Below, piece after piece: positions 1-64,000 of a stretch of 64,000 nt of DNA (positions are counted from its first letter, which is position 1; the number at the start of each line of letters is the position of its first letter). Source of the DNA: an uncultured Mucispirillum sp. (GTDB lineage: Bacteria; Chrysiogenota; Deferribacteres; Deferribacterales; Mucispirillaceae); NCBI GenBank assembly GCA_944324465.1, contig CALUWI010000004.1, positions 1-64,000 of the forward strand. The letters are read 5' to 3'. A program made the position numbers and the translations under genes. The notes under the pieces were generated by a model, which searched no databases, was not told where the DNA came from, and saw nothing but the letters and a program-made list of their open reading frames with translations.

Positions 1-1
1 A

Positions 2-37
2 GCACCTTTAGATGCTGCAGGTGATAGAGGCTTATAG
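2..37 (+). other. possible 3' end of an ORF entering from the left
   Basis: One frame is open from the window edge to a TAG at 35-37 and reads A-P-L-D-A-A-G-D-R-G-L-stop. Only 11 residues are visible, so no family can be assigned from sequence. A strong hairpin begins 10 nt after the stop. A short polar tail followed by such a hairpin is how many IS200/IS605-type tnpB genes end, and it is also how any ordinary gene with a terminator ends. The upstream sequence is needed to decide. Confidence 0.3.
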
Positions 38-46
38 CCGAAGAGC

Positions 47-74
47 AAACTACCCGTTAAACGGGTAGTTTTGA
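47..74 (+). terminator. strong 12-bp hairpin, terminator or transposon right end
   Basis: Arms AAACTACCCGTT (47-58) and AACGGGTAGTTT (60-71) are perfect reverse complements around a single A, so the real loop opens a few pairs. The T residues that close the arm give a short U tail. It probably terminates the gene running in from the left. If that gene is a tnpB, the hairpin could instead be the subterminal right-end structure. Confidence 0.6.
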
Positions 75-166
75 TTTTATCTAATTTTTGCAATCGTTTT
101 TAGAATTTATCATGTAATATAATAAATCAAATATAAAATAATAAACAGTTTAAGTATTATTTATAT

Positions 167-964
167 TTATTCTTTGCTTTTTATAAATTTATTTTCAAAA
201 TTTATAAGTATTTCTTTTAGACTGTCATCTAAATATTCTAAAGCAGCATTTCTAATATTATCAGGAACACCATAATACGCTCCAGCAACAGAGCCTGTAA
301 TTGCTGCAATAGTATCGCTGTCACCACCAATAGATATGGCATTTCTAACTGCATCTTCAAAGCTGATTGATTCAAAAAATGCTTCAAAAGCCTGCGGAAC
401 AGAGTTCTGGCAGCTTATTTCATATTGATATGTTTCTCTGATTTCATCTATTGTAAAATCTATTTGATAATAATTATTATTTATATAATCTTTAATCTCA
501 TTTATGCTTTTTCCTGTGCGGGCAAGATAAACTGCCACTGCAACCGATTCTGCACCTTTTATTCCTTCTGGGTGATTATGGCTTATTTTTGTAACTTCAT
601 GCGATAAATATTCAGCTTCTTCAATAGAATTTGCAGCATACCCGCAGCCGCTTACACGCATAGCTGAGCCATTGCCATAGCTGTTATAAGGTTTAGGATT
701 TTCTGCAAATATCCATCTGCGAAAATGTTGACCAAAACCTCTGTTTGGGTATTCCATACCTATCAGCTGCATTGATTTTACTGCATTTTCACTTAAATTT
801 TTATAATCAGGCATAGAGTCAAGAAGGGCCTGGCATACAGCTAATGACATAACTGAATCATCAGTAAATCTGCATTTTTTATGAAATAAGTCAAACTCCT
901 TTGATTTAATATTTTTAAATTCAAACCTTGAGCCTGCAATATCTCCAACAATTGCTCCAATCAT
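167..964 (-). CDS. ADP-ribosylglycohydrolase family protein
   Basis: This 265-residue protein belongs to the DraG/ARH fold, whose members remove ADP-ribose from proteins or small molecules using two Mg ions. Visible metal and ligand motifs are TDD at 34-36, YGNGS at 96-100, SHNHPEG at 128-134 and GGDSDTIA at 213-220, in the family's usual order and overall length. The start chosen is the ATG at 964, preceded by a perfect GGAGG (970-974) with 5-nt spacing. A longer frame from 982 would put its start codon upstream of that site, so it is less likely. It is divergent from the toxin-antitoxin genes at 1151. No DarT-type ADP-ribosyltransferase is visible nearby, so the substrate is unknown. Confidence 0.88.
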   Translation of the reverse strand: MIGAIVGDIAGSRFEFKNIKSKEFDLFHKKCRFTDDSVMSLAVCQALLDSMPDYKNLSENAVKSMQLIGMEYPNRGFGQHFRRWIFAENPKPYNSYGNGSAMRVSGCGYAANSIEEAEYLSHEVTKISHNHPEGIKGAESVAVAVYLARTGKSINEIKDYINNNYYQIDFTIDEIRETYQYEISCQNSVPQAFEAFFESISFEDAVRNAISIGGDSDTIAAITGSVAGAYYGVPDNIRNAALEYLDDSLKEILINFENKFIKSKE

Positions 965-1113
965 ATAAACCTCCATATACAAATAATTTTTTCAATTAAT
1001 TTTAGCAGTATAAAATTATTATTGTTTATATTTTAATTATAAGACAGTAATTGACGCATCAAATAAATTTAATAAAATTATAGGGTGTCATTCTTTGCCG
1101 CATATATGGTGTA

Positions 1114-1119
1114 TATAAT
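1114..1119 (+). promoter_or_regulatory. candidate -10 box for the toxin-antitoxin genes
   Basis: A perfect TATAAT lies 32 nt before the antitoxin start codon. No good TTGACA is found at the right distance; the hexamer 17 nt upstream is TTCTTT. The 8-bp palindrome CATATATG (1101-1108) sits between the two positions, where an autoregulating antitoxin could bind. That operator role is inference. Confidence 0.35.
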
Positions 1120-1150
1120 AAATAAATTAATTATACTTAAAAGGTGAAAA

Positions 1151-1378
1151 ATGGCAAATATTATTTTAAATGTAGATGATGAATTAAAAAAAGAATGTGA
1201 ATTGTTATTTAATAATCTGGGACTGGATATTAATGAAGCTGTAATCTTATTTTTAGAAACTACAGTAAAAAACAGCGATATTCCATTTCCCTATAAATTA
1301 AATGATAATAATTTATCAAAAATTTCTGATGCTGTAATAAAAAAATATATAGATGCATACAAGGAGCTTGCAAAATGA
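1151..1378 (+). CDS. RelB/DinJ-like antitoxin
   Basis: A 75-residue protein with the RelB/DinJ N-terminal pattern: a beta strand (ANIILNVDDELK), then a helix-turn-helix with LGLDINEAVILFLE, which in the family forms the ribbon-helix-helix DNA-binding dimer. The C-terminal half is polar, as expected for a toxin-neutralising tail. An AAAGGTG site precedes the ATG by 5 nt. Its stop overlaps the start of the Doc-like gene by 4 nt (ATGA), the usual translational coupling of toxin-antitoxin pairs. RelB/DinJ antitoxins normally partner RelE/YafQ nucleases; here the partner is a Fic/Doc protein. It probably represses its own promoter together with the toxin. Confidence 0.85.
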   Translation: MANIILNVDDELKKECELLFNNLGLDINEAVILFLETTVKNSDIPFPYKLNDNNLSKISDAVIKKYIDAYKELAK

Positions 1379-1764
1379 ATTATATATCTATTGATTTTAT
1401 TATAAAAGAGCATGCTAAATTAACAAAATTAACTGGTGGAAGTAATGGAATAAGAGATATTGGTATATTAGAAAGTGCTTTTAATGCACCTTTTATGACT
1501 TTTGATGATGAAGATTTATATGTTAGTAATATAGATAAAATTGCTAAACTTACTTATTCAATAATAAAAAATCATCCATTTATTGACGGCAATAAAAGAG
1601 CAGGTATGCACATAATGCTTATATTATTAAGCATAAATCACTATCCATTGTGGTTTTCAGTAAATGATATTGTTATGTGTGGTACAGGTCTTGCAGACGG
1701 CAGTATTTCATATAAAAATTTAGTAGACATATTAAATAATAAAGGTATGATATTTAATAATTAA
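1375..1764 (+). CDS. Doc-like (death-on-curing) Fic-fold toxin
   Basis: A 129-residue all-helical protein of the Doc branch of the Fic superfamily. The active-site loop HPFIDGNKR occupies residues 67-75, with catalytic His67, and the N-terminal GIRDIGILESAF segment is typical of Doc. Phage P1 Doc phosphorylates EF-Tu and stops translation; the same activity is inferred here from the family, not shown. No inhibitory Fic helix with an (S/T)xxxE motif is seen within the protein, so neutralisation should come from the overlapping upstream antitoxin. It is followed after 25 nt by a cysteine-protease-like gene on the same strand. A RelB-type rather than Phd-type antitoxin upstream is unusual. Confidence 0.88.
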   Translation: MNYISIDFIIKEHAKLTKLTGGSNGIRDIGILESAFNAPFMTFDDEDLYVSNIDKIAKLTYSIIKNHPFIDGNKRAGMHIMLILLSINHYPLWFSVNDIVMCGTGLADGSISYKNLVDILNNKGMIFNN

Positions 1765-1789
1765 GACATATTATGAGAGGAAAAGGTTA

Positions 1790-2356
1790 GTGAAAAATTC
1801 AGTAAAACCATTATTGCAGGGAAGTCTGGATGGACTTTGCGGATTATATGCTATTGTGAACGCTGCAAAATACTTATTTCCAAAAGATAATATTGATTTA
1901 GAAAGATTATTTCATTTTTTAATAGACAGCATTGATAGTAAGCATAATTTAAATTTAAGCACAGTATTAAAAGGCGGCTTAGGAACAAAAAATCTTAAAA
2001 CATTACTTAATGCTGTAATAAAAGAATATGTTCTGCATGATGAGAAAAAATTGGATTTTTTAATTTACCAGAATGGTATAAGAACAAAAAGAATAGACTA
2101 TGCAGTAGATGAAATGAGGCAGTTTTTACATGAGCCTGATACACATCGCAGAATAATTATTGCAGGATTAGATGGTATAATTAATCACTGGACATGTATT
2201 ACAGCAATCAAAGATAAAACTATATATTTTTTAGATGGTGAAAGCAAGGTATGTAAGATTGATGATTTTCATATAACTAGTGAAAATGGCAGGCAGAGCA
2301 GTGAAGGGTATTATATTTATTATAATAATGTAATATTTTTAGAAGCTGTTAGATAA
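1790..2356 (+). CDS. papain-like cysteine protease (C39-like), function unknown
   Basis: This 188-residue protein is not one I can name. It carries a papain-fold signature: Gln10 (oxyanion hole) and Cys17 in QGSLDGLCGLYAIVNA, a histidine in INHWTCI (His133), and an aspartate in FLDGES (Asp149). That order and spacing match the C39-like peptidases and related transglutaminase-like folds. No signal peptide or membrane helix is visible, so it should act in the cytoplasm. The GTG start follows GAGAGG at about 9-nt spacing. It lies 25 nt behind the Doc-like toxin and may be co-transcribed with the toxin-antitoxin pair. Cutting the antitoxin, the toxin or an invader protein are all possible roles. 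None is supported directly. Confidence 0.6.
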   Translation: MKNSVKPLLQGSLDGLCGLYAIVNAAKYLFPKDNIDLERLFHFLIDSIDSKHNLNLSTVLKGGLGTKNLKTLLNAVIKEYVLHDEKKLDFLIYQNGIRTKRIDYAVDEMRQFLHEPDTHRRIIIAGLDGIINHWTCITAIKDKTIYFLDGESKVCKIDDFHITSENGRQSSEGYYIYYNNVIFLEAVR

Positions 2357-2442
2357 ATCACATGTACAGTTAATTATTTTTATTCACTTTTATTATATTT
2401 TATTATATATAAAATACAATTTCTATAAAAAGGAACTGTATT

Positions 2443-4875
2443 ATGTTTAGTAAAATCAAAAATATACTTTTATGGCCCTTTAAAGTTGATGATGCATCTT
2501 TTACTGAAAAAGGTTTTAAAACATCTTTTTTGGTATTATTATTTTTAATTGCTGTACTTTTTTCTCTTTATAAGGCTGGTAAATATTATTACGATATTTA
2601 TTATCTTCCTATTGATGCAGAAATGGCTGTTGAAGATTATTTTATTCAAGATAAAGCAGAAATATTAAAAAGTAGTTATCATGCAGGGTTTCCACAGATA
2701 TCTGCTGCAGTTAATCTTCATTTTAACAGTATAAAAGAAAAACCTCAAATTGTTACTATTGTAGAACCTGATTTGCCAGAAAATGAAACAGAAGAATCAA
2801 GAGCAAATAAGCTGTTTAATGAAATAGGTATAGGCAGTGCAGAATATAATAATGGTGTCTTAATATATGTAAATGGTATTCATGATTTTTCATTTAAGAT
2901 AGAAGTTGGTTATGGGCTTGAAGATGTTATTACTGATAGTAAAGCTGGTATGATTTTAGATAATGCATTTAGTCAGATTGGTGGTAAGGAAAACTTAAGT
3001 GATGATAATATAAATAAAGTGTTAGTATATATATTTACAGATATAGCTAATATAATTGCAGAAAAATATAATGTGAATATTTCACAAGATTTAAAACAGC
3101 AAAGTTTTTCTAATATTAAATACTATGAACCTTTAGATAATTTAGGACTGTTTTTAAAGTACTATATTATAACAGCCTGCTGTATTCTTATGCTTTTAGT
3201 TTTTTCTAAAAGATATGCAGCTATGATAATTTTTTTCCCAGCATTAGTAATAACACTTATTGAATTAATTTTGAATACTGGAGTGTTTGTTGTTGCTGCC
3301 ATTATTTTTCTCCCTGTTGTTTTAGCAATATATATGTCAGATTCAGATACTGAACCAGACAAAAAAAAGAAAAAGAAAAATAAAAAAAATGAAGACACTC
3401 AAATTGATAGCACAGTTCAACAAAATCAAGAAGATAAATTAAATCATAAAAATATATCTCAAGATAATATACTATTAGAAAACAGTGAAACTGCAAATAA
3501 TGTTCAAGAAAATAATGTTACAGAAAATAGTGATAAAGATAATACGAAGAAAAGTAGTAAAAATCTTTTAACACTTACTTTTATTCCCCAAAAAAATAAG
3601 TTTGACTTTTCAAATATGCCATATCAGTTTGTATTATTTTATTCTTCACTATTTTTCATTGTTTCCCTTTATGTTATGTACAGTTTTAATTTTATAAACT
3701 TTAAAGCCGTAGAAGAAGAAATAATAAATAAGAATGAAGCTACTGTTGAAGAAAAATTAAAAATGTACACTAATACAAACGGGTTAGCAGGGTATTATAA
3801 AGAAGGAACTAATACTTATATTTTAGATGACTCTTTTGCTAAAGAGCTTTATGGAATTAATTATTTATTTCAGCAAAGTAAATATAAGCCAAAAATAGCC
3901 GCTGTTTTTGTAAAGGAAGACTATCTAAAAGGTAAAGTTTCAACTGAAAAATTATTTTCTAAATATCAGCTTGATAAACTTGAAAATAATAATGGATTAT
4001 TAATAGTTTTTTACTATAATTCAGAAAACCATGCAAGCAGAATGGATATGATTGCCGGGAATGGCTTAAAACCAATTTTATCAGAAACTTATATGGAAGG
4101 TATTAAAAAGATTGCTTTAGAATATGCATATCATGGTGAAGAACTGTATATGGATAATGATTTTACTGTAATAGAACCAGATAATTATTCAAAACAAATG
4201 TTTATGAAAACTATTGAAAAAGCAGAAAAAACATTAGGTTCTAAAAGTGAAATTAATGCAGAACAGCAGGCAGAAGTAATAAGTAGTCTTTTAGGATTAG
4301 TAGATAAAGATAATGAGTTATCTCGCATGAGAATGATATTATCATACAAAGAAAATGGAAACTGTATACAGGTCCTTCGGGAAGCTGTAAAACAGTCTGT
4401 AGATATTATTGCAAAAGCATACAATATAAAAATAAATGATGAAAAATTACTGTCTTATTACACTATCCCCTATGAGTATGAAGTATCAAAGAAAAGTATA
4501 TATGCTTTATTAGAGATTATAATGACAGTAGTTTTTTTTATAATACTTTTTGCTGTAATAATATTTGTTCGTTCTTTTAGAAAGGTTGCTTTATATGGCT
4601 TAGTTCTTGCAGTGGCTTCAGCTTTTGCTTTAGAGATTGACAGTTTATTATCTGATATTTTAGTCGGTATAGCAGTTGTGTTATTTATCGGTTTTGGAAT
4701 AGTTGCGGCTATTTTCAGTAAAGGTGGTTCATCTGGCGGCGGCAGCTATCGTTCAAGCCGTTCATTAAGAAGAAGTGGAGGCGGGTTCAGTTTTGGAGGT
4801 TCTTCACGCAGCAGAAGCAGCAGGTCATTTGGAGGCGGCGGCAGAAGCGGTGGCGGCGGTGCATTTAGAAGATAA
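2443..4875 (+). CDS. large membrane protein with two TPM domains
   Basis: An 810-residue envelope protein. Order: transmembrane helix about 28-48; a first TPM domain about 90-215 with NNGVLIYVNG and GYGLEDVITDSKAG; membrane helices about 235-295; a lysine-rich cytoplasmic stretch near 307-320 and an acidic, Asn/Gln-rich linker; another helix about 395-418; a second TPM-like domain about 430-620 with NNGLLIVFYYNS; two or three helices about 690-770; and a Gly/Ser/Arg-rich tail with GGGFSFGGSS. TPM proteins of the YgcG/Psb32 type are usually one-third of this length with one domain. The gene is followed by lemA, the common partner of TPM proteins. Two A8 runs encode the lysine stretch. A role in envelope maintenance is inferred. 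Confidence 0.8.
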   Translation: MFSKIKNILLWPFKVDDASFTEKGFKTSFLVLLFLIAVLFSLYKAGKYYYDIYYLPIDAEMAVEDYFIQDKAEILKSSYHAGFPQISAAVNLHFNSIKEKPQIVTIVEPDLPENETEESRANKLFNEIGIGSAEYNNGVLIYVNGIHDFSFKIEVGYGLEDVITDSKAGMILDNAFSQIGGKENLSDDNINKVLVYIFTDIANIIAEKYNVNISQDLKQQSFSNIKYYEPLDNLGLFLKYYIITACCILMLLVFSKRYAAMIIFFPALVITLIELILNTGVFVVAAIIFLPVVLAIYMSDSDTEPDKKKKKKNKKNEDTQIDSTVQQNQEDKLNHKNISQDNILLENSETANNVQENNVTENSDKDNTKKSSKNLLTLTFIPQKNKFDFSNMPYQFVLFYSSLFFIVSLYVMYSFNFINFKAVEEEIINKNEATVEEKLKMYTNTNGLAGYYKEGTNTYILDDSFAKELYGINYLFQQSKYKPKIAAVFVKEDYLKGKVSTEKLFSKYQLDKLENNNGLLIVFYYNSENHASRMDMIAGNGLKPILSETYMEGIKKIALEYAYHGEELYMDNDFTVIEPDNYSKQMFMKTIEKAEKTLGSKSEINAEQQAEVISSLLGLVDKDNELSRMRMILSYKENGNCIQVLREAVKQSVDIIAKAYNIKINDEKLLSYYTIPYEYEVSKKSIYALLEIIMTVVFFIILFAVIIFVRSFRKVALYGLVLAVASAFALEIDSLLSDILVGIAVVLFIGFGIVAAIFSKGGSSGGGSYRSSRSLRRSGGGFSFGGSSRSRSSRSFGGGGRSGGGGAFRR

Positions 4876-4921
4876 TTATTGACAAAAGCAAATTGATTAT
4901 AAATAATATATCAGGTGAAAT

Positions 4922-5488
4922 ATGAATAAAGTTATCAAGATATTATCAGCTCTTTTTTTTATATACTGTATAGCTGTGGGAATATATACAGCAAGTGTTT
5001 ATAACAGCTTTATTACAGCAAATGAAAAAATAGATAACCAGTTTGCAGTAATAGAATCAAAACTTCAAAGAAGGTATGATTTAATACCAAATCTTGTTAA
5101 TGTAGTTAAAGGATATATGAAACATGAAGAAGAAGTTTTTACTGCTGTAGCAGAAGCTGGGGCAGCAGTAAAACAGGCTTATACTATTTCTGATAAAATA
5201 GCTGCTAATAATATGATGGATTTAGCATTATCACGCTTAATAGTTCTAATGAATAATTATCCAGAGCTAAAATCAAATAAAAATATTACTGCATTAATGG
5301 ATGAGCTTGCAGGTACAGAAAACAGGATTTCTATTGAAAGAGATAGATATAATCAGTTAGTTATGGAATATAATAAAACTATTAAATATTTTCCTAAAAA
5401 TATTATAGCATCAGCTTTTCATTTTGAAGAAAAGCCATATTTTAAGGCAGATACTAATGCTCAAACTGCTCCAAAAGTTGAACTGTAA
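4922..5488 (+). CDS. lemA: LemA family protein
   Basis: A 188-residue LemA protein: one N-terminal transmembrane helix (about 6-26), then a long helical bundle beginning with the family signature around IDNQFAVIESKLQRRYDLIP and LVNVVKGY. The bulk should face the periplasm. AGGTGAAAT directly precedes the ATG. It is 46 nt downstream of the double-TPM gene, and LemA-TPM pairs are recurrent in bacteria, so the two products probably act together at the membrane. Length and architecture are normal. The biochemical role of LemA proteins is not established. Confidence 0.9.
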   Translation: MNKVIKILSALFFIYCIAVGIYTASVYNSFITANEKIDNQFAVIESKLQRRYDLIPNLVNVVKGYMKHEEEVFTAVAEAGAAVKQAYTISDKIAANNMMDLALSRLIVLMNNYPELKSNKNITALMDELAGTENRISIERDRYNQLVMEYNKTIKYFPKNIIASAFHFEEKPYFKADTNAQTAPKVEL

Positions 5489-5512
5489 CTAATATTAATA
5501 TAAGAGGTTTTA

Positions 5513-6259
5513 ATGAAGCGTTTTTATATTATTTTTGCTTTGATTTTAATGTTTGTAACAGGCTGTGCATCAGCATCCAGTAGTAATCCTGCAGATTTTG
5601 GTATATACAGAGAAGGTTACTCTATACAGGTTGGAGCATTTAAAAATCCTAATAATGCGGGCCGTTTTGTTGATTCTTTAATAGAACGGGGACTTGATGC
5701 ATTTATGTTTAGAGATGGAGATATTTATAAGGTAAGGTTTGGCAGTTACAGAACAATAGAAGAAGCAAGAAACCGTGGTAAACAGCTGCAGGCTCAAGGA
5801 AGAATTGATGAATTTTTTGTTGTTATTCCTGAAAGTTATGCACTGCATAAATCACGCTCTGCTCCAACAAAAAAACAAGGCTCTAACTATTTAAGAAATG
5901 AAATAGTCAAAACAGCATATAAATATATAGGTACACCTTATGTATGGGGTGGAAATACTGCTTCTGGTGTAGACTGCAGCGGTCTTACAAGGGCAGTTTA
6001 CAGACTGAATGGACTTTCTATTCCTAGAGTATCACGAGACCAGTTTAAAGCAGGCAGATTTGTTTATAAAAAAGATTTACAAAAAGGTGATTTAGTATTT
6101 TTTGCAACAGGCGGCGGTAAGAGAGTAAGCCATGTGGGAATATATGTTGGTGATGGTAAATTTATACATGCTCCAAGAAAGGGAACTACTGTAAGAACAG
6201 ATAAGCTGAATAATAAATACTGGAGTAAAGTATATATGGGTGGAAGAAGTTATATATAA
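5513..6259 (+). CDS. SPOR and NlpC/P60 domain lipoprotein, peptidoglycan hydrolase
   Basis: A 248-residue predicted lipoprotein. The signal peptide ends in the lipobox FVTGC (Cys18). A SPOR domain follows (about 33-105, starting YSIQVGAF), which in known proteins binds denuded glycan strands at division sites. The C-terminal NlpC/P60 domain (about 125-245) shows a full triad: Cys155 in DCSG, His207 in SHVGIY and His219 in IHAP. Family members cut peptide stems in peptidoglycan, typically D-Glu to diaminopimelate bonds. It lies 24 nt after lemA, giving a three-gene envelope cluster. An outer-membrane anchor is likely because the residue after the lipidated Cys is Ala rather than Asp. Confidence 0.92.
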
Positions 6260-6400
6260 ATAAATTTAAAAGTGGCTGTTTTTGCTGTATTTGACTTATA
6301 AGTATATATTTTACCTAGAAATATAGGTGTTTTATAAATTAATACATTTTATTTTTATATATTTGCATTAGATTTTAATTTATAAGTAAATGATAAATAG

Positions 6401-6426
6401 TGCTGCACTATATTTACAATGCAGCA
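6401..6426. terminator. weak hairpin between convergent genes
   Basis: TGCTGCA (6401-6407) and TGCAGCA (6420-6426) can pair across a 12-nt loop. It lies between the SPOR-NlpC gene and the convergent PepSY-like gene. Neither side carries a good T tract, so termination here is only a possibility. Confidence 0.3.
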
Positions 6427-6435
6427 GTTTGTGTA

Positions 6436-6861
6436 TTAGTTATCGTATTTTTGACCTAAAATATTTCCTTCACTATCTACATATATTTCCATCATATTAT
6501 TAGTTTTTATTTCAAAACCATGCCATGTTTTTTCTGCTTTAATAATAAAAGCACTTGGATATGTTTTTTTAATTGCCTGAACAGCAGATTTTGGAAGCAG
6601 CTCAGTTGGAAAGTTCTGATATGCTTTTATTTCTTTCCATTCTCCGCTTTTTTCAAACTCTATTTCTGCACCGCTGTTTAGTCTTATATCATATTCATTA
6701 TAATCTATTTCAGCATACATTATACTTGTACCTGGAAAATATTTTTGCACAAATGTTTTTATATTATCAGGTAGTTCATTGGGAGAGATAATGATTTCTT
6801 CAGATAAACAGTATGAAAATGAAGAAATAATAAATAAAAAAGTTAGTAAAAGTTTTCTCAT
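6436..6861 (-). CDS. PepSY-like periplasmic protein (paralogue 1)
   Basis: A 141-residue secreted protein with two tandem PepSY-like repeats (DUF2874 type). The N-terminal signal peptide ends near SYCLS. Characteristic segments are LPDNIKTFVQKYFPG, SGEWKEIKAYQNFP, and the closing MMEIYVDSEGNILG. The ATG at 6861 is chosen because GGAG lies at 6868-6871; the upstream in-frame ATG at 6873 would overlap that site. It is closely similar to the gene at 9317-9739 (shared EWKEIKAYQNFP, FIIKAEKTW and MMEIY segments) and more distantly to 10013-10426. The family has no settled function; periplasmic binding or inhibition is usually proposed. Confidence 0.82.
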   Translation of the reverse strand: MRKLLLTFLFIISSFSYCLSEEIIISPNELPDNIKTFVQKYFPGTSIMYAEIDYNEYDIRLNSGAEIEFEKSGEWKEIKAYQNFPTELLPKSAVQAIKKTYPSAFIIKAEKTWHGFEIKTNNMMEIYVDSEGNILGQKYDN

Positions 6862-6944
6862 GTATATCTCCATATTACATCTAATTTTTTAATTATATCA
6901 TATTTTCTTTTAAATATAAAGAAAATTTTATTTTATATTTTTTC

Positions 6945-6973
6945 TTGACATATGCCAGTAATACATATATAAA
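6945..6973 (+). promoter_or_regulatory. sigma-70-type promoter for the chemotaxis receptor
   Basis: TTGACA (6945-6950) and TATAAA (6968-6973) are separated by 17 nt, a near-consensus housekeeping promoter. It lies 35 nt upstream of the receptor start codon. This is the best promoter match in the window apart from the tRNA promoter. Confidence 0.75.
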
Positions 6974-7008
6974 ACACATTATTTTTTAAGGTAAAAATGG
7001 AGTGAGGA

Positions 7009-9012
7009 ATGTTAAATTTTACAATTGCAAAGAAAATCAATATTTTTACTATTGCACTAGCTTTAATTGGTATTATTGGGTGTGTGTTTTCTGTTATTAC
7101 CAGCACAAGCAGTATTAAGCAGACAGAAACACTTGATGAGTCTTATTTAGCAGCAAATCTTTTGATTGCACAAGTAAAAACAAATGCATTAAATATTGGT
7201 GCAGATGTTGACAGATATATTGCAACTCATGATGATAAATATATTGCAAACATAAAACAAAGAGTAGAGAATAAATATGTTGATGGATTAAAAAAGTTAA
7301 TTGAAAGCAAACCACAAGAACTTTCTAACTTAAATAAATCTTTTGGTATTCTTTATTCTACTGCACTTGATTTTACTAATAATTCACGCAAATCTGTGGA
7401 AGATTTTAAACAGATTATTGCAGGTGGTGTTATATTCAAAAAGACAATCGATGAGATAGAGACAGGGACAGAGAAAATACACCAAAGGTCTATAGGTCTT
7501 TTAAATCAATTTGTTGAACAGGGTGATAAAGATATAATTATTGATTATATTACTTTTATTGATGAAGTAGCAAAATCTGCAGAATATACAGCTAAAATGA
7601 TTATGATAGCTGAAGAAATTTTAGCAGGAACAAGTTCAAATCCAGATTTATTTAAATCAATTTATGCTCCAATAAATGAGATGAAAACAATTGTTAATCA
7701 TTTAAAAGAGTTATCAAAAAATGAAACAAATATTAGAGAATTGGGTGTTTTATACAATAAAGTATTAGAGCTTGAAAAAATTGCAAAAAATGCAGAGCCA
7801 GTTTTTGACCAGTATAGAATAGCAAAAAATACTGTTGACAGCTCACAGGAACAGCTGCTTTTACAAATTGAAGAATTTGAAAAAATAGTTGCAAAAGAAG
7901 TAAGTGAAGCTTCTAAAAAAGTGATTACTAACCAAAACAGCTCTTTAATAGCAAGTATAGTTTTATCTCTTTTAGCTATTGTTACAGCAGTATTTGTTAT
8001 AATTATATTAAATGCAAGTGTTATAAGACCACTTGATATTTTAGTGGACAGGGTAAATAACTTAACAAGCGGCGATGGAGATTTAACTAAGCGTATTGAT
8101 ATTAAATCAAAAGATGAACTTGGAGAATTAGCAGCACATGTTAATACTTTTATAGAAAATGTTCAGAGAATCATTAAAGAAGTAAAAGATGCAACAGATG
8201 AGGTAGCATCTGGTAATAATGAGCTTGCAGCTACTATGGAAGAATTATCTACTACTTTTGATTCTCAGGCTAAACAAATATCTGATATGGTATTAAGTAT
8301 GGATACTGTTAGAGATATTTCTCATGAAACATCACAGGCACTTGATACAAATATGGATATATTAGAAGGTGCTGCAACAAAAACTCAATCTGGAGCAGAC
8401 CAGTTAAATGGTGTTCAGCAGGATATGATGACTATTAAAAATGAAACAGTATCATTAGAAACTGTTATTTCCGAACTTGCTGAAAGCTCTAATCAGATTG
8501 GTGAAATATTAAGTGTTATTAATGATATTGCAAACCAGACTAACTTACTTGCATTAAATGCAGCTATTGAAGCAGCAAGAGCTGGTGAAGCGGGCAGAGG
8601 GTTTGCAGTAGTTGCTGATGAAGTAAGAAAACTTGCTGAAAGAACACAGCATGCTACAGGCGAAATTGAATCTATTATTGATTCATTACAGCAGAAATCA
8701 AATCTTGCTTCTGCAGAAATGACTAAATCAGTAGAAAGTGTTCAAGCGGGTGTTGATAATATTGGCGAAACTAATGAAGGCTTTAAAAGTGCAGTTGAAA
8801 GTGTTATGGATTTACACAGAGAAATGAAATCTGTTGCTGCAAGTGTTTCTAACCAGTACAGCACAATATTAACAGTTGTGGACAGTACTCAGGTTATTGC
8901 AGCAGGTATTGAGGAAAGTAACTCTGCAGTAAGCGAAGTAAATAGAACAGTTGTGCATCTGCAGGAAAGAACTGATGGCTTAAAAACATTAGTAAGCAGA
9001 TTTAATGTATAG
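7009..9012 (+). CDS. methyl-accepting chemotaxis protein
   Basis: A 667-residue transducer. TM1 spans about 10-31, then a large all-helical periplasmic sensor (about 32-310, probably a helical-bimodular or double four-helix bundle), TM2 about 312-338, a HAMP domain about 339-392, and the cytoplasmic signalling hairpin. The hairpin tip with the family's invariant segment ([20 protein letters not shown]) lies near 505-525. There is no C-terminal CheR-binding pentapeptide of the NWETF type. GGAGTGAGG precedes the ATG. It has its own strong promoter and terminator, so it is monocistronic. The ligand is unknown. The flanking PepSY-like genes read in the opposite direction. Confidence 0.95.
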
Positions 9013-9040
9013 AAATAATATTAAATAGTGATAAAGAGAA

Positions 9041-9067
9041 GTCGCTGAATAATTCAGCGGCTTTTTT
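9041..9067 (+). terminator. rho-independent terminator after the chemotaxis receptor
   Basis: CGCTGAA (9043-9049) pairs with TTCAGCG (9053-9059), extended by flanking pairs, and is followed by a run of seven Ts. It starts about 30 nt after the receptor stop codon. Confidence 0.88.
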
Positions 9068-9259
9068 TATAAGCAGCGGTTGGATGTTATTAGTTAACAG
9101 CTAAACTAATGTTTTATGATTTGCTTATAAATTGACAGATATATTTGAATTATTTTAATGTTTAGTTTTTTAATAAAAATAAATAAAAGATTTGATTAAT
9201 GCTGGAGTATGAATGTTTAATTAATAAAAGGATGATATACCATATAAGTGAGATAAACT
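9068..9259. other. gene-poor interval between two terminators
   Basis: No credible protein-coding frame is visible. A TTGACA at 9132-9137 has only a poor -10 match 17-18 nt downstream (TTAATG/TAATGT), and the next plus-strand terminator-like hairpin is at 9260-9296. A short untranslated transcript is conceivable but weakly supported. Confidence 0.3.
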
Positions 9260-9296
9260 AAAAGCCGCCTAAAAGTATTAAGCGGCTTTTTTATAA
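9260..9296 (-). terminator. bidirectional terminator downstream of PepSY-like paralogue 2
   Basis: AAAAGCCGC (9260-9268) pairs with GCGGCTTTT (9282-9290). The minus-strand transcript of the 9317-9739 gene reads into it, and the plus strand also ends in a T run. The stem begins about 20 nt after the minus-strand stop codon. Confidence 0.8.
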
Positions 9297-9316
9297 ATAT
9301 ATACTTATTTTATAAA

Positions 9317-9739
9317 TTAATCATCAAATTTTTGTCCCATAATTTGGCCATTAGCAGTGATATATATTTCCATCATATTGCTTGTTTTTATTTCAAAACC
9401 GTTCCAAGTTTTTTCTGCTTTTATAATAAATGCCTGTGGGTGTGCATTTTTTACAGCTTCAACAACTGGAGCTGGAAGCACTGCTGTTGGGAAATTTTGG
9501 TATGTTTTAATTTCTTTCCAGTCACCATTTACATAAAAATCAAGTTCTACACCTGTGTTTAATTTTACTTCAAAACTATCATAATCCTGTTCTGCAAACA
9601 TTACATTAGCATCTGGAAAATTTGTTTGAATAAATTGTTTTACATTTGCTGGCAGTGCATCAGGTGCAATTACCATATCTGCAAATGCAAGACTTGCTGT
9701 CATTAAAAATGCTGCTGTTAAAACTAAAATTTTTTTCAT
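9317..9739 (-). CDS. PepSY-like periplasmic protein (paralogue 2)
   Basis: A 140-residue secreted protein with a clear signal peptide (MKKILVLTAAFL..., cleavage near SLAFA-DM). Two PepSY-like repeats follow, with LPANVKQFIQTNFPD in the first half and the closing MMEIYITANGQIMG. AAGGAGAGA precedes the ATG with 6-nt spacing. The closest relative in the window is the 6436-6861 gene; the chemotaxis gene separates them. It has its own terminator at 9260-9296. The high-quality ribosome-binding site and dedicated terminator suggest good expression. The function is unknown. Confidence 0.85.
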   Translation of the reverse strand: MKKILVLTAAFLMTASLAFADMVIAPDALPANVKQFIQTNFPDANVMFAEQDYDSFEVKLNTGVELDFYVNGDWKEIKTYQNFPTAVLPAPVVEAVKNAHPQAFIIKAEKTWNGFEIKTSNMMEIYITANGQIMGQKFDD

Positions 9740-9950
9740 ATTATCTCTCCTTTTGGGTTTAAAACCTTTATATATTTGCTTTATGTTTTATTAGTCGTAT
9801 TAATCATAAAACAGTTACAAAAAATTTAAATTTTTTTATTTTATATATTTTATTAAATTTATTTAAATACTTCTTATTGAAAAGTTTATTATTAATGTAA
9901 TATATGTGAGAAAAATATTATAAATGATATTCAAGAAGTGAGCAGGATGT

Positions 9951-9983
9951 AAAAAAATGCCTGCTTCCAAAGTGGAAACAGGC
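9951..9983 (-). terminator. terminator downstream of PepSY-like paralogue 3
   Basis: GCCTGCTTCCA (9959-9969) pairs with TGGAAACAGGC (9973-9983) with one mismatch around an AAG loop. On the minus strand it is followed by a T7 tract (complement of 9951-9957), so it serves the gene ending at 10013. Confidence 0.85.
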
Positions 9984-10012
9984 GGATAGGTTATATATTA
10001 AAGGGATAAGGA

Positions 10013-10426
10013 TTAGTCTATTTCTCTTTTTAAAATATTACCATTCATATCAATTTTAAGTTCAAGATTGTTGTCTAATTTTACATCAAAATATCCAAAA
10101 TCTTTATCTATCTGAATTATTTGACCACCCTGGCTTTTAGCTGCTTTTTCAACTGCTGCAGGAAGAAGACCACTAGGAAGTGCTGCATAAGCTTCTATTT
10201 CATCCCACTCACCGTTTAAGTTAAATTTTACTTTTGCACCAGTGCTGAGAACTGCTTCAAAACTATCTGTATCCCTTTGGGCTGCTGCTATTTTTGCATT
10301 TTTAAAAGTGTCTGCAATAAATTTTTGTGCATTTTGTGGCAGCTGATTTGGTTGTATTAGCATATCTCCTGCAAATGCTGATACTGCAAATAATGCGATG
10401 ATTGTTGTTAAAACTAATTTTTTCAT
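10013..10426 (-). CDS. PepSY-like periplasmic protein (paralogue 3)
   Basis: A 137-residue secreted protein with signal peptide (cleavage near SAFA-GD). It shares the plan of the two paralogues at 6436 and 9317: LPQNAQKFIADTF in repeat one, then NGEWDEIEAYAALP, then a closing LELKIDMNGNIL in place of MMEIY. It is the most divergent of the three. AAGGAG lies upstream of the ATG. It is separated from paralogue 2 by its own terminator and about 210 nt, so each copy looks independently transcribed. No cysteines or catalytic motifs are visible. Confidence 0.82.
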   Translation of the reverse strand: MKKLVLTTIIALFAVSAFAGDMLIQPNQLPQNAQKFIADTFKNAKIAAAQRDTDSFEAVLSTGAKVKFNLNGEWDEIEAYAALPSGLLPAAVEKAAKSQGGQIIQIDKDFGYFDVKLDNNLELKIDMNGNILKREID

Positions 10427-10641
10427 AAGATTACTCCTTTTTTTAAATTTATTATTTACTTCTTATGTTTTATATGTCGCAGTAAATAAATAAAGGTTAC
10501 AAAAAATAATAAAAAATTATTATTTGTATAACTTATTTGTAAATAAATATATTTTAATAATATTATATTTTGTTGTTTGTTTTTATATAATATTTTTGTA
10601 AAATAATTTCATATATAATATATAAACTGCAGGTGAATTTT

Positions 10642-11256
10642 GTGATATTATATAATGAATTCTTTCAAAAAGATGTTGTAACCCTTGCTAAATCTTTAAT
10701 TGGTAAAGTATTGTGCAGAAAAATAGATAATTTTACATTAAAGGCAAGAATTATAGAAACAGAAGCCTATTCTAAAGCAGAGCCTGCAAGTCATTCAAGT
10801 CTTGGTTATTCTTTAAGTCGTGCTGCTATGTTTATGGATGCAGGCACTATATATATGTATCACAGCAGAGCAGGGGCATCATTTAATATTAGTGCATTAG
10901 GGGAAGGTGATGCTGTTCTTGTAAAATCTGGTATATGTTTTCTTGATAACGATACAGATACACTTGCTTTTATGCAGCAGATAAATAAAAAGAATGAAAA
11001 ATTAAGAGATATATATTATCTTGCTTCAGGTCAGACATTACTTTGTAAAAGTTTAATGATTGATAGAGCATTATGGGATAAAAAGCAGTTTAATAATGAA
11101 CTCTATATTGAAGATACAGGATATATACCTGAAAATATAGTGATTACATCAAGACTTGGTATTCCAAAAGACAGAGATAATCTTTTATTACCATATAGAT
11201 ATGTAGATAAAGCATATATAAAATATGCTACAAAAGGCAGATGTAAAGTTTATTAA
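10642..11256 (+). CDS. DNA-3-methyladenine glycosylase (AAG/MPG type)
   Basis: A 204-residue base-excision enzyme of the alkyladenine glycosylase family, which removes 3-methyladenine and related lesions. Family motifs are visible: LAKSLIGKVLCRK near the start, RIIETEAYSKAEPASHSS with the catalytic glutamate region, GTIYMYHSRAGASFNISA, and the C-terminal SRLGIPKD. The GTG at 10642 is chosen because AGGTGA (10631-10636) sits 5 nt upstream; an in-frame GTG at 10633 would lie inside that site. It appears to be a single gene, with no neighbour of related function. Confidence 0.9.
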   Translation: MILYNEFFQKDVVTLAKSLIGKVLCRKIDNFTLKARIIETEAYSKAEPASHSSLGYSLSRAAMFMDAGTIYMYHSRAGASFNISALGEGDAVLVKSGICFLDNDTDTLAFMQQINKKNEKLRDIYYLASGQTLLCKSLMIDRALWDKKQFNNELYIEDTGYIPENIVITSRLGIPKDRDNLLLPYRYVDKAYIKYATKGRCKVY

Positions 11257-11331
11257 ATTTTTTCTTGATTTTATAAAAAAAGAGTATTAATACAGATAGG
11301 CAAAAAATTTAAAAAACATAAGAAGGTTTAT

Positions 11332-12270
11332 ATGGGCTTTTTAGATTCTATTCAAAGTATTATATCTGTATATTTATTAATCGCAGTAGGTTACATTCTT
11401 ACAAAAAAAGAAATTTTATCTACAGAGTTTGGTTCACGCATAGCATGGCTTGTTGTTAATCTGACATTTCCAGCTTATATTTTATCAGCACTTCCTTACC
11501 AGTTTACTAAAGCACAGTTTATGGAATCTGCTGGCGGTATTTTAGTGGCATTAATAGCAACTGCCGTTCTTTATCCTATAGGTTATCTAACAGGCAGGCT
11601 TTTTAAAGTGAAAAAGGAAAATATGGGTGTATTTTTAGCCCTTTTTGTGTATTCTAATGTAGTTTTTATTGGACTTCCAGTAAATCAGGCATTATTTGGT
11701 GACAGTTCTGTTGCCTATGTTCTTGAATATTATATTGCAAATACAATTCTTTTCTGGACACTTGGAGTTTATTCTCTGCAAAAATCATCAGGAAGCGGTA
11801 AAGGTGGTATTAATTTAAAAGCACTTTTAACACCATCATTAACAGCAACAGTGGTAGCAATAATATTTGTACTTGTTGGCTTTAAACTGCCTGAAATGCT
11901 GCAAAAACCAGCCAGTATGCTTGGAAGTATGACTTCACCACTTGCTACATTATTTATAGGTATGGTATTTGCAGAGATGAAGTTATCTGATTTTAAAATT
12001 ACAAAAGATTTCTGGGCTGTAATGATAGGCAGGTTTATTGCTTCTCCAGCTGCAGTGCTTTTGATTATGATGTTTTTTACATCATTTAATGCAGACAGGC
12101 AGGAAGTATATATTTTACAAGCAGCAATGCCTGCAATGAATCAGGTTACAATATTAAGTAAATATTACGGCTGTGATTACAAATATTCTACAATACTTAC
12201 AGTATGGTCATTTGTAGTAAGTATGATTGCATTGCCTTTATATGTTACTTCATTCCACTATTTATTTTAA
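11332..12270 (+). CDS. AEC family transporter
   Basis: A 312-residue inner-membrane carrier of the auxin efflux carrier family, with about ten hydrophobic helices in the usual two five-helix halves. The family's first conserved helix breaks are seen in YILTKKEILSTEFGSRIAW and NLTFPAYILSALP, and the second half contains AAMPAMNQVTILSKYYGCD. Bacterial members move organic acids such as malate or related anions; the substrate here is unknown. AGAAGG precedes the ATG. Its last four bases overlap the end of the convergent cupin gene, leaving no room for a terminator between them. Confidence 0.9.
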   Translation: MGFLDSIQSIISVYLLIAVGYILTKKEILSTEFGSRIAWLVVNLTFPAYILSALPYQFTKAQFMESAGGILVALIATAVLYPIGYLTGRLFKVKKENMGVFLALFVYSNVVFIGLPVNQALFGDSSVAYVLEYYIANTILFWTLGVYSLQKSSGSGKGGINLKALLTPSLTATVVAIIFVLVGFKLPEMLQKPASMLGSMTSPLATLFIGMVFAEMKLSDFKITKDFWAVMIGRFIASPAAVLLIMMFFTSFNADRQEVYILQAAMPAMNQVTILSKYYGCDYKYSTILTVWSFVVSMIALPLYVTSFHYLF

Positions 12271-12761
12271 TAGAACATATTAATAATTGAAGCGTAGTTT
12301 GGATATTTTAAAAGCATTTCTTCTTTTTGATAAAGGATAAAATCATCATAAGAAAATTCTGGGTGCAGACTGCACCCAGTTAATATATATTCTCCATCAA
12401 TAAGCCTTGCAGCAAAAATACTTCCGCTTTCTATAACAGCACTGTATGATGCATCATTATATATAATACTGTCGCCAAGTTTATGGCAGATAAGTGAGCC
12501 GTCTTTTTTAATTTCATATATTTCTAAAAGTCCGCCTTTATAATAATGCCATATTTCGTCAGATGATATAGAATGCCATGCAGAAAACTGACTTTTTTTT
12601 AAAAGATAATATATTGCACTGCCTGCTCTGCGTTTAGTATTGTCTTCTTTTGTAATATACTGGTTAGATTGATAATATCTTCTAAAATATCCACCTTCTG
12701 CATGTGGAATAAGGTTTAGTTTTTCAATTAAAGTATCAGCAGTATTTAATTCTTTCTGCAT
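12267..12761 (-). CDS. DUF985 cupin family protein
   Basis: A 164-residue single-domain cupin of the DUF985 (Cupin_5) type. The hallmark IPHAEGGYFRRYYQS lies near the N-terminus, followed by SAIYYLL, FSAWHSISSDEIWHYYKGG and the terminal CSLHPEFSYDDF. Structures exist for this family but no agreed enzymatic role. Its start overlaps the end of the upstream membrane-protein gene by 16 nt, so the two are probably co-transcribed. Its stop overlaps the convergent AEC gene by 4 nt. Confidence 0.88.
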   Translation of the reverse strand: MQKELNTADTLIEKLNLIPHAEGGYFRRYYQSNQYITKEDNTKRRAGSAIYYLLKKSQFSAWHSISSDEIWHYYKGGLLEIYEIKKDGSLICHKLGDSIIYNDASYSAVIESGSIFAARLIDGEYILTGCSLHPEFSYDDFILYQKEEMLLKYPNYASIINMFY

Positions 12762-14218
12762 AAATTTCTTCCATTATTAGCTGCTGTATTATCCATTTGG
12801 AAGCATCCTGGAAGTGTATTAAATAAAGTATCATCTAATACTGTATCATTTTTATGGGAAGAAATAATATCAGCAGTATTATACTCTTGATTTAATTTTT
12901 CAGATACCCATACAATCATTGCAGATGTACTGTCTTTGCTTTCAGATAACCCGTTATTATATTTTTCACCTTCTAAACCCTGTAATATAATAAATGCTTT
13001 TTTATCTTTTAAAAGCTCAATAGCTTCGTGAAGGTAGGCATCAATATAATCAATATATTGGCTGTATTCATCATCAGATGTATTATTATTTATAAAGTCT
13101 TTATATCTCATACTGATTAATGGGGCAGAACCTTCTGCATTTATAACAAACAGTCCGCCGTTATTTTTTGCAGTAAATTCTTTTATATAAGCAAGGGATG
13201 TAAAAAGATTAGGGCTGTTGTTTGTATATTTTTCTGTAATATTTTTAGTATCATTTTTTATAATATTATATGCAAGAGCATCTTTTGAAAGCAGTGAATT
13301 ATAAACAGCAAAATATTCCACATTATATCCTGCATTTTGAAATACGCTTATAAAAGATTTGCTGTTATTTATATCATTAATGTTTTCAGCTGCAGCACCA
13401 GTTAATACGGCACTTCTTGTGCTGTAATTATTTGCATAATCAGTAGTAACATTATTAAGTATGATAATGCTGCTGTTTGTTAATGGCATTTGTCTGCCTG
13501 TCTGTTTAAATGGTATATTAGAAAGTTTATCTATTAAGATAACTACACCAGTTATATTATCATCAGTTTTAGACACATTTATTTTATCCTGCCTTTTATC
13601 AGCAGAAAATTTATATGAAAGATATGATATTGTATAATTTTTTACACCTTTAAAAAATGCATAAGGCTGTAAAGTAAACTGATTAAAGTTATTATAAATG
13701 TTAGTATAGCAGATTACTGAAATAAGAAAGCTTACTGCAAATACCTGACCTCTGCGGATAACAGATTTATCTCTTGCAAAGAAAAATCTTACAAAACCAA
13801 GTGCAAGACCAAGTAAAAACATAAGTGTAATAAAAACAGTATAAGTAGTATTTTCAGAAATAGAAGATTTTATAGTGTTATGCAGTAAAAATTTAGTTGC
13901 AGAGTATTCTGTAGTATCAAGATGAAATTTATCAGCATATACAGCACCTACTGAGCCGATATAAAATAATACAGGATTTATAATGACGAATACCCATTTA
14001 GAGAGCATAAGCAGAAAAAACAGCACAAGGTTAAAAAATGCCGCCAGTGTAATTATAAGAGCAGTATTATACTGGTCTAAATTTAAAAGCTGTATTCTAG
14101 GTTCATCAAATATTAAAGTGTATAAAAAAGTGTTCAGAAGAAGAAGTACATAGTATGAAAATGCTCTTTTGCTCCAAGGTATTTTTAAAAACTGTTTGTT
14201 TATATTGATTATTGCCAT
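12746..14218 (-). CDS. membrane protein resembling a degenerate phosphoethanolamine transferase
   Basis: A 490-residue protein with five N-terminal membrane helices (about 18-172) and a soluble alkaline-phosphatase-like half, the architecture of EptA/CptA lipid-A or core modification enzymes. The segments occur in order: VVILIDKLS at 225-233 where active enzymes have a Gly-Glu-Ser motif, YSTRSAVLTG (265-274) where the nucleophile Thr lies, INAEGSAP (359-366) in place of the usual histidine-containing motif, and LQGLEGE (412-418) where Asp-His-Gly-Glu is expected. The metal ligands therefore look lost. It could be a binding or regulatory relic, or a divergent enzyme. The first ATG is preceded by AAGGA. 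The family assignment rests on architecture and motif order only. Confidence 0.55.
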   Translation of the reverse strand: MAIININKQFLKIPWSKRAFSYYVLLLLNTFLYTLIFDEPRIQLLNLDQYNTALIITLAAFFNLVLFFLLMLSKWVFVIINPVLFYIGSVGAVYADKFHLDTTEYSATKFLLHNTIKSSISENTTYTVFITLMFLLGLALGFVRFFFARDKSVIRRGQVFAVSFLISVICYTNIYNNFNQFTLQPYAFFKGVKNYTISYLSYKFSADKRQDKINVSKTDDNITGVVILIDKLSNIPFKQTGRQMPLTNSSIIILNNVTTDYANNYSTRSAVLTGAAAENINDINNSKSFISVFQNAGYNVEYFAVYNSLLSKDALAYNIIKNDTKNITEKYTNNSPNLFTSLAYIKEFTAKNNGGLFVINAEGSAPLISMRYKDFINNNTSDDEYSQYIDYIDAYLHEAIELLKDKKAFIILQGLEGEKYNNGLSESKDSTSAMIVWVSEKLNQEYNTADIISSHKNDTVLDDTLFNTLPGCFQMDNTAANNGRNLCRKN

Positions 14219-14601
14219 TATATATCCTTATTGTTTTATATTTAAAAAAGAAATATACTATATCATTATTCTTAATTAATTTAAAGTATAAAATTTGTAT
14301 CAAATGAAAAATTTTTCTACCTTAAAATTTTATGAAAAAGCTAAAAAAATCATAAAAATTAATTTTTATTACTATGTTATATAATAATAATTTATATATT
14401 AGAAATTATAAAGTAAAATATGTTTTATTTAGCTATAATGCCTGTTTTACAATTTTTAATAAATATTTATAACTTATTGATATATATAGTTAATATAGAA
14501 TTATAACATAATTATAATTTTATTTAATTTTTTCTTGCAATATGGTATTATGTATGTTATAAGTAAAGTATGGATTAAAATAATTTAAGAAGGAGTGAAT
14601 T
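14219..14601. other. AT-rich divergent intergenic region upstream of aspA
   Basis: This 383-bp interval between divergent genes is very AT-rich and has no credible coding frame. Apart from the aspA promoter at 14535-14563 and its ribosome-binding site, I see no hairpin, repeat or RNA motif in it. Confidence 0.6.
14535..14563 (+). promoter_or_regulatory. promoter for aspA
   Basis: TTGCAA (14535-14540) and TATAAG (14558-14563) are 17 nt apart. Predicted transcription would start about 30 nt upstream of the ATG, and AGAAGGAGTGA provides the ribosome-binding site. Confidence 0.6.
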
Positions 14602-16020
14602 ATGGCTGAATTTCGTATGGAACATGACTTTTTAGGAGATAAAGAAGTACCAAAAGATGCTTATTATGGCGTGCAAACATTAAGAGCTATTGAAAATTTT
14701 CCTATTACTGGTTATAGAATACATCCTACATTAATTAAGTGTATGGCTATTGTAAAAAAAGCTGCTGCACTTGCTAATGCTAAAATTGGCGAGCTTGAAA
14801 AAGATAAGGCAGAAGCTATAGCAAAAGCTGCAGATGATGTTATTGCTGGCAAATTTAATGACTGGTTTTTAGTTGACCCTATCCAGGGTGGTGCAGGCAC
14901 ATCTATAAATATGAACACAAATGAAGTTATTGCTAACCGTGCTTTAGAGATTATGGGCGAAAGCAAAGGTAATTATAAAGTTATTTCTCCAAACTCTCAT
15001 GTTAATATGGCACAAAGCACAAATGACTCTTTCCCTACTGCTGCACATTTAACTATTGCTATGCTGCTTGATGAATTAATAGTAGTTATGAAAGAAATGC
15101 AGGATATGATGCTCCAAAAATCAAAAGAATTTGACGGTATTATAAAAATGGGCAGAACTCACCTGCAGGATGCTGTACCTATAAGATTAGGTCAGGAATT
15201 TAAAGCTCATGCAGCTGTTGTTGGCAGAGATATTAAACGCTTAACTAATGCTAGAGAACATATGCTTACAGTAAATATGGGTGCTACTGCTGTAGGTACT
15301 GGTCTTAATGCAGAGCCTGAATATATTAAAGAAGTTGTTAAACAGCTTGGCGAAATTTCAGGACTTCCTGTAAAAGGTGCTGAAGATTTAGTTGACGGCA
15401 CTCAAAACTGTGATTCATACCTTGAAGTAAGTGCTTTACTGAAAGTTTGTATGACAAGTATGTCTAAAATATGCAATGACTTACGTTTAATGGCTTCTGG
15501 TCCAAGATGCGGTTTATATGAATTAAATCTGCCGCCTCGTCAGCCAGGCAGCTCTATTATGCCAGGTAAAGTTAACCCAGTAATGGCAGAAGTTATTAAT
15601 CAGATTGCTTTCCAAGTTATTGGTAATGATATTACAGTTACAATGGGTGTTGAAGCGGGTCAGTTTGAATTAAATGTTATGGAACCAGTATTTGTATTTA
15701 ATGTTATCCAGTCATTAACTATTATGGCAAATGGTTTCAGAGTATTTACTAAATATCTGCTTAAAGATTTAACAGCAAACCCAGAAAGAATGAAAGCGTA
15801 TGTTGAAAACTCTGTTGGTATTGTTACAGCTATTAACCCACATGTTGGTTATGAAACTGCATCAAGACTTGCTAGAGAAGCTTATGTTTCAGGCAAACCA
15901 ATCAGAGAGCTTATTTTAAGAGATAAAGTGCTTACAGAAGAAGAAATCAATATTATTTTAGACCCTGTAGGTATGACAACTCCAGGTATTTCTGGTGCAG
16001 AATTAAAACATAAAAAATAG
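14602..16020 (+). CDS. aspA: aspartate ammonia-lyase
   Basis: A 472-residue enzyme of the fumarase/aspartase superfamily, reversibly converting L-aspartate to fumarate and ammonia. The superfamily signature GSSIMPGKVNP lies at 316-326, and the opening EHDFLGDKEVPKDAYYGVQT is the AspA-type N-terminus. The length matches aspartases (about 470) and fumarase C; the N-terminal and SPNSHVNMAQSTND segments favour aspartase. It stands alone between a good promoter and a good terminator. In an anaerobe it would feed fumarate respiration or amino-acid fermentation. FumC remains the alternative. Confidence 0.88.
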   Translation: MAEFRMEHDFLGDKEVPKDAYYGVQTLRAIENFPITGYRIHPTLIKCMAIVKKAAALANAKIGELEKDKAEAIAKAADDVIAGKFNDWFLVDPIQGGAGTSINMNTNEVIANRALEIMGESKGNYKVISPNSHVNMAQSTNDSFPTAAHLTIAMLLDELIVVMKEMQDMMLQKSKEFDGIIKMGRTHLQDAVPIRLGQEFKAHAAVVGRDIKRLTNAREHMLTVNMGATAVGTGLNAEPEYIKEVVKQLGEISGLPVKGAEDLVDGTQNCDSYLEVSALLKVCMTSMSKICNDLRLMASGPRCGLYELNLPPRQPGSSIMPGKVNPVMAEVINQIAFQVIGNDITVTMGVEAGQFELNVMEPVFVFNVIQSLTIMANGFRVFTKYLLKDLTANPERMKAYVENSVGIVTAINPHVGYETASRLAREAYVSGKPIRELILRDKVLTEEEINIILDPVGMTTPGISGAELKHKK

Positions 16021-16042
16021 AGTTATATAACTCTATAATATT

Positions 16043-16076
16043 AAAATGGGTAGATAGTAACATCTGCCCATTTTTT
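16043..16076 (+). terminator. terminator after aspA
   Basis: ATGGGTAGAT (16046-16055) pairs with ATCTGCCCAT (16062-16071) with one G-T wobble, followed by Ts. Confidence 0.88.
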
Positions 16077-16231
16077 GTTTATAAAGATAATTAATTTTAT
16101 TGCTATTTCATATTTTTTTCTATTATACTATTATTAGATAGGAAAAAGTATGAGAAAAAAACATATTAAAATATATAGAAGTAGCAGAAAATATTGAAAA
16201 ATATAAAAATATTTATTTTTTATAAAAATGC

Positions 16232-16260
16232 TTGTAATATAAATATAACTATGCTATATA
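16232..16260 (+). promoter_or_regulatory. promoter for rpsO-pnp
   Basis: TTGTAA (16232-16237) and TATATA (16255-16260) are separated by 17 nt. The predicted 5' leader before rpsO is only about 15 nt, too short for an E. coli-like S15 autoregulatory pseudoknot. Confidence 0.55.
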
Positions 16261-16281
16261 CTTAACTTTTGGAGGTGCCAA

Positions 16282-16551
16282 ATGGCAATAGATAAAGAAA
16301 AGAAACAGTCAGTTATTGACAGTTACAAACAACATGAAGGAGATACAGGTTCTCCAGAAGTGCAGGTTGCATTACTTACTGCACGCATTGAATACTTAAA
16401 TGAGCATTTTCAAACTCATCCTAAAGACCACCATTCACGCCGTGGTTTACTTATGCTTGTTGGTAAAAGACGCAAACTTTTAGACTATCTTAAAAAGAAA
16501 AGTTTCCCTCGTTACCGTGCTTTAATTGAGTCATTAGGCATAAGGAAGTAA
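16282..16551 (+). CDS. rpsO: 30S ribosomal protein S15
   Basis: An 89-residue S15, full length for the family. It contains [35 protein letters not shown] and the C-terminal [23 protein letters not shown]-type ending. S15 binds the central domain of 16S rRNA early in 30S assembly and contacts 23S rRNA in the 70S ribosome. TTGGAGGTG precedes the ATG. It is followed after 4 nt by pnp, the widely conserved rpsO-pnp arrangement, so both should be co-transcribed. Confidence 0.98.
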
Positions 16552-16555
16552 TTAA

Positions 16556-18709
16556 ATGGAAAAAAATATTCATTCCTATGAAATAAGCTTGCCAGGTTGT
16601 GCTGAGCCTATTATTTTTGAAACAGGCTGGAAAGCAAAACAGGCTAACGGAAGTATTTGGATAAAACAGGGTGGCACAGTAGTGTTAGTTACTGCTGTTG
16701 CAGGTAAAGCTCCTGAAGCTTATCAAGATTTTTTCCCACTTACTGTTAACTATGTTGAAAAAATGTATTCTGTTGGGAAAATTCCGGGTGGATATGTTAA
16801 AAGAGAAACTAAACCAAGCGACAGGGAAACTCTTATCTCTCGCTTAATTGACCGTCCTTTACGTCCATTATTCGATGACGGTTTTCGTAATGAGACTCAG
16901 GTGGTGGCTACAGTTTTGTCGGCTGATGGCATTGGTCTGCCTGATATTCTGGCTTTAAATGCTGCTAGTGCTGCATTAATGATTTCCGACATACCTTTTA
17001 GTATGGCAGTTGGCGGAGTTCGTATTGGTAAGCTGAATGGGGAATTAATTGTAAACCCACCAGTTGAACTGCACGAAAAACTTTCTATGAATATAGTTGT
17101 TGCAGGAACGAAAGACGCTATTGCAATGGTAGAAGCCGGTATGAACGGCGTAACTGAAGAAGAAGTTATTGAAGCTCTTGAATATGGTCATGAGCAGATA
17201 AAAAAACTTGTCGAAGTTCAGGAAAGAATGGCTGCAGAAATTGGCAAACCACAAATGGAATATACTGATTTCTCATTACCAAAAGATTTAGTTCAAGAAG
17301 CCTATGATAAATTTGGCGCAGCTTTTAAAGACGCTTTTGCAGTAAAAGGCAAACTTGAATCCTATGAAGCTATTGACAAGGTTAAAGAAGAATATTTGGC
17401 CTATGTTTTAGAAACTCGCGGTGAAGACGAGTTTGAAGCAAACAAAGGAATTTATAAAGATATTGCAAAAGAAGTTGAAAAAATAGTTTTCAGAAACTCA
17501 CTTGTTAAAACTCATAAAAGGGCAGACGGCAGGGCTCTTGATGAAATCCGTCCTATTGATATTGAAGTAGGCGTGCTTCCAATGGCTCACGGTTCAGCTC
17601 TTTTTACAAGAGGTGAAACTCAGGCATTAGTTGTAGCTACTCTTGGCTCTAAAAATGACAGTCAGACACTTGAAAGTATTGAAGGCGTAAGCAATAAATC
17701 TTTTATGCTGCAATATAACTTCCCACCATTTTCTGTTGGTGAAGTTGGCAGAATCGGTGCTCCAGGCAGGCGTGAAATAGGCCACGGTGCATTAGCTGAA
17801 CGAGCTTTATCAGCTGTTGTTCCTAATGACAGCAGTTTTCCTTATACTGTAAGAGTTGTTTCTGAAATATTAGAATCAAATGGTTCTTCATCTATGGCAA
17901 CAGTTTGCGGCGGTGCATTATCTATGATGGATGCAGGTCTGCAGATTACTGCACCAGTTGCAGGGGTTGCTATGGGTTTAGTAATGGAAGATGATGGTGA
18001 CTATGTTATCTTAACAGATATTATGGGCCTTGAAGACCACCTTGGTGATATGGACTTTAAAGTAGCAGGAACAGAAACTGGTATTACTGCTCTGCAAATG
18101 GATATTAAAATCAAAGGCTTATCTAAAGAGATTTTAACAAAAGCCTTAGCACAGGCAAAAGAAGGCAGACTCTTTATCTTAAATAAATATAAAGAAGTGC
18201 TTCCAGAGCCTAGAAAAGATTTAAATCCTAATGCTCCAAGAGTATTTACAATGAACATTAACCCTGATAAAACAGGTGCTTTAATTGGACCTCAGGGCAA
18301 AAATATTAAAGCTATTGTAGAAGCAACAGGAGCAAGCATTGATATTTTAGACGGCGGTATTGTTAATATATTTGGTAAAAACCAGGCAACTATTGATAAT
18401 GCTGTTAATATGATTGAAGCAACTATTGCTGAGGCTGTTGTTGGTAAAACTTATACTGCAACAGTTAAAAAAGTTATGGAATATGGTGCATTCGTTGAAA
18501 TACTTCCAGGTCTTGAAGGTTTACTGCATGTATCTCAGTATGCGCATGAAAGAATACCATCTATTGCAGACTACTTAAAAGTAGGCGATAAAGTAGATGT
18601 TATGTATATGGGTAAAGACAGAAACGGCAGAATGGAGCTTTCAAGAAAAGCACTTTTACCAAAACCAGAAAAAGCAGGAAAACAAGATAAACCAGAAGAA
18701 AATGCTTAA
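16556..18709 (+). CDS. pnp: polynucleotide phosphorylase
   Basis: A 717-residue PNPase, the phosphate-dependent 3'-5' exoribonuclease. Order: RNase PH-like domain 1 (about 10-215), helical linker, catalytic RNase PH-like domain 2 (about 315-540, with FPPFSVGEVGRIGAPGRREI and SSSMATVCGG), a KH domain (about 555-615, with GPQGKNIKAIVEATGA) and an S1 domain (about 622-690, ending in GRMELSRKAL). It is the normal length for the family and intact. The start lies 4 nt after rpsO, with AAGGAA overlapping the end of that gene, so translation is likely coupled. PNPase often controls its own messenger RNA, but no RNase III-type leader hairpin is evident here. Confidence 0.97.
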   Translation: MEKNIHSYEISLPGCAEPIIFETGWKAKQANGSIWIKQGGTVVLVTAVAGKAPEAYQDFFPLTVNYVEKMYSVGKIPGGYVKRETKPSDRETLISRLIDRPLRPLFDDGFRNETQVVATVLSADGIGLPDILALNAASAALMISDIPFSMAVGGVRIGKLNGELIVNPPVELHEKLSMNIVVAGTKDAIAMVEAGMNGVTEEEVIEALEYGHEQIKKLVEVQERMAAEIGKPQMEYTDFSLPKDLVQEAYDKFGAAFKDAFAVKGKLESYEAIDKVKEEYLAYVLETRGEDEFEANKGIYKDIAKEVEKIVFRNSLVKTHKRADGRALDEIRPIDIEVGVLPMAHGSALFTRGETQALVVATLGSKNDSQTLESIEGVSNKSFMLQYNFPPFSVGEVGRIGAPGRREIGHGALAERALSAVVPNDSSFPYTVRVVSEILESNGSSSMATVCGGALSMMDAGLQITAPVAGVAMGLVMEDDGDYVILTDIMGLEDHLGDMDFKVAGTETGITALQMDIKIKGLSKEILTKALAQAKEGRLFILNKYKEVLPEPRKDLNPNAPRVFTMNINPDKTGALIGPQGKNIKAIVEATGASIDILDGGIVNIFGKNQATIDNAVNMIEATIAEAVVGKTYTATVKKVMEYGAFVEILPGLEGLLHVSQYAHERIPSIADYLKVGDKVDVMYMGKDRNGRMELSRKALLPKPEKAGKQDKPEENA

Positions 18710-18717
18710 ATAAATTA

Positions 18718-18746
18718 AATCCCTGTTTTTACACAGGGATTTTTTT
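18718..18746 (+). terminator. terminator after pnp
   Basis: AATCCCTGT (18718-18726) pairs with ACAGGGATT (18733-18741) around a 6-nt loop and runs into a T tract. Confidence 0.9.
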
Positions 18747-18837
18747 GACTTATTATTTAATATTAACTAAACAAAAGAGTTTCATACACAAATTATTTTA
18801 AGTATATACTTACTATTTTTACAGCTTTAATATATCA

Positions 18838-19215
18838 TTATTTTTGAGTAAATTTTAAATAGCCTATTCTTAATTCGTTCTTATTTACACTTAATTTATT
18901 AGATGCCTGCAGGCTTTTAATGTAATCTTCTTCTATTTTCATTGTTTTTTCAGGTCCAGCCATACGAGTTCTGCCAATATCTTTAATAAATATCTGATTA
19001 TTTTTTATTTCAATATTGCCAAAATAATTATTTACTCCAGCAAATCCGCTGAAACTGTTTCCAGAAAAAGTTATTGTTATTTCAGTATTTTTATATGGCG
19101 CAGTTAAGTGATATACTTTGCCGTTAGCTTTTTTTAATTCATCAGTAATATCCATTCTGCTTTGGCAGGCTGCAGCAGTAAGCAGTGTAAGCAGTAATAA
19201 AATAATCTTTTTCAT
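18838..19215 (-). CDS. META domain lipoprotein
   Basis: A 125-residue predicted lipoprotein. The lipobox TAAAC puts the lipidated cysteine at residue 17. The rest is a META/HslJ-like domain: FSGNSFSGFAGVNNYFG, then ITIK-like strands and the RTRMAGPEKTMKIEEDYIKSL helix, where other members have TxMACP. The usual cysteine in that motif is absent (MAG instead of MAC). GAGGT lies upstream of the ATG. Family members include the heat-shock protein HslJ; the function here is unknown. It is convergent with pnp and shares no operon. Confidence 0.82.
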   Translation of the reverse strand: MKKIILLLLTLLTAAACQSRMDITDELKKANGKVYHLTAPYKNTEITITFSGNSFSGFAGVNNYFGNIEIKNNQIFIKDIGRTRMAGPEKTMKIEEDYIKSLQASNKLSVNKNELRIGYLKFTQK

Positions 19216-19330
19216 TTTTTACCTCAATATATAGTAATGATTAATTATAACTTATATTTTTTTAAATACAATATGTTTTATTTAATTAATTATAAACATT
19301 AAAAAATATACATTTTTTGTATTAATTTAC

Positions 19331-19359
19331 TTGATTTTTTTATAAATATGCTAGATAAT
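19331..19359 (+). promoter_or_regulatory. promoter for the dut-glgP operon
   Basis: TTGATT (19331-19336) and GATAAT (19354-19359) are 17 nt apart and about 38 nt upstream of the dut start. Confidence 0.5.
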
Positions 19360-19396
19360 ACACTTTAATTGATTTAAAAAGCATAATGGATGATAA

Positions 19397-19831
19397 ATGA
19401 ATATTGTAAATATAAATATAATAGCAGAAGAAGATTATTTAATACCATCTTATGAAACAGCAGGTGCAAGCGGTGCTGATTTAAAATCAAAAGAAGATGG
19501 CATATTACACCCTGGTGAAAGAAGGCTTGTAAAAACAGGTGTTTTTATAGAACTTCCTATAGGGTATGAGGCTCAGGTCAGACCTAGAAGCGGGCTTGCT
19601 TTAAAACATGGCATTACTATGCTTAACAGCCCAGGCACAATAGACAGCGACTACCGCGGAGAAATAGGTGTTATAATGATAAACCACGGCAGCGAGCCTT
19701 TTACATATAAAAAAGGGGATAGAATAGCTCAGCTTGTTATATCAAAATACAGCAGAGCAGAATTTAAAATCACTTCATCTTTAACAGAAACTGTAAGAGG
19801 TGCTGGTGGTTTTGGTCATACAGGTAAATAA
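19397..19831 (+). CDS. dut: deoxyuridine 5'-triphosphate nucleotidohydrolase
   Basis: A 144-residue trimeric dUTPase, which hydrolyses dUTP to dUMP and keeps uracil out of DNA. All five family motifs are present in order: GASGADLKS (I), [12 protein letters not shown] (II), [11 protein letters not shown] (III), GDRIAQLVI (IV) and the glycine-rich [10 protein letters not shown] (V). The length is typical. The ribosome-binding site is weak (GGATGATAA). glgP follows after 35 nt on the same strand, a pairing with no obvious functional link. Confidence 0.96.
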
Positions 19832-19866
19832 ATAAAATAATATAAATTGCGAAATATGGAGGAAGA

Positions 19867-22404
19867 ATGAATATTCGTGAGTATGAAGTGAAAGTGCAGC
19901 TCCCTGCAGAGCTGAAACCGTTGGAAACAATGGCTTATAATCTTTGGTTTGCATGGAACTCTCCTGCAACAGCTCTTTATAAAAATATTAACGAAAAACT
20001 CTGGGATGAATCTGAGCATAATCCACTTGCTGTTATTTCGGCACTTACTATGGACGACTGTAAACGCTTAATGGATGATGATGTATTTATGGCCAGCTTA
20101 AATGATGTATATGAAGATTTCCAGCAATATATGTCACTGCCTCGCTGGTTTACTAAAGCCCATAAAGATGCATCAGATATGCTTGTTGCTTATTTTTCTG
20201 CAGAGTATGGTATACATGAATCTGTTCAGCTTTATTCTGGCGGCTTAGGTATTTTATCTGGCGACCATTGTAAATCAACTTCTGATATGGGTATACCTCT
20301 TGTAGCAGTTGGTCTGCTTTATAGAAATGGTTATTTTCACCAGTATATGAGTTCAGACGGCTGGCAGCAGGAACGCTATCCATATAATGAATTTTATCTT
20401 ATGCCTCTTACTAGAGCAGAAGATAAAAACGGTAAAGAAATTACTCTTGAAATGAAAATCGGCGAAAGAGATGTTAAAATCAGAGTATGGAAATTAAAAG
20501 TAGGTTTAATGGAAATCATTCTTTTAGATACTGATGTTCCAGAAAACCATCCAGATGATAGAATAATTACTGGTAAACTTTATGACGGCGACAGCAATAT
20601 GCGTATCCGTCAAGAAATAGTGCTTGGTGTTGCTGGTGTTAGAGCATTAGCTGCAATGGGCTTACAGCCAACAGTTTACCATTTAAATGAAGGTCACCCT
20701 GCATTCGTTTCTATTGAGCGTTTAAAACAGCTTATAGAGCAGGGTATAGATTTCCGCCTTGCAACAGAAATTGTTCGCAAAAGTACACTTTTTACTACTC
20801 ACACACCTGTTCCTGCAGGGTTTGATGTTTTCAGTATTGACCAAATTAAACAATATTTAAGCGGTATTTATGAGCCAGTAGGCATCAACTTAAATATGCT
20901 TATGAGCTTTGGTAGAAAAGATAGAAGTAATACTAATGAACCATTTAATATGGCAGTATGCGGTATTAACCTTTCTACTTATAGAAATGGTGTAAGTAAA
21001 CTTCACGGCGAAGTCAGCAGAGAAATGTTCCATTCTATGTGGTCTCAGGCTATTTTATCACAAGTACCAATAGGTCATGTAACAAATGGTGTGCATTTAC
21101 CTACATTTATGTCAATTGATATGAAAAATATGCTTTCACGCTATGTATCAGAAGACTGGGCATCTAAACCTTATGATTTTGATATATGGGAAAAAGTTAA
21201 TAATATTCCTGATAATGTTTTATTTGATATGAAACGCAACCAAAGGGAACGCCTTGTATCATTTATCCGCAGAACTACAAAAGAAACTATCCGTAAAAAT
21301 GGCGGCAGTGCAAGCGAATTATTAGCAGCAGAAGATATTTTAAATCCTAATGCATTAACAATAGGTTTTGCAAGAAGATTTGCTACATATAAACGCGGAT
21401 ATCTTTTATTTATGGATGAAGAAAGATTAAAAAGACTTTTCAGCAATCCAGAAAGACCTATTCAGTTTATTATTGCTGGTAAAGCTCATCCAAAAGATAA
21501 TGAAGGTAAAGAAATTATCAAAAAAATTATACATATAGCTAAAAAACCAGAATTCCGTAAACATATCGTATTCATTGAAGACTATGATATAGAAGTAGCA
21601 CGCTATATGACTCGTGGTGTAGATATATGGCTTAATAACCCACGCAGACCTATGGAGGCATCAGGTACATCTGGTATGAAAGCAAGTGCCAATGGTGCAT
21701 TAAACTTATCTATTTTAGACGGCTGGTGGGATGAAGGCTTTAATGCTAAAAACGGCTGGGCAATCGGTGCTGGTGAAGAATATCCAGACAGCGGATATCA
21801 AGACTATGTTGAAAGTATGGAAATTTATAATACTCTTGAAAAAGATATTATTCCAGTTTTCTATGCAAAAGATAAATCTGGTATGCCTAGAGAATGGCTG
21901 AAAATGGTTAAAGAAAACTTAAGAACAGTGCCTAGCTACTTTAATACATCAAGAATGTTAATGGATTATGCAGACCAGTATTATGTACCGCTTCATGAAC
22001 TGCAGAAAGAATTTAATGCAAATAACTTTGAAGAAGCTAAAAAATACCTTGACTGGCATAACCAAATATTAGACAGATGGGACGGCGTATCATTTATCAG
22101 CTCTGAAGTAGATGCTCCAAAAGGTTTTGTTCCTGGTGAAACTGTAAAATTTAAAGCTCAGGTTAATACTAACGGAACAGCTGCTGAGCATTTAGGTGTA
22201 TTTGCAGTTGTGGAATATGATGGGGAAAGCGGCAGCTTAAAAGACCCTGAATTTATTCGCTTAAATCAGGAAAAAAGCAGCGATATGTTTAGTACATCAT
22301 ATACATTAACTCGTTCTGGTAAATTAAAAGTTGGATTTTTAGTAACACCTTTCCACAGGTTCTTAAAAAATCCATTTGAATTAAATAAAGCTAAATGGGC
22401 GTAA
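19867..22404 (+). CDS. glgP: alpha-glucan phosphorylase
   Basis: An 845-residue GT35 phosphorylase that releases glucose-1-phosphate from glycogen or other alpha-1,4-glucans. The N-terminus (about 1-110, with LWFAWNSPATALYKNI) is the DUF3417 extension of the archaeal/thermophile-type GlgP, not the classical GlgP N-terminus. The pyridoxal-phosphate segment SGTSGMKASANGALN places the cofactor lysine at 605. An added C-terminal stretch (about 730-845) resembles a beta-sandwich. GAGGAAGA precedes the ATG. It is followed 1 nt later by a thioesterase gene, so the two should be co-translated. It implies glycogen or maltodextrin turnover, but no other glycogen genes are in the window. Confidence 0.93.
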   Translation: MNIREYEVKVQLPAELKPLETMAYNLWFAWNSPATALYKNINEKLWDESEHNPLAVISALTMDDCKRLMDDDVFMASLNDVYEDFQQYMSLPRWFTKAHKDASDMLVAYFSAEYGIHESVQLYSGGLGILSGDHCKSTSDMGIPLVAVGLLYRNGYFHQYMSSDGWQQERYPYNEFYLMPLTRAEDKNGKEITLEMKIGERDVKIRVWKLKVGLMEIILLDTDVPENHPDDRIITGKLYDGDSNMRIRQEIVLGVAGVRALAAMGLQPTVYHLNEGHPAFVSIERLKQLIEQGIDFRLATEIVRKSTLFTTHTPVPAGFDVFSIDQIKQYLSGIYEPVGINLNMLMSFGRKDRSNTNEPFNMAVCGINLSTYRNGVSKLHGEVSREMFHSMWSQAILSQVPIGHVTNGVHLPTFMSIDMKNMLSRYVSEDWASKPYDFDIWEKVNNIPDNVLFDMKRNQRERLVSFIRRTTKETIRKNGGSASELLAAEDILNPNALTIGFARRFATYKRGYLLFMDEERLKRLFSNPERPIQFIIAGKAHPKDNEGKEIIKKIIHIAKKPEFRKHIVFIEDYDIEVARYMTRGVDIWLNNPRRPMEASGTSGMKASANGALNLSILDGWWDEGFNAKNGWAIGAGEEYPDSGYQDYVESMEIYNTLEKDIIPVFYAKDKSGMPREWLKMVKENLRTVPSYFNTSRMLMDYADQYYVPLHELQKEFNANNFEEAKKYLDWHNQILDRWDGVSFISSEVDAPKGFVPGETVKFKAQVNTNGTAAEHLGVFAVVEYDGESGSLKDPEFIRLNQEKSSDMFSTSYTLTRSGKLKVGFLVTPFHRFLKNPFELNKAKWA

Positions 22405-22405
22405 T

Positions 22406-22909
22406 ATGAGCGAAAAATTATATCTGCCATATTCTGATGGCTGTTTTGTATGCGGCCATAATAATGTTCATGGTCTGCAGGTACAGTTTTATGTGCAGGA
22501 TAACAGTGTAAAAGTGGATTTAAATTTTGCACCACATTTTAACAGTTTTCCGCATATAACTCATGGTGGTGTGTTGTCATCAATACTTGATGAAGCTATG
22601 GGGTGGTCTGCCTTTATATTTTCTGATATAGAAACATTTCTCTTTACTAGAGAGTTAAGTGTTACATATAAAAGAAATGCACCTATTGGTGAACCATTAC
22701 TTTTAACTGCAGAATATGTTGGGGCAGAGCGTGGTGGTATGTTTTCTACAAAGGGTAAGATTACTGATATGGACGGTAAAATAATAACTGCTTCTAAAGG
22801 TCTTTTCTTCCCTACATCTAAAGAGAAAATGGCAGAAACTATACCCCATCTTTCGTTTTTAGATGAACTTACATATCATCCGAAGGCAGTGAAATATTGT
22901 AAGTTATAA
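22406..22909 (+). CDS. PaaI-type hotdog thioesterase
   Basis: A 167-residue single hotdog-fold protein of the PaaI group, which hydrolyses acyl-CoA thioesters. It begins with a short cysteine-bearing segment (GCFVCGHNNVHGLQ), then the hotdog signature ITHGGVLSSILDEAMGW carrying the His-Gly-Gly and Asp-Glu residues usually found at the active site. The start codon lies 1 nt after the glgP stop. The acyl substrate is unknown, and the link to glucan breakdown may be only transcriptional. A strong terminator follows. Confidence 0.85.
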   Translation: MSEKLYLPYSDGCFVCGHNNVHGLQVQFYVQDNSVKVDLNFAPHFNSFPHITHGGVLSSILDEAMGWSAFIFSDIETFLFTRELSVTYKRNAPIGEPLLLTAEYVGAERGGMFSTKGKITDMDGKIITASKGLFFPTSKEKMAETIPHLSFLDELTYHPKAVKYCKL

Positions 22910-22930
22910 AACTAAATATATATTTTAATT

Positions 22931-22960
22931 CAGCCCGCTTATGCGGGCTGATATTTTTTA
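22931..22960 (+). terminator. terminator after the thioesterase gene
   Basis: CAGCCCGC (22931-22938) and GCGGGCTG (22943-22950) pair around a TTAT loop and are followed by a T-rich tail. Confidence 0.92.
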
Positions 22961-23066
22961 ATGCAGTGTGTTATTTTTTAATGATACTGTTTTTATAAAA
23001 TTATTTATATTATAAATTTTAAAATTAAAACTAAATTTATAAACTGTTTATTTGGAGTAAAAAATA

Positions 23067-23969
23067 ATGGTATATTATACAGAGATTTTAGCCAGATTTG
23101 ATTTTGCAGAATCGGATATGGAATATATTTTATCTATTAAAGAGCAGATGCAGCAGTATGAAGCGGCTTTTTTAAATGATGTATTATCATATCTTCAAAA
23201 AGATTCATTATTTATGTCAGAATATGGCAATATTATAGATAAATTAAATACAGAAAAACTTTCCAGCTGGTACAATGCAGTTATTTCAGGCAGACTTAAT
23301 GGCTCTTTTAGTGAATTTATAAGCGAGTTTAATCTGCAGCAGGTACCTAGAGGAGCATTTTCAGGAGAAAGGATTGCTGAACTTTTCAGCTTTATTCGTA
23401 TATGGTTTCAGAATAAGCTGATTGAAATATGCGAATGTGAGTGGGATTATAAAGAAATTTTAAAAGCTTATACAAAAGTAATAAATGCTGCAATTTATAT
23501 TACTATGAACACATATGTTCCAAGGGATAAATCCACTAGCCATGCTTCAAAAATGAAAAATAAAATACTTGTATGGGCAGAAAAAGCATCTCTTGTAACT
23601 CATTCTATGCTGCTTGTATTTTTAATGATAATGACTTTAGCAGGTGTAGGATTTTTTATCTGGAGTTTATGGGATTTAAAAGGTGTTGCACCAGATAAGT
23701 TATTTGTTACAGCATTAGGCTCACTGCTTGTTTTATGGGTATTAATAGAATTGATAAACTCAGAAATACAGATGCTTAAAGGGGATAAGTTTAAGATTAG
23801 TATATTTGTTGGTGTTGTCCTGATTGCATTTATCCGCGAAGTATTGATTATGACATTGAAACATGATGCAAGTAATACTAAGACTATGATATTAATGCTT
23901 GGCGGTATTTTAGTATTAGGTGTAACATACTGGATGCTTGCAAAATCAGAAGAAAGGACAAAAAATTAG
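23067..23969 (+). CDS. fusion of a globin-sensor-like domain with a PsiE membrane domain
   Basis: A 300-residue protein with two parts. The N-terminal 155 residues are helical and follow the plan of the globin-sensor/protoglobin domain (AFLNDVLSYLQKDSLF, then LSSWYNAVISGRLNGSFSEF, then QQVPRGAFSGERI). Where heme-binding members have the proximal histidine of an H-x-x-x-G motif, this protein has Gln92. The C-terminal half (about 175-292) has four membrane helices and matches the PsiE phosphate-starvation family, including LIELINSEIQMLKGDKFK and ALIREVLI-like helix ends (IAFIREVLIMTLKH). GGAG lies upstream of the ATG. It is monogenic with its own terminator. Both domain calls come from pattern only; the PsiE call is the firmer. 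Confidence 0.68.
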   Translation: MVYYTEILARFDFAESDMEYILSIKEQMQQYEAAFLNDVLSYLQKDSLFMSEYGNIIDKLNTEKLSSWYNAVISGRLNGSFSEFISEFNLQQVPRGAFSGERIAELFSFIRIWFQNKLIEICECEWDYKEILKAYTKVINAAIYITMNTYVPRDKSTSHASKMKNKILVWAEKASLVTHSMLLVFLMIMTLAGVGFFIWSLWDLKGVAPDKLFVTALGSLLVLWVLIELINSEIQMLKGDKFKISIFVGVVLIAFIREVLIMTLKHDASNTKTMILMLGGILVLGVTYWMLAKSEERTKN

Positions 23970-23977
23970 ATAAAATA

Positions 23978-24006
23978 AGGCGAAAATATCAATTTTCGCC
24001 TTTTTC
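23978..24006. terminator. terminator shared by convergent genes
   Basis: AGGCGAAAAT (23978-23987) and ATTTTCGCCT (23992-24001) form a perfect 10-bp stem with an ATCA loop and a T5 tail on the plus strand. It lies between the PsiE-fusion gene and the convergent dipeptidase, and may serve both. Confidence 0.9.
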
Positions 24007-24011
24007 TTTTT

Positions 24012-25415
24012 CTACATATTATTTAAGTTAAGTAATGCTTTAGTGTATATTTTAATTAATTTCTTAAATTTATCTAAATCTATATACTCATTATTTTGAT
24101 GAGCCAGTTCTTCATCATCTTTAAAATTAGCACCAAAAGAAAGAGAATTAGGCATCATAGTGCAGTAAGTTCTGCCGCCTATTGCAACAGGTTCACTTTT
24201 ATCGCCTGTAACTTCTTGATATGCTTTTAAAAGTTCTTGTAAATATGGGTTATTTTTATCAACATATAATGGTGGAATATGTTTGCTTATTTGTGTAAGC
24301 ATCATCATTTTTTCTGCCAAATTATTGATTTTATTCTCCATTTTAGAGCTTTTTATTGTAACAGGGTATCTGATATCAAATTTTAATGTTAAATCTTCAG
24401 TTTTATATCTAAGTATTCCAAGATTTATTGTTAAGCTGCCAGAAATATCATCATGGCAGTCTATACCAAAACTTTTTCCATCACTTACATCATTTAAAAG
24501 AAAAGCAACCTGCCTAATCCAGAGCATAAGTTCCCATGAGCCGTAATCTAAAGAAGGGTGGGCAAGGTAGTGCAGCAGTTTATACATTGCATTAACACCT
24601 TTTTCAGGGTTCATAGCATGTGCAGATTTACCAGTTGCTTTTACCTGTAAATAACTGTCCTGATAATATTCTATTTCTAAATCATCACCAGCTATTTCTT
24701 CAAGCTGTCTTTTTATTTTAGCTAAATCCCCTGAAAAATAAGCATATGCAGTATCTGGCACAACATTTACTCTTTCGCCGCATGTAAGCCCTAAAAGTTT
24801 AATTGGCTCAAAACCCTGCAGTGGAAAATCTCTTTTCATTGTTATCTGCATTTGACCTTTTTCAGCATAAACAGCAGGAAAATTTGCATCTGGAGAAAAT
24901 GAAAATACAGGCATTTCTTCTGTTTCATTATATCTTTTTAAGCACCGCATAGATGTTTCTTCATCACAGCCTGCAATTATTCTAAATCTTTTATTAAATT
25001 TTATTCCAGCTTCTTTTAAAATCTTAACAGCAGTATATGCGGCAATTAATGGTCCTTTATCATCTATTGTACCTCTGCCGTATAATTTATTGTCATGTAT
25101 CTCTGCAGCAAAAGGTGGGTACTGCCATAAGCTCTCATTACCTGCAGGCACTACATCTAAATGTGCTAATACACCGATTAAATCGCCGCTTCCATATTCT
25201 GCATATCCTGCAAAGTTATCAATATTTTTAACTGTAAATCCGTCATTTTCTGCAATATTAATAAATTTATTTAAACACTCTGCAGCACCTTTACCAAACG
25301 GATGTTTTTCATCAGCAGTATTTCTATCAAGCTGAGAGTTGATTTTAATTAAATCCTGCATATCCTGCACAGCTTTTTCAAAATATTTTTCTATTAAATT
25401 ATCTATATTTTCCAT
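24012..25415 (-). CDS. pepV: M20 family dipeptidase, PepV type
   Basis: A 467-residue metallopeptidase of the M20/PepV (Sapep) group. It shows the di-metal site motifs in order: AHLDVVPAG (His and catalytic Asp), YGRGTIDDKGP (bridging Asp), GCDEETSMRC (the Glu-Glu pair), SFSPDANFPA, and the C-terminal GANFKDDEELAHQNNEYI with the last histidine ligand. Family members cut dipeptides with a broad range of N-terminal residues. The lid domain lies about 180-340. GGTG precedes the ATG at 25415. It is convergent with the PsiE-fusion gene. No operon partner is present. Confidence 0.9.
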   Translation of the reverse strand: MENIDNLIEKYFEKAVQDMQDLIKINSQLDRNTADEKHPFGKGAAECLNKFINIAENDGFTVKNIDNFAGYAEYGSGDLIGVLAHLDVVPAGNESLWQYPPFAAEIHDNKLYGRGTIDDKGPLIAAYTAVKILKEAGIKFNKRFRIIAGCDEETSMRCLKRYNETEEMPVFSFSPDANFPAVYAEKGQMQITMKRDFPLQGFEPIKLLGLTCGERVNVVPDTAYAYFSGDLAKIKRQLEEIAGDDLEIEYYQDSYLQVKATGKSAHAMNPEKGVNAMYKLLHYLAHPSLDYGSWELMLWIRQVAFLLNDVSDGKSFGIDCHDDISGSLTINLGILRYKTEDLTLKFDIRYPVTIKSSKMENKINNLAEKMMMLTQISKHIPPLYVDKNNPYLQELLKAYQEVTGDKSEPVAIGGRTYCTMMPNSLSFGANFKDDEELAHQNNEYIDLDKFKKLIKIYTKALLNLNNM

Positions 25416-25563
25416 ATATCACACCAGTTAATTAATATTTGATTTATTATATACATAATAAATTTTATTGCAACAATATAAAACATATACCGTAAAATAT
25501 ATTTAATAATTTTATGAATTAATTTTATTATAATAAATTAAGCAAAAAAACTATAAAAAATGC

Positions 25564-25592
25564 TTGCTATTGCATAAAAAATATGGTAGAAA
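25564..25592 (+). promoter_or_regulatory. candidate promoter for the rimP leader
   Basis: TTGCTA (25564-25569) and TAGAAA (25587-25592) are 17 nt apart. A start near 25599 would place the whole hairpin series 25598-25778 inside the transcript. The -10 box is only a 4/6 match. Confidence 0.4.
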
Positions 25593-25597
25593 AAGCA

Positions 25598-25778
25598 AAA
25601 GTTATCTAATCATTAACTTTATAAGGTGTATGCCTTATTTCCGCTCATAAATAGTAAATTATTTATGATGCTAGTAATATCTTGCTCATGCAGGATATTT
25701 CTTGTTGTAATTATTCTTATAATATCTATATCATATTATAAGATGTAGTTAGGCGGGTTGTTCCCGCCTATTTTTTTG
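25598..25778 (+). ncRNA. multi-hairpin leader RNA of the rimP-nusA-infB operon
   Basis: Six consecutive stems can be drawn with little unpaired sequence: 25598-25604/25614-25620; ATAAGG/CCTTAT at 25621-25638; a bulged 11-bp stem 25643-25671; a 10-bp stem 25676-25685/25690-25699 with a TCAT tetraloop and one G-T wobble; an 11-bp AT stem 25715-25725/25733-25743; and the terminator. I do not recognise a known riboswitch, T-box, 6S or SRP motif. The final terminator is only 4 nt from the rimP Shine-Dalgarno, so this is more likely a regulatory leader than a separate small RNA gene. AT-rich DNA forms hairpins by chance; the 10-bp tetraloop stem and the terminator are the firm parts. Confidence 0.55.
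25750..25777 (+). terminator. terminator or attenuator immediately before rimP
   Basis: TAGGCGGG (25750-25757) pairs with CCCGCCTA (25763-25770), followed by T7. The rimP ribosome-binding site AAGGAG begins at 25782. There is no room for a promoter between, so rimP transcripts from upstream must read through it. A short competing pairing of 25641-25645 with 25752-25756 (two wobbles included in its extension) is possible but weak. Confidence 0.85.
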
Positions 25779-25793
25779 TTTAAGGAGTATAAA

Positions 25794-26264
25794 TTGCGTT
25801 TAACAATACCAAAAGAATTTACAGAATATGCAGAAAAAACTGCTGGTAAATATAACTGTAAAGTGCTTGATATTACATTAAAACCTGAAAAAAAATCTCA
25901 CACTTTGCGTGTAACTATTGATGGAGATGATACTTCCTTAAATGTATGTGCAGATATAAGCAGGGAGCTTTCTAAATGGCTTGACAGTCATGAAAATGAA
26001 ATTAAATGTTCATCATACAATTTTGAAGTGTCAAGCCCAGGTCCAGACAGGAAGCTGCGCACAGAGCAGGATTTTATAAACTGTATTAATAAAACAGTTT
26101 ATTTTGAAACGAAAACAAAAGCCGCAGACGGGCGTAAAAGATATAAAGGTAAAGTAATGTCATGTGAAAATGGCATTGTCCATATCTACACAAAAGAAGA
26201 AAGTGCAGAATTTGATATTGTTATTTCAGACATTGCAAAAGCCCGCATTGAATATGAATTTTAG
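25794..26264 (+). CDS. rimP: ribosome maturation factor RimP
   Basis: A 156-residue RimP, needed for 30S subunit maturation. It shows the usual two-domain layout: an N-terminal alpha/beta domain with LRVTIDGDD and DISRELSKWLD, then the signature YNFEVSSPGPDRKLRTEQDF and a C-terminal SH3-like barrel. The start is the TTG at 25794, with AAGGAG (25782-25787) at 6-nt spacing. The frame also opens upstream at 25758, but that TTG lies in the terminator loop and has no ribosome-binding site. The rare start codon and the terminator just upstream both suggest low, controlled expression. nusA follows after 8 nt. Confidence 0.93.
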   Translation: MRLTIPKEFTEYAEKTAGKYNCKVLDITLKPEKKSHTLRVTIDGDDTSLNVCADISRELSKWLDSHENEIKCSSYNFEVSSPGPDRKLRTEQDFINCINKTVYFETKTKAADGRKRYKGKVMSCENGIVHIYTKEESAEFDIVISDIAKARIEYEF

Positions 26265-26272
26265 GAGGAATA

Positions 26273-27580
26273 ATGAGCAGCAGTAAAGAAATCATAAAAA
26301 CTGTGGAAGATTTAGGCAGAGAAAAAGGTATATCCAGAGAAATATTAGCAGATGCTCTCCATGAAGCGATTGTAGCAGCTACAGTTAAGCGAATTGGTAA
26401 ATATTTAGAGCCAGAAGTTACTGTTGATTTAGATAAAGGCCTTATAAATATATTAATACCAAAAGAAGTATCAGAATCAAAAGAAAGCAATTGGTATGAA
26501 ATAACTATGGAAGAAGCAAAAGAGTATAAAGAAAACCCAGAGTATGGTGATATATTAATGGTGCCAACTACTCTTGATGCTTTAGGCAGACAGGCAGCTC
26601 TTGTTGCTAAACAAAAACTTATTGAAAAATTAAAAGAAGCTGAAAAACAAGTTATTTTAGATGATTTTCAAAGCAAACTTGGTGAAATAGTAAACGGTAC
26701 TATTTTAAAAACTGATAGAGATAATATTATTATCAATATTGGTAAAACTGAAGCTATTCTTCCTAAAAAAGAAATGATACCAGGTGAATTTTTTAATAGA
26801 AATGACTATGTGCGTGCATTACTTTTAGATATTAAACTTGTGAAAGGCTGGCCCCAGTTAGTTTTATCTCGTTCGCATCCTAATTTTCTTAAAAAATTAT
26901 TTGAAGCAGAAATTCCTGAAGTATTTGAAGGCATTATTGAAGTTAAAGGTGCTGCAAGAGAACCAGGCGACAGGGCAAAAGTAGCAGTATATTCTAAAAA
27001 CTCTAATATTGACCCAGTAGGTGCATGTATTGGTGTTAAAGGTGCAAGAATATCAACTATTTCTGATGAACTTAAAAAAGAAAAAATTGATGTTGTTGAA
27101 TGGTCTCCAGACCCTGTTAAATATGTATGTAATGCAATCAGTCCTGCTAATGTTTTATTAACAAATATTATTGAAGATGATAAAACTATAGAAATAGTTG
27201 TTCCAGATGACCAGCTTTCTTTAGCTATTGGTAAAAAAGGTCAAAATGTTCGTCTTGCAGCTATTTTAACTGAATGGCGTTTAGATGTTTTAAAAGAAAG
27301 CGAATATGCAGAAATTAGAACAAGCCGTTTAGAAGAACAGGAACAGGAATTAAAAGTTTTCTATGAACTTTATAACTTAGAAAATTTAGAAGTTTTAGAC
27401 CATACTATGATTTCTAAATTAATGGAACATGGAATAGATGATATAGAAAAACTTTCCAGTGCAAGTGTTGATGAAATAGTATCTTATTTAGAAATATCTG
27501 AAGAAGAAGCTGTTGGTATAATTAATGCTGCAATAGATTACTTAACTGCAAAACTTGATGAGCTTGATGACGAAGAATAG
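26273..27580 (+). CDS. nusA: transcription termination/antitermination factor NusA
   Basis: A 435-residue NusA. The N-terminal RNA-polymerase-binding domain (about 1-130) is followed by S1 (about 135-200, with GEIVNGTILKTDRDNIIINIGK), KH1 and KH2 (about 205-350, with GVKGARISTISDELKKEKID and LAIGKKGQNVRLAA). The last 70 residues form a helix-hairpin-helix repeat as in other long NusA proteins; there is one such repeat, not the two of E. coli. AGGAGG lies upstream of the ATG. NusA modulates pausing and termination, so it could act on the terminator in its own leader. The operon order rimP-nusA-ylxR-infB is conserved. Confidence 0.97.
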   Translation: MSSSKEIIKTVEDLGREKGISREILADALHEAIVAATVKRIGKYLEPEVTVDLDKGLINILIPKEVSESKESNWYEITMEEAKEYKENPEYGDILMVPTTLDALGRQAALVAKQKLIEKLKEAEKQVILDDFQSKLGEIVNGTILKTDRDNIIINIGKTEAILPKKEMIPGEFFNRNDYVRALLLDIKLVKGWPQLVLSRSHPNFLKKLFEAEIPEVFEGIIEVKGAAREPGDRAKVAVYSKNSNIDPVGACIGVKGARISTISDELKKEKIDVVEWSPDPVKYVCNAISPANVLLTNIIEDDKTIEIVVPDDQLSLAIGKKGQNVRLAAILTEWRLDVLKESEYAEIRTSRLEEQEQELKVFYELYNLENLEVLDHTMISKLMEHGIDDIEKLSSASVDEIVSYLEISEEEAVGIINAAIDYLTAKLDELDDEE

Positions 27581-27590
27581 GATTTATTAA

Positions 27591-28103
27591 TTGTCTAAGC
27601 CAAAGGAATACAGAGTTTGTGCATTTTGTGGAAAAAAACAGCATAAGTCATATATGTTGAAAATTACTCTGCCGGAAATCACTTTTGATTTTTGGCAGAA
27701 TATGCAGAGCAGAAGTTTTTATGTATGCCAGCAGCGAACATGTATAAACAAAGTATTTAAAAAGAAAACTGTATATAAATATTTAGATGATGATCTAAAT
27801 ATTAACTTGTTATATGATAAACTAAAAGAAAGTATAAAAAATAATACTGTATATCATATTAATGAGTTATTTGATAAGTTTGATGCTTGTGATACTGATG
27901 TAGATACTAATAAATTAGTTTTATACAGATATGATGTATCAGCAGTCAGCAGTAACAGTATATTATTAGATAAAGCAGTTTATAATGGCAGTAAAAAATT
28001 CTGCATTATTTATGATAAACATATTGCAGATAAATTAATAAAATATAAAAACTTGATTACAAATATTGATGGTTTATTTTACGGAGAATTAAATGGCATT
28101 TAA
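27591..28103 (+). CDS. YlxR (DUF448) protein with a C-terminal extension
   Basis: A 170-residue protein. The first 75 residues carry the YlxR/DUF448 zinc-ribbon-like signature: RVCAFCGKK, then SRSFYVCQQRTCINK. The remainder (about 76-170) has a loose alternating pattern ending in SKKFCIIYDKHIADKLIKYK that could be a decayed L7Ae-like RNA-binding domain, as YlxR-L7Ae fusions occur at this position in other bacteria. That second call is weak. The start is TTG at 27591 with AGGA about 9 nt upstream, and the end overlaps infB by 11 nt. YlxR proteins bind RNA or nucleoid; the exact role is uncertain. Confidence 0.82.
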   Translation: MSKPKEYRVCAFCGKKQHKSYMLKITLPEITFDFWQNMQSRSFYVCQQRTCINKVFKKKTVYKYLDDDLNINLLYDKLKESIKNNTVYHINELFDKFDACDTDVDTNKLVLYRYDVSAVSSNSILLDKAVYNGSKKFCIIYDKHIADKLIKYKNLITNIDGLFYGELNGI

Positions 28104-31086
28104 AAAAGTTAGCGAAGTGGCAAAAAATGCGGGTATTAGTGTTGATGAAGCACTAAAAGTATTACAGTCTTCAGGTGTACATGTATCTAAAGGTGATGAT
28201 ACTGTTAAAGATGAAGATATTGCAGCGGCAGGTCTTGATAAGAGAGGACAGCTTGACAGAAGGCAGGAAATGCTCCAAAAAGCATTAGAACGCCATAAAA
28301 AAGGTGTTAAAATTAAAGAAGTTGTTGTTAATAATAAAGGTACAGGAAATCAGCAGGATGGTCCTAAAAAGTTAAGTAAAGAAGACCTGAAAATGCGTAA
28401 AAAATTAGTTGAACAGCAGCTTAAAAAGGTTGATGAAGATAGAATTCAGTATAATAAAGAAAAAGCTGCTCAACAGCAGAATAGTGAGCAGAGTGTTAAA
28501 GAAACTGCTGTAAAACAGGAAGTAAAAGAAGTTCAGACACCTGTTGTTTCTGATGTAAAACCTGCAAATGTTAATACTAATAATAACAATAACAATACTG
28601 CTGCCCAAAATAATAATGCGGCTGCTGCATCTAATAATGAAGCTGCTAAAAATGTACAAAAACCAATTCACAATCAAAATGCTCAAAGCCATCAAAATTC
28701 TCAAAACAGGAATCAGGACCGTCCAAAAGAGCAGAAAAAGGATGACCGTAAGGATAATAAACCATTTAATAAAGATAAAAATAAACCAAATGACAAAAAT
28801 AAAAATTTCTCTAAAGATAGAAATGAGAAATCTGACAAGCCTTTTAATAGAGATAAAGATAAAGGCGAAAAACGCTATCAGGACAGAGATAAAGACGGCT
28901 CAGGTGATAGATTCCGTGATAATAAAGGCGGTAAAAACCAGCAGTCTGGCTCTCAGCAGAGAATGAATAATGATAATGTGTTTATGACTGGTGATGAAGA
29001 TAGAAAACGCATTGTTAAAAAGAAAGAAGACGAAAATAAAGATAAAGATAAAGAAAATAAAAAACCAAAAAATAAAAAAGATGGTAAACGCTCTAAAAGC
29101 TGGATGAAAACTATCAATGAAGGTATGGATGAACTTACTATTGAAAGTGAAGTAGAAAATACTCCAACTATTTCACCTAATATTGATATTTCAGATTTAT
29201 TAGATGTTGACCCAGACAGACAGCCAAAAAATAACAACTATAATAAAAATAAAATAAATAAAAAAGTAAATAAAAAACAAGATAAATCTCAAGTAAAAGC
29301 ATTTGTCCGCCCTGAAAAAGTAGAAATAGGCGAGCATATTGTTATATCTGAATTTGGCAGCTTAATAGGTGTAAAAACTACTGAGCTTATTAAAAAATTA
29401 TTTTCTATGGGTATAATGGCAAGTGTTAACCAGTCAATAGATGCTGAAAGTGCACAGCTTTTAGGTCTTGAATATGGTGTAGATGTAACAGTTAAAACTA
29501 TTACTGAAGATGATTTACTGCCAGTTTATGAAGATAAAGAAGAAGATTTAGAAAAACGCCCACCTATTGTTACAGTTATGGGACATGTTGACCATGGTAA
29601 AACATCACTTTTAGATGCTATTCGTTCAACAAGTGTTGTAGCTGGTGAAGCAGGTGGTATTACTCAGCACATTGGTGCATACGAAGTTGAATGCAGTAAC
29701 GGAACTGTTACATTTTTAGATACTCCAGGACATGAAGCATTTACAACACTTCGTGCCCGTGGTGCATTATTAACTGACATAGTTATTTTAGTTGTTGCAG
29801 CAGATGATGGTGTAAAACCACAGACAAAAGAAGCTATTGACCATGCAAAAGCAGCAGGGGTTCGTATAGTTGTTGCAATTAATAAAATAGATAAAGATGG
29901 TGCAAATCCTGATAGAGTTAAACAGCAGCTTGCAGAGTATGGTATTATTCCAGAAGAATGGGGTGGTGATTATCAATTCCAGGAAATATCTGCAAAAAAA
30001 CGCCTGCATATTGATGATTTATTAGATAGAGTATTACTTGAAGCAGAAATGCTTGATTTAAAAGGCAATCCAAACAGACCAGCAGAGGGTGTTGTTATTG
30101 AAAGCCGTCTTGATAAACAAAAAGGACCTGTTGCAACAGTGCTTGTTAAAAATGGTACTTTAAGACGCGGCGATACATTTATTTCTGGCTCTCAGTTTGG
30201 TAAAGTAAGAGCTATGTTTAATTACAAAGGCTCATCTATAAAAGAAGCTGGTCTTTCTATTCCTGCCGAAGTTATGGGTTTCAGCGAACTTCCAGAAGCA
30301 GGTGAGAAATTTATTGTAACTGATGAAAAAACTGCAAAACAAGTTACAGAATTAAGAGCAAAACTTGCAAAAGAACAGCAAATGGCTGATAGAGGCAAAC
30401 TTTCTCTTGCTGATTTCTTTAATAAAATGAAAGACGGCGAATTAAAAGAATTAAATATTGTATTAAAAGCAGATGCTCAAGGTTCATTAGAAGCATTATC
30501 ATCATCTCTTTTAAAACTTTCTAATAAGGAAGTAAAAGTAAGTATTATACATGATGGTATCGGTGCAATTAATGAATCAGATGTATCTCTTGCAGTTGCA
30601 TCAAGTGCTATTATTATAGGCTTTAATGTTCGTCCTGATGCAAAAGCAAAACAGGCTGCTGAAAGAGAAAAAATAGATATTGAACTTTATTCTGTAATCT
30701 ATAAAGCAATAGATGATGTGAAACTTGCCCTTGAAGGTCTGCTTTCACCAGAAATGAAAGAAAATATTATAGGTCATATAGAAATCAGACAAATATTCTC
30801 TGCACCAAAAGTTGGTAAAATTGCAGGATGTTTTGTTACTGACGGTAAAGTTACAAGAAACTCAAGTGTTAGAGTTATCAGAGATTCTATTGTAATTTTT
30901 GATGGTAAATTAAGCTCATTAAAACGATTTACTGATGATGTAAAAGAAGTTGTTGCAGGTTATGAATGCGGCTTAACTATTGAAAAATATCAAGATATTA
31001 AAGAAAATGATGTATTAGAAGTATATGAAGTTGTTGAAGAAAAAAGAACTCTGGAAGATGTAGCTAAAGACGAAAACGAGAAGTAA
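28093..31086 (+). CDS. infB: translation initiation factor IF-2
   Basis: A 997-residue IF-2. An N-terminal helical module (about 1-50) leads into a long Lys/Asn/Asp-rich, low-complexity linker (about 75-390), then the core: an IF2-N module about 405-470, the G domain with P-loop GHVDHGKT (497-504), DTPGHE and NKID, domain II, and two C-terminal domains. It places initiator tRNA on the 30S subunit in a GTP-dependent step. The asparagine-rich linker is long and produces spurious open frames on both strands. GGAG precedes the ATG, which lies inside the end of ylxR. Confidence 0.97.
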
Positions 31087-31087
31087 T

Positions 31088-31438
31088 ATGCAGGAAACAT
31101 TAAGAACAAAACGAGTAGCAGAACTTATAAGACAGGAAGTATCAAATGTAATAAGGGACAGCGTTCATGACCCAAAAGTAAAAGATGTTGTTATTACTGC
31201 TGTCAAAGTAAGTGTAGATTTAGATTTAGCAAGGATATACTGGACTACATATAATAATGATGCTGTAAAAGGCATACAGGCAGGTTTAGAGCGTTCAGCA
31301 GGTTTTATTCGTAAAGAAATTTTAAAATCTGTCCGCTTGAAAAAAGTGCCAAAATTAGAATTTGTTGTAGATGATTCCAGACAGGAAGCAGATAGAATAG
31401 ATAATCTGCTCAGCTTGATAGAAAAGGAAAACCATTAA
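31088..31438 (+). CDS. rbfA: 30S ribosome-binding factor A
   Basis: A 116-residue RbfA, a KH-fold cold-shock factor that binds 16S rRNA during late 30S assembly. Visible family segments are TKRVAELIRQEVSNVIRD, DLDLARIYWT and the C-terminal RLKKVPKLEFVVDDS followed by a short helix. The start lies 1 nt after the infB stop and the end overlaps truB by 1 nt, so it is translationally coupled on both sides. The length is normal. Confidence 0.95.
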   Translation: MQETLRTKRVAELIRQEVSNVIRDSVHDPKVKDVVITAVKVSVDLDLARIYWTTYNNDAVKGIQAGLERSAGFIRKEILKSVRLKKVPKLEFVVDDSRQEADRIDNLLSLIEKENH

Positions 31439-32331
31439 TGAATGGTGTTGTAAATGTATATAAAGAAGCAGGGATGACCTCTTTTGATGTGGTAGCAAAA
31501 GTCCGCCGCCTTTTTAATGTATCAAAATGTGGTCATCTTGGAACACTTGACCCTATGGCAGAAGGTGTTCTTCCTGTTTTAGTTGGATATGCTACAAGGT
31601 TTGCAGATTATTTATCAAGTGTAGATAAAGAATATATTGCAGAATTTAAACTTGGTGAAAGAAGCCAGAGCTATGATAATACTTCTGAAATAGAAAAAGT
31701 ATCAGATAAAGTTGTAAGTGAAGAAGATATAAAAAATGTTCTTCATTCATTAACAGGTAAAATATCCTTAAAAGTGCCAGCATTTTCTGCCAAAAAAATA
31801 AATGGTGTTAGAGCTTATAAACTTGCACGAAAAGGTGAAATAGAAGATGCTGGTGAAAAGGAAATGGAAATATATTCTATTGACCTTTTAAATTATGAAT
31901 ATCCATTAGGTATCATAAAAGTTTCATGTGGCAAAGGAACATATATAAGAAGTATAATAAATACACTTGGTGACCGTTTAGGAACTGGTGCATTAATGAG
32001 CGGTCTTATTCGTTCAGCTAATGGAGTATTTAAATATAACCAGTCTTATAAAATATCTCAGCTTGAAAAGCTGTCTGAAGAAAACCAGCTGTCAAAGGCT
32101 GTTATCCCTGTTTATGATATACTTAACTGGGGAAGGGCTGTTGTTAAAGACAGCTTTATTAAGCGTATTAAAAATGGTGTTTCTCCAGACAGAAATTCTT
32201 TTTTATCTTTTCCTATAGAGCATGAAGGCAGCAATTTTTTTATTATGGATAATAAAGGAAATCTGCTTGCTGCTGCAGAAAGGTGTGAAAGTTCTGACCA
32301 TCCATTAAAGCTGACTATTGTTATTAATTAA
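31438..32331 (+). CDS. truB: tRNA pseudouridine-55 synthase
   Basis: A 297-residue TruB that makes pseudouridine 55 in the T-loop of most tRNAs. The catalytic motif HLGTLDPMAEGVLPV puts the nucleophilic aspartate at residue 38, and KGTYIRSIINTLG marks the other conserved strand. A C-terminal PUA-like domain of moderate length follows. It is the last gene of the rimP operon; ribF and rpsO, which often follow, are not here. There is no clear terminator before the next promoter. Confidence 0.96.
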   Translation: MNGVVNVYKEAGMTSFDVVAKVRRLFNVSKCGHLGTLDPMAEGVLPVLVGYATRFADYLSSVDKEYIAEFKLGERSQSYDNTSEIEKVSDKVVSEEDIKNVLHSLTGKISLKVPAFSAKKINGVRAYKLARKGEIEDAGEKEMEIYSIDLLNYEYPLGIIKVSCGKGTYIRSIINTLGDRLGTGALMSGLIRSANGVFKYNQSYKISQLEKLSEENQLSKAVIPVYDILNWGRAVVKDSFIKRIKNGVSPDRNSFLSFPIEHEGSNFFIMDNKGNLLAAAERCESSDHPLKLTIVIN

Positions 32332-32402
32332 TTCTTAAAGTCTTATTAATAATAGTAATCAAAACTAATTATGTAGAAATTATGTGATTTCGGTTATGAT
32401 TG

Positions 32403-32431
32403 TTGACATATTCATTTCTGTGTGCTAATTT
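32403..32431 (+). promoter_or_regulatory. candidate promoter for the DUF302 gene
   Basis: TTGACA (32403-32408) and TAATTT (32426-32431) are 17 nt apart. The -35 box is perfect, the -10 box weak. It lies 30 nt upstream of the ATG. Confidence 0.45.
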
Positions 32432-32461
32432 TTATAAAAATATAAAAAGGAGTAAAATAGT

Positions 32462-32917
32462 ATGAAAAAAATTAAATTTTTAACTATCGCTGTCTTTGTT
32501 TTAGGCTTTGCTGCTGTTTCTTTTGCTGCAGGTCATACTACTGCAATTGAAAGTAAATATGATTACAAAACTACAGTAGATAAAACAATCAATGCTATTA
32601 AATCAAACAAAAAAGCAACATTATTTGCAGTAATTAACCATGGTGAAAATGCAAAAAAATTAAATGCTGAAATGGGCCAGGGTACATTACTTATTTTTGG
32701 CAACCCTGCTTTTGGAGCTACTTTTATGAAAGATTATCCACAAGCTGGTATTGATTTACCTTTAAAAATATATATTTTTGAAGATAAAGGTAAAGTATAT
32801 TTTTCTTATGTAAATCCAACTGACATAGCAAAAAACTATAAAGGTGCAGATAAACATGAGTTTATTAAAGGCACTCAAGGTATGTTAGACGGTATGGCAA
32901 AAAAAATCCTTAAATAA
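32462..32917 (+). CDS. secreted DUF302 family protein
   Basis: A 151-residue protein with a signal peptide (cleavage near VSFAA-GH) and one DUF302 domain: KYDYKTTVDKTINAIKSNKK, ATLFAVINHGENAKK, GQGTLLIFGNPAFGA and LPLKIYIFED are the four usual strands and helices. DUF302 proteins are small periplasmic or cytoplasmic proteins that can bind metals; the role is not established. AAAAGGAG lies upstream. It has its own promoter and terminator, so the strong signals suggest abundance. Confidence 0.88.
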   Translation: MKKIKFLTIAVFVLGFAAVSFAAGHTTAIESKYDYKTTVDKTINAIKSNKKATLFAVINHGENAKKLNAEMGQGTLLIFGNPAFGATFMKDYPQAGIDLPLKIYIFEDKGKVYFSYVNPTDIAKNYKGADKHEFIKGTQGMLDGMAKKILK

Positions 32918-32945
32918 TTTTATAATATACCTACCCACTTTTTTG

Positions 32946-32976
32946 CCCTGTGTATTATGTACACAGGGTTTTTTTA
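32946..32976 (+). terminator. terminator after the DUF302 gene
   Basis: CCCTGTGTA (32946-32954) and TACACAGGG (32960-32968) form a perfect 9-bp stem followed by T7. Confidence 0.93.
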
Positions 32977-33140
32977 TGAACAAAAATATAAAGAATTTTT
33001 AAAAAATCTATGTCAATATCTATTTAAATATTTCCTTTATATATCAAATAAATATTAAGTTAACATTCTATTTAGATACATATAATATTAATTATATGTG
33101 ATTTTTTAAATATATTTATTGCTAAATTAGAAAAATTTTC

Positions 33141-33169
33141 TTGAAAATATAAAAATTAAATAATATAGT
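33141..33169 (+). promoter_or_regulatory. promoter for the VgrG cargo operon
   Basis: TTGAAA (33141-33146) and TATAGT (33164-33169) are 17 nt apart and about 45 nt before the PAAR-like start codon. The surrounding 32977-33213 stretch is otherwise very AT-rich and empty. Confidence 0.5.
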
Positions 33170-33213
33170 ATGAAAATACACAATATATTAGTTAATTTAT
33201 TAGGAGATTTTTT

Positions 33214-33555
33214 ATGAAGCCGTTATTAGAAAATGATAAAGTTGTATGTGCTCATAATGGTATGGTTCAATTAAAATCTGATAAAGGCAAAGATTTAATT
33301 ATTAATGGTAACCCTGTTATCACAAAAAGTGATTTGATGAATGCATCTATTTCTGGATGTACTCATAATATAGCAGGAGTGCCTAAACCATGCACAAAAA
33401 TAATGCAGATACCTGAAAATGCTTTAAGTACATTAATTGAAACAGGTGGTGAAGCTGTTGTATTAGAAGATATGCTTTCAATGATAATGACAGATAATGG
33501 AGTTCCATTACAGCTGCAGGGTAATCAAGATAAACCTTTAGTGTTAGATAACTAG
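33214..33555 (+). CDS. PAAR-like spike tip protein
   Basis: A 113-residue protein starting KVVCAHNGMVQLKSDKGKD, with two CxxH-like Cys/His spots (CAHNG, then SGCTHNIAG and PKPCTKI). It resembles the small PAAR-like proteins encoded just upstream of VgrG, which cap the spike with a zinc-stabilised beta cone. Sequence alone gives only partial PAAR character. Its position 21 nt before vgrG is the strongest support. AGGAG precedes the ATG. It may load the effector encoded two genes downstream. Confidence 0.68.
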   Translation: MKPLLENDKVVCAHNGMVQLKSDKGKDLIINGNPVITKSDLMNASISGCTHNIAGVPKPCTKIMQIPENALSTLIETGGEAVVLEDMLSMIMTDNGVPLQLQGNQDKPLVLDN

Positions 33556-33576
33556 TTTTATATAGAAGGTAATAGC

Positions 33577-35994
33577 ATGGAAACAAATAATTTAGTAAGC
33601 GAAATAGTTTTTATAAGCCGCAATATTCCTGGTTTTAGATTTAGAATAGCAGAAGCTAAAATTTATGAAAGTTTGGATTATCCATATCATATAGAGTGTA
33701 TATGCTATTATGAGGGAATAAATAATGAACCATTTAATGATGGTATTTATGGCATACTTGATATTAATGTGCGGGTGTATTTAAATGACCCATCATATAC
33801 AAATATGAAAGAAAAACAAAAGGTTACTAAATTATTTAAGGGTGTTATTAAAGAAGCTGTATATTTAGGAGATAAAGAGTTTTCTGGTAATTTTACTAAA
33901 GAACACAGGCATTATTATAAAATGATTATAGCTTCTCAGATGATAAGATTAAACTATAATAAAGCATACAGAATATATAATGATAAAAGTGTATTAGATG
34001 TGCTGCAAAAAATTTATGAAAATGCTAAAAATACAATTGCAACTCAGTTTGATTTTTCTCGTATTCAAAACAGTTTTAAAAAAGAAGAATATATAAGCCA
34101 GTATAATGAAAGCGATTTAGAGTTTTTATTAAGATTATGCAGTAATTATGGAATATATTTTGTAGAAAATGAAGATGGTGTATTTTTTTATGATTCTGTG
34201 CAGAAAGCAGATTTTGATTTAAAAAATAATAAATTAAATCTGCTGGAGGTTTCAAAGCATCATACATATCCATATAATCCATCAAGTGATAACTATTTAA
34301 CAAGTTTATGTATATCACATATAGAAAGCGGTATGGAAATGGGTAATCAGTGGAGTTTTTTCAGCAGCGGAAGTGCAGGAAATCCACACATAGATGAAGT
34401 ATATAAAAGTCAGAATTACTGGGATGACAGGGATATTGATAATCGTGATAAAATAACAAATTATGCAGTTCATAAAGATTTAACTAATATTACTTTTAAT
34501 GAAGACAGTTTCCAGAATGGTTTACAGTTTCAAGCAAATATTAATTTATTAAGCAGGCATATAGAACGGACTAGAATAAAAGCTAAAAGTAATATTTTAA
34601 ATATCAATATTAATGATGTTTTAACTGTTATTAAACCAGAAGGTAACTATACCTACAGAGTAACAGGCATTATCCATTATTACCATGATAAAAGCGAGCA
34701 GGGCGGAAGAATATTAGAGAAAGAACCTGCTTTATATTCTATGTACAGTAATGAACTGCGATTAATTCCAAATACTATGCCATATACTATGAAATATATT
34801 GATAAACCAAGAGTTTTTGGTATTACTCTTGGTGTAGTAATAGGTGAAAAAGATAGTATAGATGATGAAAGAAATAATATTGTAGTAGATGAATATGGCA
34901 GAGTTCGTGTGCGTTTTTCATCTATGGCTGTTCAAGGTCAGTATGATGAAGATGGTATAGTAGATAATGATAAATATACTCACAGCTGCTATTTAAGATA
35001 TGCAAGTCCTGCAGCAAGCAGCAGCTCTGGTTTTATTGCTGTTCCAAGAGTAGGGGATGAAGTTATTATATCTTATATAGACGGCGACCCAAACAGACCA
35101 ATTATTACTGGAAGTTTATATAATTTATCAAATAAATCATTAATCCAAAATGAAATACTGCAAAATAAGCATAAAACATCACTTTCTTCTAAAACTGTTG
35201 GTAAAGGTCAGCAGGGAGTTAATGAATTTACAATGAGTAATATCCCTGAAAAGCAGGAAATTTATTTGAAAGCTGAAAGAAATTATAAAGAATTAGTTAA
35301 GCATAATTATGAGCAGACTATTGAAAACGATAAGACAACTAAAGTTATTGGTTTTTTTACAGAAGAAATTAATCAGGAATATAAACAGCATGTTACAGCC
35401 ACAAAAAATATTAAAATAGACGGCAAAGAAGTAATAGCTGTTGGTCTTTCAAAAGAAACTGAAGTTTTGCAGTCTAATACTTTAAATGTAGGCTCTGAAA
35501 ATATATTAAAAGTAGCAAAAAACAGCAGAGAAACAATTGGTGGAAATAAAAATTTAGATATTGAAAAAGATTACTTAATTAATGTTTATGAAGAAAAGAA
35601 AGAAACTATACATGGCAACGAGCATAAACATATTAAAGGCAGTTATAATGTAAGCAGCGATACATGTATATCTGTTTTTTCTGATAACAGCTATAATGTG
35701 GAAGCTGGAAGCGATTTAGAGCTGTATTCTAAAAATAATACATCCATAAATACTGATAATCACTTAAGTATATGTGCAAAAACATCGGATATTCAATTTA
35801 AAGATAATGTTGATATTATATCTGAAAATACTATTTCATTTAATACAGGCAAGTCATTATTAATTAATGTAAAAGATGAGATTCAGGCATCTATATCATC
35901 AGATGGGTTTTCTTTTAAGGTTAAGGATATAGAGCTTTTAATTTCATCTGATGGAATTTCTATTAAAGGCGGTAAACTTGAAATAAAAAAATAA
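33577..35994 (+). CDS. vgrG: VgrG, type VI secretion spike protein
   Basis: An 805-residue VgrG (TssI). The N-terminal gp27-like part (about 1-400) includes YISQYNESDLEFLLRLCSNYGI. The gp5 OB-fold region (about 410-530) holds VDEYGRVRVRF and the family's most conserved stretch GFIAVPRVGDEVIISYIDGD followed by NRPIITGSLYN. The C-terminal third (about 570-800) is a repetitive beta-helix needle. No effector domain is fused at the C-terminus, so cargo should come from the neighbours. It lies between a PAAR-like gene and a large putative effector on one strand. No tss structural genes are in the window. Confidence 0.93.
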   Translation: METNNLVSEIVFISRNIPGFRFRIAEAKIYESLDYPYHIECICYYEGINNEPFNDGIYGILDINVRVYLNDPSYTNMKEKQKVTKLFKGVIKEAVYLGDKEFSGNFTKEHRHYYKMIIASQMIRLNYNKAYRIYNDKSVLDVLQKIYENAKNTIATQFDFSRIQNSFKKEEYISQYNESDLEFLLRLCSNYGIYFVENEDGVFFYDSVQKADFDLKNNKLNLLEVSKHHTYPYNPSSDNYLTSLCISHIESGMEMGNQWSFFSSGSAGNPHIDEVYKSQNYWDDRDIDNRDKITNYAVHKDLTNITFNEDSFQNGLQFQANINLLSRHIERTRIKAKSNILNININDVLTVIKPEGNYTYRVTGIIHYYHDKSEQGGRILEKEPALYSMYSNELRLIPNTMPYTMKYIDKPRVFGITLGVVIGEKDSIDDERNNIVVDEYGRVRVRFSSMAVQGQYDEDGIVDNDKYTHSCYLRYASPAASSSSGFIAVPRVGDEVIISYIDGDPNRPIITGSLYNLSNKSLIQNEILQNKHKTSLSSKTVGKGQQGVNEFTMSNIPEKQEIYLKAERNYKELVKHNYEQTIENDKTTKVIGFFTEEINQEYKQHVTATKNIKIDGKEVIAVGLSKETEVLQSNTLNVGSENILKVAKNSRETIGGNKNLDIEKDYLINVYEEKKETIHGNEHKHIKGSYNVSSDTCISVFSDNSYNVEAGSDLELYSKNNTSINTDNHLSICAKTSDIQFKDNVDIISENTISFNTGKSLLINVKDEIQASISSDGFSFKVKDIELLISSDGISIKGGKLEIKK

Positions 35995-36092
35995 TTACAG
36001 GTTAGGCAGAAGTTATTGATTTTAGATTTAAGTTATACTGCGAAATACAGTGTTTTAGTTAATAAATAATGAATACATAAAAAGGTGATGAT

Positions 36093-39000
36093 ATGATATG
36101 TTTTAAACTTGAAGCAGAAGAATTTTTTAATTACATGAAAGATGCTGTAATAAAAGATATTAATGAAACAATAAAAAAATATAAACTAGATGATATAGAA
36201 ACATATACAAATGAACTTAATGAAATAGGAAAACAGTATGGAGTTAATGCTGTTATTGAGGCAGGGAAAAATATAGAAGATACTGTAAAAAGTATAGAGT
36301 CTTCAATTAAGAAATTTGATTTCAGTCAGGGTGTCAGTATTGGTAAAGTAATGGATGCTGCAGCAGGAATTGAAATAATACATTCAACATTTATGGAGTT
36401 AAAAGATGAAACTACCTCTTTTGCATCAAGTGTTGAAAATGTATTTGATAAAATATCTAAAACTAAAGTCGTTTTTCCAAGTGAGGAAGAAATAAATAAA
36501 TTTATAGAGAAGCTGGCTGAAGAATGTATTTCTTATTTTACAGAAAAGCTGGATAATTATTTAAAAGAAAAAAATATAGATGTTGAAAAGCTGAAAAATA
36601 CATATGAATATATTGCACTGCTTCTGATGTGCTATGAGGAGGGTCTTAGTGCAATAGGTGCAGAATTAATTGATGCCTTAAAAAAAGGGGATAGGTTTAA
36701 AGCATGGTTTGAAATCAGGTATAATTCAAATATAAATAATCTTTTAAAAATTGCTGAAAAACTTATTGCTCAGTCGAATCTGTTTGGTATATTTGAAAAT
36801 ATTAATGCTAATAAAGCTCTTTTATCAAATAAAGAAATTACAAAGGATATGATTTCTTTTGATGATGTAGTTAATATATTCAGCCATTTAAATTTTGAAG
36901 ATATAGTTAAAGACTGCAGTTTATTGAGCTTTATTGATGATTTTGAGCTTAATAAGATTTTTTATAATGAAAAATATGATGATAAAGATGAAAATGAAAA
37001 AGAAGAAAATAAAACTCCTATCAATTTTCTTGAAAAAATACTTAAAAGTGATGTTGTTTACCAGTCATGCAGACAACTTATAGAACCTGTATTTAATTAT
37101 GTTAATGAATTTGCAGGCAATATTGTTACAGATGCAGCAGGCAAGTTAATATCATCATTTGATTTAGAAAACATTTTTGTAGTAAAAACTCAGGAATTAA
37201 GTGCAAACAGTTTAAAGTTCCAGCAGATGCTGCAAAATCGTGTTATGGAATTTCTTGGACTGCAGGAAGCTAATGAAAATGCTGGAAATACACCAACTAA
37301 CAAAAATTTAAATTTTTTAGTAATGCTGCAGGGTATTAATGTTTCTGGTATTGATTTTGGAAGTATTTTATCTTTAGATAAGCACAGCAGTTTAACATTA
37401 GTATTGTCAGAAGCTAGTGTGATAGATGTTAAAAATATTGCAGAAGAAAATTTAAATCTTGTATATAAAAATCCAAAAAATCCTTCTCTTTTACAGCATA
37501 TAAAAGGAAAATTAGAGGAGATAGTATCAGATGATAAATCATTATTAAAGTTTAAATTTCAAGACAGTGCATTTAAGGCTGTTTATAAATTAATAGATGG
37601 TTGTTTATCTATTTTTGATGAAGATGATAATAAAGTAGTAGATATAATTAATTATATTCCAGGAATGAAAAAAGCATGTATAGAGTCAGATGAATTTATT
37701 CCAAAAGAAAGTGTTAAGGCAAACCAGTCTTCTGGTTCGTTTGAGTATAAGTGTGATATTAAAGTGAATGGTAAAGGTCTTGAAGATTATAATGTTTTTA
37801 ATGATGCACCATTTTATTTGTATCTTCAAAAAACTCAAGAGCTGTTTGAAACAACTATTCAGGCAGCAGGCGAAAAGCTGTCTGCAACATTTAAATTAAA
37901 TATAGATAAGGAACTGCTTGAAAATACTAAAGTAATGTTTCTTGAAGATAAAGCTGATTTAGAAGTGATAGATAAGATTGGTAAAGCAGCTGCTTCTTTT
38001 GGATTAATCTCAAAAAATGAAGTAGAAAAAGGTATTAAAGAGGGCATATATTCTTTAATGAAGCCGTTAACTGTAACAGGGTGCGAAATAGTATCTCAAA
38101 CAGATACATCTATTACTGTGGCTGCAAAATATAATTATAATATTTCTAATAAATATTATAAAGAAAAAGCTCAGGAAACCTTATGGGGATATATTATTGA
38201 GGATAATGCTGATGGTGTGAAAAATCCGTCACTGGATAAGATTTTAGAAAATGTACTAGATACAAAAGGCAGTGAGATTACCATTAATTTTGATAAACTT
38301 AATCCTAAATATACAGAAAAAATGTCTATGAATATTTACCCATATTTAAAAACACCAGAAACTAATGTATTCTGCAGTATAACTGGTACTGTTTTAGATT
38401 TTGAAATAACAGGCTGTCAGGTTATTAATGATAAAAATGGTGCATTTAAAGTGAAAGCCATATATAATAAACCAGATATGAAAATTACTGATGATATTAA
38501 CAGGAATACTCACTGGCTTATTGCTGCATTTAACAGCAGTATATCAGAAAGCACTGCTTTTGATATGATAAACAAGTATCATAATCAAAATGGATACTCA
38601 ATACAGCTTGTTCAGGATAAAGATTATATATTAGAAAGAATTAGTGGTTCTAAAGTAGACCTTAAAATAAAAGACTGCACAAACTGGGTAGACCGCCGTG
38701 TATATTTTTTACCATATAAAAGCAAAATTGATAAAAAAATACATGCAGTTTGGAATTTAAGCCAGCCTTTTTATTTAAAATTTAATGGAAAAATGTTATC
38801 AATATGTAATACTAAGGATAATGCAGTAATATATAAAACAGATGCATACAGTGGAGAAGGTGTATCAGAAAAAAATAGAGAATCAGATTATCAGATACAA
38901 GAAGTTAATATAAATAACAAACCTGTTTACTTTTATTATGATAAAGAAAAACAGCAGGAAAAAGACACAGGTCCTGTTCCTGAGGGTGAATATTATATAG

Positions 39001-39326
39001 ATATTGATAATGTATCCAGTTACGGATTTTTTTATCATATAATTTATAAATATTTATTAATGAGAACGCCTTTATATTCAAGTCCTGCTTTAGACAGCAG
39101 TTTAATAAAATTTCTTGAATATATTTTAAGAGATAAATTTTATATTCATGGTGGTTCAACATTTTTAGATAATAAGGGCATTGAGCTTTCAACAGAGTTT
39201 CAAAGTTTTTTTAAAATAGTAGATAAGGCAAAAAAAGTAGATAAGCCATATATAGTAAAAAACAGAACACCAATTTGTGTCCGTGTTGAATACGAAAAAA
39301 ATAAAAATGAGCAGCAGGGAAGTTAA
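36093..39326 (+). CDS. putative T6SS effector with L,D-transpeptidase-like C-terminus
   Basis: A 1077-residue protein. Residues 1-520 are mainly helical and acidic, without a recognised domain. About 530-880 hold beta-sandwich-like segments, two of which begin alike (TGCEIV near 660, TGCQVI near 770). The C-terminus (about 890-1077) resembles the L,D-transpeptidase/Tlde1 (DUF2778) domain: AYSGEG at 918-923, GPVPEGEYYI at 960-969, and FYIHGG with His1019. Where the family has S-x-G-C-I, this protein reads DNKGIEL, with Gly1029 at the expected cysteine. There is no signal peptide, as expected for VgrG cargo. The gene is 98 nt behind vgrG. If the cysteine is truly lost, it may be inactive or act otherwise. 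Confidence 0.6.
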   Translation: MICFKLEAEEFFNYMKDAVIKDINETIKKYKLDDIETYTNELNEIGKQYGVNAVIEAGKNIEDTVKSIESSIKKFDFSQGVSIGKVMDAAAGIEIIHSTFMELKDETTSFASSVENVFDKISKTKVVFPSEEEINKFIEKLAEECISYFTEKLDNYLKEKNIDVEKLKNTYEYIALLLMCYEEGLSAIGAELIDALKKGDRFKAWFEIRYNSNINNLLKIAEKLIAQSNLFGIFENINANKALLSNKEITKDMISFDDVVNIFSHLNFEDIVKDCSLLSFIDDFELNKIFYNEKYDDKDENEKEENKTPINFLEKILKSDVVYQSCRQLIEPVFNYVNEFAGNIVTDAAGKLISSFDLENIFVVKTQELSANSLKFQQMLQNRVMEFLGLQEANENAGNTPTNKNLNFLVMLQGINVSGIDFGSILSLDKHSSLTLVLSEASVIDVKNIAEENLNLVYKNPKNPSLLQHIKGKLEEIVSDDKSLLKFKFQDSAFKAVYKLIDGCLSIFDEDDNKVVDIINYIPGMKKACIESDEFIPKESVKANQSSGSFEYKCDIKVNGKGLEDYNVFNDAPFYLYLQKTQELFETTIQAAGEKLSATFKLNIDKELLENTKVMFLEDKADLEVIDKIGKAAASFGLISKNEVEKGIKEGIYSLMKPLTVTGCEIVSQTDTSITVAAKYNYNISNKYYKEKAQETLWGYIIEDNADGVKNPSLDKILENVLDTKGSEITINFDKLNPKYTEKMSMNIYPYLKTPETNVFCSITGTVLDFEITGCQVINDKNGAFKVKAIYNKPDMKITDDINRNTHWLIAAFNSSISESTAFDMINKYHNQNGYSIQLVQDKDYILERISGSKVDLKIKDCTNWVDRRVYFLPYKSKIDKKIHAVWNLSQPFYLKFNGKMLSICNTKDNAVIYKTDAYSGEGVSEKNRESDYQIQEVNINNKPVYFYYDKEKQQEKDTGPVPEGEYYIDIDNVSSYGFFYHIIYKYLLMRTPLYSSPALDSSLIKFLEYILRDKFYIHGGSTFLDNKGIELSTEFQSFFKIVDKAKKVDKPYIVKNRTPICVRVEYEKNKNEQQGS

Positions 39327-39428
39327 TATATTTTTATTTGTATGCAAAATAATTTAATAAATTTATTAGATATAACTTATTGATAATAAAGATAAAATAA
39401 AAAAGTTTAAAAAATATAAAAGTTTTTG

Positions 39429-39459
39429 TTGACATTATATGGGAAATAATATATATAAT
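39429..39459 (+). promoter_or_regulatory. strong promoter for the tRNA pair
   Basis: TTGACA (39429-39434) is followed either by TATATA at 17 nt (39452-39457) or TATAAT at 19 nt (39454-39459). Transcription would start just upstream of the tRNA-Gly acceptor stem. Confidence 0.75.
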
Positions 39460-39468
39460 AATTCCCAC

Positions 39469-39541
39469 GCGGGTGTAGCTCAGTTGGTAGAGCGTGACCT
39501 TGCCAAGGTTGAGGTCGCGAGTTCGAGTCTCGTCACCCGCT
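39469..39541 (+). tRNA. tRNA-Gly (GCC)
   Basis: A complete 73-nt cloverleaf. The acceptor stem GCGGGTG/CACCCGC is perfect, the anticodon arm is ACCTT-GCC-AAGGT with loop TTGCCAA, and the T-arm carries GTTCGAGTC. Anticodon GCC reads glycine codons. The 3' CCA is not encoded. It shares a transcript with the following tRNA-Cys. Confidence 0.97.
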
Positions 39542-39553
39542 TTTTTTATATGT

Positions 39554-39624
39554 GGCGACGTGGCCGAGTGGTTAGGCAGAGGCCTGCAAAGCCTTGTACT
39601 CCGGTTCAAATCCGGACGTCGCCT
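39554..39624 (+). tRNA. tRNA-Cys (GCA)
   Basis: A 71-nt cloverleaf 12 nt after tRNA-Gly. The acceptor stem GGCGACG/CGTCGCC is perfect, the anticodon loop CTGCAAA carries GCA for cysteine, and the T-arm has GGTTCAAATCC. The CCA end is not encoded. A T-rich stretch follows and may end the transcript. Confidence 0.97.
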
Positions 39625-39693
39625 TTCTTTATTTTTTCCCTTTTCTTTTTTTTCATTTTATAATAAACTATCCAAAAATTTATGGAGTAATAT

Positions 39694-40149
39694 ATGAAAA
39701 TTTTTGCTATTATCATTTCATTATTTATATTGAATATTTCTGCATACGCTGAAGAATATGAAAAAGCATGCCCAAATTGTGATTTTGTAGTTATGGAAAA
39801 ATCTGTTAATACAAATGAATGCAAAGAATATTTTAAATATTTTTTTAAAGATAAAAGAATAGGTAAAGCCTATGAAGAATTTGGTTCATATTTTGTTCCA
39901 AACCATAAATATGCAGAGTTTTGGAAACGATATCTGCCAGATTCTAATGAAAAATATTTTGTAAATAAAGAATATGTAGATAATTCTACAGTATCAATGT
40001 TTTATGAAATTCTGCCTAAAAAAATACACCTTAAAGAAGGCAAAAAAGCAAATATAGAAATGATTGTTGATAATGAAAAATATTACTTTCAATTAAGGGA
40101 AGTAGATGGTGGCACAGAAATTACATCATGTTTTAGTGTTATCAAATAA
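39694..40149 (+). CDS. small secreted protein with four cysteines, unknown
   Basis: I do not recognise this 151-residue protein. It has a clear signal peptide (cleavage near SAYA-EE), then CPNC at 26-29, another cysteine at 43 and a fourth near the C-terminus (146), giving up to two disulphides in the periplasm. The body is charged and rich in Lys, Glu and Tyr. GGAGTAATAT precedes the ATG. It lies downstream of the VgrG cargo genes, beyond the two tRNAs, and 94 nt before a thiol-disulphide lipoprotein. An immunity protein for the upstream cell-wall-type effector would need to be periplasmic, so the role is possible, but the tRNAs and missing operon link argue against it. Confidence 0.62.
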   Translation: MKIFAIIISLFILNISAYAEEYEKACPNCDFVVMEKSVNTNECKEYFKYFFKDKRIGKAYEEFGSYFVPNHKYAEFWKRYLPDSNEKYFVNKEYVDNSTVSMFYEILPKKIHLKEGKKANIEMIVDNEKYYFQLREVDGGTEITSCFSVIK

Positions 40150-40243
40150 ATTTGTATAAAATATGTATAGAATATACTAGAATATTTGAATAATATATTT
40201 AAGTATGTTAAATATTTACACTATTTATATTAAGGAGCTGAAT

Positions 40244-41179
40244 ATGAAACGATTAATTATACTGGTTGCTTTACTTGCTGTGCTTGCTGCAGGATGCACA
40301 TCTAAAGCAAATATTAGCCAGCCTGCAACTGCTGATTTAAAAGTTTTAGAAAAAAATTTACAAGATGCTTTTGCTAAAGCGGGACAGGGACAGGATATTA
40401 AAGTACAGGTTGATGAGCTTAAAAACCTTAAAGATATACTTCCTGGCTTTGCTTTTGTAGAAATAAAAATATATAATAAAAATAATCTTGTTAATACTGA
40501 AAGAGTTATAACAAATGGTCAGTATTTTGCAAAAGATATAATTGATTCTAAAACATTATCATCTTTAAAAGATGAGTTAGAGTTTGAATTTGCAAAAGTT
40601 GAAACTATAGATACTTCTAAACTTACTCTTGCAGGTGGTAATGCAAACTCTAAAAATGTAATTGTTGAAATTACAGATTTCCAATGTCCATACTGCAAAA
40701 AAGCTAATGGTTTATTTAAAAATGAATTAAAAAATAAATCAGATTATGCATTATATATCGTTCATTTACCATTAGATATGCACCCAAATGCACAAATTAT
40801 GGCACAAGTATTTGAAGCTGGTATGCAAATGGGATTTAATTTTAAAAATGACCTTTTTGAATCTGATTACATTAAAGTAATAGAAACAAAAATTGAAGAA
40901 TTACAAAAAGCTGGCACTCAGCTTAATCAGGAAACATTAACTAAATTGATTAATGGAGTAAATAACCAAATAATAAATGATTTTGCAGCAAAAACAGATA
41001 ATCCTGATAAATTTAAATCATTAGTAAATTCTGATGATGTTAAATCAAAAATTGAAGCTGCTAAAAAATTGGCAGAACAGTTAAATATAAGTGCTACTCC
41101 AGCATTTTATATTAATGGTAAAGCTATATCTGGTTATAATGAAAGTTTAATATTAAAAGCTTTAAATAATATTAAATAA
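40244..41179 (+). CDS. DsbC/DsbA-like thioredoxin-fold lipoprotein
   Basis: A 311-residue predicted lipoprotein (LAAGC lipobox). The N-terminal 110 residues (about 30-120) resemble a DsbC-type dimerisation region, and the rest is a thioredoxin fold with redox motif FQCPYC at 146-151 (Cys148, Cys151) and a cis-proline region near SATPAFYINGKAISG. This is the layout of periplasmic disulphide isomerases and oxidases. The ATG at 40244 is chosen because AAGGAG (40232-40237) sits 6 nt upstream and the signal peptide starts there; an earlier in-frame start at 40205 has no such site. It is anchored to the envelope and followed by a strong terminator. Confidence 0.9.
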   Translation: MKRLIILVALLAVLAAGCTSKANISQPATADLKVLEKNLQDAFAKAGQGQDIKVQVDELKNLKDILPGFAFVEIKIYNKNNLVNTERVITNGQYFAKDIIDSKTLSSLKDELEFEFAKVETIDTSKLTLAGGNANSKNVIVEITDFQCPYCKKANGLFKNELKNKSDYALYIVHLPLDMHPNAQIMAQVFEAGMQMGFNFKNDLFESDYIKVIETKIEELQKAGTQLNQETLTKLINGVNNQIINDFAAKTDNPDKFKSLVNSDDVKSKIEAAKKLAEQLNISATPAFYINGKAISGYNESLILKALNNIK

Positions 41180-41200
41180 TAAATCATATTTACAATCAAT

Positions 41201-41234
41201 AATTCCGCCATTATTATTTGGCGGAATTTTTTTT
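41201..41234 (+). terminator. terminator after the thioredoxin-fold lipoprotein
   Basis: AATTCCGCCA (41201-41210) and TGGCGGAATT (41219-41228) form a perfect 10-bp stem followed by Ts. Confidence 0.92.
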
Positions 41235-41240
41235 GCCCTA

Positions 41241-41269
41241 TTGTAAAAAAAGAAAAAATCTAGTAAAAT
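41241..41269 (+). promoter_or_regulatory. promoter for the mutL-miaA operon
   Basis: TTGTAA (41241-41246) and TAAAAT (41264-41269) are 17 nt apart and 28 nt upstream of the mutL ATG. It lies directly behind the preceding terminator. Confidence 0.6.
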
Positions 41270-41297
41270 ACTACTCAAATAAATATAAGGATAAAAT

Positions 41298-43190
41298 ATG
41301 TCTGTAATAAAAAGGCTGTCCCCAGAAGTTGCTTCAAAAATAGCAGCAGGTGAAGTTGTAGAGAAACCTTTTAATGTTGTAAAAGAATTAATAGAAAACT
41401 CGTGCGATGCTGGTGCAACTAAAATTATTGTTGAAATCAATGAGGGCGGATTAAATAAGATAAAAGTAACTGATAATGGCAAAGGTATAGATAAAGATGA
41501 TTTACCGCTTGCCTTAGAGCGTTTTGCAACAAGTAAAGCAGAAACAGTAGAAGATGTTTATTCTGCTGCTACTTTTGGTTTCAGAGGGGAAGCATTAGCT
41601 GCAATTTCTTCTGTAAGTGATTTTAAAATTACAAGTGGTAAAGATGGCAAAGCATATACTATCACATGCCAGTATGGTAAAATTGGAGAAATAAAGCCAA
41701 CTGCAGCAGTGAAAGGTACGATTATAGAAGCTGACAGACTTTTTGAAAATCTGCCTGCAAGGCGGAAATTTTTAAAAAGTTCTAAAAGTCTGGAAGCAGA
41801 AATCGTAAAACTTATAAAGCATTTTTCGCTTATTAATCCAGAAATTGATATTACTTTAAAATGCAATGATAAAGAAGTATATCATGCATTATCTTCTGAT
41901 GATACAGCAGTAAGAGCAGCTAAAGTATTTAATGGAAAAGCATTCTGTCAAGGAGTGGCAGAGTATGCTGGTAAAAAAGTCATAGCATGTGCTACACTTC
42001 CTTCAGCCAGTGACAGATTAAAAAGAGATGCTATTATTATTGGTGTAAATGGCAGGCTTATAAAAGATACAAGTTTAGTTCAGGCAGTAATTAATGCATA
42101 TCACAGGCTTATTCCTGACGGCAGGTTTCCTGCAGCAGTGGTAGATATTAGAATTAGTCCAGATATTGTTGATGCTAATGTACATCCTGCAAAGCTGGAA
42201 GTAAGGTTTGTAAATGCTGGCGAAATGTTTTCTTTAGTAAGTGATGCTGTTGCAAATTCTTTTAAAGGTAAAGGAGTAAATACTGGCTATACTGGCAACT
42301 ATATTCAGCAAGGCTATACTATTAATGAAAAACAGAATAATAACGAACATAATATAGTTAATGAAAAACAGGAAGAAAGTAAACCAGTATTTAATAGAGA
42401 AAACAGTTATAAAACTTTTTCAGAGTATAAAGACAGCAGTATAAATTTATCTAATAATTATAGTCAAAAAAATGGTACTGAAGAAAGTGCTGGTATAAAA
42501 ATGCCGCAGCCTGCATATACTTTATCTCTTGATGAAACACTTGAAGATATTCCTGTAATTAATACAGAAAGCAGTGAAGAAGAAATAAATAATAATGCAG
42601 ATACTCTTGATAACCGCATAGCAGGTGGTGAGTTTAGAGTGGTAGGGCAGGTAGATAAAACTTATATTATTATAGAAACCCCTAATAAAGAAATATTATT
42701 TATTGACCAGCATGCAGCACATGAAAGAATACTTTTTGAGAAAATACAGGCTGATAATGCAGCAAAGCCAAAACCTTCTATAGTTCTGCATGATGCTGTA
42801 GAAGTTGTAATGACTGATGAAATTATAGAAAATATTGACAAATTTAAAGTAATTATAGAATCTTTTGGTTATGCATATAAAATTACTGGTATAGATAAAC
42901 TTGAAATTTTAAGAGTACCGTATAATATTATAAGAAAAAATATAGCAAAAGAATTTACAAATATAGCAGTAGATTTGTGCTTAACTGGTAAATCAAAACA
43001 GGAAGAAGCACCGCGGGCAATGCTTTCCTGCAAATCAGCCATAAAAGCAGGAGATACATTAACTTATGCAGAAATGGAGTATCTTGTTACACTGCTTTTT
43101 AATACAAATAATTTTGGAACATGCCCACACGGCAGACCAATTATATATATGATGACTGTGCAGGAGCTTGCAAGGAAATTTTACAGATGA
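41298..43190 (+). CDS. mutL: DNA mismatch repair protein MutL
   Basis: A 630-residue MutL. The N-terminal GHKL ATPase domain opens with KIAAGEVVEKPFNVVKELIENS and has DNGKGI and TFGFRGEAL motifs. A polar linker about 320-430 leads to the C-terminal dimerisation and nicking domain, with the endonuclease motif DQHAAHERILFE beginning at Asp470 and the zinc-binding CPHGRPI near the end. The motif implies nicking activity, as in organisms lacking MutH. AAGGATAAA lies upstream of the ATG. Its last four bases overlap miaA. mutS is not in the window. Confidence 0.97.
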   Translation: MSVIKRLSPEVASKIAAGEVVEKPFNVVKELIENSCDAGATKIIVEINEGGLNKIKVTDNGKGIDKDDLPLALERFATSKAETVEDVYSAATFGFRGEALAAISSVSDFKITSGKDGKAYTITCQYGKIGEIKPTAAVKGTIIEADRLFENLPARRKFLKSSKSLEAEIVKLIKHFSLINPEIDITLKCNDKEVYHALSSDDTAVRAAKVFNGKAFCQGVAEYAGKKVIACATLPSASDRLKRDAIIIGVNGRLIKDTSLVQAVINAYHRLIPDGRFPAAVVDIRISPDIVDANVHPAKLEVRFVNAGEMFSLVSDAVANSFKGKGVNTGYTGNYIQQGYTINEKQNNNEHNIVNEKQEESKPVFNRENSYKTFSEYKDSSINLSNNYSQKNGTEESAGIKMPQPAYTLSLDETLEDIPVINTESSEEEINNNADTLDNRIAGGEFRVVGQVDKTYIIIETPNKEILFIDQHAAHERILFEKIQADNAAKPKPSIVLHDAVEVVMTDEIIENIDKFKVIIESFGYAYKITGIDKLEILRVPYNIIRKNIAKEFTNIAVDLCLTGKSKQEEAPRAMLSCKSAIKAGDTLTYAEMEYLVTLLFNTNNFGTCPHGRPIIYMMTVQELARKFYR

Positions 43191-44107
43191 TAATACCTAT
43201 TATTACAGGGCCTACTTCTTCAGGTAAAAGCGGCACAGCTTTTAATGCGGCATTAAAAACAGGTAATGTGGAAATAATCAGTGCAGATGCATTTCAAGTA
43301 TATACTGGGCTTGATATTGGTACGGCAAAGGTCAGTAAACAGGAAATGCAGCAGGTAAAACATCATCTTATAGATATTATGAAGCCAGATGAATGTTATT
43401 CTGCAGGTATGTTTGTGCAGCAGGCAGAAGAACTTATCTGCGATATTATAAACAGAGGTAAAGTGCCTGTAATAGCAGGCGGCACAGGGCTTTATATAAA
43501 ATCATTAACTGATGGTATTTTTAACTGCCCTGAAATCGAAAGCAGTGTAAGGGAAGAACTGCAGAAAAAAGCAGAACTTGATGGGTTAGATGCATTATAT
43601 AATAATCTTATGCAGGTTGATAGTGAATATGCTTCAAAAATAAGCAGTAATGACCCGGCAAGAATTATTCGTGCATTAGAAATATATTACGGACTTGGTA
43701 TATCTTTTACAGAAGCACATAAAAAATATAACAGAGAGCCAAAATATAAATATACATGTGCAGTTTTATGGCAGGATAGAAAAGCACTTTATGAAAAAAT
43801 AAATGAAAGAACTGTGCAAATGTGGCAAAAAGGCTGGAAACAGGAAGTGGAAAATCTTTTAAATGCTGGATATTCTCCAGAATGTCCTTCATTTAGAGCA
43901 ATAGGATATAAATTAATTGCAGATTATATTATCAATGGCGGCAGTGAAGAACATATTATAAACCAGATAGCAAAAGAAACAAGGCATTTTGCAAAACGCC
44001 AGTTTACCTGGTTTAGAAATAAAGAAAATGTAGTTATGTATGATAATATTTTACTGCTTGAAAATAATTTAATTGATTTGATTAACGGGAAAAGGAGCTT
44101 GTTATGA
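43187..44107 (+). CDS. miaA: tRNA dimethylallyltransferase
   Basis: A 306-residue MiaA that adds an isopentenyl group to A37 of tRNAs reading UNN codons. The P-loop GPTSSGKSG begins at residue 8, followed by DAFQVYTGLDIGTAKVS and VIAGGTGLYIKSL. It starts at ATG 43187, overlapping the mutL stop by 4 nt; an open frame upstream from 43121 lies inside mutL. AAGGA lies about 10 nt upstream. mutL-miaA adjacency is widely conserved. Its end overlaps the ftsB-like gene by 4 nt. Confidence 0.95.
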   Translation: MIIPIITGPTSSGKSGTAFNAALKTGNVEIISADAFQVYTGLDIGTAKVSKQEMQQVKHHLIDIMKPDECYSAGMFVQQAEELICDIINRGKVPVIAGGTGLYIKSLTDGIFNCPEIESSVREELQKKAELDGLDALYNNLMQVDSEYASKISSNDPARIIRALEIYYGLGISFTEAHKKYNREPKYKYTCAVLWQDRKALYEKINERTVQMWQKGWKQEVENLLNAGYSPECPSFRAIGYKLIADYIINGGSEEHIINQIAKETRHFAKRQFTWFRNKENVVMYDNILLLENNLIDLINGKRSLL

Positions 44108-44394
44108 GATATGCAATAATATTTACAGTAATTATATGTGCTATTGTATTTTATATTATTTTTGGTCATAATGGTGTGCTTAAATATAATGAACTTGTAA
44201 CAGTCCGCCAAAGTTATGAAGAAAGACTTAGAGAAATGGATAAAGAAATAGCAGAAAAAGAAAGAGAGTTAGAGCTTGCTATTAAAAATCAGGAATATTT
44301 AGAAGGAATTATAAGACGAGAACTTGGCCTGCAGAAAATGGGCGAAGATGTATATATTATAGAAGATAATAAAACTACAGAAGAAAAGAAATAA
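44104..44394 (+). CDS. FtsB/DivIC-type septum formation initiator
   Basis: A 96-residue bitopic protein: one membrane helix (about 4-22), then a coiled coil (about 30-72) rich in Glu and Lys, ending in YLEGIIRRELGLQKMGEDVYIIED, the FtsB/DivIC-like tail. Such proteins join FtsL and FtsQ in the division complex. It overlaps the miaA end by 4 nt. GGAG precedes the ATG. The FtsB and DivIC branches cannot be told apart from sequence this short. Confidence 0.82.
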   Translation: MRYAIIFTVIICAIVFYIIFGHNGVLKYNELVTVRQSYEERLREMDKEIAEKERELELAIKNQEYLEGIIRRELGLQKMGEDVYIIEDNKTTEEKK

Positions 44395-44405
44395 TTGAGT
44401 AAATT

Positions 44406-46052
44406 ATGCAGGAATTTAGTGTTAAAGAAATATCACAAATATTATCAGGTATATTAAAAAATGCTTTTCCAGAAATGGTTGCAGTTACTGGAGAAATATC
44501 TCAGGTTTCAAAAACCAATTCAAGCGGCCATATATATTTTACATTAAAAGAAGGCGATTCAGTTTTAAATGCAACTTTTTTTAAATATTACCATGCAGCT
44601 AATAATTTTATGCCAAAACTTGGTGATAAAGTAAAGGTATATGGTGAAATAAAAACTTATGATAAATCAAGCAGTTATCAGATAAATGTTAAAAAAATAG
44701 AGTATGATTCAGAAGGGCTTTTGTGGAAGCAGTTTGAAGAAATGAAAAAGAAACTTTTTGCAGAAGGTCTTTTTGATGAATCAAGAAAAAGACCCATTCC
44801 TAAATATCCATACAAGGTGGCAGTATTAACAGCATTAACTGGGGCTGTTATTAGAGATTTTATAGTTACCACAAAAAATGAAAAAGGACGATATTTAATA
44901 GATGTATGGAATATTCCTGTGCAGAATATAGAAAATGCACAAGTTATTGCAGATACCATATTAAAAGCAGGCAGCCATACTGAAAGATATGATGTAATAA
45001 TTGTTATGCGCGGCGGCGGCAGTATGGAAGATTTAGCTGTTTTTAATCAGGAAGTGGTAGCTCGTGCTGCAGCTGCTTCAAAAGTGCCGCTTATTAGTGC
45101 AGTAGGTCATGAAACAGATTTTACAATTATAGATTATGTATCAGACTACAGGGCAGCAACACCTACTGCTGCTGCAGCTTATTTATCTGCTTCCTATAAG
45201 GAAGCACAGCAGCTGCTTGAAAAATATATATTTGTATTAAATAAAAATACTGCAAATATGCTTGAGAAAAAAAATCAGCAGCTTGATATGGCTGCACTAA
45301 AGTTAGAAAGTAAATCACCGCAGCACCAGCTTATAAAACTTAGCCATAAAATTGCAGGCTTTAATAATATAATTGAAAGTATTATGAATAAAAGGTTATA
45401 TGAATTAAATAAAAAGCTTGTAAAATATGAAAGTGTGGTTGCAGCATCTAATCCAAATAATTTAATGGAAGCATATAAAGTAAGAATTGTTAACAGCCGT
45501 AAGTCATTATTAACTAATATGGCGGTTAAACTTTCAAGTTACAGCCAAAAAGAAATAATGTATAGAAAAAATATAAAAACAGCAGTATCAAATAAACTTG
45601 AAAAGAAAGCTGCCCGTTTAGAATTTTATTCTAATAAAATAAGTTTATTTAATCCTGCAAAAAAATTATCAAGCTATATGTATAAACTTGATATAATAGA
45701 AAAATCTCTTTTAAGAGCAGTAAGAGAAAAATATGCAGCATCAAACAGCCTTTTAAAAGAATATTTTAGAAGGTTAGACCAGTATATGATAGATTACAGA
45801 TATAATAAAAATGCAGATGTTTCAATACTTGAAAGTAAACTTCGTCTGCTTGACCCGCAGAATGTAATTGAAAGAGGATATGCTGTTGTAACTCAAAATG
45901 ATAAGATTGTTTCGTCAGTTGATAAGGTGGAGATGGAAACAGAACTTACTATAACATTAAAAGATGGTGTGGTAAGTGCATATCCTGATAAAATATACAG
46001 CAGTAATGAAAATAGTGTAGATGCAGACAATATAGAAAAAATTTTAAAATAG
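44406..46052 (+). CDS. xseA: exodeoxyribonuclease VII large subunit
   Basis: A 548-residue XseA: N-terminal OB fold (about 5-100), then the catalytic domain (about 120-330) with VMRGGGSMEDLAVFN and ISAVGHETDFTIIDYVSDYRAATPTAAA, then a long coiled-coil C-terminus. It is about 90 residues longer than the E. coli protein, mainly in the coiled coil. The small subunit gene xseB, usually adjacent, is not here, although the enzyme needs it. Only a weak site (GAG) precedes the ATG. It degrades single-stranded DNA. Confidence 0.95.
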   Translation: MQEFSVKEISQILSGILKNAFPEMVAVTGEISQVSKTNSSGHIYFTLKEGDSVLNATFFKYYHAANNFMPKLGDKVKVYGEIKTYDKSSSYQINVKKIEYDSEGLLWKQFEEMKKKLFAEGLFDESRKRPIPKYPYKVAVLTALTGAVIRDFIVTTKNEKGRYLIDVWNIPVQNIENAQVIADTILKAGSHTERYDVIIVMRGGGSMEDLAVFNQEVVARAAAASKVPLISAVGHETDFTIIDYVSDYRAATPTAAAAYLSASYKEAQQLLEKYIFVLNKNTANMLEKKNQQLDMAALKLESKSPQHQLIKLSHKIAGFNNIIESIMNKRLYELNKKLVKYESVVAASNPNNLMEAYKVRIVNSRKSLLTNMAVKLSSYSQKEIMYRKNIKTAVSNKLEKKAARLEFYSNKISLFNPAKKLSSYMYKLDIIEKSLLRAVREKYAASNSLLKEYFRRLDQYMIDYRYNKNADVSILESKLRLLDPQNVIERGYAVVTQNDKIVSSVDKVEMETELTITLKDGVVSAYPDKIYSSNENSVDADNIEKILK

Positions 46053-46180
46053 TATTTTTTTTTATACCGCTTTTTAAAAAAATATGATATACTTTTAAGA
46101 TATTTTAAAAATGCCTGTATAAAAGGTATAAATAATGGGAAAAATAAATAAAATAAAATATAGAATGTAAGGAGATGTAA

Positions 46181-46660
46181 ATGAGCAGAATACCTATAAC
46201 ACGCGGTGGTTATGAAAAATTAAAAGCAGAGCTTGATAAACTGCGTAATGTAGATAGGAATGAGGTAATACTTGCTATTCAGGAAGCAAGAGGACATGGG
46301 GATTTAAGTGAAAATGCTGAGTATGATGCAGCAAAAGAAAGGCAGGGTATGATTGAAGCGCGTATTAACGAGCTTGAATATAAAATGAGCCTTTTTGAAA
46401 TTATAGATATATCACAAATGTCTGGTGATAAAGTTGCTTTTGGTGCAACAGTTACTATTGAAAATATTGATACAGAAGAAAGAAAAACATACACAATAGT
46501 TGGCAGTGATGAAGCAGATATTTTTAATGGAAAAATATCTATTATGTCACCACTTGCAAGAGCTATGATGGGTAAAGAAGAAGGTGATGATTTTACTGTT
46601 CAGGCACCAAAAGGTGATACTGAATATGAAATTATCAAAATTGAATTTATAGAAGCATAA
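46181..46660 (+). CDS. greA: transcription elongation factor GreA
   Basis: A 159-residue GreA: an N-terminal coiled coil (about 5-75, including ITRGGYEKLKAELDKL and ARGHGDLSENAEYDAAKERQ) with the acidic tip that enters the RNA-polymerase secondary channel, and a C-terminal FKBP-like domain (SPLARAMMGKEEGDDF). It rescues backtracked polymerase. AAGGAG lies upstream of the ATG. It begins the tight gene run that continues through pgsA and plsY. Confidence 0.96.
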   Translation: MSRIPITRGGYEKLKAELDKLRNVDRNEVILAIQEARGHGDLSENAEYDAAKERQGMIEARINELEYKMSLFEIIDISQMSGDKVAFGATVTIENIDTEERKTYTIVGSDEADIFNGKISIMSPLARAMMGKEEGDDFTVQAPKGDTEYEIIKIEFIEA

Positions 46661-46685
46661 CCTTAAATTTTAACAGGAGGGAATT

Positions 46686-47246
46686 ATGAAATTAGAGCTG
46701 AATATTGCCAACCAGTTAACAATAGTAAGAGTTGTAGCTATACCTCTTTATCTTCTTGTGCTTTACATTAATAAAGACTGGAGTAATGTAACTGCAACAA
46801 TTATTTTTATATTTGCAGGAGTTTCTGATTTCCTTGATGGTTATATTGCAAGAAAGTATAACATGGTTACCGATTTAGGTAAAATATTAGACCCTATTGC
46901 TGATAAAATACTTGTAGCAGCAGCATTGATTGCATTAATAGATTTAGACAGGCTTTACTGGTGGATAGCCGTATTAATGCTTGCAAGAGATTTTGCAATG
47001 GAAGCTCTGCGTAACCTTGCAGCAAGCAAAGGTGTAATTATTGCAGCAGGTATATGGGGCAAATTAAAAACTACTTTCCAAATGGTAGCAATAGGTATGC
47101 TTTCATTTAAAATAACATGGCTTGGCATAAACTGGTTCTTAATAGGAACTATTCTTATGTATGTAGCATTAGTATTATCTATATATTCAGCATTTGTATA
47201 TTATAGAGATTACTTTAGAAATGAAAATAAAGGGGAGATTGCATAA
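46686..47246 (+). CDS. pgsA: CDP-diacylglycerol-glycerol-3-phosphate phosphatidyltransferase
   Basis: A 186-residue integral membrane enzyme making phosphatidylglycerol-phosphate. The CDP-alcohol phosphotransferase motif D-G-x2-A-R-x8-G-x3-D-x3-D is complete in DFLDGYIARKYN followed by DLGKILDPIADK. About five to six membrane helices are visible. CAGGAGGG precedes the ATG. With plsY 3 nt downstream, this part of the run supplies phospholipid synthesis. Confidence 0.93.
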   Translation: MKLELNIANQLTIVRVVAIPLYLLVLYINKDWSNVTATIIFIFAGVSDFLDGYIARKYNMVTDLGKILDPIADKILVAAALIALIDLDRLYWWIAVLMLARDFAMEALRNLAASKGVIIAAGIWGKLKTTFQMVAIGMLSFKITWLGINWFLIGTILMYVALVLSIYSAFVYYRDYFRNENKGEIA

Positions 47247-47249
47247 ATT

Positions 47250-47861
47250 ATGACAATACCACAAATATTATTAGTTATAGCAGCATATTTTATTGGTGCA
47301 ATACCATTTGCATACATTATAGTTAAGCTGGTTAAAAAAATAGATATAAGAACTGTTGGCAGTGGTAATGCAGGAGCTACAAATGCAGCAAGAGTTCTTG
47401 GAAAATGGGGATTTATAAGTGTATTTGTGCTTGATGCTTTAAAAGGCTTTATCCCTGTATTTATATCACTTCATTTTTATGGACAGACTATTATTACATT
47501 AGTTACAGCAGCAGTTGTTGTGCTTGGTCATACATATACAGTATTTCTTGGCTTTAAAGGTGGTAAAGGTGTAGCAACTGGTGCAGGTGTATTTTTAGCA
47601 CTTGCTCCAGTAGAAATAGGCATAGGTCTTGTTGTATTTATAATAGTATTTCTTGCAACAAAAATGGTATCAGCAGGCTCTATTTTAGGCTCTCTTACAC
47701 TGCTTATTGCAGTATGTGCTATGAGTGACTGGTTTGCACTTAAAGTATTAACTGCTGTTATAGTTTTCTTTGTAATATTTAAACACCGCTCAAATATTAT
47801 GCGTATAATAAAAGGCGAAGAAAACAGATTTGTCAGGAAAAAAGAAAAAGATGCTGAATAA
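47250..47861 (+). CDS. plsY: glycerol-3-phosphate acyltransferase PlsY
   Basis: A 203-residue membrane acyltransferase that uses acyl-phosphate to make lysophosphatidic acid. The family motifs GSGNAGATNAAR and FLGFKGGKGVATG are intact, within five membrane helices. GGGGAG lies upstream and the start is 3 nt after pgsA. The charged cytoplasmic tail overlaps the start of ribD by 11 nt. Confidence 0.94.
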   Translation: MTIPQILLVIAAYFIGAIPFAYIIVKLVKKIDIRTVGSGNAGATNAARVLGKWGFISVFVLDALKGFIPVFISLHFYGQTIITLVTAAVVVLGHTYTVFLGFKGGKGVATGAGVFLALAPVEIGIGLVVFIIVFLATKMVSAGSILGSLTLLIAVCAMSDWFALKVLTAVIVFFVIFKHRSNIMRIIKGEENRFVRKKEKDAE

Positions 47862-48990
47862 AGAAGCTGTTATGGGCAGGTGTATTGAGCTTGCCCGTAA
47901 TGCTAAAGGTTTTACATTAACTAACCCGCTTGTGGGTGCTGCTGTTATAAAAAATGGGCAGGCAGTTTACGGTATACATGAAAAATACGGCACTAATCAT
48001 GCTGAAGTAAATGCAATAAAAAATGCAGGTGAAGATGTTTCAGGCTGTGAGCTTTTTGTTACATTAGAGCCATGCTCTACCTATGGTAAAACACCGCCTT
48101 GTGTTGAGAAAATTATCTCATCAGGTATTAAAAAAGTTTATATAGGTGTGCTGGATATTAACCCAAAACACAGAGGGCAGGGTGTAAATATTCTAAAAAA
48201 TGCAGGTATAGAAGTAGAATATGGCATTTTAGCAGAAGAATGCAGCTTATTAATAGAAGATTTTATTAAATATCAGACAGTAAAACTGCCTTATGTAACA
48301 TTAAAAACAGCAAGCAGTATAGATGGCAGAATTGCATGTAAAACAGGTCATTCTAAATGGATAACAGGTGAATATGCAAGAGAACTTGTTCATAAAATGC
48401 GTGGTTCATCTGATGTAGTTTTAACAGGTATCGGAACAGTAGAAGCTGATAATCCTTTAATGACAGATAGAAGAAAAGATGCTGTTAGACAGCCAGTAAG
48501 AGCAGTGCTTGACAGCAGTTTAAAAATAGATATTAATGCAAATATAATAAACAGTGCAGAAAATGCACCAGTAGTTATTTATACTTCAGAAAATGCTGAC
48601 AGCAGTAAAATTATGCAGCTTAATGATAAAAATATAAAAGTTATTAAAGTTCCTTGTATTAGTGGAATGCTTGAAATAAAAGAAGTACTTCATTCTATAT
48701 ATGAATTAGGATATATGAATGTATTTGTTGAAGCTGGCAGCAGAGTAAACGGCTCATTTTTTGATAACAGACTTGTTGACAGGCTGGAAGCATTTATTGC
48801 TCCAAAAGTTATTGGTGGAAAAGATGCCATTTCATCAATAGGCGGTTTTGGTATTGATAATATGAATGATGCAGTAGTATTTAAAGATTATACTGTAAAT
48901 ACATGTGGTAATGATATATTAATATCTGCAAGAATAAATGACTATGCAGCACAGGCTGTTGAATTTACTAAAAATTATAATGTAGAATAA
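47851..48990 (+). CDS. ribD: bifunctional riboflavin deaminase/reductase
   Basis: A 379-residue RibD. The N-terminal zinc deaminase domain has HAEVNAI and PCSTYGKTPPC; the C-terminal reductase domain starts about 150 with KTASSIDGRIACKTGHSKWITG-like sequence. It performs steps two and three of riboflavin synthesis. The ATG at 47851 fits the usual distance to NPLVGA (residue 26); an in-frame TTG at 47830 opens a longer frame but is unlikely. The ribosome-binding site is weak, consistent with coupling to plsY. ribE follows after 1 nt. Confidence 0.92.
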   Translation: MLNKEAVMGRCIELARNAKGFTLTNPLVGAAVIKNGQAVYGIHEKYGTNHAEVNAIKNAGEDVSGCELFVTLEPCSTYGKTPPCVEKIISSGIKKVYIGVLDINPKHRGQGVNILKNAGIEVEYGILAEECSLLIEDFIKYQTVKLPYVTLKTASSIDGRIACKTGHSKWITGEYARELVHKMRGSSDVVLTGIGTVEADNPLMTDRRKDAVRQPVRAVLDSSLKIDINANIINSAENAPVVIYTSENADSSKIMQLNDKNIKVIKVPCISGMLEIKEVLHSIYELGYMNVFVEAGSRVNGSFFDNRLVDRLEAFIAPKVIGGKDAISSIGGFGIDNMNDAVVFKDYTVNTCGNDILISARINDYAAQAVEFTKNYNVE

Positions 48991-48991
48991 T

Positions 48992-49627
48992 ATGTTTACT
49001 GGAATAATAGAAGAACTTGGAAAAATCAGTGCCTTAACAAAAGGCGATAAAAGTTTGAAATTAAAAGTAGAGTGTAATAAAGTAACTGAAGGCCTGCTTT
49101 TAGGTGATTCTGTTGCTGTAAATGGTGTCTGCTTAACTGCTGTAAATTTTGGAAGCAGTTTTTTTGAAGCAGATATCAGCTATGAAACTATTGCAAAAAC
49201 ATCGCTTAATAATATTAAAACTGGCAGTATTGTTAATTTAGAAAGAGCATTAACTTTATCATCAAGGCTTGGCGGTCATATTGTTCAAGGTCATGTTGAT
49301 GGAACAGGCAGAATTTTAAATATTACTAAATATGGAGATTCTTATAAATTATTTATCAGCTATCCTGAATACCTTGATAAATATATTGTATCAAAATGTT
49401 CTATTGCAATAGATGGTATCAGCTTAACAGTTGCTGATGTTAAAAATAAAAGTTTTGAAGTAGCAGTAATTCCGCATACTTATGAAAATACAAATTTAAA
49501 ATATAAAAAAAATGGCGATACAGTGAATTTAGAATCAGATATTATTGCCAGATATGTGGAAAAAATGGTTTATTCTGAAGAAAAAGATGATAAATTAAAA
49601 TCATTAATATTAGGTTTTAAAAGGTAG
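48992..49627 (+). CDS. ribE: riboflavin synthase
   Basis: A 211-residue riboflavin synthase alpha chain with two similar barrel halves, each starting with the family lead MFTGIIEELGKI and later HIVQGHVDGTGRI. It dismutates two 6,7-dimethyl-8-ribityllumazine molecules to riboflavin. The start is 1 nt after ribD, the end 6 nt before ribBA. The length is typical. Confidence 0.95.
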   Translation: MFTGIIEELGKISALTKGDKSLKLKVECNKVTEGLLLGDSVAVNGVCLTAVNFGSSFFEADISYETIAKTSLNNIKTGSIVNLERALTLSSRLGGHIVQGHVDGTGRILNITKYGDSYKLFISYPEYLDKYIVSKCSIAIDGISLTVADVKNKSFEVAVIPHTYENTNLKYKKNGDTVNLESDIIARYVEKMVYSEEKDDKLKSLILGFKR

Positions 49628-49633
49628 TTATAA

Positions 49634-50842
49634 ATGGATATGAGTGTTCGTGCCAGCGTTGAAGAGGCAGTAAATATAATAAAATCTGGCGGTATGCTGA
49701 TTTTAACTGATGATGAATCTCGTGAAAATGAAGGCGATTTAGTTTTTGCTGCAGATTTTGTTACACCAGAAAAAGTCAATTTTATGGCCACATACGGCAG
49801 AGGGCTTGTATGTGTTGCATTAAGTGGTGATAGGTGTGATGCTCTTGGTTTAGAGCAAATGTCCCAAAATAATGCATGCAGGTTTGGTACTGCTTTTACA
49901 GTATCTGTTGAAGCAAAACAGGGTGTTACAACTGGTATATCAGCTTTTGACAGAGCAAAAACTATAAAAGTGCTTGCAGACCCACTTTCTAAGAAAAATG
50001 ATTTAATAAGGCCAGGTCATATCTTTCCATTAAGAGCAAGAGAAGGCGGCGTATTAGTTCGTCCAGGTCAGACTGAGGGTTCTGTTGATTTAGCACGACT
50101 TGCAGGTTTAAACCATGCTGGAGTAATCTGTGAAATAATGAATGAAGACGGCACAATGGCAAGAATGAATGATTTAGAAAAATTTGCCCATACTCATTCA
50201 TTAAAAATATTAACTATTGAAGATTTAATAGAATATAGAAAAATAAATGATAATTTAATAGAAAAAGTTTCATCAGCTATTCTTCCTACAGAATTTGGAA
50301 CATTTAGAATAGAAGGATATCAAAATAAAGCAGACGGCAAAGAAGCTGTTGCTTTAATAAAAGGTGATATAGAAGGTGGTAATCCGCCACTTGTTAGAGT
50401 TCATTCTCAGTGTTTAACTGGTGATGGATTTGCTTCTTTAAGATGCGACTGCGGCAATCAGCTGCATACTGCTATGCAGATGATAGAGCAGGAAGGTAGA
50501 GGCGTTATTTTATATATGTTTCAGGAAGGCAGAGGCATAGGACTTTTAAATAAAATTAAAGCGTATAAACTGCAGGATGAAGGTTATGATACTGTAGAAG
50601 CAAATATTAAGCTGGGATTTTTAGATGATGAAAGAGATTATTCTTTTGGTGCTCAGCTTTTAAGAAAGCTGGGTGTAAGCAAAATGCGTTTTATGTCTAA
50701 CAATCCAAGAAAATTTTCAGGTCTTGAAAAATATGGTATTGAAATTGTGGAACGAGTACCAATTCAATGTGGTATAGGCGGTGAAAATATGAAATATATG
50801 CAGACTAAAAAACAAAAATTAGGTCATATTTTAGATATATAA
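49634..50842 (+). CDS. ribBA: bifunctional DHBP synthase/GTP cyclohydrolase II
   Basis: A 402-residue fusion. The N-terminal half (about 1-205) is 3,4-dihydroxy-2-butanone-4-phosphate synthase with DDESRENEGDLVFAA. The C-terminal half (about 210-402) is GTP cyclohydrolase II with the zinc site CLTGDGFASLRCDCG and FQEGRGIGL. It makes both starting intermediates of riboflavin synthesis. The ribosome-binding site is a modest AAAGG. Both halves keep their motifs, so both activities are expected. Confidence 0.96.
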   Translation: MDMSVRASVEEAVNIIKSGGMLILTDDESRENEGDLVFAADFVTPEKVNFMATYGRGLVCVALSGDRCDALGLEQMSQNNACRFGTAFTVSVEAKQGVTTGISAFDRAKTIKVLADPLSKKNDLIRPGHIFPLRAREGGVLVRPGQTEGSVDLARLAGLNHAGVICEIMNEDGTMARMNDLEKFAHTHSLKILTIEDLIEYRKINDNLIEKVSSAILPTEFGTFRIEGYQNKADGKEAVALIKGDIEGGNPPLVRVHSQCLTGDGFASLRCDCGNQLHTAMQMIEQEGRGVILYMFQEGRGIGLLNKIKAYKLQDEGYDTVEANIKLGFLDDERDYSFGAQLLRKLGVSKMRFMSNNPRKFSGLEKYGIEIVERVPIQCGIGGENMKYMQTKKQKLGHILDI

Positions 50843-50862
50843 AAAAATATTGAGAGGACAAG

Positions 50863-51324
50863 ATGAAAGTGTTTGAAGGAAATTTTGACGGGAAAGGGTC
50901 AAAAATAGCAATAGTTGCTTCAAGATTTAATGAATTTATTACTAAAGAATTAATTGGCGGTGCAGAAGATACATTACTCCGTCATAATGTTAATACTGAT
51001 GATATAGATTTATACAGAGTTCCAGGAGCTTTTGAAATACCATCAGTATGCAATAAAATTGCAAAAAGCGGAAAATACGATGCTGTTATTACATTAGGTG
51101 CAGTAATTAGAGGCTCTACTCCGCATTTTGATTATGTGGCAGCAGAAGTTTCAAAAGGTGTTGCATCAGTATCTATGCAGTATAATATTCCTGTAATTTT
51201 TGGTGTGTTAACTACAGATACTATTGAACAGGCTGTTGAAAGAGCTGGTACAAAAGCAGGTAATAAAGGCAGTGATGCTGCTATGGCTGCATTAGAAATG
51301 ATAAACCTTTATAAAGGTATGTAA
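50863..51324 (+). CDS. ribH: 6,7-dimethyl-8-ribityllumazine synthase
   Basis: A 153-residue lumazine synthase, which joins the products of RibD and RibBA. Family segments are [41 protein letters not shown] and [14 protein letters not shown] precedes the ATG. The four rib genes here make the complete core pathway apart from the dedicated phosphatase. The end overlaps nusB by 1 nt; ribH-nusB adjacency is conserved in many bacteria. Confidence 0.97.
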
Positions 51325-51758
51325 TGAAAAGAAAGAGAACACAAGGGCGTGATTACGCTATACAAATGCTTTACAGCGCTACTTTAGCGGATAACTCTAT
51401 TGATGAAACAAAATCATCTTTCAGGCTTGAATATGCTGATGAAGCTGAAGATGTATTAGATTTTGCAGATAAGCTGTTTGAAACTGCATATAAAAACAAA
51501 GAAAAAGATGAAGCAATAATATCAGAGCTTATAAATAAAAACTGGACTATTGACAGAATTGGTGCAATAGAAAGATGTATTTTAAGGCTTGGTATATCAG
51601 AACTTTTTGAAGGTGATGCTCCATATTATGCTGTTATTGATGATTATGTTACTTTAGCAAAAAATTATGGAGATGAAAAATCTGCATCTTTTGTAAACGG
51701 TATTTTGGAAAATGTAAAAAATAAATTTTCCATAGAGTTGGATAATGGAAGAAAGTAA
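51324..51758 (+). CDS. nusB: transcription antitermination factor NusB
   Basis: A 144-residue all-helical NusB that binds boxA RNA with NusE/S10 during rRNA transcription. It opens with RTQGRDYAIQMLYSATLAD and ends in the family's typical VIDDYVTLAKNYGDEKSASFVNGILEN-type helix pair (quoted segment AVIDDYVTLAKNYG). The start overlaps ribH by 1 nt. Its last 14 nt overlap the next, unrecognised gene. Confidence 0.94.
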   Translation: MKRKRTQGRDYAIQMLYSATLADNSIDETKSSFRLEYADEAEDVLDFADKLFETAYKNKEKDEAIISELINKNWTIDRIGAIERCILRLGISELFEGDAPYYAVIDDYVTLAKNYGDEKSASFVNGILENVKNKFSIELDNGRK

Positions 51759-52137
51759 AGAAAAACTTATTATTGATTTTGGTCAGGTAGAATACAGCCC
51801 TGCAATAATTGATTATGATTTTATTAATAACCGTCCACGAGGCGGCTCCAGCAGGATAGATTTCTTTTCCCATGGTGAAGTGTCATCTTCTTTGGAGGGT
51901 TTAGAATTTGATACAAAAATATATCTTAAAAAAGACAATATATTTTTTGAAAAAGGTGTATTTCTATTAGACTTTCAGGAAGTGCAGAGAAATCCCCATA
52001 TTTTTTTAGATATGGTTAAGGATTTAAAACTTGAAAGAATATACCTTGAAAACTCAATACATTTTAATATAGAGTATATTGCTGCTCAACTTGAAAATGT
52101 TGATGTAATATTAATGAATTTTGGGTGCATAGAATAG
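51745..52137 (+). CDS. unrecognised 130-residue protein in the nusB cluster
   Basis: I do not recognise this protein. It is acidic, lacks signal peptide and membrane helices, and has no cysteine pairs apart from one Cys near the C-terminus. The middle reads as alternating strands (YLKKDNIFFEKGVFLLDF) followed by a helix and strand ending LENVDVILMNFG, so a small alpha/beta fold is likely. The start overlaps nusB by 14 nt, with GGATAATGG at the start site, and the end overlaps the DUF4911 gene. Its tight embedding between conserved genes argues for a real, lineage-specific gene tied to RNA metabolism or envelope growth. Confidence 0.72.
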   Translation: MEESKEKLIIDFGQVEYSPAIIDYDFINNRPRGGSSRIDFFSHGEVSSSLEGLEFDTKIYLKKDNIFFEKGVFLLDFQEVQRNPHIFLDMVKDLKLERIYLENSIHFNIEYIAAQLENVDVILMNFGCIE

Positions 52138-52415
52138 TGGATAATGAATTTTATACAATAAGAATAAGATTTTCCTGTAATAAAGAAGATATTATTATTG
52201 TTAATTCTATATTAGATTCTTATGGCGGTTTAGGTCTTATACGAACTATTGATAAAGAAGCATGCAATTGTGCTGTATTTACAACAAACTCTATGTATAA
52301 AACTACATTAGAAGTAATGCATGCATTGCAGCAGGAAGGTTTATCAATTACTGATATTATAGTTGATAAATCTGAGAATGTAGATGAATTTGCACTGCAG
52401 GACAGGGAGATATAA
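52125..52415 (+). CDS. DUF4911 family protein
   Basis: A small protein of 92-96 residues. The pattern TIRIRFSCNKEDIIIVNSIL, then YGGLGLIRTIDKE and a closing helix matches the DUF4911 family, a small alpha/beta domain without known function. Two GTG starts are possible, at 52125 and 52137; the second overlaps the previous stop by 1 nt and is equally plausible. No strong ribosome-binding site is seen for either, so translation probably depends on coupling. The YhaM-like gene follows immediately with no gap. Confidence 0.7.
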   Translation: MHRIVDNEFYTIRIRFSCNKEDIIIVNSILDSYGGLGLIRTIDKEACNCAVFTTNSMYKTTLEVMHALQQEGLSITDIIVDKSENVDEFALQDREI

Positions 52416-53351
52416 ATGGATTTAGGCATTACAAAAAAATATATGATTTTTAACCTTGTTACAAATACTACAAAAGATAACAGGCCCTTTATCCGTATGA
52501 CACTTACAGATACGGAAGGTGGCAGTATGAATGCTATAATGTTTGACAGCAACAAACTTTCTTTTGAACCTGCAAGAGGTCAGGTGGTAGAAGTTTCTGG
52601 TGCTTTGCAGCAGTATAATGGAGTAACTCAGTTAAAAGTCAGTGATATGACTTTACTTGAGGGGGAAGATACTAATGAATTTCTTCCAAAATCAGATAAA
52701 GATGCAAAAGCTATGGAAGAAGAATTAAAAGCTGTGCTTCAAAAACATATTAAAAGCTCTTATTTTAAAAGTCTATGCAATGCTTTTTATGCAGATAAAG
52801 ATACATACACTCTTTTTACAAAATGTTCTGCTGCTAAAAGTGTTCACCATGCTTATATACACGGCTTATTAGAACATACATTATCTATGGTAAAATTATC
52901 TGCATTAATATGTGATTTTTACGGAAAAGAAACTGTTAATAAAGAGCTTACTATTATGGGTGCATTATTCCATGATATAGGCAAAATTCAGGAAATAGAT
53001 ATAGATAATTCTTTTGAATATACAGATGAAGGCAAACTTTTAGGTCATTTACTGCTTGGCATAAATATGGTAGATAAATATATTGAAAGCATACCTGATT
53101 TTCCAAAAAAAGCTCGTGATTTACTTATTCACTTAATAGCAAGCCATCATGGCTTATTAGAATATGGCTCACCAAAAAGACCAAAAACAAAAGAAGCATT
53201 TATTCTGCATTATGTTGATAATATTGATGCTAGAATAAACTCATTTAATATGGCATTTGAAAGAGAAAATGTAGAAGAAGGCGGCTGGAGCCAGTATGAC
53301 AGAATATTAGAGCGTCAGTTTTATAATCATGGTTTAATACCTGAGGAATAA
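52416..53351 (+). CDS. YhaM-like OB-fold and HD-domain 3'-5' exoribonuclease
   Basis: A 311-residue protein with an N-terminal OB fold (about 10-85, with FIRMTLTDTEGGSMNAIMFD) and an HD domain (about 150-300). Metal motifs include HHAYIHGLLEHTLSM, LFHDIGKI (His186-Asp187) and LIASHHGLLEYGSP. This is the architecture of YhaM/CBF1 exoribonucleases, which degrade RNA and DNA from the 3' end. GGGAG precedes the ATG, which starts directly after the previous stop. The downstream gene is a YmdB-type phosphodiesterase, so two phosphoester-cleaving enzymes sit in tandem. Confidence 0.9.
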   Translation: MDLGITKKYMIFNLVTNTTKDNRPFIRMTLTDTEGGSMNAIMFDSNKLSFEPARGQVVEVSGALQQYNGVTQLKVSDMTLLEGEDTNEFLPKSDKDAKAMEEELKAVLQKHIKSSYFKSLCNAFYADKDTYTLFTKCSAAKSVHHAYIHGLLEHTLSMVKLSALICDFYGKETVNKELTIMGALFHDIGKIQEIDIDNSFEYTDEGKLLGHLLLGINMVDKYIESIPDFPKKARDLLIHLIASHHGLLEYGSPKRPKTKEAFILHYVDNIDARINSFNMAFERENVEEGGWSQYDRILERQFYNHGLIPEE

Positions 53352-53358
53352 AAAATAT

Positions 53359-54135
53359 ATGAAACTGCTTTTTATTGGTGATATAGTAGGCAGAAGCGGC
53401 AGAAAGGCTGTTAAGCATCATCTATCGCACAACCAGTATGATTTTGTTATAGGTAATGTGGAAAATTCTGCTGCAGGTTTTGGCATAACGGATAAAGTGT
53501 ATCATGAATTAAAAGATACAGGTATAAATGCTATGACGGCAGGTAATCATACATGGGATAAAAAAGAAACTATCTCACTTATAGATAACTGGGATTTATT
53601 TATTAGACCTGCTAATTTATCAGACAAACTGCCCGGAGCAGGATATAAAATCTTTGATGTTTTAAATAAGAAAATATGTGTAATAAACCTTATTGGCAGA
53701 GTATTTTTAAATACAAGCAACTGTCCATTTGAAGCATTTAATGATATATATAACCAAATACCTGAAGATGCTTTTATTTTAGTAGATTTTCATGGTGAAG
53801 CAACAAGTGAAAAACAGGCATTTGGATATTTTGCAAAAGGCAGAGCAAATGTTATATGCGGCACTCATACCCATGTGCAGACTAATGATTTAAAAATGAT
53901 TGATACTAATACACTTTATTTAACTGATGCTGGTATGTGTGGAGCTGAATATTCTGTTTTAGGTATGGAAGCAGAAAGCGTTATAGAAAGATTTATTACA
54001 CAGATTCCTCACAGATTTACAGTGGAAACAAAAGGAAATATAATGTTTAATGGTTTTTCCTTTACAATAGATGATGATAATATTATAAGAGATTATAAAC
54101 TGATTAGTGAAGTATATTCAGAAACAGATATATAG
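53359..54135 (+). CDS. YmdB family metallophosphoesterase
   Basis: A 258-residue calcineurin-like phosphodiesterase of the YmdB/DR1281 family. Metal-binding motifs are GDIVGRSG (Asp8), GNVEN (32-36), AGNHTWDKKE (Asn63, His64), VDFHGE and CGTHTHVQTND. Known members hydrolyse 2',3'-cyclic nucleotides or cAMP and affect RNA decay and biofilm formation. In many bacteria it is next to rny; here it follows the YhaM-like exoribonuclease by 7 nt, again suggesting RNA turnover. The length is normal. Confidence 0.93.
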   Translation: MKLLFIGDIVGRSGRKAVKHHLSHNQYDFVIGNVENSAAGFGITDKVYHELKDTGINAMTAGNHTWDKKETISLIDNWDLFIRPANLSDKLPGAGYKIFDVLNKKICVINLIGRVFLNTSNCPFEAFNDIYNQIPEDAFILVDFHGEATSEKQAFGYFAKGRANVICGTHTHVQTNDLKMIDTNTLYLTDAGMCGAEYSVLGMEAESVIERFITQIPHRFTVETKGNIMFNGFSFTIDDDNIIRDYKLISEVYSETDI

Positions 54136-54152
54136 AAAATATTGGGGTTAAT

Positions 54153-54584
54153 ATGAATATTGTTGTAGTATCAGACCATGCAGGTTTTACATTAAAAGAG
54201 GATGTCAAAACATTTTTAGAATCAGAGGGCCATAATGTAATTGATTGCGGCACTTATTCAAAAGAGTCATGTGATTACCCAGATTATGCAAATACTGCAG
54301 CTCTTGCTATATTAGAAGGTAAAGCAGAGCGTGGCATATTTATCTGCGGCACAGGTATAGGTATATCTATAGCAGCAAACAGGCATAAAGGTATAAGAGC
54401 AGCTTTATGTTCAGATATATACAGTGCAAGATTAAGCCGTCAGCATAATAATGCTAATGTTTTAGCAATGGGAGCTAATATTGTAGCTTTACCAATAGCC
54501 AAAGAAATGATAAAAGAATGGTTAAAAGAAGAATTTGAAGGCGGCAGACACGAACGCCGTATATGCAAATTAGATTTAGATTAG
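54153..54584 (+). CDS. rpiB: ribose-5-phosphate isomerase B
   Basis: A 143-residue RpiB/LacA-type isomerase interconverting ribulose-5-phosphate and ribose-5-phosphate. Motifs are [50 protein letters not shown] and the terminal GGRHERRI. It directly precedes glyA, a common rpiB-glyA arrangement. The ribosome-binding site is GGGG-rich (TTGGGG). Confidence 0.95.
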
Positions 54585-54615
54585 TATAATTTTCGCTTTA
54601 AGGAGTTTGAAAACA

Positions 54616-55872
54616 ATGAGTCTTTACGAACATGTAAAACAATTTGACCCAGAAATCTATGATGCCTTAATGAAAGAGGCAAACCGTCAGGAAGAACACA
54701 TTGAGCTTATTGCAAGTGAAAACTTTGTAAGCCCTGCTGTATTAGAAGCAGTTGGCTCAGTTTTAACTAACAAATATGCTGAAGGTTATCCTGCAAAACG
54801 CTACTATGGCGGATGTGAATTTGTTGATATTGCAGAACAGCTTGCTATTGACAGAGCAAAAAAACTTTTTGGTGCAGAATATGTAAATGTGCAGCCGCAC
54901 TCAGGCAGCCAGGCAAACTTTGGTGCATATTTTTCTGTATTACAAAGCGGTGATACTATTTTAGGTATGAACTTATCTCACGGCGGCCACTTAACTCATG
55001 GAAGCCCTGTAAACTTTTCTGGTAAATTCTTTAATGTTATCCCTTACGGTGTAACTAAAGATACAGAAACTATAGATTATGATGAAGTTGAAAAATTAGC
55101 AGTTGAAAATAAACCAAAATTAATAATCGCAGGTGCAAGTGCATATCCAAGAGCTATTGATTTTGCTCAGTTTAGAAAAATTGCAGATAAAGTAGGTGCT
55201 GTATTAATGGTTGATATGGCTCACATTGCTGGTCTTGTTGCAGCAGGAGTTCATGAAAACCCAGTTCCTTATGCAGATATTGTTACAACTACAACACACA
55301 AAACATTAAGAGGCCCAAGAGGCGGTATGATACTTGCAAAAGCTCAGTATGAAAAAGCTATTAACTCTCAAGTATTCCCAGGTATGCAGGGCGGTCCATT
55401 AATGCATGTAATTGCTGGTAAAGCTGTTGCTTTTAAAGAAGCATTAAGCGATGAATTTAAAGCATATCAAACTCAAATTGTAAAAAATGCTAAACAGCTT
55501 GCAGAAACTATTAAAAGCAGAGGTTTCCGTATAGTTTCAGGTGGTACAGACAACCACCTTGTTTTAATAGATGTGCAATCTAAAGGCTTAACTGGTAAAG
55601 ATTGTCAGATAGCTCTTGATAAAGCAAATATTACAACTAATAAAAATACTATTCCTTTTGAAACATTATCTCCATTTGTAACAAGCGGTATCCGTATTGG
55701 TGCTCCAGCAGTTACTACAAGAGGTATGAAAGAAAAAGAAATGGAATTAATCGGTAATTATATTGCTGATGTATTTGAAAATATCAATGACGATAATAAA
55801 ATTGCAGAAGTTAAAGGCAAAGTAAAAGAACTTTGTGCTGCATACCCTTTATACAAAGGAAGGTTATACTAA
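54616..55872 (+). CDS. glyA: serine hydroxymethyltransferase
   Basis: A 418-residue pyridoxal-phosphate enzyme interconverting serine and glycine with tetrahydrofolate. The PLP lysine is in [15 protein letters not shown], and the N-terminal [16 protein letters not shown] is intact. The ATG at 54616 is preferred because AAGGAG (54600-54605) lies 10 nt upstream; an in-frame TTG at 54607 would be only 1 nt from that site. It makes the one-carbon units used downstream by thymidylate synthesis, matching the dCMP deaminase gene that follows after 1 nt. Confidence 0.96.
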
Positions 55873-55873
55873 T

Positions 55874-56326
55874 ATGAAAAGACCCAGCTGGGATGACTAC
55901 TTTATGGAAATGACAAAACTGACAGCGACTCGTTCGTCCTGTTTACGCCGTCATGTTGGAGCAGTTTTGGTAAAAGATACCAGAGTTATTGCGACAGGTT
56001 ATAATGGAGCACCAGCTGGTGTTACTCACTGCGAAGTAACTGGCTGTCTTAGGCAGAAACTTAATGTGCCTAGTGGAGAACGCCATGAATTATGCAGAGG
56101 GCTTCATGCGGAGCAGAATGCAATTATTCAGGCAGCGCTTTATGGTGTTTCAACAGAGGGTGCAACTCTTTACTGTACAACAAAGCCATGCTCAATATGT
56201 ACAAAGATGATTATCAATGCAAAAATAACAAAGATAGTCTATGAAGAATATTATGAAGACAGCTTAGCAGATGAATTATTAAAAGATACAGATATTCGCA
56301 TACTGCAGTATAAAAAAGAAAAATAA
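55874..56326 (+). CDS. deoxycytidylate deaminase
   Basis: A 150-residue zinc deaminase of the dCMP deaminase/ComEB family. It begins [20 protein letters not shown] and has HAEQNAI and [10 protein letters not shown] as zinc and catalytic motifs. The enzyme turns dCMP into dUMP for thymidylate synthesis, complementing Dut. The start at 55874 lies 1 nt after the glyA stop; an upstream frame from 55835 has no ribosome-binding site. The end overlaps rnfC by 1 nt. Confidence 0.94.
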
Positions 56327-57624
56327 TGACAGAATTTGATTTAAAAGGCGGTATCCATCCAGATGCTCATAAAACATCTGATATATCGTCTGTTAGGAAT
56401 TTTACAATTATAGAAGGGGATGAATTTTTCATCCCCTTTGTTCAGCATATAGGTTCACCTGCATCTGCGGTCGTTAATATTGGCGATGAAGTAGAAAGAG
56501 GCCAGCTTTTAGCAGAATGTGGTGTGGGCTTATCTTCTAGGATACACAGCCCTGTAAATGGTAAAATAATTGATATATCAACAGTTTATCATCCTGCTAT
56601 AGGTGAAGTAAGTGGCTGTACAATCAAAGCTTTAAATAATGATACATCTAATTTTAAAAAGATAGATGGTGGAAATGATTTACCAGATTTAGCACGCCGT
56701 GCAGGTATTGTTGGTCTTGGTGGTGCAGGGTTTCCTACATATATAAAATTAAACCCTAATAAGCCAATAGACACAGTGATTATTAATGGGGCAGAATGTG
56801 AGCCTTATTTAATGTGCGACCATGCTTTAATGCGTGCAAAAAGTGAAAATATACTTGCTGGTGCTAAGATGATAAAAGAGCATGTTAAAGCAAGTGTATG
56901 TATTATTGCTGTTGAAAATAATAAAAAAGACTGCATAGCACTTTTAAGGCAGCAGTCTCAAAAATATAATATAGATATTGTTTCTCTGCCGACAAAATAT
57001 CCACAGGGTGGAGAAAAGCAGTTAATTTATTCTGTATTAGGCCGTATAGTGCCATCAGGCAGGCTGCCTGCAGATATTGGTGTATTAATACAGAATGTTG
57101 CAACAGTAAATGCCTTATATGAAGCTGCAGTTTTTTCAAAGCCGCTTTTTGAAAGAATTGTAACAGTATCTGGCGAAGTGGAAAATGCAGCAAACTACCT
57201 TATGCCTGTTGGTGTGCCTGTTGAAAGGTTTTTAGAAAGAACTGGCAATAAATATAAAAAAGGGCATAAAGTTATATTTGGCGGACCTATGACTGGCGGT
57301 TCTGTTGCTTCTCTTGATATACCTGTAATTAAAACAACTGGTGGAGTTCTGCTTTTAAAAAACCAGAAAAAACATAAAATACTTCCTTGTATCAGATGTG
57401 GTAAATGCAGTGAAGTGTGTGTTATGGGACTTATTCCTAGAGAATTAGAACAGAATTTTTTACATAATATGGTTGAAAAAAATGTTGATGAAAAAATTAT
57501 GAGCTGTATAGAATGTGGCTGCTGTTCATATATTTGTCCATCAGGCAGACTTTTAGCGGAAACTATAAAAGCAGGCAAGAAAAAAGCCACTATATTTCTT
57601 GCTAAGAAAAAGGAAAATAAATAA
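56326..57624 (+). CDS. rnfC: Rnf complex subunit C
   Basis: A 432-residue NADH-facing subunit of the Rnf electron-transport pump. A flavin/NAD-binding region contains RRAGIVGLGGAGFPTYIK, and two 4Fe-4S clusters are bound by CIRCGKCSEVC (from Cys355) and CIECGCCSYIC (from Cys394). Rnf couples ferredoxin oxidation and NAD reduction to Na or H export. Its start overlaps the dCMP deaminase stop by 1 nt. The C-D-G-E-A-B gene order is that of clostridial and Thermotoga-type operons, not the A-B-C-D-G-E order of gamma-proteobacteria. Confidence 0.95.
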   Translation: MTEFDLKGGIHPDAHKTSDISSVRNFTIIEGDEFFIPFVQHIGSPASAVVNIGDEVERGQLLAECGVGLSSRIHSPVNGKIIDISTVYHPAIGEVSGCTIKALNNDTSNFKKIDGGNDLPDLARRAGIVGLGGAGFPTYIKLNPNKPIDTVIINGAECEPYLMCDHALMRAKSENILAGAKMIKEHVKASVCIIAVENNKKDCIALLRQQSQKYNIDIVSLPTKYPQGGEKQLIYSVLGRIVPSGRLPADIGVLIQNVATVNALYEAAVFSKPLFERIVTVSGEVENAANYLMPVGVPVERFLERTGNKYKKGHKVIFGGPMTGGSVASLDIPVIKTTGGVLLLKNQKKHKILPCIRCGKCSEVCVMGLIPRELEQNFLHNMVEKNVDEKIMSCIECGCCSYICPSGRLLAETIKAGKKKATIFLAKKKENK

Positions 57625-57625
57625 T

Positions 57626-58606
57626 ATGAAACAGTTAATGAATGTTACTTTTGCTCCTCATATAAGAAGCAGTATGGATACATTTAAAATAATGCTTTTT
57701 GTTATTATTTCGCTTTTACCTGCTGTTATTATATCTATTATAAATTATGGTTTATATGCTTTTACATTATATGCAGTATGTATAATTTCTGCTGTATTTT
57801 TAGAGCATATTTTTTGTAAAATACAAGGCAGAAAAACTACAATAAATGATTTAAGTGCTGTATTAACAGGGCTTTTATTTGCTCTTACTCTGCCGCCAGG
57901 TCTTCCTTTATGGACTGCATTTATTGGAGTATTTTTTGCAATAATAGTTGGTAAAATGGTGTTCGGCGGTCTTGGACAGAACCCGTTTAACCCAGCATTA
58001 ACAGGCAGAATGGTGCTTTTAATATCATTTCCTGCACTTATGACATCATTTCAAGAGCCTCTTTATTCTAATATAGACGCCCTAAGTGGTGCAACTATGC
58101 TTGGAAATGCAAAAACAGATTTATCAGCTTATGGTATTATCAATCATATAAATATAGACTATCATCAGCTTTTAATTTCATCTGGTGGCTCATTAGGTGA
58201 GATTTCGCCACTTGCTTTAATTATTGGCGGTTTATTTTTAATGTATAAAAGAATCATCTCATGGCATATCCCTGTATCTTTTATTGGCACAGTGTTTGTA
58301 TTTACTTTTATTATTTCAAGCATTGATTCTAATATTACAATTTCGCCATACAGTCATATTTTAAGCGGCGGTCTTTTGCTTGGTGCTTTTTTTATGGCAA
58401 CAGATTATTCTACAAGTCCTATGTACTGGGCAGGTAAAATTATTTTTGGTATAGGCTGCGGTATTTTAACAGTATGTATTAGGGTTTACGGCGGCTATCC
58501 TGAAGGAGTAGGGTTTGCAATATTAATAATGAATGCATTTACCCCTATTCTTGATAAATTTTTTAGACCAAAGGTGTTTGGAGATAGAGATGAACAGCTT
58601 TTTTAA
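57626..58606 (+). CDS. rnfD: Rnf complex subunit D
   Basis: A 326-residue membrane subunit with about ten helices. The covalent-FMN motif is visible as LSGATML, with acceptor Thr157. Conserved loops include FGGLGQNPFNPALTGR and MATDYSTSPM. The ATG at 57626 is used; an earlier in-frame start at 57599 lies inside rnfC without a ribosome-binding site. AAGGA lies about 12 nt upstream of the ATG. Confidence 0.94.
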   Translation: MKQLMNVTFAPHIRSSMDTFKIMLFVIISLLPAVIISIINYGLYAFTLYAVCIISAVFLEHIFCKIQGRKTTINDLSAVLTGLLFALTLPPGLPLWTAFIGVFFAIIVGKMVFGGLGQNPFNPALTGRMVLLISFPALMTSFQEPLYSNIDALSGATMLGNAKTDLSAYGIINHINIDYHQLLISSGGSLGEISPLALIIGGLFLMYKRIISWHIPVSFIGTVFVFTFIISSIDSNITISPYSHILSGGLLLGAFFMATDYSTSPMYWAGKIIFGIGCGILTVCIRVYGGYPEGVGFAILIMNAFTPILDKFFRPKVFGDRDEQLF

Positions 58607-59135
58607 ATCTGTATTTACCATAACAATAATAACTGTATTAGCAGGTGTTATGCTTGCATTATCATATTCTTTTACAAAAGATAAGATTGCTTATCAGGAA
58701 AGACAGGAAATTTTAAATGCTTTTAAATCTATTCTGCCTTACCATAATAATGAGCCGGATAAAGATTATGAGATTATAAATAACCAGAAAGTATTTATTG
58801 CAAAAGATAACGGCACTATTACAGGCTATGCAGTAAATGTTATAAATACTCAAGGATATGGTGGTGCAATATCCATTTTAACTGGTACAGACAGCAATGG
58901 TGCAGTATCTGGTGTTGCCATAATTTATCATTCGGAAACACCAGGTCTTGGTGATAAAATAACAAACAAATCCTTTTTAGATTTATTTAAAGGTTTTACA
59001 GTAAATGATAAAATAGCTGTAAAAAAAGACGGCGGTACTATTGAGCAGTTCAGCGGTGCAACAATAAGTCCGCGGGCTGTTGCTGCAGGTGTAAAAGACA
59101 GTTTAACAGTTATTAATGGTATGATAGGTAAATGA
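58590..59135 (+). CDS. rnfG: Rnf complex subunit G
   Basis: A 181-residue subunit: one membrane helix (about 8-28) and a periplasm-facing FMN-binding domain with SGATISPRAV, flavinylated Thr158. It starts at ATG 58590, where GGAGATAGAG provides the ribosome-binding site, overlapping rnfD by 17 nt. The flavin transferase (ApbE) needed to attach the FMN is not in this window. Confidence 0.94.
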   Translation: MNSFFKSVFTITIITVLAGVMLALSYSFTKDKIAYQERQEILNAFKSILPYHNNEPDKDYEIINNQKVFIAKDNGTITGYAVNVINTQGYGGAISILTGTDSNGAVSGVAIIYHSETPGLGDKITNKSFLDLFKGFTVNDKIAVKKDGGTIEQFSGATISPRAVAAGVKDSLTVINGMIGK

Positions 59136-59136
59136 T

Positions 59137-59736
59137 ATGATAAAAAATATTATAACAAATGGTTTATACAGCAATAATGCTATTTTTAAACAGATGCTTG
59201 GTCTTTGTCCTACTTTAGCAGTAACCACAAGTGCTGTAAATGCACTTGGTATGGGGCTTGCAACTACTGCTGTTTTAACTGGCTCTAATTTAGTAATATC
59301 ATTAATTGCAAGATATATACCTAAAAATGTAAGGATACCAGCATATATTGTAGTTATAGCGTGTTTTGTTACAATTATTGACCAGATGATGAAAGCAAAT
59401 TTTTATTCACTTCATAAAGTTTTAGGAATTTTTATACCATTAATTGTAGTAAACTGCATTGTTTTAGGCAGGGCAGAGGCTTTTGCATCAAAAAACAATC
59501 CATTATATTCATTAATTGATGGAATAAGTGTAGGTATAGGTTTTACAATAGCATTATTTATACTTGGTTCTTTTAGAGAAATAATTGGAGCTGGCACATT
59601 TTTTAATATGCCTGTAATGCTTTCTTCTTATAACCCGCTTTTAATAGCTGTTATGCCGCCAGGAGCTTTTTTATTTTTAGGCTTTTTATTTGCAGGAAAA
59701 CAGTTTATTGACAGCAAAATGAAAGGTGAAAAATAA
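59137..59736 (+). CDS. rnfE: Rnf complex subunit E
   Basis: A 199-residue six-helix membrane subunit of the RnfA/E and NqrD/E family. The E type is indicated by the leading NNAIFKQMLGLCPTLAVTTS. The second half has FREIIGAGTFF. Two half-channel helices inverted relative to those in RnfA form the pump core. Its end overlaps rnfA by 1 nt. Confidence 0.94.
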   Translation: MIKNIITNGLYSNNAIFKQMLGLCPTLAVTTSAVNALGMGLATTAVLTGSNLVISLIARYIPKNVRIPAYIVVIACFVTIIDQMMKANFYSLHKVLGIFIPLIVVNCIVLGRAEAFASKNNPLYSLIDGISVGIGFTIALFILGSFREIIGAGTFFNMPVMLSSYNPLLIAVMPPGAFLFLGFLFAGKQFIDSKMKGEK

Positions 59737-60314
59737 TGGAACATTTACTTCTTCTTTTTGTTGGTGCTGCATTAGTAAATAATATAGTATTAAGCAGATT
59801 TTTAGGAATATGCCCATTTATGGGAGTATCAAAAAGCACTGAAACTGCTGTTGGTATGAGTTTATCTGTTGCATTTGTTATGACAATATCGGCTGTTGTA
59901 TCTTTTTTAATAGATAAATATATATTAGTTCCATTATCTCTTGAATATTTAAGAACTATTGTTTTTATATTAATAATAGCATCTCTTGTGCAGTTTGTAG
60001 AAATGGTAATAGAAAAAACTCTGCCAGAACTTTATTCTGGTTTAGGTATATATCTTCCTTTAATTACAACTAACTGTGCAGTTTTAGGTGTAGCATTATT
60101 AAATGTTCAGTTTAAATATTCATTTATAGAAATGCTTATATTCAGCTTTGGAACGGCAGCTGGTTTTGGGCTTGCATTAATTTTATTTGCAGGTTTAAGA
60201 GAAAGGATAGCTTATTCTTCTGTGCCTAAATATTTTCAAGGAATGCCTATAGTATTTATTATGGCAGGTATACTTTCTCTTGCTTTTATGGGTTTTTCAG
60301 GTATGGTGAAATAA
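59736..60314 (+). CDS. rnfA: Rnf complex subunit A
   Basis: A 192-residue six-helix membrane subunit paired with RnfE in the pump. The A type is shown by VNNIVLSRFLGICPFMGVS and the later GLGIYLPLITTNCAVLG. Each subunit supplies a cysteine (here in LGICPF and TNCAVLG) that helps ligate the intramembrane 2Fe-2S cluster. It starts on the last base of rnfE. Confidence 0.95.
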   Translation: MEHLLLLFVGAALVNNIVLSRFLGICPFMGVSKSTETAVGMSLSVAFVMTISAVVSFLIDKYILVPLSLEYLRTIVFILIIASLVQFVEMVIEKTLPELYSGLGIYLPLITTNCAVLGVALLNVQFKYSFIEMLIFSFGTAAGFGLALILFAGLRERIAYSSVPKYFQGMPIVFIMAGILSLAFMGFSGMVK

Positions 60315-60315
60315 T

Positions 60316-61089
60316 ATGATAGAAGCAGTATTAGTATTAGGTATAATAGGACTTATTGCAGGCAGCGGGCTTGCTTTTGCTTCTAAATATTTTTATGTTG
60401 TAAAAGATGAAAGAATAGAAGTAGTAAAAGATATGTTATCAGGTGCAAACTGTGGAGCCTGTGGATATGCAGGGTGTGCAGCATTAGCAAAGGCTATTTG
60501 CGAAGGCACTGCACCTGTAAGCCTGTGTGCAGCTTTAAAAGACAGTGAAATAAAAAATATATCAAGTTTATTAGGTCTTGAAAGCACTGAAAGTGTAAAG
60601 AAAAAAGCCTATGTTAGATGTACAGGTGGTATAAACTGCCAGAACAGATATGAATATTTTGGACCTAATGACTGCCTGTTAATGAGCCAGTATGATGGCG
60701 GTATAAAAGCATGTAAATATGGATGTGTTGGTGGCGGTACTTGTGAAAAAGCATGTCCGTTTGATGCAATACATGTTGGTAAAAACGGCTTTGCAGAAGT
60801 AGATTATGAAAAATGTACAGGCTGTGGGTTGTGTGTTGCAGAATGTCCTAAACACTTAATATTTTTAGAAAGTGAGCATAAAGTTAATGTGGCATGTCTT
60901 TCAAATGAAAAGGGCGGTCTGCAGAAAAAGTTTTGCAATACAGGCTGTGTAGGCTGTAAATTATGCGAAAAAGCTTGCGAATATGATGCAATTTATGTAA
61001 ATAACTTTCTTGCATCTATAGATTATACTAAATGTATAAACTGTGGTAAATGTGAAGAAGTTTGTCCAAGTGATACAATAAAATTATAA
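60316..61089 (+). CDS. rnfB: Rnf complex subunit B
   Basis: A 257-residue ferredoxin-like subunit. An N-terminal membrane helix (about 2-22) is followed by a 4Fe-4S motif GANCGACGYAGC (Cys46, 49, 54, then 71), and then by several ferredoxin-type clusters, e.g. CTGCGLCVAECPK and CINCGKCEEVCPS. It takes electrons from ferredoxin. It ends the rnf operon; a 64-nt gap precedes pyrF, with no strong terminator. Confidence 0.95.
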   Translation: MIEAVLVLGIIGLIAGSGLAFASKYFYVVKDERIEVVKDMLSGANCGACGYAGCAALAKAICEGTAPVSLCAALKDSEIKNISSLLGLESTESVKKKAYVRCTGGINCQNRYEYFGPNDCLLMSQYDGGIKACKYGCVGGGTCEKACPFDAIHVGKNGFAEVDYEKCTGCGLCVAECPKHLIFLESEHKVNVACLSNEKGGLQKKFCNTGCVGCKLCEKACEYDAIYVNNFLASIDYTKCINCGKCEEVCPSDTIKL

Positions 61090-61153
61090 ATATAAATTGA
61101 AGTTTTTAAAATAATATGATAGTGTAATACAAAATAGGTTAACAGGGTTTAAT

Positions 61154-61858
61154 ATGGAAATAATTACAGCATTAGATTTTGATAATATTAATAAAGCTAA
61201 AGAGCTTGTAAAAAAAGTAGGCTCAAATATTTCTTATTATAAAGTAGGGTTAGAGCTTTTTGTTTCAAGCGGTCCTGCTATTATTGACTGGCTTAAATCA
61301 GAAAATAAAAAAGTGTTTCTTGATTTAAAATTTCATGATATACCAAACACTGCTTCCCGTGCTGTATCTGCAGCTGCTAATTATGGTGCGGATATTATTA
61401 ATATTCACACACAAGGCGGCAAACAGATGATGCAGAAATGTGTGGAAGAACTGCAAAATGAATGCAGCAGAAAAAACCTTGTAAGACCATTATTAATTGG
61501 TGTTACTGTACTTACAAGTTTAGATGACAGTCATTTAATGGAATACGGCATTAATGATTTTTCAGCTGTTGGCTATGTTTTAAAATTAGCAGGCTTTGCA
61601 AAAGAATGTGGCCTTGACGGTGTTGTTTCCAGTGCAAAAGAAACAAAAATTATTAAAGAAAATTTAGGCAGTGATTTTATTACTGTAACACCAGGTATCA
61701 GACCAGCAGGTGCTGATATTACTGACCAAAAAAGAGTTGTTACGCCAAAAGATGCTCTGCATCTTGGCTCTGATTATATAGTTATAGGCAGACCTATTAC
61801 GGCAGCTAATGACCCAGCTTATGCAGCAGAAGTAATATTAAAGGAGATTAATGAATAA
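61154..61858 (+). CDS. pyrF: orotidine 5'-phosphate decarboxylase
   Basis: A 234-residue type-1 OMP decarboxylase, the last step to UMP. The family motif FLDLKFHDIPNTA carries the catalytic Lys and Asp, and TPGIRPAG and IVIGRPIT form the phosphate site. A weak promoter-like pair (TTGAAG and TAGTGT, 17 nt apart) lies at 61097-61125, just after rnfB. Its end overlaps pyrE by 8 nt. Confidence 0.96.
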   Translation: MEIITALDFDNINKAKELVKKVGSNISYYKVGLELFVSSGPAIIDWLKSENKKVFLDLKFHDIPNTASRAVSAAANYGADIINIHTQGGKQMMQKCVEELQNECSRKNLVRPLLIGVTVLTSLDDSHLMEYGINDFSAVGYVLKLAGFAKECGLDGVVSSAKETKIIKENLGSDFITVTPGIRPAGADITDQKRVVTPKDALHLGSDYIVIGRPITAANDPAYAAEVILKEINE

Positions 61859-62438
61859 TATGAATAGTGATGCAGTTGTTAAAAATTATGAAGAACATGG
61901 AGCTTTATTAAGAGGACATTTTCTTCTTTCATCAGGTCTTCACTCTGATGCTTATCTTCAATCTGAGCTTATTATGCAGGACCCTGCTAATGCAAAAAAA
62001 GTTATCAGCGGATTAGTTGATGTATTAAAAGATTTAGATTTTACAACAATTGTAAGCCCTGCAATAGGCGGCATTAGATTTGGATATGAACTTGCATCTC
62101 AAATGAATAAAAGAACTCTTTTCACAGAAAGAGTTGATGGTGTAATGACTTTCCGCCGTGGTTTTACACTGCAAAAAGGTGAGAAAGTTTTAGTTGCAGA
62201 AGATGTAGTTACTACTGGTAAATCTACTAAAGAATGTATGAAAGCAGTAGAAGAAGCAGGCGGTATTGTTGTTGGTATTGCTTCTATTATTGACAGAAGC
62301 TCTGGCACAGCTGGTTTTAGTGTTCCTTTTTATCCGCTTGCTGCTGTTGATGTAAAAAGCTATAATGCAGAAGAATGTCCAATGTGTAAAGAAGGTATTC
62401 CTTGTGTTAAACCAGGAAGCCGTGTTTTTGCAAAATAA
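61851..62438 (+). CDS. pyrE: orotate phosphoribosyltransferase
   Basis: A 195-residue type-I phosphoribosyltransferase making OMP from orotate. The PRPP loop is KVLVAEDVVTTGKSTKE, and the N-terminal SSGLHSDAYLQSE is typical of the longer PyrE group. A C-terminal cysteine-rich tail (ECPMCKEGIPCVKPGSR) is characteristic of this subgroup. AAGGAG sits 4 nt upstream of the ATG at 61851; a second in-frame ATG at 61860 is less well spaced. Confidence 0.95.
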   Translation: MNNMNSDAVVKNYEEHGALLRGHFLLSSGLHSDAYLQSELIMQDPANAKKVISGLVDVLKDLDFTTIVSPAIGGIRFGYELASQMNKRTLFTERVDGVMTFRRGFTLQKGEKVLVAEDVVTTGKSTKECMKAVEEAGGIVVGIASIIDRSSGTAGFSVPFYPLAAVDVKSYNAEECPMCKEGIPCVKPGSRVFAK

Positions 62439-62453
62439 ATAAGGAAACAGTCT

Positions 62454-63149
62454 ATGGAAACTATTACTGCTGTCAAAAAACTTATTAAACCAGATTTACA
62501 GCTTTGGGTGGCAGTAAGTGGCACACAAAGGCTGTTTTTTACAAAAGTAAGTGATGTTTATGATACATCATTTACAATACTTCCGCCAACAGATAATGGT
62601 GAAAATCTTATTGTAACAAAAAAAACTGAATTAGAGTTTATGTTTACAATAGAAAGTGGTAAGTATTTCTTTACAACTAAACCAATAGGTATTATAAAAG
62701 AGAATATTACTCTTTTAGCTATTGAGCTGCCTGCAAGTATTCAAAGAAGTGAAATGCGGGCTTTTTACAGGGTGGAAATGCTTAGGCGTATACCTGTAAA
62801 ACTTGTTCGAGTAGCTGCTGGGCTTAATGGAACTGATTACCAAAAAAATGATATAGTTACAATGACTTGCACTGACCTTTCCGGCGGTGGTATGAAGCTA
62901 ATCAGTCCCGTGCCTTTAGATAAAGATGATGAATTAGAAATAGATTTAAGCGGCCTTGTAGATGGTCTTGACAATGTTGGTGCGAAAGTAATTAGATATA
63001 TAGGAGTGGAAGAAGAAGGCCATGCTGTTGGAATAATGTTTACATCTTTAACAGAATCTGCTAGAGATAAAATAATAAGGTGTGTTTTTCAGCGTCAATA
63101 CAATAAAGAAAGATTAACAGATAATTTTAGGAGGAAAAATGTCTTTTAA
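62454..63149 (+). CDS. PilZ domain protein, YcgR-like
   Basis: A 231-residue protein with an N-terminal beta-rich domain (about 1-95, YcgR-N-like) and a C-terminal PilZ domain (about 100-215). The c-di-GMP-binding pieces are present: the arginine-rich RAFYRVEMLRR and the DLSGGGMKL loop (usual form D/NxSxxG). AAGGAAAC precedes the ATG. Known members brake the flagellar motor. It overlaps the STAS gene by 11 nt, and the pair follows the pyrimidine genes, so function is not suggested by context except by the STAS partner. c-di-GMP binding is inferred. Confidence 0.88.
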   Translation: METITAVKKLIKPDLQLWVAVSGTQRLFFTKVSDVYDTSFTILPPTDNGENLIVTKKTELEFMFTIESGKYFFTTKPIGIIKENITLLAIELPASIQRSEMRAFYRVEMLRRIPVKLVRVAAGLNGTDYQKNDIVTMTCTDLSGGGMKLISPVPLDKDDELEIDLSGLVDGLDNVGAKVIRYIGVEEEGHAVGIMFTSLTESARDKIIRCVFQRQYNKERLTDNFRRKNVF

Positions 63150-63489
63150 TAGTCAGCGTGAAACAGTGGGTGGAAGTCTTAAAGTTGAATTTATTTTCCC
63201 AGTTCATGAGATTGACTCTTTCAATGGTGAAGAGTTAAAAGTCTATATTGAGGGTATATCTGCTGAAGTTGATAGTGTTGTTATTAACTTTTCTGATATA
63301 ACATATTTAAACTCAAGTGGTTTAAGAGAGTTAATTCAGTTATTTAAAGTATTGAAAGAAAAAGACAAAAGTCTGATTTTTTCTAATGTTAGTGATGATA
63401 TTTATAAAATATTTGTTCATACTAACTTAAACAGGCTTTTTACTATTGTTGGTGATGATGAAGAAGCCAAAGCTAAACTTTTAAAATAA
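63139..63489 (+). CDS. STAS domain protein, anti-sigma factor antagonist type
   Basis: A 116-residue single STAS domain similar to SpoIIAA. The phospho-acceptor region is ITYLNSSGLREL, with Ser59 or Ser60 as likely phosphorylated residue; the usual Asp before the serines is Asn. AGGAGG stands 4 nt before the ATG, one of the best sites here. Such proteins free sigma factors from anti-sigma kinases or act in other partner-switch modules. No kinase or phosphatase partner is in the window. Confidence 0.9.
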   Translation: MSFNSQRETVGGSLKVEFIFPVHEIDSFNGEELKVYIEGISAEVDSVVINFSDITYLNSSGLRELIQLFKVLKEKDKSLIFSNVSDDIYKIFVHTNLNRLFTIVGDDEEAKAKLLK

Positions 63490-63511
63490 GAAAGTTTTGG
63501 TAAAAGAATTT

Positions 63512-64000
63512 ATGAAAAAAATAGATTGTTTATCTGCAGAAGAAATAAAAGAAGTTGTAGAAAACTTTTCTGAGCAGTCTTTCCGCGGTAAACAGATATA
63601 TAACTGGCTTTATCACAATAATGTAACATCATTTGATATGATGACCAATATTCCTGCGTCTTTACGGGAAAAATTATCATCAGAATATGAATTTACCTAT
63701 TTTGAGGAAGTTAAAAGACTTACTTCTAGTGATGGCTCTATTAAATTTCTTTTTAAATTAGAAGACGGTGAAAGTATAGAGTCAGTTTTATTAAGTGATG
63801 GCAGTAGAATTTCTGGCTGTATTTCTACTCAAGTGGGCTGCCGCATGGGTTGTAAGTTTTGTGCAACAGCTGGGGCTGTTGGCTTTAAACGAAACTTAAC
63901 TATTGGGGAAATATTAGCTCAGGTTGCAGCTTTAAGAAAAAGTTCAGAAGAACTTTTTGAAGAAAGGCTTTTAAATTTAGTCTTTATGGGTATGGGTGAG
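63512..64000 (+). CDS. rlmN: 23S rRNA adenine-2503-C2 methyltransferase, 3' truncated by window
   Basis: The first 163 codons of RlmN, a radical-SAM enzyme that methylates A2503 of 23S rRNA and also A37 in tRNAs. The N-terminal FRGKQIYNWLYHNNVTSFDMM, then GCISTQVGCRMGCKFC with the CxxxCxxC cluster ligands (Cys110, 114, 117), and FMGMGE at the edge are all family hallmarks. The gene is open to the window end; about half the protein is missing. The start at 63512 lacks a clear ribosome-binding site; an in-frame TTG at 63497 is possible. Confidence 0.94.
   Translation, partial: MKKIDCLSAEEIKEVVENFSEQSFRGKQIYNWLYHNNVTSFDMMTNIPASLREKLSSEYEFTYFEEVKRLTSSDGSIKFLFKLEDGESIESVLLSDGSRISGCISTQVGCRMGCKFCATAGAVGFKRNLTIGEILAQVAALRKSSEELFEERLLNLVFMGMGE

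Follow-up and report, generated by a model that had tools for sequence, protein, structure and literature searches.

The hairpin-rich leader of the Mucispirillum rimP-nusA-infB operon, a probable NusA-driven attenuator, and its promoter-terminator counterparts across Deferribacterota

Autoregulation by NusA, a protein that promotes the termination of transcription, is known from E. coli and Firmicutes. Among predicted attenuators, the rimP-leader is the most widespread, and NusA is the best candidate for its regulator (Naville & Gautheret 2010, PMC2965389). It is described as a terminator with a conserved GGGc...gCCC stem followed by a U-tract, with no visible antiterminator, and no larger conserved elements were reported for its common form (PMC2965389). 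Because the c...g pair is printed there in lower case, i.e. as less conserved, we did not treat this closing pair as essential. In B. subtilis, NusA stimulates termination in the nusA leader, according to the passage of PMC12288461 that cites Mondal 2016, and RNA-seq of the S. agalactiae rimP operon places termination at +31 (PMC4448216).

The window, a stretch of 64,000 nucleotides from an uncultured Mucispirillum sp., carries a structured leader directly upstream of the same operon. Its features, in window coordinates, are as follows.

25564..25592, plus strand: promoter, with the -35 box TTGCTA at 25564-25569, a spacer of 17 and the -10 box TAGAAA at 25587-25592, extended (TGn)
near 25598, plus strand: transcription start, predicted from the promoter
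25598..25620, plus strand: hairpin P1, from the minimum free energy (MFE) fold; one pair in which relatives differ at both positions; 92.7% of cells paired
25621..25638, plus strand: hairpin P2, in the MFE fold here and in most relatives folded singly; 71.7% of cells paired (weak)
25639..25646, plus strand: conserved single strand UUCCGCUC, overlapping part of the P3 foot; possible antiterminator strand against GGCGGG
25643..25671, plus strand: hairpin P3; 100% of cells paired in eight leaders; A-U to G-C in three
25676..25699, plus strand: hairpin P4, 10 bp with a TCAT loop, 8 bp in three relatives; 97.2% of cells paired
25700..25706, plus strand: conserved UCUUGUU, invariant in eight leaders; possible weak antiterminator strand extending P5
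25708..25749, plus strand: hairpin P5, abutting the terminator; 97.6% of cells paired
25750..25777, plus strand: intrinsic terminator, TAGGCGGG-TTGTT-CCCGCCTA followed by T7; stem invariant in eight leaders
25782..25787, plus strand: rimP Shine-Dalgarno sequence AAGGAG, read from the sequence, 4 nt after T7
25794..26264, plus strand: rimP, with a TTG start at 25794 (Pfam RimP_N, DUF150_C)
26273..27580, plus strand: nusA, the presumed regulator (Pfam NusA_N, KH_5)

Six stems (P1-P5 and the terminator) are predicted in the leader fold, the number drawn in the sequence-only reading, and the 10-bp TCAT stem, the 8-bp terminator with its T7 and the 4-nt spacing to the Shine-Dalgarno sequence are all where that reading had put them. 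The MFE of the leader is -62.8 kcal/mol, compared with -35.3 ± 3.8 kcal/mol in dinucleotide shuffles (z = -7.2), and none of 200 shuffles folded as well. The terminator stem comprises 8 bp, six of them G-C, at 25750-25770, and the T7 occupies 25771-25777; the surrounding 700 bp contain three terminator-like sites against 0.2 expected. Downstream of the leader, Pfam matches identify rimP, nusA, ylxR, infB, rbfA and truB in this order. The gene on the 5' side, an M20 peptidase, is divergent, which means that no upstream transcript ends at the terminator. No conserved promoter was found between the terminator and rimP in the window sequence or the eight leaders, and the gap has no room for a second start. 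That the operon is read through from a terminator-ended leader, as proposed from the sequence, is indicated by these data together with the conservation described below.

The terminator is not new in kind and fits the published rimP-leader attenuator. It lies directly upstream of rimP-nusA-infB in all eight Mucispirillum genomes with an assembled locus, and TAGGCGGG and CCCGCCTA provide a G-rich 5' arm and a C-rich 3' arm with GGG...CCC ahead of T7. The distance from the stem end to the TTG codon is 23 nt (19-24 nt in relatives), within the 4-130 nt that separate rimP-leader terminators from the gene. Two differences were noted. The Mucispirillum stem reads GGGTT...TTCCC (GGGu...uCCC), without the closing c...g, whereas GGGC...GCCC is present in relatives such as G010, G011 and G025-G029; in addition, Mucispirillum has five conserved hairpins upstream of the terminator. 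By description rather than sequence alignment, and as far as the cited passage describes it, the B. subtilis nusA leader resembles this one in its intrinsic terminator, its operon and its length of about 180 nt, but the NusA dependence reported there would extend to Mucispirillum only by analogy. In S. agalactiae the hairpin comes right after the start, as predicted for most Deferribacterota, whereas the Mucispirillum start and terminator are separated by about 150 nt. The Rfam family RF01770 (rimP) likewise represents a terminator-ended leader of this operon. None of 51 genomes of the phylum exceeded its gathering cut-off (47 bits), nor did any site in the window, and the weak matches that it gives are scattered over many other places in these genomes. 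A search with 4227 Rfam families at gathering score found no known riboswitch, T-box or ribosomal-protein leader at the leader or at seven loci of relatives, and the only Rfam matches in the window were two tRNAs. The sequence-only reading recognised no known riboswitch class; the terminator, though, is of the rimP-leader type, an attenuator already described.

A DNA search of the family recovered the leader in all eight Mucispirillum genomes in which the locus is assembled, the seven relatives being 76-92% identical to the copy in the window. In two further genomes of the genus the nusA match starts within the gene, where the contig ends, and the leader region is therefore unassembled. Conservation of the stems in close relatives had been named beforehand as a test, and the promoter, stems and terminator are kept in 8/8 leaders. 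The aligned conservation starts just 5' of the -35 box and extends into rimP, and is poor farther upstream. Standard pairs occupy 95.0% of the pair cells in the eight leaders, compared with 38-50% when the partners are slid. Cells changed on both sides number 11, against 4.5 ± 1.5 in shuffles (0/500 as high); the count of five pairs with a double change is unremarkable, being reached by 112 of 500 shuffles. Compensatory changes occur in four of the five upstream stems, including A-U to U-A and A-U to G-C changes in P5 that keep the pairing, and the terminator stem never varies. P3, P4 and P5 are firm and P1 is fair; P2 is weak in the alignment, though it forms in most leaders when each is folded by itself. 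The eight leaders share an invariant block of 25 nt that ends in the P5 5' arm. With the codon positions of rimP as the baseline, the leader is conserved about as well as rimP third codon positions or slightly better, and its terminator reaches 95-100%. The folding z-scores of the eight leaders range from -4.3 to -10.1, and from -2.7 to -6.9 when only the stretch ahead of the terminator is folded. As only eight related sequences are compared, the support for a conserved structure, though good, falls short of overwhelming. Run on the 51 genomes of the phylum, a covariance model built on the leader finds the eight leaders; no further credible copy was found in the source genome or the phylum, the other matches being weak (E of at least 0.003). 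The terminator motif alone is not unique: each Mucispirillum genome has 1-4 such sites, and certain other genera have more.

The sequence ahead of nusA was inspected in 46 genomes of Deferribacterota, as was the leader in an additional Mucispirillum genome. A terminator-like hairpin precedes rimP or nusA in 46/46 genomes, with a strict core G(T/C)GGG...CCC(A/G)C in most of them; the stem is shorter or altered in G005, G032, G033 and G035-G038, two of which (G032 and G033) also have a degenerate U-tract. An extended -10 promoter, TTG-N16..18-TGnTA, stands ahead of the hairpin in 42 of the 46 genomes, compared with 1.7 expected from shuffled sequence. TGnTA and the hairpin are 10-15 nt apart in most genomes, 31 nt in one sister genus, 37-49 nt in a distant family and 151-163 nt in Mucispirillum. 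With standard promoter spacing, most of the phylum would start transcription right at the base of the terminator hairpin. The Mucispirillum promoter, TTGCTA...TGGTAGAAA, nearly matches TTGCTA...TGCTAGAAA of another genus of the phylum (G027-G029), and the roughly 150 nt with P1-P5 between promoter and terminator occur only in Mucispirillum. The simplest account is that the P1-P5 array was gained between the two; the promoter-terminator pair is phylum-wide and probably the old core, and the hairpin array is specific to the genus. Segment 25676-25699 (P4), which the sequence-only reading had singled out for conservation, is indeed kept in the genus but is specific to it, and the part shared across the phylum is the promoter-terminator unit. 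What these genomes add to the known attenuator is the phylum-wide extended -10 promoter directly before the hairpin and the insert restricted to Mucispirillum.

The position of the unit also bears on which gene it serves. In G018-G020 (L025, L031 and L027; one genus), rimP is joined directly to its upstream gene with no promoter or hairpin between them, and the promoter and hairpin stand directly before nusA, between rimP and nusA. A hairpin with a U-tract likewise precedes nusA in G005. The element thus remains with nusA where rimP is uncoupled, in keeping with control by NusA or on its behalf. As a separate observation, short units (CGTCTTGCCGTGGAACAAG and variants) are repeated in tandem ahead of the nusA hairpin in G005 (L074).

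We consider it likely that the leader attenuates transcription of the nusA operon in cis and that NusA drives this attenuation. Polymerase would start near 25598, pass the five hairpins and meet the terminator after about 180 nt, where a fraction would stop, 4 nt before the rimP Shine-Dalgarno sequence. More NusA would give more termination, and NusA would in this way limit its own synthesis along with that of RimP and IF2. The hairpin array of about 150 nt may adjust this termination by way of RNA folding or pausing. We infer by analogy with the described systems that polymerase terminates here, that only part of it does so and that the signal is NusA; a literature search found no transcript-start data for Mucispirillum. 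The rimP-leader and the B. subtilis and S. agalactiae precedents make autogenous attenuation a well-founded hypothesis of a kind already known. The earlier proposal of such a mechanism therefore agrees with what is published for this operon (PMC2965389, the cited passage of PMC12288461, and PMC4448216), and reaches Mucispirillum by analogy. Against the attenuator reading stand the stem without the closing c...g and the degenerate U-tract of G032 and G033.

The insert may have a function of its own. We regard it as doubtful that the roughly 150 nt form a new element that senses a protein or metabolite and antiterminates the nusA terminator, added to an older protein-only attenuator. Somewhat less probable still is an RNA switch in which 25639-25646 or 25700-25706 pairs with GGCGGG and blocks the terminator in response to a signal other than NusA, candidates being a ribosomal protein, RimP, a small molecule or temperature. 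In favour of the switch, structure and constraint are seen in the insert, and the eight leaders keep both strands, which in all eight pair to varying degrees with the terminator 5' arm GGCGGG once the 3' arm is withheld; however, the complementarity is within the range of shuffled leaders (P 0.03-0.6), the terminator state is favoured by 8-11 kcal/mol, and no Rfam class matches. A conserved antiterminator pairing thus does no better than chance, and antitermination is put forward only as a possibility.

Hairpins at the 5' end can stabilise mRNA, and the leader could in principle contain such stabilising hairpins, or a constitutive, unregulated partial terminator, that simply set the expression level of the operon. 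This would agree with the lack of a demonstrated sensor element, but we find it improbable, given that the terminator stem is invariant in the genus, that the element follows nusA where rimP is uncoupled, and that NusA, in the cited passage on B. subtilis, attenuates the same operon. The least probable account makes the 180-nt RNA the product of a trans-acting small RNA gene, with rimP reached by leakage only: its own promoter, several hairpins and intrinsic terminator resemble such a gene, and it has a 25-nt invariant stretch, but throughout the phylum, even where the insert is absent, the promoter-terminator unit accompanies rimP or nusA, no credible copy of the leader was found elsewhere, and Hfq was not found in five genomes of the genus, which lowers this account slightly.

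Other candidate elements were also considered. A leader peptide was rejected, as short frames such as ATG-CTA-GTA-ATA-TCT lack a Shine-Dalgarno sequence and single-base changes in the length of the P4 loop break the frame. A second promoter inside the leader, TTGTAA-18-TATCAT, was set aside as not conserved among the leaders. Comparison by eye with the rRNA leader of the complete relative G041 gave no clear shared motif for a boxA-type Nus site. In the 16S-23S spacer of the same genome (L087, L088), an apparently intact tRNA-Ile is followed by a degenerate second copy whose 3' half is nearly identical, as judged by eye. Apart from its two full rRNA operons, G041 also has a stretch of about 500 bases that matches part of the 16S rRNA (L089, G041:C1:554979-555474; model positions 9-546).

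A rarely studied phylum thus carries a stripped-down attenuator, a promoter followed by a terminator at the predicted 5' end, and in one gut genus a conserved hairpin array is built into the same attenuator. The genome set allows a natural comparison between this attenuator in its bare form and in a form with a structured leader. Those genomes in which the hairpin has moved to nusA point to the gene that the control serves.
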